From: Phycisphaerales bacterium
GTDB lineage: Bacteria; Planctomycetota; Phycisphaerae; Phycisphaerales; SM1A02
Length of the DNA stretch: 34,826 nt
Direction of reading: 5' to 3'
Assembly: GCA_030748805.1 (NCBI GenBank)
Contig: JASMLG010000071.1
Span: 1 to 34,826 of the forward strand
In this document: piece by piece, positions 1 to 34,826 of the stretch
Position numbering within the stretch: the stretch's first letter is position 1
Layout: the number at the start of each line of letters is the position of its first letter
Notes under the pieces: model-generated
The model's input: the letters and a program-made list of their open reading frames with translations, nothing else
The model's database searches: none
What the model was told of the DNA's origin: nothing
Made by a program: the position numbers and the translations under genes

Positions 1-19
1 GCTCGAAACGGAGTCCATG

Positions 20-346
20 ATGGCAAAAGATACAGCAGACAAAATTGTTCCTAACACCGAAGTGACATGCACCATTATTAAAGCCCCAACTCGCCCTGCT
101 TCTCGCAAGACGATTGAGCGCTTAATGTGGATGCAGCCACACGCCAAGAAGGACCTTTCGATGCTCCAACGCCGTCGTAAACAAAAGGACATCAAATACA
201 CAATTCGCGCTGGTCGTGTTTGGTTTGATCGCCCAAGAGCGACAAGGACAGTTCGCTGCGAAAAAGGCGCTTCCTTTACTTTGAATGTAACTCCACAAAT
301 CGTCAATGATTTAAAGAGCATTTCAAAATATCTGGAAATTAAATAA
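20..346 (+). CDS. Small basic protein of unknown function
   Basis: I do not recognise this 108-residue protein. It is rich in Lys and Arg, with the cluster QRRRKQKD near the middle, and has no signal peptide or membrane segment, so a cytoplasmic nucleic-acid- or ribosome-associated role is possible but only inferred. Two ATG codons are adjacent at 17 and 20. The GGAG at 10-13 lies 6 bases before the second and only 3 before the first, so I chose 20. The gene is convergent with the Nudix-like gene and their 3' ends overlap by 8 bases. The upstream context lies outside the window. Confidence 0.6.
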   Translation: MAKDTADKIVPNTEVTCTIIKAPTRPASRKTIERLMWMQPHAKKDLSMLQRRRKQKDIKYTIRAGRVWFDRPRATRTVRCEKGASFTLNVTPQIVNDLKSISKYLEIK

Positions 347-959
347 ATCTCAACATCACTTCTGTAATTGGTGTCATTGACTCAGGTGGATTATCTAACC
401 CAAGCCACTCCAATTTTTGATATTCATCGTTTCCATTTACTGAAGCAGTGGATGATGTTAGTTTGAAAATAAGTTCCCACGTTCTTGCAAATTCATCAAA
501 AATCATAGCAATTGCTATTGGTGGTGCTGCTAGATCAAGCCCCGTTTCTTCGAGCAACTCTTTTTCGATAGTTCTCTCTGGGGAATTTTCAGGGGAAACA
601 CATCCAGCGGGAGCAAACTCCCATTCATCTGGATATTGTCGAACTAAACCACTTCGTTTTCCAAAGAGATATGCTCCTTCGAATTCTGTAATTCCCTTCA
701 CACCAAGTGTCCGTACACCCAAATCATACGTTGCATCTTGTACTGCAAAAAAACGATACGAACATGGTATTACATGAACATTTGCTCCACCACATCCATT
801 TCGCTGCGCTCCGAGAACATGCAACAACGTCCCATCAAAACACGCGGGGTTGCTATTGCAAAGTTGTTCCCAACGACGATCAACTTCTTCCATGCCCACT
901 CCGTCAGGAACGAACAAACCATCTTGTTGGTGTATCGTTGCGGGACGCTTGAGTAGCAT
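339..959 (-). CDS. Nudix-family hydrolase-like protein with an imperfect Nudix box
   Basis: This 206-residue protein carries a recognisable Nudix box (family consensus Gx5Ex7REUxEExGU) beginning at AGCVSPEN and ending in KELLEETGL. The catalytic-helix glutamates of the EExG part are present, but the Arg of the consensus is Lys and the upstream Glu is displaced by one position. Nudix enzymes hydrolyse nucleoside diphosphates linked to another moiety; the substrate cannot be read here. Its ATG overlaps the stop of the aldehyde dehydrogenase gene as TAATG, which indicates translational coupling in a two-gene operon. Possible roles are NAD- or CoA-related housecleaning for the dehydrogenase, but that is inference from context. 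Activity could be reduced by the altered box. Confidence 0.72.
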   Translation of the reverse strand: MLLKRPATIHQQDGLFVPDGVGMEEVDRRWEQLCNSNPACFDGTLLHVLGAQRNGCGGANVHVIPCSYRFFAVQDATYDLGVRTLGVKGITEFEGAYLFGKRSGLVRQYPDEWEFAPAGCVSPENSPERTIEKELLEETGLDLAAPPIAIAMIFDEFARTWELIFKLTSSTASVNGNDEYQKLEWLGLDNPPESMTPITEVMLRFI

Positions 960-2500
960 TAACCGAATTCAATACCTTGTGCCAGTGGCATTTCATCGCT
1001 CCAGTTACTTGTGCAAGTTTGGCGTCGCATATATACCTTCCAAGAGTCGGAGCCGGACTCGCGACCACCACCTGTATCTTTTTCGCCACCAAACGCACCA
1101 CCAATTTCAGCACCACTTGTGCCGATGTTGACATTTGCAATTCCGCAGTCCGAACCCTCAGGTGACAAGAATCTTCCTGCACTCCGCATAGAGTTTGTAA
1201 AGATAGCGCTACTCAAGCCTTGATCAACGTTGTTATGCATTTCGAGTGCTTCATCTAAATCGCTTATCGTAAAGATGTAAAGAATTGGAGCAAAGGTTTC
1301 GTCTTTAGTTACTTCTGGTTGTGTTCCAACAGGAACTTTCACAATTGTTGGCTCAACGAAGTTACCCGGACGATCAGCCCATCGTTCGATGCCTTCAATG
1401 CCACCGCAAAGAATTTCACAGCCCTCTTCTTTTGCTTGTACAAGTGCGTTGCGCATATCTTCGACTGCATACTCGGTAATAAGTGGACCCATCAAAGTGG
1501 AATCATCAAGAGGATTGCCGATTTGAACTTGTTCGTATGCCTTAAGCAAACCGTTAGTTACTTGGTCTACGACCGATTCGTGGCAAAGCAAACGTCTAGT
1601 TGACGTACAACGCTGCCCTGCTGTTCCAACTGCACCAAAGAGTGTGCCTCTTATGACCATATCTAAGTCAGCATCGTCCATAATAATGATTGCGTTGTTT
1701 CCGCCAAGTTCTAGTAATGATTTTGCAAGGCGACCACCAACAACTTCACCGACGCGGCGTCCCATTTTGCATGAACCCGTTGCACTGATGAGTGGAATTC
1801 TTCGATCAGCAAGAAGCGGTTCGCCAACCTCTTCGCGTGAGCCGAAGACCAAACCAAACACATCGCAAGGATCTCCATTTTCGGGAGTGAAGATATCTTG
1901 GTTTCGCATGATTTCGTGTGCTACGTTTGTCATTGCAATTGCAGTGAGTGGGGTTGTGCTGCTTGGTTTCCAAATCATCGTGTCGCCACAAACTGCAGCA
2001 AGCATTGAGTTCCAAGCCCAGACAGCAACAGGGAAGTTAAACGCGGAAATAATTCCGATTGTTCCAAGTGGTTGCCATTGTTCCATCATTGCATGGCGTG
2101 GTCTTTCAGATGCGATGGTCAAGCCATAAAGCTGACGAGACAGCCCAACTGCAAAGTCGGCGATGTCGATACATTCAACAACTTCGCCAATACCTTCAGC
2201 GATGATTTTTCCCGCTTCCATGGCAACAAGTTCGCCAAGTGGCCTCTCATATTCACGAAAAGCGTTACCAATTCTTCGAACAATTTCGCCACGCTTTGGG
2301 GCTGGTAACATTCTCCATTCCTTAAAAATTGCATTGGAACGTGCGACTTGGTCGTTGTATTCATCGTTCGTCTGCTTCCTTACTGCAGCAATTGGCTCAC
2401 CCGTTGCTGGGTTGTAGGAAATGGTGTGACGGTCGGTAGCATCAGATGGATCGACGACCCAAGGGTGCTCAATAAGTGATGTGAGTGTAGTAGTTGTCAT
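959..2500 (-). CDS. Aldehyde dehydrogenase, ALDH7 (aminoadipate-semialdehyde/P6C dehydrogenase-like)
   Basis: A full-length 513-residue NAD(P)-dependent aldehyde dehydrogenase. Visible landmarks are the oxyanion-hole Asn in ISAFNFP (about N155), the general base Glu in LLELGGNN (about E264) and the nucleophile Cys in GTAGQRCTSTRR (about C298). The stretch GTSGAEIGGAFGGEKDTGGG near residue 460-480 is typical of the ALDH7/antiquitin group, which oxidises alpha-aminoadipate semialdehyde (in equilibrium with piperideine-6-carboxylate) in lysine degradation and can also handle other aldehydes. Cytoplasmic. It is followed with stop/start overlap by the Nudix-like gene. No Shine-Dalgarno is evident; instead a TAGAAT hexamer sits 6 bases before the ATG. 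Family assignment is firm, the exact substrate is not. Confidence 0.88.
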   Translation of the reverse strand: MTTTTLTSLIEHPWVVDPSDATDRHTISYNPATGEPIAAVRKQTNDEYNDQVARSNAIFKEWRMLPAPKRGEIVRRIGNAFREYERPLGELVAMEAGKIIAEGIGEVVECIDIADFAVGLSRQLYGLTIASERPRHAMMEQWQPLGTIGIISAFNFPVAVWAWNSMLAAVCGDTMIWKPSSTTPLTAIAMTNVAHEIMRNQDIFTPENGDPCDVFGLVFGSREEVGEPLLADRRIPLISATGSCKMGRRVGEVVGGRLAKSLLELGGNNAIIIMDDADLDMVIRGTLFGAVGTAGQRCTSTRRLLCHESVVDQVTNGLLKAYEQVQIGNPLDDSTLMGPLITEYAVEDMRNALVQAKEEGCEILCGGIEGIERWADRPGNFVEPTIVKVPVGTQPEVTKDETFAPILYIFTISDLDEALEMHNNVDQGLSSAIFTNSMRSAGRFLSPEGSDCGIANVNIGTSGAEIGGAFGGEKDTGGGRESGSDSWKVYMRRQTCTSNWSDEMPLAQGIEFG

Positions 2501-2506
2501 CCCTGT

Positions 2507-2515
2507 ATTCTAACA
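2507..2515 (-). promoter_or_regulatory. Extended -10 promoter element for the ALDH gene (leaderless type)
   Basis: Reading the minus strand, TGTTAGAAT is an extended -10 (TGn plus TAGAAT) whose last base is 6 bases before the ATG of the dehydrogenase. A transcript starting at the usual distance would begin at the start codon. It lies back to back with the scoB promoter in a 40-base intergenic region. Confidence 0.55.
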
Positions 2516-2525
2516 CAGCAAGAGG

Positions 2526-2534
2526 TGGTATTAT
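2526..2534 (+). promoter_or_regulatory. Extended -10 promoter element for scoB (leaderless type)
   Basis: TGGTATTAT forms an extended -10 whose TATTAT ends 6 bases before the scoB ATG, the same geometry as the divergent ALDH promoter. The expected -35 position (about 2506-2511) falls on the ALDH -10, so polymerase binding at the two promoters should be mutually exclusive. The GAGGTGG at 2522-2528 could alternatively be read as a distant ribosome binding site. Confidence 0.5.
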
Positions 2535-2540
2535 TCCATT

Positions 2541-3179
2541 ATGCCACTTGATCGAAACGGAATTGCAAAGCGTGCCGCACATGAACTCAGAGACGGCTTT
2601 TATGTGAATTTAGGGATTGGCATGCCAACACTTGTCGCTAACTATGTTCCAGAAGGAATGACTGTTTGGCTACAGTCCGAGAATGGGCTACTAGGAATGG
2701 GTGAGTTTCCGACTGAAGATAATGTTGATGCCGACCTCATTAACGCGGGTAAACAAACAGTAACCGCCGTTCCAGGAGCGAGTTATTTTTCCTCTGCTGA
2801 ATCGTTTGAGATGATTCGCGGCGGGCATGTTGACCTTGCGATTCTCGGGGCAATGGAAATTTCACAAGAAGGCGATATCGCAAACTGGATGATTCCAGGA
2901 AAGATGATTAAGGGAATGGGTGGCGCAATGGATCTCGTTGCTGGTGTAAACAAGGTTGTGGTCATCATGGATCACGTCACTCGCAAGGGTGATCCAAAAC
3001 TTATTCCTGAGTGCACCCTACCGCTAACTGGTCTTAGGTGCATCGACATGATTATCACCGATTTATGTGTAATGGTGATGAACGAAGAAAAACGACGTTT
3101 TGAAATCACCGAACTCGCCCCAGACGTCTCAATTGACGAAGTTCTCGAAAAAACCACCGCCGAAGTGCTTGTTAATTAA
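2541..3179 (+). CDS. scoB: 3-oxoacid CoA-transferase, B (beta) subunit
   Basis: This 212-residue protein matches the B subunit of succinyl-CoA:3-ketoacid/acetoacetate CoA-transferases. It has the glycine-rich N-terminus NLGIGMPT and the catalytic motif SENGLLGMG, whose Glu (about E47) forms the covalent CoA thioester intermediate. Length agrees with the family B subunit (about 210-220 residues). These enzymes work as A plus B heteromers and the two genes are normally adjacent, but no A subunit is present anywhere in this window, so the partner must be encoded elsewhere or be absent. Related substrates (butyrate, 3-oxoadipate) cannot be excluded. It is transcribed away from the ALDH gene. Confidence 0.85.
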   Translation: MPLDRNGIAKRAAHELRDGFYVNLGIGMPTLVANYVPEGMTVWLQSENGLLGMGEFPTEDNVDADLINAGKQTVTAVPGASYFSSAESFEMIRGGHVDLAILGAMEISQEGDIANWMIPGKMIKGMGGAMDLVAGVNKVVVIMDHVTRKGDPKLIPECTLPLTGLRCIDMIITDLCVMVMNEEKRRFEITELAPDVSIDEVLEKTTAEVLVN

Positions 3180-3194
3180 CCCGCGGTTAATTAA
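3172..3194. terminator. Perfect inverted repeat over the scoB stop codon
   Basis: The arms TTAATTAACC (3172-3181) and GGTTAATTAA (3185-3194) are exact reverse complements separated by CGC. The scoB stop codon lies in the left arm. No T-run follows, so it is a weak terminator candidate; mRNA 3'-end protection or protein binding are alternatives. Confidence 0.35.
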
Positions 3195-3237
3195 ATGCTC
3201 TTAATCGGCGTGTGAACTCGGGGTTGATTTATTTTTG

Positions 3238-3266
3238 TTGCAATATTGGCGATATTGTGTCATGCT
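3238..3266 (+). promoter_or_regulatory. Candidate promoter with internal inverted repeat upstream of the HAF/dockerin gene
   Basis: TTGCAA at 3238-3243 is a plausible -35, followed after 17 bases by CATGCT at 3261-3266, preceded by TG as an extended -10. Between them CAATAT (3241-3246) and ATATTG (3252-3257) form an inverted repeat with a 5-base spacer, placed like a repressor operator. The predicted untranslated leader is about 70 bases. Confidence 0.35.
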
Positions 3267-3343
3267 AGTTGCGGGAGAATAGGATTTTTATCGCTTTTTC
3301 TCATAGTGGCAACGGTGCTGCTTCTAGAGAAAGGAGTTTCTTT

Positions 3344-4516
3344 ATGTTTACTTCTCTGATTATTGCTAGTTTAATTATCACGCCGCAATCGTTAGATGCT
3401 GAGGATCTTGGTTGTATAAGTGACGGTCAGTGCTACGCATGGGCAATGAACGAATCCGGTTGGGTTGCTGGATATGGCGATGCTCCAAATGGTATGAGCC
3501 AACATGGTTTTGTATGGAACGAGAACGAGATTGTGCATATCGTTCCTCTCAATTATCCAAATGGAGGTAACTGCTGGGCATACGGCATCAATGATTTTGG
3601 TGATGTTGTAGGTTACTCAAGTAATGGCGGACTTTCGATTCACGCTTTCCTTTGGGATGGCGAACAGATGAACGATCTAGGTGCCCCTGCATGGGCAACG
3701 GCAGATTTTAGTCGAGCGCAAGACATAAACAACAATGGCTGGATTGTAGGAATGGCAGGTGGTGTTCCATACGATCTTCGCGGTTTTATTAAACACGATG
3801 ACGTTTGGGACGAAATCCCAACATTCGGTGGGAATGAAAGTCGCGCGTATGCAATCAATGATTTAAATGATGTCGTTGGTTGGACAAGAAATAAAGACGG
3901 AAAATTTCGTGCTTTCGCTATCCCAAATGGTAATCTCAAGTTGATGACAGATATCGGTGACCTAGGTGGAAGTGCTGCTGAAGCATTCGATGTCAATAAC
4001 AATAGAGTAATCGTTGGACAATCAAAGGTTGATGACACATATTTCCATGCTTTTACTTGGTCTCAAGATGGGGGAATGGTCGACCTAGGAACTCTTGGTG
4101 GAAATGAAAGTTATGCTTGGTCAATTAACGATTCCAACGTTGTTGTGGGCAAATCACTGATGGCTGATGGTACCTCACATGGTTTTATCTATATGGATGG
4201 AACCATGTATGACGTAAACGATTTCATCGTTCCTGATCTAGATATTACTATCGTAAATATCCGCGATATTAATAGTTCGGGTCAACTTGCAGCAGTAGCC
4301 GAATACCCAGATGGCACAAAGAGACCTTACTTACTTACTCCAATGGGTGAAACATTGCCAGAAGATGTAAATGGTGATGGGAATGTCGATGTTGTGGATT
4401 TGCTTGCTGTCGTCGGTGCTTGGGGACCCTGCAAGGACTGCAACGAAGATATCAACGGTGACTCTATGGTCGATGTGGTTGACTTACTTGCCGTCATCGG
4501 TGCTTGGGGCGAGTAA
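3344..4516 (+). CDS. Secreted HAF-repeat protein with two C-terminal dockerin-like repeats
   Basis: The start at 3344 is set by AAAGGAG at 3330-3336, and it begins a good signal peptide (MFTSLIIASLIITPQSLDA, cleavage near LDA). A longer reading from a TTG at 3269 would add 25 residues without signal character. The 390-residue product contains six to seven HAF-type extracellular repeats, recognisable by alternating cores such as AYGINDFGDVVGYS, AQDINNNGWIVGMA and AWSINDSNVVVGKS. Near the C-terminus are two dockerin-type Ca-binding-like repeats (DVNGDGNVDVVDLLAVVGAWG and a second copy ending VIGAWGE). In Phycisphaerae such endings are common on secreted proteins and are thought to act in surface attachment or sorting. 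The exact function is unknown. A Cys-rich coding-like region follows immediately in another frame. Confidence 0.82.
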   Translation: MFTSLIIASLIITPQSLDAEDLGCISDGQCYAWAMNESGWVAGYGDAPNGMSQHGFVWNENEIVHIVPLNYPNGGNCWAYGINDFGDVVGYSSNGGLSIHAFLWDGEQMNDLGAPAWATADFSRAQDINNNGWIVGMAGGVPYDLRGFIKHDDVWDEIPTFGGNESRAYAINDLNDVVGWTRNKDGKFRAFAIPNGNLKLMTDIGDLGGSAAEAFDVNNNRVIVGQSKVDDTYFHAFTWSQDGGMVDLGTLGGNESYAWSINDSNVVVGKSLMADGTSHGFIYMDGTMYDVNDFIVPDLDITIVNIRDINSSGQLAAVAEYPDGTKRPYLLTPMGETLPEDVNGDGNVDVVDLLAVVGAWGPCKDCNEDINGDSMVDVVDLLAVIGAWGE

Positions 4517-4868
4517 CGTTCCACAACACGTATGCATCGACAGCAATAACAATCGGGTTATTGCTTGTAACACAAGGGTTTGCTGGGAAATCCTAAGCGA
4601 TAATTGCGAAGATGCATTGCCAATTTCTGACGGTGCACACGGTTTCACAACAGTTGATGGCCACTGGTATGGGTACGGTTCTTTGTGCGAAGAAGTATTG
4701 TGTAATCCACAATGCCCCTTTGGAGAGATTGCTGACCGCAACGGAAACTGCGCTCCAATTTCATGGCTTGGTGACGGCTATTGTGATAATGGCACATTTG
4801 AATGGAGCGGAAATCCAATCTTTTTTGATTGTCCAGAATTTCTAAATGACTTGGGTGATTGCAACTAA
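4517..4868 (+). pseudogene. Out-of-frame Cys-rich tail with LNR-like module
   Basis: This frame has protein-like composition but no start codon of its own with a ribosome binding site. It reads NVPQHVCIDSNNN, then a DNCEDALPISDG segment of the kind common in secreted Phycisphaerae proteins. It ends with a Lin-12/Notch-repeat-like module (WLGDGYCDNGTFEW ... CPEFLNDLGDC) rich in Cys and acidic residues. It lies +1 relative to the HAF/dockerin gene. A change near the GGGG run at 4506-4509, or two missing bases at the stop codon, would fuse it to that gene; the latter would give AWGECNV, matching the AWGPC of the first dockerin repeat. Alternatives are a remnant of another secreted protein or an assembly error. 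Confidence 0.55.
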
Positions 4869-4873
4869 CATTA

Positions 4874-4905
4874 AAAAAGACCGCGACATTCGTAGCGGTC
4901 TTTTT
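4874..4905. terminator. Bidirectional intrinsic terminator
   Basis: A hairpin with core GACCGC/GCGGTC extended by A-rich and T-rich flanks (stem 4874-4884 with 4895-4905, 10-base loop) lies between the HAF/LNR region on the plus strand and the sigma factor on the minus strand. The flanking A and T runs let it terminate both. Confidence 0.85.
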
Positions 4906-4925
4906 AAGTTGGGAATATGTTTTAA

Positions 4926-5981
4926 TTAAAATTCTTTTGAACGGTATTGCATCTGTGACTTGAGTCGTGCAAGAATAGATGAGTGCATCTGGCTTACTCG
5001 TGACTCTGATAGATCCAAAGTTAACCCTATTTCTTTCATTGTCATTTCTTCGTAATAATAAAGAACAACAATCAAACGTTCTGCTCTGGTCAATCCCTTT
5101 GTCAAGAGTAATTGCAAATCCTTTTTTTGCAATTCGATAACTGGGTTTTCTTGCCGTTGATCTTTTATTACGTCTATTTCTTGAACTTCTTTTGATGAGT
5201 CCGAATCGTACGCCTTTCGATTCAATGACGTCATCATCACTGGTCTAGAGTCACGTTCGATTTTTTCAAACTCATCCTTGTCAACTTCAAGTTCTTTGAT
5301 AATTTGGCTTTCAGTGGCTTTAAGACCAGTTTCCATTTCGATTGATTTCCTTGCTCTGTCAACCTTAGTACTTCGGGAACGCACTAATCGAGGAACCCAG
5401 TCCATCGCTCTTAGTTCGTCATAGATAGCACCGCGAATACGCTGAGTGCAATATGTTTCAAACTTAAATCCACGCTCTAAGTCATAAGCATCAATCGCTT
5501 GCATCAGACCAAATAGACCTGCAGAATATAAATCATCAACATCTACTTCTGAAGGAAGTTTCTGATGTACTCGTTCTGCGGTATAACGAACCAGTTTCAG
5601 ATAATGTTCCATCAAAACATTTCGAAACTCTAGAGTCGGTTCATCCTTATATGTCAACCATATATCGAGAAGAACCATTTCTCCGTTCGCTGTTTCCACT
5701 TTGACATCGAGACCCTTTGGCACTTTGCCTTTGAGTTTCAATTTACTGTTACTCTTAACTGTTGCACTTGGCATCGGTCGACTCCTTGACCCTATCACCG
5801 TTTCAGAACACACGTGTGTTCCAACTTTTCCATCCTGCCGATCCTTGGCATCGATGTTTCGGGAACTATACCGCGCATCTATGTCTTTTGAGGAGTTGGT
5901 GTGGGTTTTGTTTGTCATGATTAGTAAATTTGTCGCACTGCGACTCCTAATGAAAGTCACATTCATATTCATTCTGTTCAA
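4926..5981 (-). CDS. fliA: RNA polymerase sigma factor, FliA/WhiG (sigma-28) type
   Basis: A 351-residue sigma-70-family factor. Region 2 is clear at about residues 115-200 (VDVDDLYSAGLFGLMQAID, FKFETYCTQRIRGAIYDELR, DWVPR). Region 3 follows at 205-265, and the region 4 helix-turn-helix lies at 297-345 (LTRAERLIVVLYYYEEMTMKEIG, SESRVSQMHSSI). The DWVPR and RGAIYDELR signatures are typical of FliA/WhiG, which direct flagellar or developmental genes. The N-terminus carries about 100 extra residues, Ser/Asp/Lys-rich and unlike the family. The start is TTG at 5981 with GAGG 5 bases upstream; ATG codons at 5972 and 5966 are alternatives. It is transcribed after the FlhA-FlhF fusion gene, matching the common flhA-flhF-fliA order in flagellar clusters. 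Whether this organism is motile is not shown here. Confidence 0.9.
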   Translation of the reverse strand: MNRMNMNVTFIRSRSATNLLIMTNKTHTNSSKDIDARYSSRNIDAKDRQDGKVGTHVCSETVIGSRSRPMPSATVKSNSKLKLKGKVPKGLDVKVETANGEMVLLDIWLTYKDEPTLEFRNVLMEHYLKLVRYTAERVHQKLPSEVDVDDLYSAGLFGLMQAIDAYDLERGFKFETYCTQRIRGAIYDELRAMDWVPRLVRSRSTKVDRARKSIEMETGLKATESQIIKELEVDKDEFEKIERDSRPVMMTSLNRKAYDSDSSKEVQEIDVIKDQRQENPVIELQKKDLQLLLTKGLTRAERLIVVLYYYEEMTMKEIGLTLDLSESRVSQMHSSILARLKSQMQYRSKEF

Positions 5982-6021
5982 ATAAACCTCGAATCAAATA
6001 TCGTTTTGGACTTTCTAAATG

Positions 6022-6077
6022 TGGCTTTTTTGAAATTTGGTCCGAGAAAAAGATAGTATTCAATCCAAAAAAAGCCA
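6022..6077. repeat. Long-range inverted repeat upstream of the sigma factor gene
   Basis: TGGCTTTTTT at 6022-6031 and AAAAAAGCCA at 6068-6077 are exact reverse complements separated by 36 bases, in the 164-base gap between the FlhA-FlhF gene and the sigma factor gene. It could fold in the transcript as an attenuator-like structure. Nothing else is evident in this gap. Confidence 0.3.
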
Positions 6078-6145
6078 TTTTGCGTTAACTCAACCACAAA
6101 TCGACCCATAGGAACAATCGTCATAACTTGAATAACCAGAAACAG

Positions 6146-8566
6146 TTATCGGCCGTGACTTAGAAGCATCTCAATCAATCTAGTTGATTTAGCAAGGTCA
6201 AGATGTGATGCAACGTCTTGCCCATCTGTAAACCAACTTATTGGTTTTTCTATATCACACAAGGTAGATACAATCTCACCGATCGTAACTACTTCATCTA
6301 ATTTAGTAATAATCATACGGTCATATCTTGTTTTGGAAAAGCTTTCCAATGCCCGTTTTGAAGCCGAAATCGATGATGCTGCTGAAATGACTAGGTGTGT
6401 CTGAGTTGGATTTGCAGCTTCTAAGATGTCTGCTGTTTCGTGGATACGATCACCATCACGAGCACTTCGTCCTGAGGTATCTATAAGAACAATGTCCTTT
6501 TCTGAACACGAAGCAATTGCCTCTTTCATCTGTACTACAGTTCCAGCAATTTCAAGTTGTGCATCAAACAAGTCAGCATATTGTCGCAATTGGTCTATTG
6601 CAGCTACTCTGTATGTATCAGCAGTAATTAACGCAACGCTTCTTCCTTGTTGTAATCGAAATCTAGCAGCCAATTTTGCAATCGTAGTTGTCTTACCAGC
6701 CCCAGTTGGGCCTACTAGAGCGATTACGTTCCTTTCAAATGAATCTTGTTTTGGAGGTGCTATAGTTCTTGGTAATCTCTTTAGCAATTCATCAAACAAG
6801 TATGAGTTAAATTCATCTTCGCTAAACTGATAATCAACACTTAATGAATGGACTATATTGGATGCAAGATTCGGCTCAATCCCCTTCTCAAGCAAACAAT
6901 CATACGACTTAGAAAGTAGTGGAGATAATTTATCTTCAAATTCGTTTTCGAGTACCTCTCTTACAAGAGTTCTGATTTCTGCAATCCCGCTTTCAATTCT
7001 ATCTGTAACAGAACACCTTTCCGGTTTCTGAAGTATTGATTTTGCATATGCAATGGTTTGCTGTTTATCCTCACCTCCAACTCCATTCATCTTATTGTTA
7101 ATTAAACCAACTGGTTCAAGTTGGCCAACCACCTTCAAATCAACTTCTGGAACTATTTCGCTTTTGCTTAATACAACTACGTCCCTTATATTGCTAGCAA
7201 CTTGTTCTCTAACCTGCCTGCGGTATTTGCTTGAAGACACGACAACAATTGGTAAGCCATCTGAAATTAACGGAAGTGCGGCATGTTGTAGAGCAGTTAA
7301 AATTTTCTCTTTAGAAACATTCTTTTCATACAACGCCCGCTCTAAATCCTCTGGTAAAACTACACATCGAATCACTTGCTTACCATCAAAGTCATGTGTA
7401 GATACATTCGCACATATTTGTCTTCTAAGAGTTGATCTCACGTTCTCGACACATTCCTCTAAAGACAATTCACTGCAATCAGAAGCTGATTCGATAATAC
7501 TTGAAAGATCTTTTATCGAAACCTGCTCTTCAAGTAATGATTTTAGAATGTGGTGCAATCGAGAGATAGTAAGCGTCTTTCCCATCACCCTATTTATTAA
7601 TCTGGGATAATCATGAGTTATTTCTTCCACCATCTTTGAAACATCTTCGCGGGAAATCATTTCCGAAGCATGTTTTTCCACAACTTTACATAAATGTGTC
7701 ATAACAACAGATACTGGACTCATTGCCTGAATGAATAACTCACCCATGGAATCACGTACTTCTTCTGTCACCCAAATTGCAGATAACCCGAATACCGGCT
7801 CTCTCTCAGTAATTCCATCAATATCCAAAGATTCGCTATCGCTTGTTACTATCATAAATCTATCTGGATATACAACTCCATCACCCACAATCCCACCACG
7901 TAAATAAATCCGATACGAATTTGCAGATAATTTTACATTATCCTTAATACATATCGATGGGACATGTAATCCAAGATCATCTAAAACAGACGCTCTTAGT
8001 GATGAAATTTTTTCAATTATGTTTCCTTCCAAATCTGTTGATGCGAGTGACAACAATGAACATCCAAGTTCAAGTTTTATGATTGATTCTCTTGCAGATG
8101 AAGTAACAGATTCCTTTCCTCCCATTTCTTCTACAGACGATTCTTCTTCGTTGAATTGAGAGTGCTGGTAACTATTCCAAGACAGCGCACAAAAAAGTAC
8201 AGCCAAAAGTAATAATGGTGCTGTTGGGAGTGGGGTCATTGAAAGAACAACTAAAAAGAAAGCTATGGATCCATGGGCTGCGGTCTGAGATATTAACTGT
8301 TTAGGTATTTCTACTCCGAGAAGCATCTGATTACTCGCTCTAGCAATCAAATTAATAAGACCCACAAGCAGCCCAAGAACCAAGATTGCACTCCAAGCAT
8401 CGGTGTTCATTGAAAATGCCTTTTGACTAGAAGTCAATAAATCTGTCTGGTTTGTGGCATAAGAGGCACGCAATAACCCACCCGCAATAGCATAACTACA
8501 ACATTTGAGCGCTTTTGAGCGCATCTTGGCCGTCCTTGGCTCCATAATTAAGGCATCCTTGCCCAT
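6146..8566 (-). CDS. flhA-flhF: Fusion of FlhA cytosolic domain with FlhF SRP-type GTPase
   Basis: An 806-residue protein with two recognisable halves. Residues about 57-130 hold two to three hydrophobic segments resembling the end of the FlhA membrane domain. Residues about 160-485 match the FlhA cytosolic domain (LELGCSLLSL, PVFGLSAIWV, SPVSVVMTHLCKVVEKHA, EVDLKVVGQLE). Residues about 515-806 are the N and G domains of FlhF: P-loop GPTGAGKTTT at 619-628, DTYRVAAIDQLRQYA at 650, DTSGR at 696, TKLDE at 754. FlhA alone is normally about 690 residues with eight membrane helices and the FHIPEP signature; here the first five or so helices and that signature are missing, as is the basic FlhF N-terminal domain. 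The first ATG lacks a clear ribosome binding site; the ATG of residue 15 has AAGGA 8 bases upstream. The gene precedes the FliA-type sigma factor. Confidence 0.85.
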   Translation of the reverse strand: MGKDALIMEPRTAKMRSKALKCCSYAIAGGLLRASYATNQTDLLTSSQKAFSMNTDAWSAILVLGLLVGLINLIARASNQMLLGVEIPKQLISQTAAHGSIAFFLVVLSMTPLPTAPLLLLAVLFCALSWNSYQHSQFNEEESSVEEMGGKESVTSSARESIIKLELGCSLLSLASTDLEGNIIEKISSLRASVLDDLGLHVPSICIKDNVKLSANSYRIYLRGGIVGDGVVYPDRFMIVTSDSESLDIDGITEREPVFGLSAIWVTEEVRDSMGELFIQAMSPVSVVMTHLCKVVEKHASEMISREDVSKMVEEITHDYPRLINRVMGKTLTISRLHHILKSLLEEQVSIKDLSSIIESASDCSELSLEECVENVRSTLRRQICANVSTHDFDGKQVIRCVVLPEDLERALYEKNVSKEKILTALQHAALPLISDGLPIVVVSSSKYRRQVREQVASNIRDVVVLSKSEIVPEVDLKVVGQLEPVGLINNKMNGVGGEDKQQTIAYAKSILQKPERCSVTDRIESGIAEIRTLVREVLENEFEDKLSPLLSKSYDCLLEKGIEPNLASNIVHSLSVDYQFSEDEFNSYLFDELLKRLPRTIAPPKQDSFERNVIALVGPTGAGKTTTIAKLAARFRLQQGRSVALITADTYRVAAIDQLRQYADLFDAQLEIAGTVVQMKEAIASCSEKDIVLIDTSGRSARDGDRIHETADILEAANPTQTHLVISAASSISASKRALESFSKTRYDRMIITKLDEVVTIGEIVSTLCDIEKPISWFTDGQDVASHLDLAKSTRLIEMLLSHGR

Positions 8567-8574
8567 TTATGTAT

Positions 8575-8589
8575 CGCCCACAGTGGGCG
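8575..8589. promoter_or_regulatory. 15-base palindrome between divergent genes
   Basis: CGCCCAC-A-GTGGGCG is a perfect inverted repeat with a one-base centre, too tight for a stable hairpin loop but well suited to a dimeric DNA-binding protein. It lies just upstream of the FlhA-FlhF gene start and about 45 bases before the divergent BamD-like promoter, so it could control either. Confidence 0.4.
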
Positions 8590-8632
8590 CAACTTAACCT
8601 CACCATCGGCTACTAGATTGCTCTAGCGTTAT

Positions 8633-8638
8633 TATGAT
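8633..8638 (+). promoter_or_regulatory. -10 element of the BamD-like gene (leaderless type)
   Basis: TATGAT ends 6 bases before the ATG at 8645, with no ribosome binding site between them. This implies transcription starting at or next to the start codon. Confidence 0.5.
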
Positions 8639-8644
8639 GTACAA

Positions 8645-9697
8645 ATGCTAAAACTTGCCATTTTTTTTACCGTCATTTGTATTAGTTCAATCACCGTAGC
8701 TCAAGAAACCTATGATTTGGATATCAAGTCGGATGATTGGGTTTTGGAGAATGCCCCAAAACCAAATTCCCCAGAAGCTCAACTTGCTGCTGCAGCGAAA
8801 CAATTAGCAGAGGGTAATTACCAAGAGGCCATGCGACTTTCATCAAATTGGATAGAAAGAAACAAGTATTATTGGGAACTAATTCCGAAAGCACATATGA
8901 TTCATGGCGATTCGTTATTTGCCCAAAAGTATTACTATGAATCGCTATTTGATTATGAAATTGTTGCGAGAGTTTACGCTGGAACTTCTGAAGAAATTCC
9001 AGCAATCGAAAAGGAAGTCGAAATTGCTACCATGTTCGCACATGGAACTCGAAAATTGCAATGGGGGATGAGAATTTCAGACGCTACCGATGAGGCAATT
9101 GAACTGTTAATACGAGCTCAACAGCGTCTTCCCGATAGTCCACTTGCTGAAAAAGCAGCAATGGAACTTGCTGACCTATATTTTCGCACATCAGAAATGT
9201 TACTTGCCAATGACATGTATGACATATTTGTTGCGAACTATCCCAACTCTCTTAACTTGAACAAGGCAAAAGTTATGTCTATACGAACACAACTTGCAAC
9301 CTATAGAGATTCTGCTTTTGACGATTCTGGACTAGTTGATGCTAGAAGCAAACTTGTTCGGTTAAAAAGCAGGAATCCAATTCTCGCTTCTCAGATAATC
9401 ACATCAGGCCTAATAACGAGAATTGATGAGTCACTAGGGCAGAAAATGCTGAAAACTGCTCAATGGTACCTACGAGTAAATAATCCAATTGCAGCTGAAT
9501 ACACTATTAGGCAATTAATAATAAAACACGGAAATACCACAGCAACAATTGAAGCACTAGAGAGACTGATTCCAAAAATCCTACCGATGCTACCTCCAAT
9601 CGTGTTGAAGGACATCAACGATTTTTATGATGTTCACCAAGAAGTGTTGCTGGGAAAAATAATTACTTCTATTGAAATACCTGAGGATAAACAGTGA
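8645..9697 (+). CDS. Secreted TPR protein, BamD-like
   Basis: The 350-residue product begins with a signal peptide (MLKLAIFFTVICISSITVAQ, probable cleavage after VAQ) and is otherwise alpha-helical, with tetratricopeptide-like repeats. Examples are AAAKQLAEGNYQEAMRLSSNWIE and AAMELADLYFRTSEMLLANDMYDIFVANYP. The spacing and the 'FxxxYPNS' pattern recall BamD/YfiO, the TPR subunit of the outer-membrane beta-barrel assembly machine. Unlike true BamD there is no lipobox Cys after the signal sequence, so it may be periplasmic rather than lipid-anchored. Its stop overlaps the start of the LptE-like gene (GTGA), suggesting a coupled envelope-biogenesis operon. Other periplasmic TPR scaffolds remain possible. 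Confidence 0.65.
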   Translation: MLKLAIFFTVICISSITVAQETYDLDIKSDDWVLENAPKPNSPEAQLAAAAKQLAEGNYQEAMRLSSNWIERNKYYWELIPKAHMIHGDSLFAQKYYYESLFDYEIVARVYAGTSEEIPAIEKEVEIATMFAHGTRKLQWGMRISDATDEAIELLIRAQQRLPDSPLAEKAAMELADLYFRTSEMLLANDMYDIFVANYPNSLNLNKAKVMSIRTQLATYRDSAFDDSGLVDARSKLVRLKSRNPILASQIITSGLITRIDESLGQKMLKTAQWYLRVNNPIAAEYTIRQLIIKHGNTTATIEALERLIPKILPMLPPIVLKDINDFYDVHQEVLLGKIITSIEIPEDKQ

Positions 9698-10203
9698 CTC
9701 GACTACTATTAATTACTATTACTTTAATACTTAGCTGTTGTGCTAGTGATCCTACGGTTGGCTATTCATCGTCCTCACTTTATTCAAAACAATTTCAATC
9801 CGTTGCAATCCCGATTTTTGAAAACAACACCTTGAACCGCAATCTGGAATTCATGCTTACTGACGCACTTATCAAAGAGATACAAACCAGAACATCTTAC
9901 CGAGTTGTCGGGGAACAATATGCAGACACTCTATTAACCGGAACAATTAAATCCGTAGATTTGCAGACATTAAGCCAATCGAGCAATACTGGTTTAGATA
10001 ACGAAGTTCTAATCAAAACTGTTATCGACTTTGAGTGGCTAAATATGAATAGTGGAGGTAGAATTGTTGGACGGAATAATTTTTCAAGCAGTTCGCTATT
10101 CATCCCATCACGTCCATCCTCAGAACCAATCGAAATGGGGCAATTCGCAGTTGTACAACAGTTGGCATCCGATATAGTCGATCAAATGCAAGCATCTTGG
10201 TAA
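9694..10203 (+). CDS. lptE: LptE-like outer-membrane lipoprotein (LPS assembly)
   Basis: A 169-residue lipoprotein. The N-terminus MTRLLLITITLILSCCAS is a type II signal peptide with a lipidation Cys at position 15 or 16. The mature start, VAIPIFENNTLNRNLEFMLTDALIKEIQ, is characteristic of the LptE/LPS-assembly family, which plugs the LptD barrel and delivers lipopolysaccharide to the outer leaflet. The start is GTG at 9694, overlapping the previous stop by four bases, with GAGG 8 bases upstream. Its coupling to a BamD-like gene fits outer-membrane assembly. Family members are divergent, so the assignment rests on the N-terminal motif and size. Confidence 0.72.
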   Translation: MTRLLLITITLILSCCASDPTVGYSSSSLYSKQFQSVAIPIFENNTLNRNLEFMLTDALIKEIQTRTSYRVVGEQYADTLLTGTIKSVDLQTLSQSSNTGLDNEVLIKTVIDFEWLNMNSGGRIVGRNNFSSSSLFIPSRPSSEPIEMGQFAVVQQLASDIVDQMQASW

Positions 10204-10264
10204 TAGTCACATTATGACGAATAACACTTATGCGGATATTATGTAGCAAACTTACGTCATCAAA

Positions 10265-10270
10265 TATAAA
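10265..10270 (+). promoter_or_regulatory. Candidate -10 element of ftsH
   Basis: TATAAA lies 17 bases before the ftsH ATG, predicting a leader of only about 10 bases. No Shine-Dalgarno is visible in front of the ATG and no convincing -35 was found. Confidence 0.35.
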
Positions 10271-10287
10271 ACAGGCACACCACAATA

Positions 10288-12291
10288 ATGGCTAATCCAA
10301 CCGGCAATCAGAAAAATCAAACACCCCAACAGAAGCCAAAGTTCTCAAGAGGCATTTTAAGTTGGATGCTTATATGTTTCGTGTTAATAATGATGTGGGG
10401 GGTAATCAATGGCTCAGGTAGCGGGCGAGAAATTACTAGTTGGTATGATTTCATTAATCGAGCCAAGGCGGGACAGTTTGAAGATAATCACGTCACTATA
10501 GAAAACACACGCCTAGTTGCAACAATCAGTACAGGGAGCGAAACACCAGTCGGATCTATAGATATTCCAGCAGGTACTGAAGTATTTTTCCCCATCTCAT
10601 CAAGTGGTGATGATTGGTATAAAGATGAGTTCAAGGCCGTTGGAATTGATTTCAATAATGAAAAAGATAGCGGCATACTCATGACACTTCTGATGAGTTG
10701 GGCTCCAATGCTCTTCATCTTGTTCTTGATTTTCTTTTTCATCTCAAGATCTGCCAGGGCGGGCGGAGCTGGTGGCATGATTGGTAGTTTTGGAAAATCC
10801 AAGCACAAACTCGCAAACAAAGATTCCAACAAGGTTACATTCCAAGACGTTGCTGGAGTTGAAGAGGCAAAAGCCGAAGTTCATGAAATTATTGAGTTCT
10901 TAAGAAACCCCAAAAAGTTCGCTCGTCTTGGAGGACGAATCCCAAGAGGTATTTTACTTGTGGGGTCTCCTGGATGCGGAAAAACATTGCTTGCAAAAGC
11001 AATTGCTGGAGAAGCTAACGTACCTTTCTTTACAATATCCGGATCTGACTTCGTAGAGATGTTTGTGGGTGTTGGCGCAAGTCGTGTTCGTGACTTATTC
11101 AAACAAGCCAAAGATGCATCACCATGCATCATATTCCTTGATGAAATAGACGCTGTAGGACGTAAGCGGGGAAGCGGGTTTTCAAGCGGTGGGCATGATG
11201 AACGAGAACAAACACTTAATGCAATTCTAGTTGAGATGGATGGCTTTGAATTAAGCGACCAGGTGATTGTAATGGCTGCTACAAACCGTCCTGATGTACT
11301 TGACCCAGCTCTTACTAGACCAGGAAGGTTCGATCGACAAGTTCATGTTCCACTGCCAGACGTTGAAGGTAGAAAGGCAATTCTTGAAGTACACGCTAAG
11401 AAAATAAAACTTTGCCCAAATGTTGACTTGTCGCGTGTGGCAAGAGGAACTCCAATGTTTAGCGGTGCAGATCTTGAAGCGCTAATAAACGAAGCAGCTA
11501 TTATTGCAACCCTAGCAGATAAAGATTTCGTTGGACAACTTGATCTTGACGAAGCAAGAGATAAAATTAGATGGGGTCGCGCTAGCAAGAGTCGAAAGAT
11601 TGAGGAACTTGAAAGAGTCGCAACTGCATACCATGAAGCAGGTCATGCTGTTGTCCAACTTGTACTTCCCCATGCTGATCCAGTCCATAAGGTAACTATT
11701 ATTCCTCGAGGACAGTCAGGTGGGGCAACATTTAGTTTGCCAGAAAAGGATCGTTATTTCTACAACCGAAAATTCCTTGAAGCATCGATGAGGGTTCTAT
11801 GTGGTGGTCGAATTGCAGAAAGAAGAAAAACAAATGACATCTCAAGTGGGGCTTCAATGGATATCCAAATGGCTACAAGTTATGCAAGGCATATGATTCT
11901 TGACTGGGGGATGTCCGATCGACTTGGTTTCGTCATGTATTCACCTGATCCAAATAGGGAAGCGATTTTCGCTGAACGTGATTATTCGCCAGACACTGCC
12001 CGAATAATAGACGAGGAAATAAAGCGATTAATTGATTCTGCTTATGCAGAAACAGAGCGAATCCTAGATGAAAATTGGGAGAAAGTCGAGACAATCGCTG
12101 AAGCATTACTCGAATACGAAACACTTCAAGCAGAAGAACTTGAACAATTGATGAGAGGAGAAACCATTAGTCGTTCTTCTGTAAGTGATTTACTTGAGCA
12201 AGAAGCAAATCTATCAATTACAACAGAATCCACTAATGAAAATGACTCTGGGGAATCGACTTCTGGAGATGCGGTGCCATCACCTGCTTAA
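10288..12291 (+). CDS. ftsH: ATP-dependent zinc metalloprotease FtsH
   Basis: A 667-residue FtsH, the membrane-anchored hexameric protease that degrades misfolded and regulatory proteins at the inner membrane. Order: first membrane helix about 23-40, periplasmic segment to about 128, second helix about 130-152. The AAA domain follows, with Walker A GSPGCGKT (226-233), Walker B IIFLDEID (281-288) and the second region of homology [19 protein letters not shown]. The peptidase has zinc site HEAGH (449-453) and third ligand Asp in GASMDIQMA (about 525). The Walker A differs from the usual GPPGTGKT, although the GKT core is intact. The C-terminus is a Ser/Glu/Asn-rich tail. The 3' end overlaps the convergent membrane-protein gene by 12 bases. 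Confidence 0.97.
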
Positions 12292-13131
12292 TTGGTTCTT
12301 CGATAATAATAAATCACGAAGCACAAAATACATCCCCGCGATGAATGCCCCTGTCACAGAAAGAACAATCGGAATATCTAAAGTAAGCCATGGTTCTTGA
12401 TAGAAATCCCACTTTCCAAGGATTTCAACCACATTCCAAAGTACGATTACAGTAGGAATCGCATAACGAATAGCGTGACCAATGTCTTTTATGCGAAGTA
12501 ATTTGTAGAAAAGATAGCAACCACCGGCTAAACTCAATATAAGCGTGGCGTAAGTCAATGCGTGATATTTACCAACCAACTTTTCGTCATACAAGAGTAA
12601 GAGAACAACGTAGAAGAACCAAAGGATTGACGCCATTTCAAAAGCTGTGCGAGGTCCATAATTGCCAGCCTTCCCGCTGACAATTGGTTTCCGGTTAAGG
12701 TGTAATTTCTTTCTAAGCCAAATAAACAAATTGCACCGTACACCTTCGTGCACAACGAGATAGAGCATCAACAATAAGAGCAAACTCCACGTATGCATAA
12801 GTAGCCGGTATTCCCCCGCTGTACCGTCTACTTTTTCGATCGAGAGATCGTTTGCTGCATACAAAAATCCATATTCGACACCGCCAGTCCAGAGTAAAAC
12901 ACCCGCAAGTGCGCCAAGTAAACTCTGCCAACTTGATGAGGAGGTAAACCTAGTGACAACTAGTAACACAAGCCCCAATGAGAATAATAGTGACGCACCT
13001 AACACAAGATGATCTGGCATCAGATTATTCAACACCACCATCAAAGCGTGCCCTATAGGCATCAGCATAAAAATAATAATAAAAGCTAAAAGTCCTCTCA
13101 TACGCAACATTCTACTGAGAATCGTTCTCAA
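12280..13131 (-). CDS. Multi-pass membrane protein of unknown function
   Basis: I do not recognise this 283-residue protein. It has about eight hydrophobic segments (for example LLAFIIIFMLMPIGHALMVVL near the N-terminus, WSLLLLLMLYLVVHEGV mid-protein, and VLSVTGAFIAGMYFVL near the C-terminus) and little else, so it is an integral inner-membrane protein. The start is TTG at 13131, supported by AAGGG 7 bases upstream; ATG codons at 13110 and 13101 are alternatives. A palindrome resembling an iron box overlaps this start region. The 3' end overlaps ftsH, transcribed the other way. Confidence 0.7.
   Translation of the reverse strand: MRTILSRMLRMRGLLAFIIIFMLMPIGHALMVVLNNLMPDHLVLGASLLFSLGLVLLVVTRFTSSSSWQSLLGALAGVLLWTGGVEYGFLYAANDLSIEKVDGTAGEYRLLMHTWSLLLLLMLYLVVHEGVRCNLFIWLRKKLHLNRKPIVSGKAGNYGPRTAFEMASILWFFYVVLLLLYDEKLVGKYHALTYATLILSLAGGCYLFYKLLRIKDIGHAIRYAIPTVIVLWNVVEILGKWDFYQEPWLTLDIPIVLSVTGAFIAGMYFVLRDLLLSKNQLSR
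13116..13130. promoter_or_regulatory. Fur-box-like palindrome at the start of the membrane-protein gene
   Basis: TGAGAATCGTTCTCA has perfect outer arms TGAGAA/TTCTCA and resembles the 7-1-7 iron-box consensus TGATAATnATTATCA. It overlaps the start codon region of the minus-strand membrane protein. It may instead be coding sequence that is palindromic by chance. Confidence 0.3.
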
Positions 13132-13154
13132 TTACAACCCTTGCCTACCCTGCA

Positions 13155-13227
13155 GGAGTGACAGTCACCAAGTGGTGCGGAGTGACAGTCACCAAGTGGT
13201 GACAGTCACTACGTCGTGGGTGTCACC
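13155..13227. repeat. Intergenic repeat family A, expanded copy
   Basis: A 49-base unit (13179-13227) is preceded by an extra exact copy of its first 23 bases (13155-13177), giving three GTGACAGTCAC palindromes within 52 bases. The 49-base unit recurs at 27944-27992 with six differences. It lies upstream of the membrane-protein gene. Confidence 0.8.
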
Positions 13228-13235
13228 AACCGCGA

Positions 13236-13354
13236 TTACAATACTGCAATCACAACCAGAAGGTCTGTTACGTCAACTTGGCCATCTCCGTTTATGTCTT
13301 CAGGGCAACTGCTACACAAACCACTAACAATGAGAGCAGTACACTAGTAACCAT
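13236..13354 (-). pseudogene. Vestigial secreted dockerin-like peptide, frameshifted
   Basis: On the minus strand an ATG at 13354, with AGGA 8 bases upstream, starts a signal-peptide-like sequence (MVTSVLLSLLVVCVAVALKT) that then stops. In a neighbouring frame the same region encodes CSSCPEDINGDGQVDVTDLL followed by VVIAVL and a stop, an unmistakable dockerin-like repeat that lacks the usual terminal AWG. The two halves join if one frame change is made. It looks like the remains of a secreted dockerin protein reduced to signal peptide plus one repeat. It is too short and broken for ordinary gene calling. Confidence 0.6.
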
Positions 13355-13370
13355 ATCCTTTTTCCTTTTT

Positions 13371-13661
13371 TCAGTCCAAACCAAGTTTACTTCTTACAGT
13401 ATCCACCGAAACTCCAAAAACTCCTACAGTTTTCTTTGAATTTCTATTGCCAGATAGTATCGAAACAGAGTTTTTCTTCAAACCAAGCAGGTCGGAGATC
13501 ATAACAATTACCGCCTTATTGGCTTTTCCGCTCTCTGGAGGCGATTTGACCCGAATTTTTACTCGATTTCCAATTTTTCCTGCAAACTCATTTGCCGAGG
13601 TGTTAGGAACGACTTTTATAAACAGTTTTACACCTTCATTCGTTTGTTCAACAATTGCCAT
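13371..13661 (-). CDS. DUF167 (YggU-family) protein
   Basis: A 96-residue protein matching the DUF167/YggU family in length and motifs: IKVVPNTSANEF near residue 15, IRVKSPPESGKANKAVIVMISDLLGL in the middle, and VSILSGNRNSKKTV toward the end. The biochemical role of the family is not established. Its ATG overlaps the uvrC stop as TGATG, so it should be translationally coupled to uvrC. Confidence 0.88.
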   Translation of the reverse strand: MAIVEQTNEGVKLFIKVVPNTSANEFAGKIGNRVKIRVKSPPESGKANKAVIVMISDLLGLKKNSVSILSGNRNSKKTVGVFGVSVDTVRSKLGLD

Positions 13662-15016
13662 CAGGACTCACCGAATGTTTTCTTATTTCGTAAATAGTGA
13701 TGATAGTGTTGTGCAAACCGATGCGCCTCATCGCGAATTGCTTGGACTAACTTAAGCCCTTCGTTATTTCGTCCAAGTTTAATTGGCGACTCTTTATCAA
13801 CCATATAAATAAGTTCTTCTTTTTTCGCCAAACTAATAACAAGCGGTGGCTTCTTGTCAAGTTGTGCAAATGCTTCCATTGCAGCAGACAGTTGCCCCTT
13901 GCCGCCATCTATCACAATGACATCTGGATACAGTTCAAGTCCCTCTCCAGCATCACGATACCTACGAGAAATCACTTCGCGCATCGACATGTAGTCATCG
14001 TTCTTCGCTGTCTTTATTTTGTATCTTCTATAGCCCTCTTTGTGCGGACGCCCATCAACAAAACTTACTTTTGCTCCTACTGTTTCGCCGCCTTGCAAAT
14101 GCGCAATATCAAAACATTCAATGCAACGAAGTTCGGAAGAAACACCAAGTGCTTTTTGCAAAGCACTAACTCCCTTAGTTGGATCTTGGGCAAAAACAGT
14201 TACTTCCGATTGCCACTCTACATCACTTGAGGCACGGTCATCTAGTTTTATCAGTGCTTCAACTTGGTCACGAAGTTCTGCCGCCTCTTCATACGCTTTA
14301 TTTTTTGACGCAATTTCCATTCGATTCCTAAGTTCGCGCAACATCACACTTCGCTTTGAGGTTAAGAATCGCAGAAAACTGTTTATATCTTCACGATAAG
14401 CATCTTTAGTTGTTTTATTTGCACATGGAGCAGAACACTTATGAATTGCGTGTAACAAACATGGTCTAAAATATTTGTTTGATGGTTCATTCTCTCGTAT
14501 TTCAAGAGGGCAAGTTCGAAACTTAAATATCGATTGCAACATATGAATAGACCGGTTCAATGCACCAGATGATGTGAACGGACCAAATATTTTCGCACCT
14601 TTAAATTCGATATCACTTGGAGAACGTGTAATAAAAACCCCCGGAAAATCATCTTTCACAGTGACGGCTAAATATGGATAAGTTTTTCCATCTAATTGCA
14701 GCGTGTTGTACTTCGGCCTGTAATCTTTTATGAGTCGAGCCTCAAGGAGTAGCGCCTCCCACTCTGTTTCGCATTCGATTATTTCAATATAATCTATCTC
14801 TTGAAGCATTCCCTGCTTCCAAGGTCCCAAGTCGGCTGATTCAAGAAAATATGACCCAACTCTTTTTTTGAGAGACCTCGCTTTTCCGATGTAAAGCAGA
14901 AATTCATCCTCCATACGCATTAAATAGACCCCCGGGGAATCAGGTAGATTTTTTGCTACTCCAGCCAGTTTTTTTCGCTGTTTTTCCCGTTTAGATGCAA
15001 TGTTTTCGCTCGTCAT
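13661..15016 (-). CDS. uvrC: Excinuclease ABC subunit C, short form without HhH domain
   Basis: UvrC makes both incisions around a lesion in nucleotide excision repair with UvrB. From the ATG at 15016 it has 451 residues. The N-terminal GIY-YIG nuclease (GVYLM, LLYIGKARSLKKRV) makes the 3' cut, and a Cys cluster lies around residue 170-200. A UVR helix pair follows at about 230-256 (NKAYEEAAELRDQVEAL). The C-terminal RNase H-like nuclease retains FDIAHLQG, VIVIDGGKGQ and RDEAHRFA. Typical UvrC has about 600 residues and ends in tandem helix-hairpin-helix motifs; here the protein stops just after RDEAHRFA. Reading upstream to 15148 adds 44 non-conserved residues, and a TGTTAGAAT promoter element within that stretch argues against them. 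Confidence 0.93.
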   Translation of the reverse strand: MTSENIASKREKQRKKLAGVAKNLPDSPGVYLMRMEDEFLLYIGKARSLKKRVGSYFLESADLGPWKQGMLQEIDYIEIIECETEWEALLLEARLIKDYRPKYNTLQLDGKTYPYLAVTVKDDFPGVFITRSPSDIEFKGAKIFGPFTSSGALNRSIHMLQSIFKFRTCPLEIRENEPSNKYFRPCLLHAIHKCSAPCANKTTKDAYREDINSFLRFLTSKRSVMLRELRNRMEIASKNKAYEEAAELRDQVEALIKLDDRASSDVEWQSEVTVFAQDPTKGVSALQKALGVSSELRCIECFDIAHLQGGETVGAKVSFVDGRPHKEGYRRYKIKTAKNDDYMSMREVISRRYRDAGEGLELYPDVIVIDGGKGQLSAAMEAFAQLDKKPPLVISLAKKEELIYMVDKESPIKLGRNNEGLKLVQAIRDEAHRFAQHYHHYLRNKKTFGES

Positions 15017-15026
15017 ACGCTTTCTT

Positions 15027-15035
15027 ATTCTAACA
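15027..15035 (-). promoter_or_regulatory. Extended -10 element of uvrC
   Basis: TGTTAGAAT on the minus strand is identical to the ALDH promoter element and ends 10 bases before the uvrC ATG at 15016. It predicts a leader of only a few bases and confirms the shorter uvrC start. Confidence 0.45.
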
Positions 15036-15057
15036 GCGGATATATAGAGATATTCCG

Positions 15058-15086
15058 TTGTTTTCTGTCCCTGAATTGAGTACAAT
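15058..15086 (+). promoter_or_regulatory. Promoter of the Cys/Met-rich lipoprotein gene
   Basis: TTGTTT at 15058-15063 and TACAAT at 15081-15086 are separated by 17 bases, the standard spacing, predicting a start near 15093. The -10 lies inside the inverted repeat 15073-15100. Confidence 0.5.
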
Positions 15087-15100
15087 ACACGACTCAATTC
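15073..15100. promoter_or_regulatory. Operator-like inverted repeat over the lipoprotein promoter
   Basis: GAATTGAGT (15073-15081) and ACTCAATTC (15092-15100) are perfect 9-base inverted arms around 10 bases that include the -10 and the predicted start site. This placement is typical of repressor sites. Confidence 0.5.
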
Positions 15101-15139
15101 GTTTTTACCCCTCACGCCCCCTATTTGGAGAATATGACA

Positions 15140-15580
15140 ATGAAACAACTTCTTACTTTAACCCTCGTAGCCGTTCTCGGTTTCGCAGTTATTGGCTGCA
15201 ATAAGACCGAAAAGGTTAACGCTAGTGCAACAGCAGCACAATGCGACCCAGCGAACTGCGGTGACATGAAAAATTGTGATCCTGCAAAATGTGCAAGCAT
15301 GAAAAAAGCGGGTTGCGACAAAATGGGAACCGCTGACTGTCCAATGGCTGCTGCTAAAGCAAAACCAGCTGCTGCAGGAGATAAAAGTTGCTGTGCTAGC
15401 AAGGCAAAAGCAAAGCCAGCTGCTGCAGGTGCTTGTGACCCAGCAAAATGTGGCGATATGAAAGATTGTGATCCTGCAAAATGCGCAAGCATGACTAAGG
15501 GCGCAAAAATGGACTGCGATAAAATGGGCGGCAAAAAAGATGGCAAGATGCCAGCTGGTTGCCCAATGTCCGGCAAATAA
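15140..15580 (+). CDS. Cys/Met-rich repeat lipoprotein
   Basis: The 146-residue product starts with a lipoprotein signal MKQLLTLTLVAVLGFAVIGC (lipobox VIGC). The start at 15140 is chosen because GGAG at 15127-15130 is 9 bases upstream; ATG at 15134 is too close. The mature part is built from repeated modules CDPAKCGDMKDCDPAKCASM (two near-identical copies), CDKM and CPM motifs, and KAKPAAAG linkers. Regularly spaced Cys, Met and Asp suggest binding of soft metal ions such as Cu(I) in the periplasm or at the surface, but this is inference: I do not know the family. It has its own promoter with an operator-like palindrome and a strong terminator, so it is a single-gene unit. Confidence 0.8.
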   Translation: MKQLLTLTLVAVLGFAVIGCNKTEKVNASATAAQCDPANCGDMKNCDPAKCASMKKAGCDKMGTADCPMAAAKAKPAAAGDKSCCASKAKAKPAAAGACDPAKCGDMKDCDPAKCASMTKGAKMDCDKMGGKKDGKMPAGCPMSGK

Positions 15581-15606
15581 ATCACTATTGATTTAAACCA
15601 AACAGT

Positions 15607-15636
15607 AAAGCCCCGCCTTCTGGCGGGGCTTTTTTT
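15607..15636 (+). terminator. Strong intrinsic terminator
   Basis: AAAGCCCCGCC and GGCGGGGCTTT pair around a TTCT loop and are followed by a T-run, directly after the Cys/Met-rich lipoprotein gene. Confidence 0.95.
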
Positions 15637-15640
15637 ACAC

Positions 15641-15717
15641 CAACATGCAAACATATCCAACGCCCGCAAAGGGGACACCCGTGATTCCACCGCTAGCGGT
15701 GGAATTGTATGGATGTC
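15641..15717. repeat. Intergenic repeat family B, copy 1
   Basis: This 77-base unit begins CAACATGCAAACATATCCAA, carries GGGGACA near its middle and ends in ATGTC. It is repeated 84 bases later with three differences. Its centre is a perfect 22-base palindrome (left arm ATTCCACCGCT, right arm AGCGGTGGAAT). Confidence 0.85.
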
Positions 15718-15724
15718 TTTTCGT

Positions 15725-15801
15725 CAACATGCAAACATATCCAACGCACGCAAAGGGAACACCCGTGATTCCACCGCTAGCTGTGGAATTGTATGGATGT
15801 C
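15725..15801. repeat. Intergenic repeat family B, copy 2
   Basis: The second tandem copy differs from the first at three bases, one of which breaks the central palindrome (GCTAGCTGTGG). It continues into TGTCCCC and GCAAAGACGTTCTGAGT, sequences shared with the copy at 23443-23514, and runs up to the pyrC promoter. Confidence 0.85.
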
Positions 15802-15822
15802 CCCCGGCAAAGACGTTCTGAG

Positions 15823-15831
15823 TGCTAAAAT
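15823..15831 (+). promoter_or_regulatory. Extended -10 element of pyrC (leaderless type)
   Basis: TGCTAAAAT is an extended -10 ending 6 bases before the ATG at 15838, with no Shine-Dalgarno in between. It abuts the end of repeat family B, so the repeat may contribute upstream promoter sequence. Confidence 0.5.
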
Positions 15832-15837
15832 AACCAC

Positions 15838-17151
15838 ATGACCACGATGCTCTTACGCTATGGACGAATAATCAATAACGGTCAAGACTTCGTTGGCGAC
15901 GTTCTAATTCGTGACGGGATCATCGAACAAATATGCGATTCAAAAATAAGTGAGTCGAATTGCGACGTTATCGACTGCGAGGGGTGCATCATTTCTCCAG
16001 GACTTATCGATATCCACGTGCATTTTCGCGAGCCCAGCAGTGGGAATCATGAGGAAACCATTGAAACAGGCATTGCCTCAGCAATTAACGGCGGCTTTAC
16101 GACTGTTTGTACTATGCCAAACACTATCCCACCTATCGACACCCCCGAAATGGTCAAATCGGCAATCAATCAAGCAAACCAAATTGGGAAATGCCGAGTC
16201 CTCCCGACCGCATGTGCAACCGCTGGCAGAAAAGGTGAAACCATTGCACCCATCCAAGAAATGGTTTCTTCAGGGGCAATCGCAATCACTGACGATGGTG
16301 ATGTTGTCGAAAACGATGAGATGATGACCGCTGTTTTAAAGGAATGTGCAAAAAACAACGTACCGTTCATGCAACATTGCCAAGATCCAAAAACAACTAT
16401 CGGTGGTGTCATGAACGAAGGTGAAATCCAACGAGAACTTGGCTATGGTCCTTGGGCACGATCAGCAGAAGAATCAATTATTGCTCGCGACATCCTACTC
16501 AACGAATCCATAGGTGCTAAATGGCATGCCCAACATCTCAGCAGTGGTGGTAGTGTTGATTTAATTCGGCAAGCGCAATTAAACGGGCAGCCAATTTCAG
16601 GAGAGGCATCGCCCCACCACTTGTTGCTGACTGATGAAGCATGCCGTGACCTTGGAACTATGGCGAAAATGAACCCGCCACTTCGGGAGCAACAAGACAT
16701 CAATGCTCTTAAGGAAGGAATCGCAGATGGAACAATTACAATCCTAGCAACAGACCATGCTCCACATCCAATGCACACCAAGGACAAACCGTTTTCCGAC
16801 GCATCCTTCGGCATAGTCGGTCTTGACTGTGCACTTGCCCTATATGCCAAGGCGCTTATCGAGGATGGTGTCATCGAGTGGCCGAAGCTACTTACTATGA
16901 TGACTTGCAATCCAGCATCGCTCATCAACCGACCCGACTTAGGCACGCTGAGGGTTGGTGGAATTGCTGACATATCGATTATTGACCCTAATCTCACTTG
17001 GAAAATTGATGCCAATACCTTCAGCTCAACGGCTCGGAATTGCCCATTCGATGGGTGGAACGTCAAAGGCAAGGCGATTGCGACACTATACGGTGGTTCT
17101 ATCGCATTTCAAGACTCCACCTATCGCGTTGAGCATTGCAACAAGGAATGA
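15838..17151 (+). CDS. pyrC: Dihydroorotase, class I
   Basis: Dihydroorotase cyclises carbamoyl-aspartate to dihydroorotate, the third step of pyrimidine synthesis. The 437-residue protein has all amidohydrolase metal ligands: HVH in DIHVHFREP (60 and 62), the bridging Asp in ITDDGD (152/153), His in FMQHCQD (180), His in WHAQHLSS (233) and the catalytic Asp in ATDHAPH (306). Length and DIHVHFREP place it in class I. The other pyrimidine genes are not in the window. The ATG at 15838 is chosen over 15847 because of the -10 spacing. The rpsB promoter overlaps its last codons. Confidence 0.94.
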   Translation: MTTMLLRYGRIINNGQDFVGDVLIRDGIIEQICDSKISESNCDVIDCEGCIISPGLIDIHVHFREPSSGNHEETIETGIASAINGGFTTVCTMPNTIPPIDTPEMVKSAINQANQIGKCRVLPTACATAGRKGETIAPIQEMVSSGAIAITDDGDVVENDEMMTAVLKECAKNNVPFMQHCQDPKTTIGGVMNEGEIQRELGYGPWARSAEESIIARDILLNESIGAKWHAQHLSSGGSVDLIRQAQLNGQPISGEASPHHLLLTDEACRDLGTMAKMNPPLREQQDINALKEGIADGTITILATDHAPHPMHTKDKPFSDASFGIVGLDCALALYAKALIEDGVIEWPKLLTMMTCNPASLINRPDLGTLRVGGIADISIIDPNLTWKIDANTFSSTARNCPFDGWNVKGKAIATLYGGSIAFQDSTYRVEHCNKE

Positions 17152-17164
17152 ATTAGTATAAAAT
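17136..17164 (+). promoter_or_regulatory. rpsB-tsf promoter
   Basis: TTGCAA (17136-17141) and TAAAAT (17159-17164) are 17 bases apart, straddling the pyrC stop codon. The predicted start near 17171 gives a leader of about 155 bases. Confidence 0.6.
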
Positions 17165-17170
17165 ACCCCG

Positions 17171-17326
17171 TTCAGTTCTCTTTTTGAGCAACGACCATTG
17201 GTGAGGTGGGCTCACCTACTGGTTGCACTTACTACCGTAACCAATAGATAGAGGTTACAAACGTGAAGCGCCCTTGTGCAGATGTTGCCCACACATCTTG
17301 CCGGTGTCGCTGTAAAGGAATGATTC
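17171..17326 (+). promoter_or_regulatory. Structured 5' leader of rpsB (candidate r-protein autoregulatory element)
   Basis: Three stem-loops can be drawn. The first has ACCA/TGGT plus GGTGAG/CTCACC at 17194-17223. The second has GTAACC/GGTTAC at 17237-17258. The third has AGATGT/ACATCT at 17280-17298. AAAGGA at 17314-17319 is the ribosome binding site, 7 bases before the ATG. Autoregulatory leaders before rpsB are known in other bacteria; whether this is homologous is not shown. Confidence 0.5.
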
Positions 17327-18220
17327 ATGAGCGAATCGAAAAACGACATTGTCAGCAATCTCCTCGAAGCTGGCATCCACTTCGGACAACGCCGAAGTAA
17401 CTGGAATCCAAAGATGAAACCTTATATCTGGGGTGTTCGTAACGGACTTCATATCATTGATATCCGCGAAACAGTAAAGGGTTTACTTCGCGCTAAGAAG
17501 TTTATTCAAGAGACAGTTTCAGGTGGAAAAGACGTTGTTTTTGTTGGAACAAAACGACAATCACAGGCAGCGGTTCAAAAATACGCAAGCGAAGCTGGAA
17601 TGCCTTGGGTAACAGAACGTTGGCTCGGTGGAACTTTAACTAATTTTGCAACAATTCGATCACGGCTCAAGCGTCTCAATAAACTTGAGAAATTAGTTGA
17701 GTCGGGTGAAATTGAAACGTATTCGAAGAAGATGACATCTCAACTTATGAGAGAGAAAGCAAAAATTACCAGAAACTTAGATGGCATTCGAAATATGAGC
17801 AAATTGCCAGGTGTAATGGTTGTAATTGATGCCAATAATGAAACAAATGCTCTACGAGAAGCAAAAGCCCTTCGCATTCCAACTATTGGACTAGTAGATA
17901 CTGATGGGGATCCAGAACTTGTAGACCTTCCAATTCCTGGAAATGATGATTCTCTACGTTCCATCGAAGTAGTTATCGCATCTCTTATGGAATCAGTAAG
18001 TGAAGGTTTACAAGGACGACATGCAAGAGAGGTTGCATTAGAAAAGAAAGCAGCAGAAGAAGCTCGCGCTTCTGCTGCACAAGAAGAAAATCGACAGCGA
18101 TCTTCACGAACTACATTTAAAGCAGATGAGGAAATACCTGCTGCAGAACCTGAGGGTTCAACTGCAACTGCCGTAGCAGAAGAAGAAACAGAACCAGCTA
18201 CTAATTCTGACAAATCATAA
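17327..18220 (+). CDS. rpsB: 30S ribosomal protein S2
   Basis: The 297-residue protein is a standard S2 over its first 230 or so residues: LLEAGIHFGQRRSNWNPKMKPYI at the N-terminus, FVGTKRQ, ERWLGGTLTNF, and the PGVMVVIDANNE and PTIGLVDTDGDP segments. It then carries an Ala/Glu-rich acidic extension of about 60 residues, longer than in E. coli S2. S2 sits on the solvent side of the small subunit and recruits S1. It is followed 28 bases later by tsf, the conserved rpsB-tsf operon. Confidence 0.98.
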   Translation: MSESKNDIVSNLLEAGIHFGQRRSNWNPKMKPYIWGVRNGLHIIDIRETVKGLLRAKKFIQETVSGGKDVVFVGTKRQSQAAVQKYASEAGMPWVTERWLGGTLTNFATIRSRLKRLNKLEKLVESGEIETYSKKMTSQLMREKAKITRNLDGIRNMSKLPGVMVVIDANNETNALREAKALRIPTIGLVDTDGDPELVDLPIPGNDDSLRSIEVVIASLMESVSEGLQGRHAREVALEKKAAEEARASAAQEENRQRSSRTTFKADEEIPAAEPEGSTATAVAEEETEPATNSDKS

Positions 18221-18248
18221 ACACTGTAAAACTATCGGAGAAATAACT

Positions 18249-19037
18249 ATGAGTTTTACCGCAAAAGACGTAATGGGTCTTAGACAAAAAACAGGCCTCG
18301 GTATGATGGATTGCAAAAAGGCATTAACCGAAACTAATGGAGATCCTACTGCTGCTGAAGAATGGTTAAGGGAAACCAAAAAGGGCAAAATGGACAAGCG
18401 CACTGAACGGACTACGGGTGAAGGTCAAATTTGTATTGCTATCAACGATGACTGCGCAGCAATCGTAGAAGTGAGAACTGAGACCGACTTCACTGCTAGA
18501 AATGAGAATTTCGTAGAAGCGGTAGAAAAAATTGCCAATCTAGCCCTTGATGCAACTGATGGTGAAGTGGAAGCAAGTGATGAGATATCTAAATATGTTG
18601 ACGACCTACGTATAACAACTGGGGAAAATGCAAACTACGCTCGGGGGTTTAAATACAGCGGTGGAAATTATGGACAATATATTCACCATGATGGCAAGAG
18701 AGCATGTCTCATTAGATACTTGGGTGATATCGATAATACGACTGTGAAAGGAATCTGCCAACACATTGTCTTTCATGATCCGATGGGAATTTCAGCAGAT
18801 GACGTTCCTTCTGAGACAATTGAGAAGATTCGCACTGATGCTATTCAAGAAGCAAAAGATACAGGTAAGAACGAAGAAATTGCTCAAAAGATGGCTGAAG
18901 GCAAGGTCAGAAAGCACTTGCAAGAAAATACACTCCTTGCTCAGAAGTACGTCCTCGACGAATCAAAGTCGATTCAAGATTTGCTCACTAACGGAGCAAG
19001 TATCACTGCATTTATCCGCTACACTCTCGGCGGCTAA
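18249..19037 (+). CDS. tsf: Translation elongation factor Ts
   Basis: EF-Ts exchanges GDP for GTP on EF-Tu. The 262-residue protein has the N-terminal UBA-like segment with TGLGMMDCKKAL and the core motif VRTETDFTARNENF that contacts EF-Tu. Length is close to the usual 280-300. GGAG at 18237-18240 lies 8 bases before the ATG. It is the second gene of the rpsB operon and is followed by an intrinsic terminator. Confidence 0.97.
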   Translation: MSFTAKDVMGLRQKTGLGMMDCKKALTETNGDPTAAEEWLRETKKGKMDKRTERTTGEGQICIAINDDCAAIVEVRTETDFTARNENFVEAVEKIANLALDATDGEVEASDEISKYVDDLRITTGENANYARGFKYSGGNYGQYIHHDGKRACLIRYLGDIDNTTVKGICQHIVFHDPMGISADDVPSETIEKIRTDAIQEAKDTGKNEEIAQKMAEGKVRKHLQENTLLAQKYVLDESKSIQDLLTNGASITAFIRYTLGG

Positions 19038-19060
19038 GTTCTCCAAAAAACAAATTTTAA

Positions 19061-19088
19061 AAAACCTCGCCAGTGGCGAGTTTTTTTT
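19061..19088 (+). terminator. Intrinsic terminator of the rpsB-tsf operon
   Basis: CTCGCC/GGCGAG stem, flanked by AAAAC on the left and eight T residues on the right, 24 bases after the tsf stop. The remaining gap to 19206 shows nothing recognisable. Confidence 0.9.
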
Positions 19089-19206
19089 ATTGCTGTAAGT
19101 TAATTCCACAGTGAAATTAATTTGGTTCTCAGAAGTCCAGCAGGCCGCCCTAACTTTAGCAATAACAACGAGTTGCAGTTATGTGAAGCGTTTTAAAAGT
19201 GAAAAA

Positions 19207-20808
19207 TCAATTTATGCCCGCTGGCGCTCCACCCTTTCTTGGGTCGCTTGCGGGCTTCAAATAGCCATCTTCTACTTGAATTACTTGCACAACACCGATG
19301 TTTGGTCTTGTTTTGATTTCATATCCAATCCCAGACAAATGTGATTCTATTGATGAATTACGATAATTCTCTTCTACGTAAACCCTATCGGGTAGCCATT
19401 GATGGTGGACTCTGCCTCGATTTAGCGCTTCTACTGGTTCGTCACCAAACCAGAGAATGTTGAGCAAAACTTGAACGACTCCAGAAATAATCCGAGGACC
19501 ACCAGAAGCACCGAGTGCCAAAACAGGAACACCATCGCGGGCAACAATTGTCGGTGACATACTTGATAGCGGTCGCTTTCCTGGCTCAGGTAAGTTTTTG
19601 TCTGATTGCCGAAGTCCATATACATTTGCACCGTTTGGAGACGAAAAATCATCCATCTCGTTATTTAACATAAATCCAAATGGACTAACAAAAACAAGCG
19701 AGCCAAACGAAGTGTTAATGGTTTCCGTTGCAGAAACCATCATCCCGTCTTTATCTACGACGCATAGGTGGCTTGTCCCATCATCATCTGAAGGTGGCGT
19801 AACAGAACCATAAGAATAAGTGTCTGCGGTTTCACCTATCACAATTCTTGAAGCCAACTCATCAAGATACACTTCATCGAGTAACTCCTGCACTGGAACA
19901 TCAACGAATGCAGCGTCTGCTAAATGCTCAGCGCGATCTGCGAACGCATGCTTCATGGACTCAATTAATAATTGAAAAAATACTGGTTCGTCAAATTGCT
20001 TTGCACATAACCGAGAAAGCAATCCAACTATTTCTGCAATTGCAACACCGCCACTGCTTGGTGGTGGCATTGCGACTAGTACATCACCTCCACCAATATC
20101 TATTTTCAAAGGCGTTTCCCATCGAGGCGCATAATTTCCCAAATCATCTAAGGAAAGGTGTCCACTCGTTGCCTGTATTATCGATGCTGCTACCTCACCT
20201 TGATAAAATCCACTGGCACCTTTTTCCGAAATCAATTTGAGCACTTTTGCCTGCTGTTTGTTTTCGGTAAGAGAATCGAATTCGATATCTGCATAATCAG
20301 GATATTTATTAAGAATCGGTTTGAGTGACTCAACAGCTGCCCGAAATGCCTTGTCGATTTTGTACGTCCCATTTGCCAATCGAATTGCAGGTGCCATCAC
20401 TTTCTCGCGAGTTAACACTCCATAGCGATCGTGTGCAGCAAGCAAACCAGCAACAGTTCCGGGAACCCCAACTGCTGTACCACCAACACGGCTACTGTGC
20501 GTTTCAAAGAATTGTTTGTCTACTTTCCCAGGGGCGGTTTCACGGTAATTCAATGCAACTGGTTCCATATCTGGTGAATCAATCAACATAAACCCGCCAC
20601 CGCCAATGCCGCAGGAAAATGGCCGAACGACACTCAAAGCAAAACTTGTTGCAACTGCTGCATCGACTGCATTGCCTCCTTGCTCAAGAATATCAACTCC
20701 TGCTTGCGATGCCAAGTAGTGGTCTGCAGCAACTGTTCCGCCCGTATATGTTTGTTGCTTTGCAGCACAACCAAACAAACAAAAAAGTAAAACGAAACAT
20801 TTCAACAT
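19207..20808 (-). CDS. ggt: Gamma-glutamyltransferase, lipoprotein form
   Basis: A 533-residue gamma-glutamyltranspeptidase precursor, which cleaves glutathione and other gamma-glutamyl compounds outside the cytoplasm. The N-terminus MLKCFVLLFCLFGC is a lipoprotein signal (lipobox LFGC). The large subunit has VRPFSCGIGGGGFML. Autocleavage should occur before the Thr in DDDGTSHLCVVD (about T345), which becomes the catalytic nucleophile of the small subunit. NNEMDDFSSP, KRPLSSMSPTI and LGASGGPRI are conserved active-site segments. The start overlaps the end of the preceding isomerase-like gene by 7 bases, so the two form an operon. Confidence 0.94.
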   Translation of the reverse strand: MLKCFVLLFCLFGCAAKQQTYTGGTVAADHYLASQAGVDILEQGGNAVDAAVATSFALSVVRPFSCGIGGGGFMLIDSPDMEPVALNYRETAPGKVDKQFFETHSSRVGGTAVGVPGTVAGLLAAHDRYGVLTREKVMAPAIRLANGTYKIDKAFRAAVESLKPILNKYPDYADIEFDSLTENKQQAKVLKLISEKGASGFYQGEVAASIIQATSGHLSLDDLGNYAPRWETPLKIDIGGGDVLVAMPPPSSGGVAIAEIVGLLSRLCAKQFDEPVFFQLLIESMKHAFADRAEHLADAAFVDVPVQELLDEVYLDELASRIVIGETADTYSYGSVTPPSDDDGTSHLCVVDKDGMMVSATETINTSFGSLVFVSPFGFMLNNEMDDFSSPNGANVYGLRQSDKNLPEPGKRPLSSMSPTIVARDGVPVLALGASGGPRIISGVVQVLLNILWFGDEPVEALNRGRVHHQWLPDRVYVEENYRNSSIESHLSGIGYEIKTRPNIGVVQVIQVEDGYLKPASDPRKGGAPAGIN

Positions 20809-21614
20809 GCGCCTAGTTCCTCTAGCATTGCTTTTGCCTGAATAATATCGCCAATTCGATTGTCACCACCTTCGCGTTCGATGACTAGATTACAATTCCC
20901 AGGCACAAGTTTCAAAAACAACTTCCAATCCACGTCGCCTTCCCCAGCAACGGTTTCCGTTCCCCATGTTCCCGAAACTTCAGTAACTTTTGCATCCTTA
21001 ATATGTACTTGTTTCACCCAATGTTGAAGTTTTTGCATCGCTTCAATCGGATCGCCCTTCCCATACAAAATCATGTTCGCTGGGTCGAAGTTGACACCAA
21101 GAGAAGGGTAAGAAAGTTCTTCCAAAACTGTTACAACGCTGTCCGCTCGTTCTTGACCTGTCTCTAACCCTAGCAGCAATTCTCTATTTGCAAACTCTTC
21201 TGTAAGTTCACTCAAACGTTCGAGCATTTTCCTCCGCTCACCACATTGCTCCTTCGGAATAAATCCAGCATGAAATGTTACAAGTGAAATCCCCATTTCA
21301 GCAGCAACGTCACCTATTCTCTTGGCATTTTCTATAGTCGACTCCCACATTTCATCACGTCGCAATCCGCCTGTCTTTGCAATTGTATCCAGCGACGTGT
21401 AATCCTCACCAAATGCCTCAAACATCCCACTAATAACTGTGATGCCTGAGTCCCTAAGAACCAACTCGCATTCCTTCCAAGCAGCATTATGCATCAGTGG
21501 CAAAAGTGCCAGTTGAATACTATCTATCCCACACTCTCTGCAGGCAGAAACGAGTTCTTGGGGGTTCTTTGGCTGTACGCTCCAACTACAAAATGCTAAT
21601 AGTCGACTGTTCAT
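20802..21614 (-). CDS. Sugar phosphate isomerase/epimerase-like TIM-barrel protein
   Basis: A 270-residue member of the xylose-isomerase-like TIM-barrel family (AP endonuclease 2 fold). Metal-ligand positions are recognisable: Glu in LLLGLETGQ, Asp in LGVNFDPANM, His in KQVHIKDAK, and Glu in LVIEREGG. TFHAGF is another conserved strand. Members isomerise or epimerise sugars and inositols; the substrate is unknown here. It is cytoplasmic by the absence of a signal peptide. It is the first gene of an operon with ggt (7-base overlap). A TATGCT hexamer 7 bases before the ATG suggests a leaderless start. Confidence 0.85.
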   Translation of the reverse strand: MNSRLLAFCSWSVQPKNPQELVSACRECGIDSIQLALLPLMHNAAWKECELVLRDSGITVISGMFEAFGEDYTSLDTIAKTGGLRRDEMWESTIENAKRIGDVAAEMGISLVTFHAGFIPKEQCGERRKMLERLSELTEEFANRELLLGLETGQERADSVVTVLEELSYPSLGVNFDPANMILYGKGDPIEAMQKLQHWVKQVHIKDAKVTEVSGTWGTETVAGEGDVDWKLFLKLVPGNCNLVIEREGGDNRIGDIIQAKAMLEELGAC

Positions 21615-21621
21615 TCAAGGT

Positions 21622-21627
21622 AGCATA
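21622..21627 (-). promoter_or_regulatory. Possible -10 of the isomerase-ggt operon
   Basis: TATGCT on the minus strand ends 7 bases before the ATG. On the plus strand the overlapping TAGAAT at 21626-21631 could serve the divergent gene at 21657. Both hexamers are imperfect. Confidence 0.3.
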
Positions 21628-21656
21628 GAATACACACTCAAACCAAGCACACCATT

Positions 21657-22295
21657 ATGAGTATTTCTTCAACCCAATCTTCTCCACCACCTGTGGAACA
21701 ACCGCCAAAGGAACAATGTGAAACTCAACCAGTGGCAGAGGAGAACTTGTCTTTTTGGGAAAAGGTTGAAGCTTATATAACACGATTGAGTACCAAAAAT
21801 AATTTTTGGCATAGAGTGTGTTCACTAATATGGTTGCCATTTGCCTTTCGCAGTGGAATCTCCATGCGACGAATTTCTCGTGACCGTTTTACCGCAGTAC
21901 TTCCATTTAAACGATCAAACAGAAATTTCTATAACGCTATGGCTGGTGCCTCGTTGCTTGGGAACAGCGAAGTTGCGGCTGGAATGTTTTTATTCAAACA
22001 TTGCGGAAGCGACTACGCCGTTGTTTGTAAAAACATGTCCTATAAATTTCTACGTCCATGCTACGGTCCAGCAATTTATAACGTTCGCGATGCAGAGCAA
22101 GTTGGAACTGAACTTAACAATCAAATGAGTACTCGTAAAGAGTTTAATATTACATTCATCATGGACATTACTCAAAAGTTACATAAAAAAGGTCGCGAAG
22201 TCCGAGTTGGCAGATGCGAAATCACCTTCCACTGCACACCAAAGTCGATGATGAAGGAACGGGCAACAAGACGCAAAGCCCGCGACCAAAAGTGA
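21657..22295 (+). CDS. Hotdog-fold protein, DUF4442-like
   Basis: A 212-residue protein with a Pro/Glu-rich N-terminal 30 residues and a basic C-terminus (KERATRRKARDQK). The central part (RFTAVLPFKRSNRNFYNAMAG, ASLLGNSEVAAGMFLF, MSYKFLRPCYGP) resembles the DUF4442/PaaI-type hotdog fold, many members of which are acyl-CoA thioesterases. I rate the fold assignment as moderate and cannot give a substrate. The stop overlaps the GTG start of the next gene (GTGA), so the two are coupled and may act together at the membrane. Confidence 0.6.
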   Translation: MSISSTQSSPPPVEQPPKEQCETQPVAEENLSFWEKVEAYITRLSTKNNFWHRVCSLIWLPFAFRSGISMRRISRDRFTAVLPFKRSNRNFYNAMAGASLLGNSEVAAGMFLFKHCGSDYAVVCKNMSYKFLRPCYGPAIYNVRDAEQVGTELNNQMSTRKEFNITFIMDITQKLHKKGREVRVGRCEITFHCTPKSMMKERATRRKARDQK

Positions 22296-23413
22296 ACGTT
22301 TTAAAAACCATTGGTTGGGGTTTGTATCTTTCGTGCAGTTGGACATGGTGTATTGGTATGTTCTTACCTGTCATTCTGATGCATCGATATGGTTGGCTCG
22401 GTTTTTGGATTTTTTCAATACCAAACGTTATTGGCTGCACTGCGTTTGGTTATGTTCTTAGAACACCTGAGCGCTCAAAAGAACTTGTTGAAAAATACAA
22501 AACCGCAATTTCACTTTTTGCAATCGTCACCGTTGCGTTTCACATTTTCTTTATCGCAATGATTGGGCTTGTCTACTTCAATAATTTTTCATTAGGAGTT
22601 ATGTCCCTTTGGGTTCCGTTTTGCATTCTTCTTGCAGGTGCATTTCTCGCATTTCTTCCGACAAAAGTATGGCCAATCATTGCAGCCATTCTATGGGTAT
22701 TTTCGGTTATTGCTGGGCTTACATTCCTCCCCTTTAAAGAAGTACCACAAGGAGAAATGCCATGGCAAGATGCGATTTGGCTCTTGCCTATTACGACATT
22801 CGGTTTTTTCTTAAGCCCATATCTTGATCCAACATTCCACCGAGCGCTTCAATGTTCACCGAGTAAACATTCGTTTGGTATCTTTGGCCTTACTTTTATT
22901 GTTATGATTGGAATAACAACTGCATATTTAGGAATCGCATCTCCAAATTTAGATAGCACTATTTTTAACTTTAGCATTTTACTCGGGCTGCATTTTGCAC
23001 TGCAATCAATCTTCACAATTGGAGCGCACATTAAAGAAGGTCTTCGCATCGAACTTGACAAACGAAAGCCGTTGTTCATTGTAATTCTTGCTTTTGCATG
23101 CTTGATTGCTGTTGGGATTGCCCACCGAGCAGGTGGTGTTTCACCCTCAGGAAACTGGCTGCCTCAGTGGCAAGATGATTATCTAAGGTTCTTTGTGTTT
23201 TACGGTTTAATTTTCCCAGGCCTTGTTGCAACGTTCATGCTCACCAGACGAACTTTCACACCAATACGCGTTGCACTCTTTGCACTCATTGCGTTGCTAT
23301 CACTTCCCCTGCTTGAAATCGGCTACCTCGGAAATCAAGCGTGGCTCTCGGTCTTGCCCGTAGTCGTACTTCTTACTTGGGCTTTTGCTGATAGGACAAA
23401 GTCCGTTTCTTAA
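22292..23413 (+). CDS. Polytopic membrane protein of unknown function
   Basis: From the GTG at 22292 the protein has 373 residues and about ten hydrophobic helices, for example GWGLYLSCSWTWCIGMFLPV, PTKVWPIIAAILWVFSVIAG and VALFALIALLSLPLLEIGYL. The first helices weakly recall sodium/solute symporters, but I cannot identify the family. An ATG at 22214 would add 26 residues that merely re-read the upstream gene in another frame, so I rejected it. It is translationally coupled to the hotdog-like gene and convergent with secA, with a family B repeat between. Confidence 0.7.
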   Translation: MNVLKTIGWGLYLSCSWTWCIGMFLPVILMHRYGWLGFWIFSIPNVIGCTAFGYVLRTPERSKELVEKYKTAISLFAIVTVAFHIFFIAMIGLVYFNNFSLGVMSLWVPFCILLAGAFLAFLPTKVWPIIAAILWVFSVIAGLTFLPFKEVPQGEMPWQDAIWLLPITTFGFFLSPYLDPTFHRALQCSPSKHSFGIFGLTFIVMIGITTAYLGIASPNLDSTIFNFSILLGLHFALQSIFTIGAHIKEGLRIELDKRKPLFIVILAFACLIAVGIAHRAGGVSPSGNWLPQWQDDYLRFFVFYGLIFPGLVATFMLTRRTFTPIRVALFALIALLSLPLLEIGYLGNQAWLSVLPVVVLLTWAFADRTKSVS

Positions 23414-23442
23414 AAACAATCCCGCGGGTAAGTTTATTGCTC

Positions 23443-23514
23443 GCAAAGGGGACACTCAAGTTTTTACGCAAGCCGTAAACTACTGAATGTCCCCGCAGCA
23501 AAGACGTTTGGAGT
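23443..23514. repeat. Intergenic repeat family B, copy 3
   Basis: GGGGACA (23448-23454) and TGTCCCC (23488-23494) are inverted arms, with TTTACG/CGTAAA forming an inner stem. The flanks GCAAAGG and GCAAAGACGTTTGGAGT match the copies at 15.6-15.8 kb. It lies between convergent genes and may act as a terminator. Confidence 0.8.
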
Positions 23515-23538
23515 CAGGTCGAAATTACCGTGGGTCGT

Positions 23539-26500
23539 TTATTTCTTGCCGCAACATTTTTTGTACTTTTTGCCGCTTCCACATGGGCATGGTTCGTTAC
23601 GTCCAACAGTCATTGTCCCAGCACCTTTTGACTTAATTACCTCAGAAGCAGCGCGAGTTGAGTGTTGGGCTGCTTTTGATCTCGAAGACATTTGCTTTTG
23701 ATGTGGTTGTTGAGTTGCTTTTTGTTTCTGTTCTTGTTGTTGTTTCTGCTGTTGTGCTGGCACACTCACTTGCATTTTTGCTTTAAACACCAAGTCGCTA
23801 ACCCTATCTTGAATGTGCTCAAACATTTCATCAAAAAGTCGAGCACCCTCCCGTTTATATTCGATCCTAGGATCAAGTTGGCTAAATGATCTAAATCCAA
23901 TTGACTCTTTTGCTTGATCCATCTGATATAAGTGGTCTTTCCAAACACCATCAAATATTTGCAACAGTACTGTTCGTTCAAGTTGTGCCAATTCTGCACG
24001 CTGTATTTGTTTGATCTTTGCTCTTGAGACAGCCAGCGGATCTTCCTTCGCTTGTTCAATTTCTTGATCTAGCAATGCGAAGTTCCAGTTTTCTCGTAAC
24101 CACTTATCTATATCGCCATCACTTTCATCCACAATCCTCTGAGCACGACGCTCGTAGCGATCGTCGTCCCATCTATTGGCTTCTTCGACTAAGAACTTTT
24201 TCAACTCTTCAGGACTGTTTGAAGGTAATGATTGGGGTGTCCAATCTAATTCGTACTTGAGTTTTACCCAGTTACAAAATCCTTCAATTGCTTTTGCTGG
24301 ATCTTGCTGCATCCTTACGTTTGTCATATCCATCATAAACTCGATTGGATACTCTCTTTCTCTGATGGAATAAACATCCATCGCTTTCTCCATTACAAGA
24401 TCGACTGCTTCGTCTGGCTCAAGATTGTCAAAATCACTTGGCTTACACTCAATGTCAAATTTTGATTTCGCCCATTTAGTTAATTCTTCCTGAGCATGCA
24501 TCGGGACTAAAAATGGATCTAGCGGTGAGAGGTCAATTGCTTGAATTTTTTCTGCAGCAGCGTCTTCTATTCTTTCAATAATTTCTTCACGAGACATTTC
24601 AGTTGCTTCAGCAATTGTAATATTACAATTCCATGCAGAAGCTCCCCAATCAACTGCTCCCTTGTAATCCCAAGTGGTTTCATCGCGTTCTGCAACTTTA
24701 CCTTCCCCTAAATCAATTGTATCTGGAAGATACTCACCGATAGTAACGCGAATAATTTCTACTGATTCCTCAAGGGAATCACGAATTATCAATTTATGTA
24801 GATCCTCGCGATCTTTTCCAACAATTCTATCTGCTTCTATGTCAACGTTCAGATTCTCGCGAATCCACTCTGACATACAACTCGCAGAATATGAGGGGTC
24901 AAGATAGTTGCAAACCGAATCAGTAACTGCTTTCTCTATGTAATCGAAGATTAGTTCGCGAATCTCTCTACCCTCTAAGACCTGCTGTCGCAAATCGTAA
25001 AATACGTGCCGTTGATGATCCATTACTTCATCGTATTCAAGAATATTCTTACGAACTAAAAAATTCCGCTCTTCCACTTTTCGCTGGGCTTTTGTCAATG
25101 CCTTGGTCAGCATGTTGTGTTCAATCGCAACACCTTCCTTCATGCCCATCTTGCTTAAGAGTTGCAACGTTCTTGGACCTGCAAACATTTTCATCAGGTC
25201 ATCTTCTAAACTCAAGAAGAAACGTGTTGAACCATTATCACCTTGCCGTCCACTACGACCACGCAACTGATTGTCAATTCGCCGTGCTTCGTGACGTTCG
25301 GTTGCAATCACATGAAGACCTCCCATGTCTTCAACACCTTCAAAGAATCTGAGTTTGTGCAACAGGCAAGCTCCACTTCGATCTATGTCATCAATTAATT
25401 TGCCTTCCTTTGTGGAATGCGCCTTATCGCCATCCACCCACCAGCAACAAGTTGCCCACCAGTACTCTAACAGTTTCCGGCGAATGTCAACCTCAGACAT
25501 TGACTCAACATCTGCTTTACGGAGTCCGAGTTCTTTTGGCGCAATATGACGATAGATTTTTGGAACAACTTCATCAATGTCCATGTCTGCAGTAACATCA
25601 CGAGGGCAAAGGTCAGTACGTTTCCAATGCTCTATCAATTCAGCAGGTGTAAATAACGCCAATTTAATATCTGTACCTCGTCCAGCCATATTTGTCGCAA
25701 CAGTTACTGAGCCAAGTTCACCAGCGAACTTTACGATTTCTGATTCTCTCTCGTGTTGTTCGGCATTTAGAACTTCGTGATTGATATTAAACCTACCTTT
25801 GAGCAGTTCACTTAATTCTTTTGATTTTTCAACACTGGTTGTACCTGCTAGAACTGGTCGACCTACTCGATACATGGAATATATTTCTTCTACTGCTGCA
25901 TTTGTTTTATCTTTAGATGATGTAAAAACAAGATCATTGTGGTCATTACGAACAACTGGAACGTTCGTAGGGATAACCAAAACATCAAGACCATAGATTT
26001 CATAAAATTCTGTTGCTTCAGTATCTGCGGTACCAGTCATACCTGCAAGTTTCTCGTACAACTTGTAGAAATTCTGAATGGTAATTGTTGCCATCGTTTG
26101 CGTCTCTTGTTTAATTTCTACGCCTTCTTTTGATTCGATTGCTTGATGCAACCCATCTGACCATTGACGCCCTACCATCTTTCGACCTGTATTTTGGTCA
26201 ATAATAATAATGCTCATCACCCCTTTGTCATCTGGGGCAACCATGTAATCACGGTCACGCTGGTAGACAGTATGCGCACGAATCGACTGTTCTAAAAGGT
26301 GAGGTACATCCATGTTTTCGCCAACATAGAACGAACCAATATTTGCTTCTTTCTGAGCTTCAGCAACTCCTTCGTGTGTTAACGTTGCTCGTTTTTTGTC
26401 AAGTTCAATTTCATAGAATTGAGTGTACTGATCTCGGTTCTGTTCAAGTTCTGGAAGATCTTTTTTCGCCACTGCCATACGCTCTTTGAGCGCAGGTATT

Positions 26501-27597
26501 GTCGATTTATCCATCGCATTCCGAATATCACCTTCAAGACCACTTATCTTGACTAGACATGATTGCACTTCTTGATCAAGTTTTTCCCATGGTTTTTGCT
26601 TTTCAAGCAAGTGCTTTGCTAGATTATCAGCAAGCTCATAACGTGGTTGGTCGTCATGAGCAAGACCAGAGATGATTAGTGGTGTTCTTGCTTCATCAAT
26701 TAGAGTCGAGTCAACTTCGTCAACAATTGCAATTTGTCGGCGTTTTTGAACTTGCTCTTGTGGGGTCATCTTCATGTTATCTCGAAGGTAATCGAATCCG
26801 AATTCTGCGGTTGTTCCATAAACAACATCACAGTGATATGCCAATTGTTTTAGTTGTGGGTGTTGCATGTGCTGAGGATGGATTGCTCCAACAGTTAACC
26901 CCAACATTCTAAAGAATGGAAAAGTCCAGTCTCGGTCACGTTGAACTAGATAATCATTCACTGTAACAACATGTACTTGCTTACCTTCGATTGCAGCTAG
27001 GTAACAAGATAGAGGGGCAACTATTGTCTTACCCTCTCCTGTTTTCATTTCAGCAATTCGACCTTCATAGAGAACCACCGCACCGACGAGTTGCACGTCA
27101 AAGGGGCGAGCGCGAAACGGTGGTTTTGACTGTGGATACAGCTCTCGAACTGCTTCGTACAGTTCAGCAGGAATATCTACAAATAACCATGGCGGAACTG
27201 GCTCAACACTACCAAGTAATTCGCGGTCTGGTTTGCGGTCTTCGGTTGCCTCAATTATTTCTTTTGTTTCATCGTAAAGTTTTCTGGCAGATTCCTCTAA
27301 CTGAGATGGATCAAACTCATGAACTGGGTTGAATATATTCCGTATACCTACGGATCGATCCATTGCCTCGCGGGCGATTGCGAAGACCTCTGGAATTAAA
27401 TCCGTTGCTTTTTCACCGTCAGCAACCCGATTCCGGAACTCTTCTGTTTTTGCATATAACTCAGCATCTGTAAGAATTCTGGTTTCCGACTCAAGTGACG
27501 AAACCTGCTCAACCAACTTTAAATATCGCTTGACCATTCGATCATTGCGACTACCAAATACCTTACGACCTACTGTACTTACTACTGGAACGCCCAT
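23539..27597 (-). CDS. secA: Protein translocase ATPase SecA, enlarged
   Basis: SecA drives preproteins through SecYEG. At 1352 residues it is far longer than the usual 800-950. Visible parts: Walker A MKTGEGKT (184-191), DEVD (293-296), the preprotein cross-linking domain with an extra helical stretch (about 330-405), and NAEQHERE and TNMAGRGTDI in the second nucleotide-binding domain. A Trp/Cys-containing insertion of about 95 residues follows (646-741), then GRSGRQGD. The helical wing/scaffold region is roughly doubled (about 900-1190), the scaffold helix continues with VWKDHLYQMDQ, and a Gln-rich linker precedes the zinc-binding CPCGSGKKYKKCC. A GAGGTG ribosome binding site precedes the ATG. 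It is the second gene after the small membrane protein. Confidence 0.97.
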   Translation of the reverse strand: MGVPVVSTVGRKVFGSRNDRMVKRYLKLVEQVSSLESETRILTDAELYAKTEEFRNRVADGEKATDLIPEVFAIAREAMDRSVGIRNIFNPVHEFDPSQLEESARKLYDETKEIIEATEDRKPDRELLGSVEPVPPWLFVDIPAELYEAVRELYPQSKPPFRARPFDVQLVGAVVLYEGRIAEMKTGEGKTIVAPLSCYLAAIEGKQVHVVTVNDYLVQRDRDWTFPFFRMLGLTVGAIHPQHMQHPQLKQLAYHCDVVYGTTAEFGFDYLRDNMKMTPQEQVQKRRQIAIVDEVDSTLIDEARTPLIISGLAHDDQPRYELADNLAKHLLEKQKPWEKLDQEVQSCLVKISGLEGDIRNAMDKSTIPALKERMAVAKKDLPELEQNRDQYTQFYEIELDKKRATLTHEGVAEAQKEANIGSFYVGENMDVPHLLEQSIRAHTVYQRDRDYMVAPDDKGVMSIIIIDQNTGRKMVGRQWSDGLHQAIESKEGVEIKQETQTMATITIQNFYKLYEKLAGMTGTADTEATEFYEIYGLDVLVIPTNVPVVRNDHNDLVFTSSKDKTNAAVEEIYSMYRVGRPVLAGTTSVEKSKELSELLKGRFNINHEVLNAEQHERESEIVKFAGELGSVTVATNMAGRGTDIKLALFTPAELIEHWKRTDLCPRDVTADMDIDEVVPKIYRHIAPKELGLRKADVESMSEVDIRRKLLEYWWATCCWWVDGDKAHSTKEGKLIDDIDRSGACLLHKLRFFEGVEDMGGLHVIATERHEARRIDNQLRGRSGRQGDNGSTRFFLSLEDDLMKMFAGPRTLQLLSKMGMKEGVAIEHNMLTKALTKAQRKVEERNFLVRKNILEYDEVMDHQRHVFYDLRQQVLEGREIRELIFDYIEKAVTDSVCNYLDPSYSASCMSEWIRENLNVDIEADRIVGKDREDLHKLIIRDSLEESVEIIRVTIGEYLPDTIDLGEGKVAERDETTWDYKGAVDWGASAWNCNITIAEATEMSREEIIERIEDAAAEKIQAIDLSPLDPFLVPMHAQEELTKWAKSKFDIECKPSDFDNLEPDEAVDLVMEKAMDVYSIREREYPIEFMMDMTNVRMQQDPAKAIEGFCNWVKLKYELDWTPQSLPSNSPEELKKFLVEEANRWDDDRYERRAQRIVDESDGDIDKWLRENWNFALLDQEIEQAKEDPLAVSRAKIKQIQRAELAQLERTVLLQIFDGVWKDHLYQMDQAKESIGFRSFSQLDPRIEYKREGARLFDEMFEHIQDRVSDLVFKAKMQVSVPAQQQKQQQEQKQKATQQPHQKQMSSRSKAAQHSTRAASEVIKSKGAGTMTVGRNEPCPCGSGKKYKKCCGKK

Positions 27598-27651
27598 GCG
27601 TCACCTCTTAACTTGTTTTGAAATGTGAAAATAAACGAGAACTGAAAACAA

Positions 27652-27921
27652 TTAGCCAAGGTCGGGTGGTGGCAAATTGTGTAAGTCCTCGATATCGGCT
27701 TGTGGAAGTTGATTGCCGTCGAGTATTTGTGGATTCCATATAGTTGGAACTCCCAAATTTTGAGATAGTGATGAGACCTCAGTCAAAACAACACCACCAT
27801 GCTGCGAAACGGTCCGAATGAGTACACGATGAGTTGCTATTGTGCCTGTAGTGACAGATCCACCAATACAGCACATCAAAATCAGGACTGTCACAAAAGT
27901 TGTTCCACGGTCACATCGCAT
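27652..27921 (-). CDS. Small single-span membrane or secreted protein, unknown
   Basis: An 89-residue product from ATG 27921: MRCDRG, one hydrophobic segment (TTFVTVLILMCCIGGSVTTG), then a hydrophilic C-terminus ending LPPPDLG. I do not recognise it. ATG 27927 and a start at 27957 are also in frame. I chose 27921 because the perfect TATAAT at 27928-27933 ends 6 bases upstream, as in other genes here, and because the longest reading runs into repeat family A. It precedes secA by 54 bases on the same strand and is divergent from the copper ATPase gene. Confidence 0.5.
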   Translation of the reverse strand: MRCDRGTTFVTVLILMCCIGGSVTTGTIATHRVLIRTVSQHGGVVLTEVSSLSQNLGVPTIWNPQILDGNQLPQADIEDLHNLPPPDLG

Positions 27922-27927
27922 TCTCAT

Positions 27928-27933
27928 ATTATA
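27928..27933 (-). promoter_or_regulatory. Consensus -10 (TATAAT) of the small-protein/secA unit
   Basis: A perfect TATAAT on the minus strand whose last base is 6 bases before the ATG at 27921. Repeat family A begins 11 bases upstream of it. Confidence 0.55.
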
Positions 27934-27943
27934 CCCAAACGGT

Positions 27944-27992
27944 GGAGTGACAGTCACTAATTGGTGACCGTCACCATGTCGTGGGTGTCCCC
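27944..27992. repeat. Intergenic repeat family A, second copy
   Basis: A single 49-base unit, 43 of 49 bases identical to 13179-13227. It holds GTGACAGTCAC (27947-27957) and GTGACCGTCAC (27964-27974). It fills the space between the divergent -10 elements of the small-protein gene and the copper ATPase gene. Confidence 0.8.
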
Positions 27993-27995
27993 ATG

Positions 27996-28001
27996 TAAGA
28001 T
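27996..28001 (+). promoter_or_regulatory. Candidate -10 of the P-type ATPase gene
   Basis: TAAGAT ends 7 bases before the ATG at 28009; no Shine-Dalgarno lies between. Confidence 0.4.
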
Positions 28002-28008
28002 GTGTGTT

Positions 28009-30189
28009 ATGGATAAGATTGAACTTCAGGTTGATGAGTTGAACTGTGCAGCGTGCAGCTCAGCAGTAGAAAAGGCCTTAAACGCAGTTGAAGGTGTAAA
28101 ATCGTCGGCTGTTTCTGTTGCGACTGGTCGAGCGACAATTTCTGGTACAAACCTAGACGGTGATCAACTTGCCAAAGTTGCAACCAATGCTGGTTATCCT
28201 TCAAAAGTGATTGACGAAGGTATTGATCCAGCCAAACTTGCAACCGAGATTGAAACAAGGCAAAAGAAAAACGCTTCTAATTGGAAACGACGGGCGATTC
28301 TAGGGGTTTGTATCTGGGCACCATTTGAAGCGCTACATTGGAGCGCTGAATCTATAGGTATCGACGGTCCTTGGATTCCATGGATTATGTTCGTTGCCTC
28401 AACAAGTTCGATGATCCTTGTCGGTGGCGGATTCTTTAGTTCAGCAATTGGTGCGGCAAAACGATTGCAAACAAACATGGACACCCTCATCACGATTGGC
28501 GCATCCGCTGCATACTTCTTTTCTCTCTTCATTTTGCTCTCAGAAAAGTTATTCAATCAAAATCTTGGCTACCCAATGTACTTCATGGAAGCAGCGGCAT
28601 TACTTGCCATCATTAGTATTGGACACTGGCTCGAAGCAACTTCATCTGCAAAAGCTGGATCTGCAATTCGCGAACTTCTTAAGATGCAACCAGATAAGGC
28701 GGAAGTTGTTGGCGAAGATGGGACAACAACCACTGTTCCCACCGGTGAAGTTGGTGAAGGTGTTCGATTACTCGTTCGACCCGGCAGCAGAATTCCAATC
28801 GACGGGAAAGTTATTGAAGGAGCCAGTGAAATAGACGAGTCAATCGTTACGGGTGAACCGCTACCAGTAGAAAAAAACATTGGAGATGTATTGATTGCTG
28901 GTTCAATGAATACAACTGGTCAACTCATTCTTGAAACAAGCGTTGATGGCAAACACACTACTGTTTCAAGGATTGCTCAACTCGTTACAAACGCACAATC
29001 AAGTAAAGCGAGTATACAACGAATCGCCGATAAAGTTTCGGGCATCTTCGTTCCTATCGTGCTTGCAATTGCAGCAATTACCATTATCAGTTGGATTATC
29101 GCAGGTGATATTGAAACCGGATTTGTCTCTGCAGTAACTATTCTTGTTATTTCCTGTCCATGCGCACTTGGTCTAGCAACACCAATGGCTGTGATGGTCG
29201 CAGCGGGCGAATCAAGTTTGCGAGGCATTCTCGTGAAGGATGCTGGCTCTCTTGAACTCGCTGGAAAAACCGTCACTGTTATTTTTGACAAGACGGGAAC
29301 GCTCACTCTTGGGAAACCTGTCGTTGCGTCCGTTGAACCAGTAGGAAACAATACACAAGACGATATCCTCAAATATGCCGCAGCAGTTGAGGCGCCAAGT
29401 GAACATCCAATTGCATCTGCTATTGTCAATGAAGCCGAGAAACAAAACATCAATGTTCCTACAGTGCAGGCGTTTGAAGCAACTGCTGGTATCGGTGTGC
29501 GTGGAACAGTTGAAGGGAAAAATGTAGCGGTACTTCGTGACGACGCTGCAACGTGCAAAATCGAACTTAATGGAAAAACTATCGGTCGCATTTCTGTTAC
29601 TGACGAAATACGTCCAGAAACAAAAAGTACAATCCAAGAATTGCACTCGTTCGGAATTGAAGTACATATGCTCTCTGGCGATAGAGATGAAACAGCAAAA
29701 GCAGTTGCTACTGAAGTTGGTATCAAACTAGAAAATGTGCACGCAGAAGCATCGCCTGCTGACAAAACCATAATCGTCTCCTCACTCCCTAGGCCAACGA
29801 TGATGGTTGGTGATGGTATTAACGATGCTGCGGCTCTTGCGGCTTCTGACGTTGGAGTTGCAATTGCGTCTGGAACCAACGTTGCCATGGAATCAGCATC
29901 CATCGTTATTCCTGCAAATAACATAGAAGCGACCTCAGAATCGGTTCATATAGCAAAGGATGCTCTTAGAACTATCAAGCAAAACCTTGTTTTTGCCTTT
30001 ATGTACAACGTTGCAGCCATCCCGTTAGCCGCTTTTGGGGTCTTAGGTACTCATGGTCCTCTAATTGCTGCAGCAGCCATGGGTTTTAGCGATGTTACGG
30101 TAATTGGTAACGCAATACGCCTAAAACATAAACTTCGTAAACGTCGTATTAAAAGCAATAACCAACAAAGGCACGCGTTTGCAACTTGA
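28009..30189 (+). CDS. copA: Copper-exporting P1B-type ATPase
   Basis: The 726-residue protein pumps Cu(I), or possibly Ag(I), out of the cytoplasm. It has one N-terminal heavy-metal-associated domain with the metal site CAAC (13-16), eight predicted membrane helices, and the actuator motif TGEP. The transport-site SCPC lies at 382-385, the phosphorylated DKTGT at 427-431, the adenine-contacting EHPIA at 465-469 and GDGIND at 601-606. The helix-7 pair YN (in FMYNVAAIPLA) and helix-8 Met (MGFSDVTV) fit the Cu(I) subgroup, although the usual second Ser in helix 8 is Asp. The start at 28009 follows repeat family A; a TTG at 27961 would translate the repeat and was rejected. DUF1800 follows after 27 bases. 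Confidence 0.92.
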   Translation: MDKIELQVDELNCAACSSAVEKALNAVEGVKSSAVSVATGRATISGTNLDGDQLAKVATNAGYPSKVIDEGIDPAKLATEIETRQKKNASNWKRRAILGVCIWAPFEALHWSAESIGIDGPWIPWIMFVASTSSMILVGGGFFSSAIGAAKRLQTNMDTLITIGASAAYFFSLFILLSEKLFNQNLGYPMYFMEAAALLAIISIGHWLEATSSAKAGSAIRELLKMQPDKAEVVGEDGTTTTVPTGEVGEGVRLLVRPGSRIPIDGKVIEGASEIDESIVTGEPLPVEKNIGDVLIAGSMNTTGQLILETSVDGKHTTVSRIAQLVTNAQSSKASIQRIADKVSGIFVPIVLAIAAITIISWIIAGDIETGFVSAVTILVISCPCALGLATPMAVMVAAGESSLRGILVKDAGSLELAGKTVTVIFDKTGTLTLGKPVVASVEPVGNNTQDDILKYAAAVEAPSEHPIASAIVNEAEKQNINVPTVQAFEATAGIGVRGTVEGKNVAVLRDDAATCKIELNGKTIGRISVTDEIRPETKSTIQELHSFGIEVHMLSGDRDETAKAVATEVGIKLENVHAEASPADKTIIVSSLPRPTMMVGDGINDAAALAASDVGVAIASGTNVAMESASIVIPANNIEATSESVHIAKDALRTIKQNLVFAFMYNVAAIPLAAFGVLGTHGPLIAAAAMGFSDVTVIGNAIRLKHKLRKRRIKSNNQQRHAFAT

Positions 30190-30216
30190 AGCACAATAAC
30201 TTATCTGGAGTGATCA

Positions 30217-31713
30217 ATGATCGTTTCTTCATTAAAACAACTCGACCCCAATGACTTTGACCAGAGAAAAGCGCAACATCTATTACAAAGAGCTGGATTC
30301 GGGGGAACTCCTCAACAAGCAGAATCACTTGCAACACTAGGTTTAGAAAAAGCTGTCGATTACATAGTTAATTATCAGAATTTACCTGACCCAAATCCAC
30401 CATCACTCGTTGATTATGACAAAGACATCATTCGACCAGCAACTCGTAGTGAGCGTGATGCAATTCGAAAAGCCAGACAAAGCGGCGATGAGGAAATGGT
30501 GGAAAAGTATCGAAATGAAAGACAACGTCGCCAACGGGCAGACCGAAAACAAATTGCAGAAATGGAACGATGGTGGTTCCAGAGATTGGTGTCAACGCCT
30601 AGACCTCTTGAAGAAAAACTTACATTATTTTGGCATGGTCATTTTGCAACTGGTTACAGAACAATTGAAAACAGTTACCACATGTTTTTGCAGAACCAAA
30701 TGTTCCGCGATAATGCCATGGGGAACTTCAAAGAGGATTTGGTCCGCGGAATCATTCATGATCCAGCTATGATTAAATATCTCAACAATCATCAAAACCG
30801 CAAGCAAGCACCGAACGAAAATCTTGCAAGAGAGTTAATGGAACTGTTTACATTGGGTGAAGGAGAAGGTTACACAGAAGATGACATCAAAGAAGGAGCA
30901 CGAGCTCTCACTGGTTACACCGTTGAAGACGATGAATTCGCCCTACAAACAAGACAACACGATACTGGGACAAAGAAAATATTTGGTCGTACAGGAAACT
31001 TTGATGGTGATGATTTTGTCGATTTGATTTTCACAAGACGAAGCGCATCATCATTTGTTATTGAAAAACTGTACAAGTTTTTCGTGAATGATTTACCTCA
31101 TGGAGAAACTGATGAGTCCAAGGGATATTTAACCTTACTTTCTCGATTATTCAAGAGAAAGGACTGGGAAATAAAACCAGTAATTGAAACTATATTTCTC
31201 TCTGAACATTTTTATGATGAATCTAATATGAATGCAATTATCAAAAGCCCCGTTCAACTTATTGTGCAAGCAGCAAGAACATTGAATCCACCCCAAAGAA
31301 AAAAAATGGTCAGAACTCTAGCAGTTGCATCTGACATCATGGGACAACGTTTGTTTGCCCCACCATCAGTAAAGGGATGGGATGGCGGGCGGACTTGGAT
31401 AAATACTTCAACAATGTTTATGCGTCAGAATACTATTCTTTACTTACTAACTGGGCAGCGTCCAGACGGTGAAGCGTGGGAATCGGATGGAACATATTAC
31501 GATGCGATGGCGTTAGCTTCAGGACACACAAATAATCCTAAAGAAGCTATTAAATATCTCATTGCTTCTCTTCTGAATATCGAGTCACCTAGCAAAGATC
31601 GCATTTCATCTCTTGAGGATTTCATGAAGACACAGCACAACAAAATTAACAATAAAACAGTAACTGGATTGCTTACACTCATTACTTCAATGCCAGAATA
31701 TCAACTGTGTTAA
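30217..31713 (+). CDS. DUF1800-family protein
   Basis: A 498-residue protein of the DUF1800 family, which is abundant in Planctomycetota and nearly always encoded beside a DUF1501 gene. Family signatures are AQHLLQRAGFGGTP at the N-terminus, LTLFWHGHFATG, NENLARELMELFTLGEGEGY, GARALTGYT and FAPPSVKGWDGGRTWINTS. No signal peptide is seen. The biochemical role is unknown. A ribosome binding site (GGAG, 6 bases before the ATG) is present, and the gene may be read through from copA. DUF1501 starts 10 bases after its stop. Confidence 0.9.
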   Translation: MIVSSLKQLDPNDFDQRKAQHLLQRAGFGGTPQQAESLATLGLEKAVDYIVNYQNLPDPNPPSLVDYDKDIIRPATRSERDAIRKARQSGDEEMVEKYRNERQRRQRADRKQIAEMERWWFQRLVSTPRPLEEKLTLFWHGHFATGYRTIENSYHMFLQNQMFRDNAMGNFKEDLVRGIIHDPAMIKYLNNHQNRKQAPNENLARELMELFTLGEGEGYTEDDIKEGARALTGYTVEDDEFALQTRQHDTGTKKIFGRTGNFDGDDFVDLIFTRRSASSFVIEKLYKFFVNDLPHGETDESKGYLTLLSRLFKRKDWEIKPVIETIFLSEHFYDESNMNAIIKSPVQLIVQAARTLNPPQRKKMVRTLAVASDIMGQRLFAPPSVKGWDGGRTWINTSTMFMRQNTILYLLTGQRPDGEAWESDGTYYDAMALASGHTNNPKEAIKYLIASLLNIESPSKDRISSLEDFMKTQHNKINNKTVTGLLTLITSMPEYQLC

Positions 31714-31722
31714 GGATAAAAA

Positions 31723-33027
31723 ATGCCACATCATCACAACGAACATGAATCAAACCAATCCACTGGAACTAACGACGCTTATAGTAGGCGTTTGTTTATG
31801 CAACAAGGCATGGCGTTTCTTTCCATGGCAACCACTGTTCCACTCTTTATGCAACGATCGGCTGAAGGCATCATGTTACCGGTTGGCTCTCTTGTTTCAT
31901 CACAGCCCGGCGTGCCGGAGGACCACACACTTGTAGTCATTCAACTTGCAGGCGGGAACGATGGTTTGAATACAGTGATTCCTTATGGAGATCGATCGTA
32001 CTTCAATAGCCGCCCACAACTCGCTATCAAGCAATCGGACACACTAGAAATTCCCGGTGCTGATGGTTTTGGACTGCACCCAAACTTAACTGGATTGCGT
32101 GAACTATTGGACAATGGTCAAGCAGCGATTATACAAGGAGTAGGATATCCAAATCCAAACCGTTCCCATTTTACCTCTACAGATATTTGGCACACTGGCA
32201 ATCAAAGTGGTCAAGGATATGGCTGGCTAGGCAAATATTTTGACAACACTTGTGCAGGTAAACCAAATCCAAAGGGCTCAATTGCAATCGGCAACAAAGC
32301 ACCTCTTGCCTTACACGGAAAAACGCAAAAGGCAGTTAATTTTGAGACCGAAAAATTATTCCGATGGGCTGGCGGAATCGAGGACTCATCATTAGAAAAA
32401 ACTTACGACGAAATTAATCGAAAAGAAACCGCAGCAAAAGAAAAAGATACCCAACTCGATTTCCTTGTTCGTACATCCCTTGATGCTCAGGTTTCATCAG
32501 ACCGAATTCGTGCTGCTGTTTCCAAACAACCACTCATAAATTATCCAGACGGTGAACTTTCAAAACAACTACAACTCATTGGTTCGATGATTCGTGCCGA
32601 TTTACCTACACGGGTGTACTACGCAAGTTTGGGTGGGTTCGATACGCATGCAAATCAACTCAACAGTCACGCCAACCTAATGCGTCAAGTCGGTAGTGCA
32701 TTAAATGCTTTCCAAAATGACTTGGCAAAACAAGGCAATACTGGAAAAGTAATAACAATGGTCTTTAGTGAATTTGGTCGTCGAGTTGCACAGAATGGTT
32801 CAGCCGGAACCGATCACGGCACTGCTGCGCCAATGTTCTTAATTGGTGATAACGTACAAAGTGGCCTACTTGGAAAACACCCCTCACTTACAAAACTAGA
32901 CCAAGGAGACCTAATTTATAACACTGATTTTCGTGAAGTGTATGCAGCCGTTCTTGAAAATTGGATGGGCGCTGATTCAAAAGCCATACTTGGGAAAAAA
33001 TACAAAAAGGCAGATGTGCTAACGTAG
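31723..33027 (+). CDS. DUF1501-family protein, Tat-exported
   Basis: A 434-residue DUF1501 protein. The N-terminus has a twin-arginine signal (SRRLFMQQGMAFLSMATTVP), so it is probably exported folded. Family motifs are LVVIQLAGGNDGLNTVIPYGD, LHPNLTGLRELLDNGQAAIIQGVGYPNPNRSHF, YYASLGGFDTHANQ and VFSEFGRRVAQNGSAGTDHG, reminiscent of the sulfatase/phosphatase superfamily metal-binding pattern. The activity has not been established. AAGGA overlapping the previous stop is the ribosome binding site. It is paired with DUF1800, and a repeat cluster follows its 3' end. Confidence 0.92.
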   Translation: MPHHHNEHESNQSTGTNDAYSRRLFMQQGMAFLSMATTVPLFMQRSAEGIMLPVGSLVSSQPGVPEDHTLVVIQLAGGNDGLNTVIPYGDRSYFNSRPQLAIKQSDTLEIPGADGFGLHPNLTGLRELLDNGQAAIIQGVGYPNPNRSHFTSTDIWHTGNQSGQGYGWLGKYFDNTCAGKPNPKGSIAIGNKAPLALHGKTQKAVNFETEKLFRWAGGIEDSSLEKTYDEINRKETAAKEKDTQLDFLVRTSLDAQVSSDRIRAAVSKQPLINYPDGELSKQLQLIGSMIRADLPTRVYYASLGGFDTHANQLNSHANLMRQVGSALNAFQNDLAKQGNTGKVITMVFSEFGRRVAQNGSAGTDHGTAAPMFLIGDNVQSGLLGKHPSLTKLDQGDLIYNTDFREVYAAVLENWMGADSKAILGKKYKKADVLT

Positions 33028-33033
33028 TAATCT

Positions 33034-33131
33034 AAGGGGACACTTCTTGTACTACTGATTGCCAACATACCCAACGCACGCTAAGGAGACACTTCTTGTA
33101 CTACTGATTGCCAACATGTCCAATGCACGCA
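33034..33131. repeat. Family B-related tandem repeat, two 49-base units
   Basis: Two adjacent 49-base units (33034-33082 and 33083-33131) share GACACTTCTTGTACTACTGA and end CCAACGCACGCT or CCAATGCACGCA. The CCAACGCACGC-AAGG join is the same as in the 15.6-15.8 kb copies. Confidence 0.8.
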
Positions 33132-33246
33132 AAGGGGATACCCAAGTTTTTAGGATTTCGACGTGACTGTCACCCAGAGTGAGTCCTCAAGCGACAGTGA
33201 CTGTCACTAGAAATCGAAAATATTACTGAATTTCCCCACAGCAAGG
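33132..33246. repeat. Family B hairpin with a family A-like core nested in it
   Basis: The outer sequences (AAGGGGATACCCAAGTTTTTA and TACTGAATTTCCCC) match the two sides of the 23443-23514 copy. Between them, instead of its 14-base centre, lie about 70 bases with GATTTC/GAAATC arms and two GTGACTGTCAC palindromes (33163-33173, 33197-33207), the core of family A. Confidence 0.7.
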
Positions 33247-33253
33247 ACACTTC

Positions 33254-34826
33254 TTATCTCTTTGAGATAACAACTACACCTTCTTTTGTAACATCGCCCA
33301 CAGTCTGCTCTGTTCCATCTGCCCAAGTGACTCTAACCTCTGATATAGGTTTAGGAAAAAGATGTTTTTGAATAGACGTTGATGACTGAAAACCAAAACC
33401 ACCCGTATTCCATCGTGTTACTGTAGTACCATCTTTGAAGGTTATAACTAGTTTTGCGCCGAGACCTTTTGGATTTTTTCTATTACCTTTGAGTTGAACT
33501 ATGTACGGCTCCGTGTGCGTTGAATCATTACGCAACACGCGAACATCTCCACAACGCTGCGCAATAATAACATCCGTATCACCATCATTGTCCAAGTCAC
33601 CAAAAACAGCTGCGCGATCGCGATATTCTCCCTCTTGTTTTACATCTGTAAATCTATCGCTCTCTCGTTGTAACACTAGTACTGGTTGATTCCGAGAGCT
33701 ATCCATTGTTTCTCTTGTTGCATTGGGATACACGTGTCCATTCACAATAAACAAGTCCTCATCGCCATCCAAATCGAAATCGTGAAAACCACAAGTCCAC
33801 CCAAGCAGTGAACGGCTTGATAAACCAAGACCATACCGTTTTGTTCTATCATCATAAAAACCTGACTCATCATTGATGTGCAGAGTATTCGTGTCACTCG
33901 AAAAATTTGTGGTAAAAATGTCGGGGCGTCCGTTTCCACTCACATCTGCAATCGCAATACCCATTGTCGCTTGCATTGCACCATCACCATTAGTTGAAAC
34001 CCCAGAGTGCACTCCCCTGTTTTCAAAACGGATTGGTGTTTCACCAGTGTTTACGAAGAGGTGGTTTGCCATTGAATCATTCCCCACAAAAACATCGTGT
34101 AAACCGTCCCCCGTAAAGTCAAGAATCGCTGCATTCAAAGTAAACGAAGGTTCGCTTGTAAAACCCCACTGATCTGTAACATCTTGAAAAGTGCCATCAC
34201 CCAAGTTTTCAAAGACAACATCCTGTTGAGGAGCCATACCGTGTGGACCACCAAGTACATCTTCTCCTTTATACTTTGCCATTGGAGGGGGTTTATCAAA
34301 ATCAAACTCCAAATAATTACAAACATACAAGTCCAAATCGCCATCCCCATCAAGATCACCAAAGCGTGCACTTGTTCCCCAGTTTGCATCACTAACACCT
34401 GCTAAATCACTGACATCTTCAAATCCATTACCCTCGCGGTTCATAAGCAACACGTTAGGTCCATGGCACGTGATATAAACGTCATCAAAACCATCACCAT
34501 TAACATCACCAATAGCAACACCATTCCCCCACCGCTTAACAGATAATCCCATTTTTTCAGTTACATCCTGAAACGCAATCGAATCAACGCTTACATTTTC
34601 ATACAAGCGGCATGGCTCATTCGATGCGTTCACAACAATCAAATCTAAATCGTCATCATTATCAAAATCAAACAATGCGAGGCCCGTACCGTTTACTTCA
34701 ATAATCTGAGTCGAAGTTTCTGCTCCGCAAACCGTTGGAGTAATTATTGTCGGCACTTCAGTAAAATGAATGCTCGGTTGATCATGCACTGGATTGTCTT
34801 GTTGACAACCTACAACTAAAAATATG
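33254..34826 (-). CDS. CRTAC1-like FG-GAP/VCBS lipoprotein with ASPIC/UnbV domain, 5' end cut by window
   Basis: The reading frame stays open to the window edge, beyond a GTG at 34789, and the extra residues read IFLVVGCQQDNP, the end of a lipoprotein signal with lipobox VVGC. So the true start lies outside and about 523 residues are visible. The body is a beta-propeller-like array of FG-GAP/VCBS Ca-binding repeats (ALFDFDNDDDLDLIVVNA, AIGDVNGDGFDDVYITCHG, RFGDLDGDGDLDLYVCNY, VFGDLDNDGDTDVIIAQ). It ends in an ASPIC/UnbV domain (NPKGLGAKLVITFKDG, VRVTWADGTEQTV). Such proteins are surface or extracellular and are often implicated in adhesion; the specific role is unknown. The last codons overlap a TTATCTC/GAGATAA hairpin at 33254-33270. 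Confidence 0.88.
   Translation of the reverse strand, partial: IFLVVGCQQDNPVHDQPSIHFTEVPTIITPTVCGAETSTQIIEVNGTGLALFDFDNDDDLDLIVVNASNEPCRLYENVSVDSIAFQDVTEKMGLSVKRWGNGVAIGDVNGDGFDDVYITCHGPNVLLMNREGNGFEDVSDLAGVSDANWGTSARFGDLDGDGDLDLYVCNYLEFDFDKPPPMAKYKGEDVLGGPHGMAPQQDVVFENLGDGTFQDVTDQWGFTSEPSFTLNAAILDFTGDGLHDVFVGNDSMANHLFVNTGETPIRFENRGVHSGVSTNGDGAMQATMGIAIADVSGNGRPDIFTTNFSSDTNTLHINDESGFYDDRTKRYGLGLSSRSLLGWTCGFHDFDLDGDEDLFIVNGHVYPNATRETMDSSRNQPVLVLQRESDRFTDVKQEGEYRDRAAVFGDLDNDGDTDVIIAQRCGDVRVLRNDSTHTEPYIVQLKGNRKNPKGLGAKLVITFKDGTTVTRWNTGGFGFQSSTSIQKHLFPKPISEVRVTWADGTEQTVGDVTKEGVVVISKR

Follow-up and report, generated by a model that had tools for sequence, protein, structure and literature searches.

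How did parts of three flagellar proteins come to lie in a single gene, and what could their product do in bacteria that apparently have no flagellum? Both questions are raised by a gene in a 34,826-nt stretch of DNA from a Phycisphaerales bacterium (contig JASMLG010000071.1), which was analysed over its whole length and is called the window here. A first-pass annotation, made from the sequence alone, had described one uninterrupted frame with FlhA-type motifs followed by FlhF GTPase motifs. This description holds, as the named motifs are present and the minus-strand frame 6146-8566 encodes 806 amino acids without an internal stop. The locus contains the following features (window positions, strand):

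6146..8566, minus: FliO-FlhA-FlhF fusion gene, 806 codons counted from the first ATG
8366..8566, minus: FliO-derived N-terminus, residues about 1-67, a signal-peptide-like segment and the first half of a membrane helix (blastp, alignment)
8339..8395, minus: hybrid membrane helix, residues 58-76, with the FliO/FlhA junction (alignment)
7121..8368, minus: FlhA part, residues about 67-482, comprising the end of TM6, TM7, TM8, the linker and the cytosolic domain (Pfam, NCBIfam, Foldseek)
6161..7084, minus: FlhF part, residues about 495-802, N and G domains without the B domain (NCBIfam, Pfam, PDB)
6683..6712, minus: P-loop GPTGAGKTTT, residues 619-628 (conservation in alignment A1)
4926..5981, minus: FliA/WhiG-type sigma factor gene adjoining the fusion (NCBIfam TIGR02479, 230.5 bits, cut-off 189.6)
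8645..12291, plus: conserved flank with YfiO-like, LptE and FtsH-like genes (FtsH named by eye)
339..3179: other conserved flank, with NUDIX and aldehyde dehydrogenase genes (minus) and a CoA-transferase gene (plus)

Anatomy of the fused protein

The middle of the protein derives from FlhA. Residues 73-475 match Pfam FHIPEP over profile positions 234-656 of 657 (E 8e-73; 246 bits, cut-off 29.1), and residues 73-482 match NCBIfam FlhA over positions 249-677 of 678 with 251 bits, below the curated cut-off of 772. The view that this is a gene fusion lacking most of the FlhA pore is borne out by the late start of the FHIPEP match at 234 of 657; from this profile start and the alignment to relatives, FlhA helices 1-5 and the FHIPEP region are absent. 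By sequence, the closest solved chain for the FlhA part is 3myd. The fold of the FlhA cytosolic domain is predicted to be retained in the AF2 model (mean pLDDT 68.9, pTM 0.35; residues 1-56 below 50): its best PDB structure matches, among the best 50 listed, are FlhA cytosolic domains, and the best Foldseek match of this model of pTM 0.35 is 6ch1, a FlhA cytosolic domain (E 1.6e-24, TM-score (target) 0.80).

The N-terminus turned out to be FliO-like and not FlhA over residues ~1-66, a part that the first-pass annotation had missed. In blastp, the window N-terminus matched FliO of G009 with 40% identity over 65 amino acids (E 6e-10). Comparing the N-termini of six fusion proteins with 608 ORF records, some of them duplicated, gave FliO matches for five of the six (10 FliO rows; the weakest best match was that of G005, E 1.4e-5) and none for the N-terminus of G002. 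Matches other than FliO were limited to four weak rows from one query (E 0.007-0.008; two proteins, each duplicated), and reversed N-terminus queries found nothing in these records. FliO of G007 was identified by Pfam. The alignment with relatives places the junction within one membrane helix, with the FliO half first and the FlhA helix 6 half last, and residues 58-76 of the window are gap-free in all 20 rows of A1, an alignment that includes the window and uses its residue numbering. Two residues are missing directly after this segment in G002 and P0020. Two or three last FlhA helices had been thought to be kept; three membrane helices are indeed present, but the first of the three is a FliO/FlhA hybrid, so that only the end of TM6, together with TM7 and TM8, comes from FlhA.

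The C-terminal part is FlhF-derived. It matches the Pfam SRP54 GTPase over residues 613-802 (E 4e-41) and NCBIfam FlhF TIGR03499 over residues 504-699 (profile 93-286 of 286; 163.4 bits, below the cut-off of 174.15), and the closest solved chain by sequence is FlhF 2px0 (residues 549-801). We take residues 619-628 to be the P-loop and residues 650-656, 696-700, 755-758 and 782-784 to be the cores of other GTPase motifs. Across the 20 rows of A1, nine of the ten P-loop positions never vary, nor do most positions of the other motifs, and by these comparisons the fusion carries an SRP-type G domain with its motifs. Separate FlhF proteins are 311-326 amino acids long in six of seven relatives with intact genes, 373 in G009 and 536 in the flagellated G034, and the short ones begin at the same point as the FlhF sequence of the fusion (N-termini compared by eye). 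The basic N-terminal domain of FlhF is absent, as had been proposed (the profile match starts at 93 of 286), but loss of this B domain probably preceded the fusion, because in close relatives FlhF, still a protein of its own, is already short and has the same start.

With the fusion as query, at least 82 proteins of a large protein set matched at E <= 0.001, with scoring among the 7994 candidates that shared most words. PF00771 and PF00448 occurred together in at least 21 of them, the window's own among these 21. The at least 20 further clusters with both domains (P0002-P0021; from jgi, ena, ncbi and others) are 46-67% identical to the window: 50-67% for the 19 other rows of A1 and 46% for the partial P0021. 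All 20 A1 rows bridge the FlhA-FlhF junction. Occurrence of both domains in data from several sources, together with these junction-crossing rows, confirms at the sequence level that the fusion is neither chance nor misassembly. Its start codon is uncertain, since the protein-database model has 799 amino acids. Nine of the 19 other A1 rows start at residue 12 or 15 of the window, four at or before residue 1 and the remaining six at residues 28-53, the latter lacking part of the FliO segment as modelled.

Origin by deletion within a flagellar operon

The first-pass annotation had called for a search of relatives for the same architecture, which was found in the above clusters and, among 121 related genomes, in six. 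The PF00771 search covered these 121 genomes, chosen around G002, and the searches for FliP, FliI, rod proteins, FliM/N, FliG, flagellin and SRP54 covered a set of 19, so that a fusion involving full-length FlhA may exist elsewhere among the 121. The counts cover the six fusion genomes G001 (partial), G002, G005, G006, G010 and G013, with the window's own genome lying outside the set. PF00771 matched in 105 of the 121 genomes and left 16 unmatched. Truncated FlhA was the only form of FlhA in the six fusion genomes, with one PF00771 match each, and in each of them an SRP54 match shares the same or an overlapping open frame. In the profile search, FliP was found in 10 of 19 genomes, including all seven intact relatives (G003, G004, G007, G008, G009, G011 and G012, which have FlhA and FliP without the flagellum set), and in none of the six fusion genomes. 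FliI over the cut-off, rod proteins, FliM/N and flagellin were each present in two of 19, always G034 and G067, the two genomes with the flagellum set; FliG was found in these two and weakly in G069. None of these five was detected in any fusion genome. G014, G018 and G030 gave no FlhA match, and G069, cut at a contig end, was counted as neither fused nor intact. As genome completeness was not given, absence from any one genome is weak evidence, and in-place synteny is the stronger. G063 and G097 have two FlhA matches each, the second of G063 beginning at a contig end.

Six intact loci (L042-L047, from G003, G004, G007, G008, G009 and G011) carry fliA, flhF, flhA, flhB, fliR, fliQ and fliP in a row, and next to fliP come the YfiO-like, LptE and FtsH-like genes that border the fusion in the window; the contig of the seventh, L048 (G012), ends after flhB. 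On the opposite side, four of the loci L042-L047 show the aldehyde dehydrogenase gene, and two end before reaching it. Pfam identified FliO, FliP, FlhB, FlhF and a ParA-type protein in L044, and FliQ and FliR were named from position, size and between-locus similarity only. A fliO ORF was called in four of the seven intact relatives (G004, G007, G008 and G009). In these four operons the distance from fliO start to flhF end is 6298-6468 nt, versus 2421 nt for the window's gene, so about 4 kb has been lost; FliQ, FliR and FlhB are missing from the fusion locus. The comparison gives good support to an ancestor with a fliO-fliP-fliQ-fliR-flhB-flhA-flhF-fliA operon and to the fusion as the leftover of an in-place loss of about 4 kb, an event the first-pass annotation had not seen. 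The order taken here as ancestral is that of the Pseudomonas putida operon flhA-flhF-fleN-fliA (excerpts of PMC6424431).

In L042-L047, the genes from fliP to flhF are kept without flagellin, rod, FliM/N, FliG or over-cut-off FliI, a bare flagellar-type gate. We compared FlhA in these relatives and in the fusions with 31 canonical FlhA proteins (the 30 best PF00771 matches and G034), using positions conserved to at least 93%. Out of 103 such positions in the kept part, 49 are retained in 80% or more of 25 fusion rows, which include near-duplicates, and 51 in 80% or more of the seven intact relatives. Much of the change in FlhA therefore came with flagellum loss and not with the fusion.

FliA exceeded its cut-off in 27 of 29 genomes. 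The FliA/WhiG-type sigma factor is kept in G014, G018 and G030, where no FlhA was found; reading FliA as evidence for a common regulon was rejected, and its adjacency to the fusion is no evidence of a shared function. A sigma-28 promoter scan of the window gave two matches against 1.04 expected, neither near the fusion.

Other observations concern the surroundings. Between 959 and 3179, the aldehyde dehydrogenase and CoA-transferase genes of the window are 98% and 96% identical to those of G010, compared with 85% for FliA, 75% for NUDIX and 58% for a YfiO fragment; 959-3179 is possibly a recombined stretch adjoining the fusion. On the plus strand (3269-4868), a DUF3466/dockerin-like ORF (3269-4516) and an ORF in a different frame (4371-4868) overlap; by eye the second reads as the continuation of the first, a possible frameshift, real or made by the assembly. 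SecA (23539-27597, minus) has 1352 amino acids, which exceeds the usual SecA length, and its matched domains are spread out.

The history of the fused allele was addressed with trees. First species trees were set aside, because the 98%-identical aldehyde dehydrogenase and sparse data seemed distorting, and were replaced by trees of 14 genes near the FliF locus (13 genomes, without G034 and the window) and of four flanking genes (11 taxa including the window, without G001, G010, G012 and G034; support 42-100). The 14-gene tree puts the fusion genomes in three places with support of 98-100: G001/G002; G005/G013 beside G009; and G006/G010 beside G003/G011/G008. A single fusion clade was rejected by the 14-gene tree (AU p 1.4e-88) and by the flanking genes (AU p 9.5e-6), and a single vertical origin of the fusion was rejected with it. 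In the fused region (13 taxa; G001 and G034 left out), G005/G013 group with G006/G010 at support 100. The supplied species-based topology is rejected there (AU p 1.6e-47), and a single clade of fusions is accepted (AU p 0.51). Support for this clade is 45 in the fused region, 98 in the FlhA part and 90 in the fused region with G034 included; the FlhF part alone weakly rejects it (AU p 0.03). Our preferred history, one origin with later exchange of the allele between lineages, is the best fit to the shared junction; the fusion may also have arisen two or more times.

Selection, a FliF-like remnant and the possible role

A parallel FliF-like remnant, likewise missed at first, accompanies the fusion. 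PF01514 matched in 11 of the 19 genomes (the seven intact relatives, G006, G034, G067 and G069). A3, a profile built from four short FliF-like proteins, found a relative in 16 of 19 genomes, among them all six fusion genomes, and in none of the three without FlhA. The FliF-like ORF is shortened to 181-267 amino acids in five of the six fusion genomes and matches only the C-terminal part of the A3 profile; these shortened forms are linked to FliF only via longer FliF-like proteins. Where contigs allow, the ORF lies at one conserved locus near diadenylate-cyclase-type and tyrosyl-tRNA synthetase genes, and at this locus G034 has a flagellar cluster. The tail common to the FliF-like ORFs gave no match to the FliF C-terminus of the flagellated G034, and a FliG-like motif in it was unsupported, with no match to FliG.

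Based on these data, we consider it somewhat probable that the operon-deletion fusion is a membrane-anchored FlhF GTPase platform that works with the FliF-like remnant. In the well-supported origin, the flagellum was lost first, leaving no flagellin, rod, FliM/N, FliG or over-cut-off FliI. About 4 kb then went from within the residual operon, which connected the membrane segment of FliO with the last part of helix 6 of FlhA, and flhA was also joined to flhF. In the inferred topology, for which the orientation of FliO follows excerpts of PMC12403147, the FliO helix would replace FlhA helix 6, one out-to-in helix for another, so that the FlhA cytosolic domain and FlhF should stay cytoplasmic. 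Today, the protein would be an SRP-type GTPase anchored in the membrane, its scaffold still folded like the ring domain of FlhA. Through this domain the protein probably forms oligomers; it probably also binds the FliF-like remnant, and GTP-dependent pairing of FlhF domains would probably switch or place a small membrane assembly. The result would be a positioning, targeting or signalling platform derived from the early, location-setting part of flagellum assembly. While anatomy, origin, lack of a gate, constraint and FliF-like co-occurrence are supported by comparison, we infer topology, oligomerisation, FliF binding, GTP switching and role.

In excerpts of published work, FlhA pairs with the FliF C-terminus in Chlamydia (PMC2830194), FlhA co-purifies with FliF-FliG (PMC5542437) and FlhF recruits FliF (PMC7226244). 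Against the platform, the same excerpts state that Vibrio FlhF needs its B and N domains for FliF recruitment (PMC7226244), and the fusion has no B domain; FlhA reportedly depends on FliO/P/Q/R for its assembly in the MS ring (PMC5542437). Further points against it are the in-frame stop in G001, the missing FliO match of the G002 N-terminus, the shortening of five of six FliF-like ORFs with their unmatched tail, the retention of only 49 of the 103 canonical FlhA positions and the low pTM of the AF2 model. A more far-reaching version, which we put forward tentatively as falling a little short of probable, is a minimal membrane machine: a ring of fused subunits that docks on what is left of the MS-ring protein, has GTP as its switch and places or organises something non-flagellar, with the allele recombined between lineages.

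Selection was estimated as dN/dS by Nei-Gojobori, in 100-codon blocks in G006 numbering; in wider pairs, silent sites were saturated over all or parts of the length. The ratio is 0.149 for G006-G010 (832 codons) and 0.095 for G001-G002 (585 codons). Along G006-G010 it is 0.43 in block 1-100, 0.19 in 101-200 and 501-600, 0.15 in 401-500 and 0.08-0.09 in blocks 201-400 and 601-800. These values indicate that the FlhA and FlhF halves are both under purifying selection. They bear on an unlikely alternative, in which FlhF, held at the membrane constitutively, is a targeting GTPase that serves some membrane proteins as a second FtsY-like receptor, and the FlhA part is an anchor only. The intact SRP fold and motifs and the membrane anchor offered by the N-terminus agree with such a receptor, but FlhA blocks 201-400 are constrained like the GTPase in G006-G010, beyond the needs of a plain anchor. 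Moreover, five of the six fusion genomes have two more strong SRP54 matches, taken as Ffh and FtsY (in the 1.6-Mb G002, the fusion is the only one).

We regard it as quite improbable that the gene is a decaying relic, a functionless operon scar whose frame is still open in most genomes. A deletion origin, the shortened FliF-like ORFs in five of six fusion genomes and the 16 of 121 genomes without an FlhA match would suit decay, as would an in-frame TAA in the FlhA part of G001. This stop lies within about 40 bases of the contig end, upstream of the 585 codons compared, and is either real or an end-of-contig error. The frame is, however, open in five of six fusion genomes and in the 19 other A1 rows, dN/dS is 0.08-0.19 over most of the length and the GTPase motif cores are invariant in A1. 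The earlier suggestion of a relic holds for the origin of the gene; for its present state the G001 stop speaks in favour, the open frames and purifying selection against.

It is very improbable that the fusion acts in a residual export or nanotube apparatus with another type III gate. The seven relatives that keep FlhA and FliP without flagellin, rod, FliM/N, FliG or over-cut-off FliI do resemble, as far as excerpts of PMC7277350 go, the non-flagellated Lysobacter with flagellar-type export genes. The fused FlhA, in contrast, has neither the first five helices nor the FHIPEP region, and the full-length second flhA that the first-pass annotation wanted looked for was found by the PF00771 search in none of the six fusion genomes. 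With neither a second FlhA nor FliP in these genomes, an export gate is very unlikely, the fusion should not export proteins, and export function was rejected; the initial idea of a GTPase tethered to the export apparatus is not supported. An assembly or binning artefact has next to no probability: fusion contigs are 3-49 kb long, two named fusion loci are metagenome assemblies (Phycisphaerae/Phycisphaerales) and completeness was not given, but the clusters come from jgi, ena, ncbi and other sources, and the tree of the flanking genes from fusion contigs, with support of 42 to 100, resembles the one for the FliF locus.

Comparison with known systems

We return to the membrane-anchored platform. 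That selection has kept the hybrid in bacteria apparently without a flagellum points to a second use of flagellar components, in a new task at the cell membrane. Related genomes show intermediate steps in the dismantling of a complex machine, from the full flagellum set to bare export-gate genes and to the fused remnant. This remnant retains the FlhA cytosolic domain, FlhF and a FliF-like piece, relatives of which have been reported to bind or recruit each other, and roles of FlhA and FlhF apart from export and motility thereby become testable. We found no published description of an FlhA-FlhF fusion in excerpts of the PMC literature, in agreement with the first-pass annotation.

The fusion resembles the export-gate ring protein FlhA, as residues 73-475 match FHIPEP to the profile end with a predicted cytosolic fold, and differs from it by the lack of helices 1-5 and the FHIPEP region and by its FliO and FlhF parts. 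With FlhF, the SRP-type GTPase of flagellum placement, it shares the N and G domains and the conserved GTPase motifs; unlike FlhF, it has no B domain, is joined to a membrane protein and occurs in genomes without rod proteins or flagellin. According to excerpts of PMC2830194, Chlamydia retains relatives of FlhA and FliF without a flagellum as well, but there the proteins are separate, FliI is kept with them and a type III system for virulence exists alongside; FlhA is fused here, and over-cut-off FliI and FliP were not found in the six fusion genomes. Gene retention is likewise shared with Lysobacter enzymogenes, which reuses flagellar export genes for twitching and has no flagella (excerpts of PMC7277350), yet that set is secretion-competent, whereas no gate was found in the fusion genomes.
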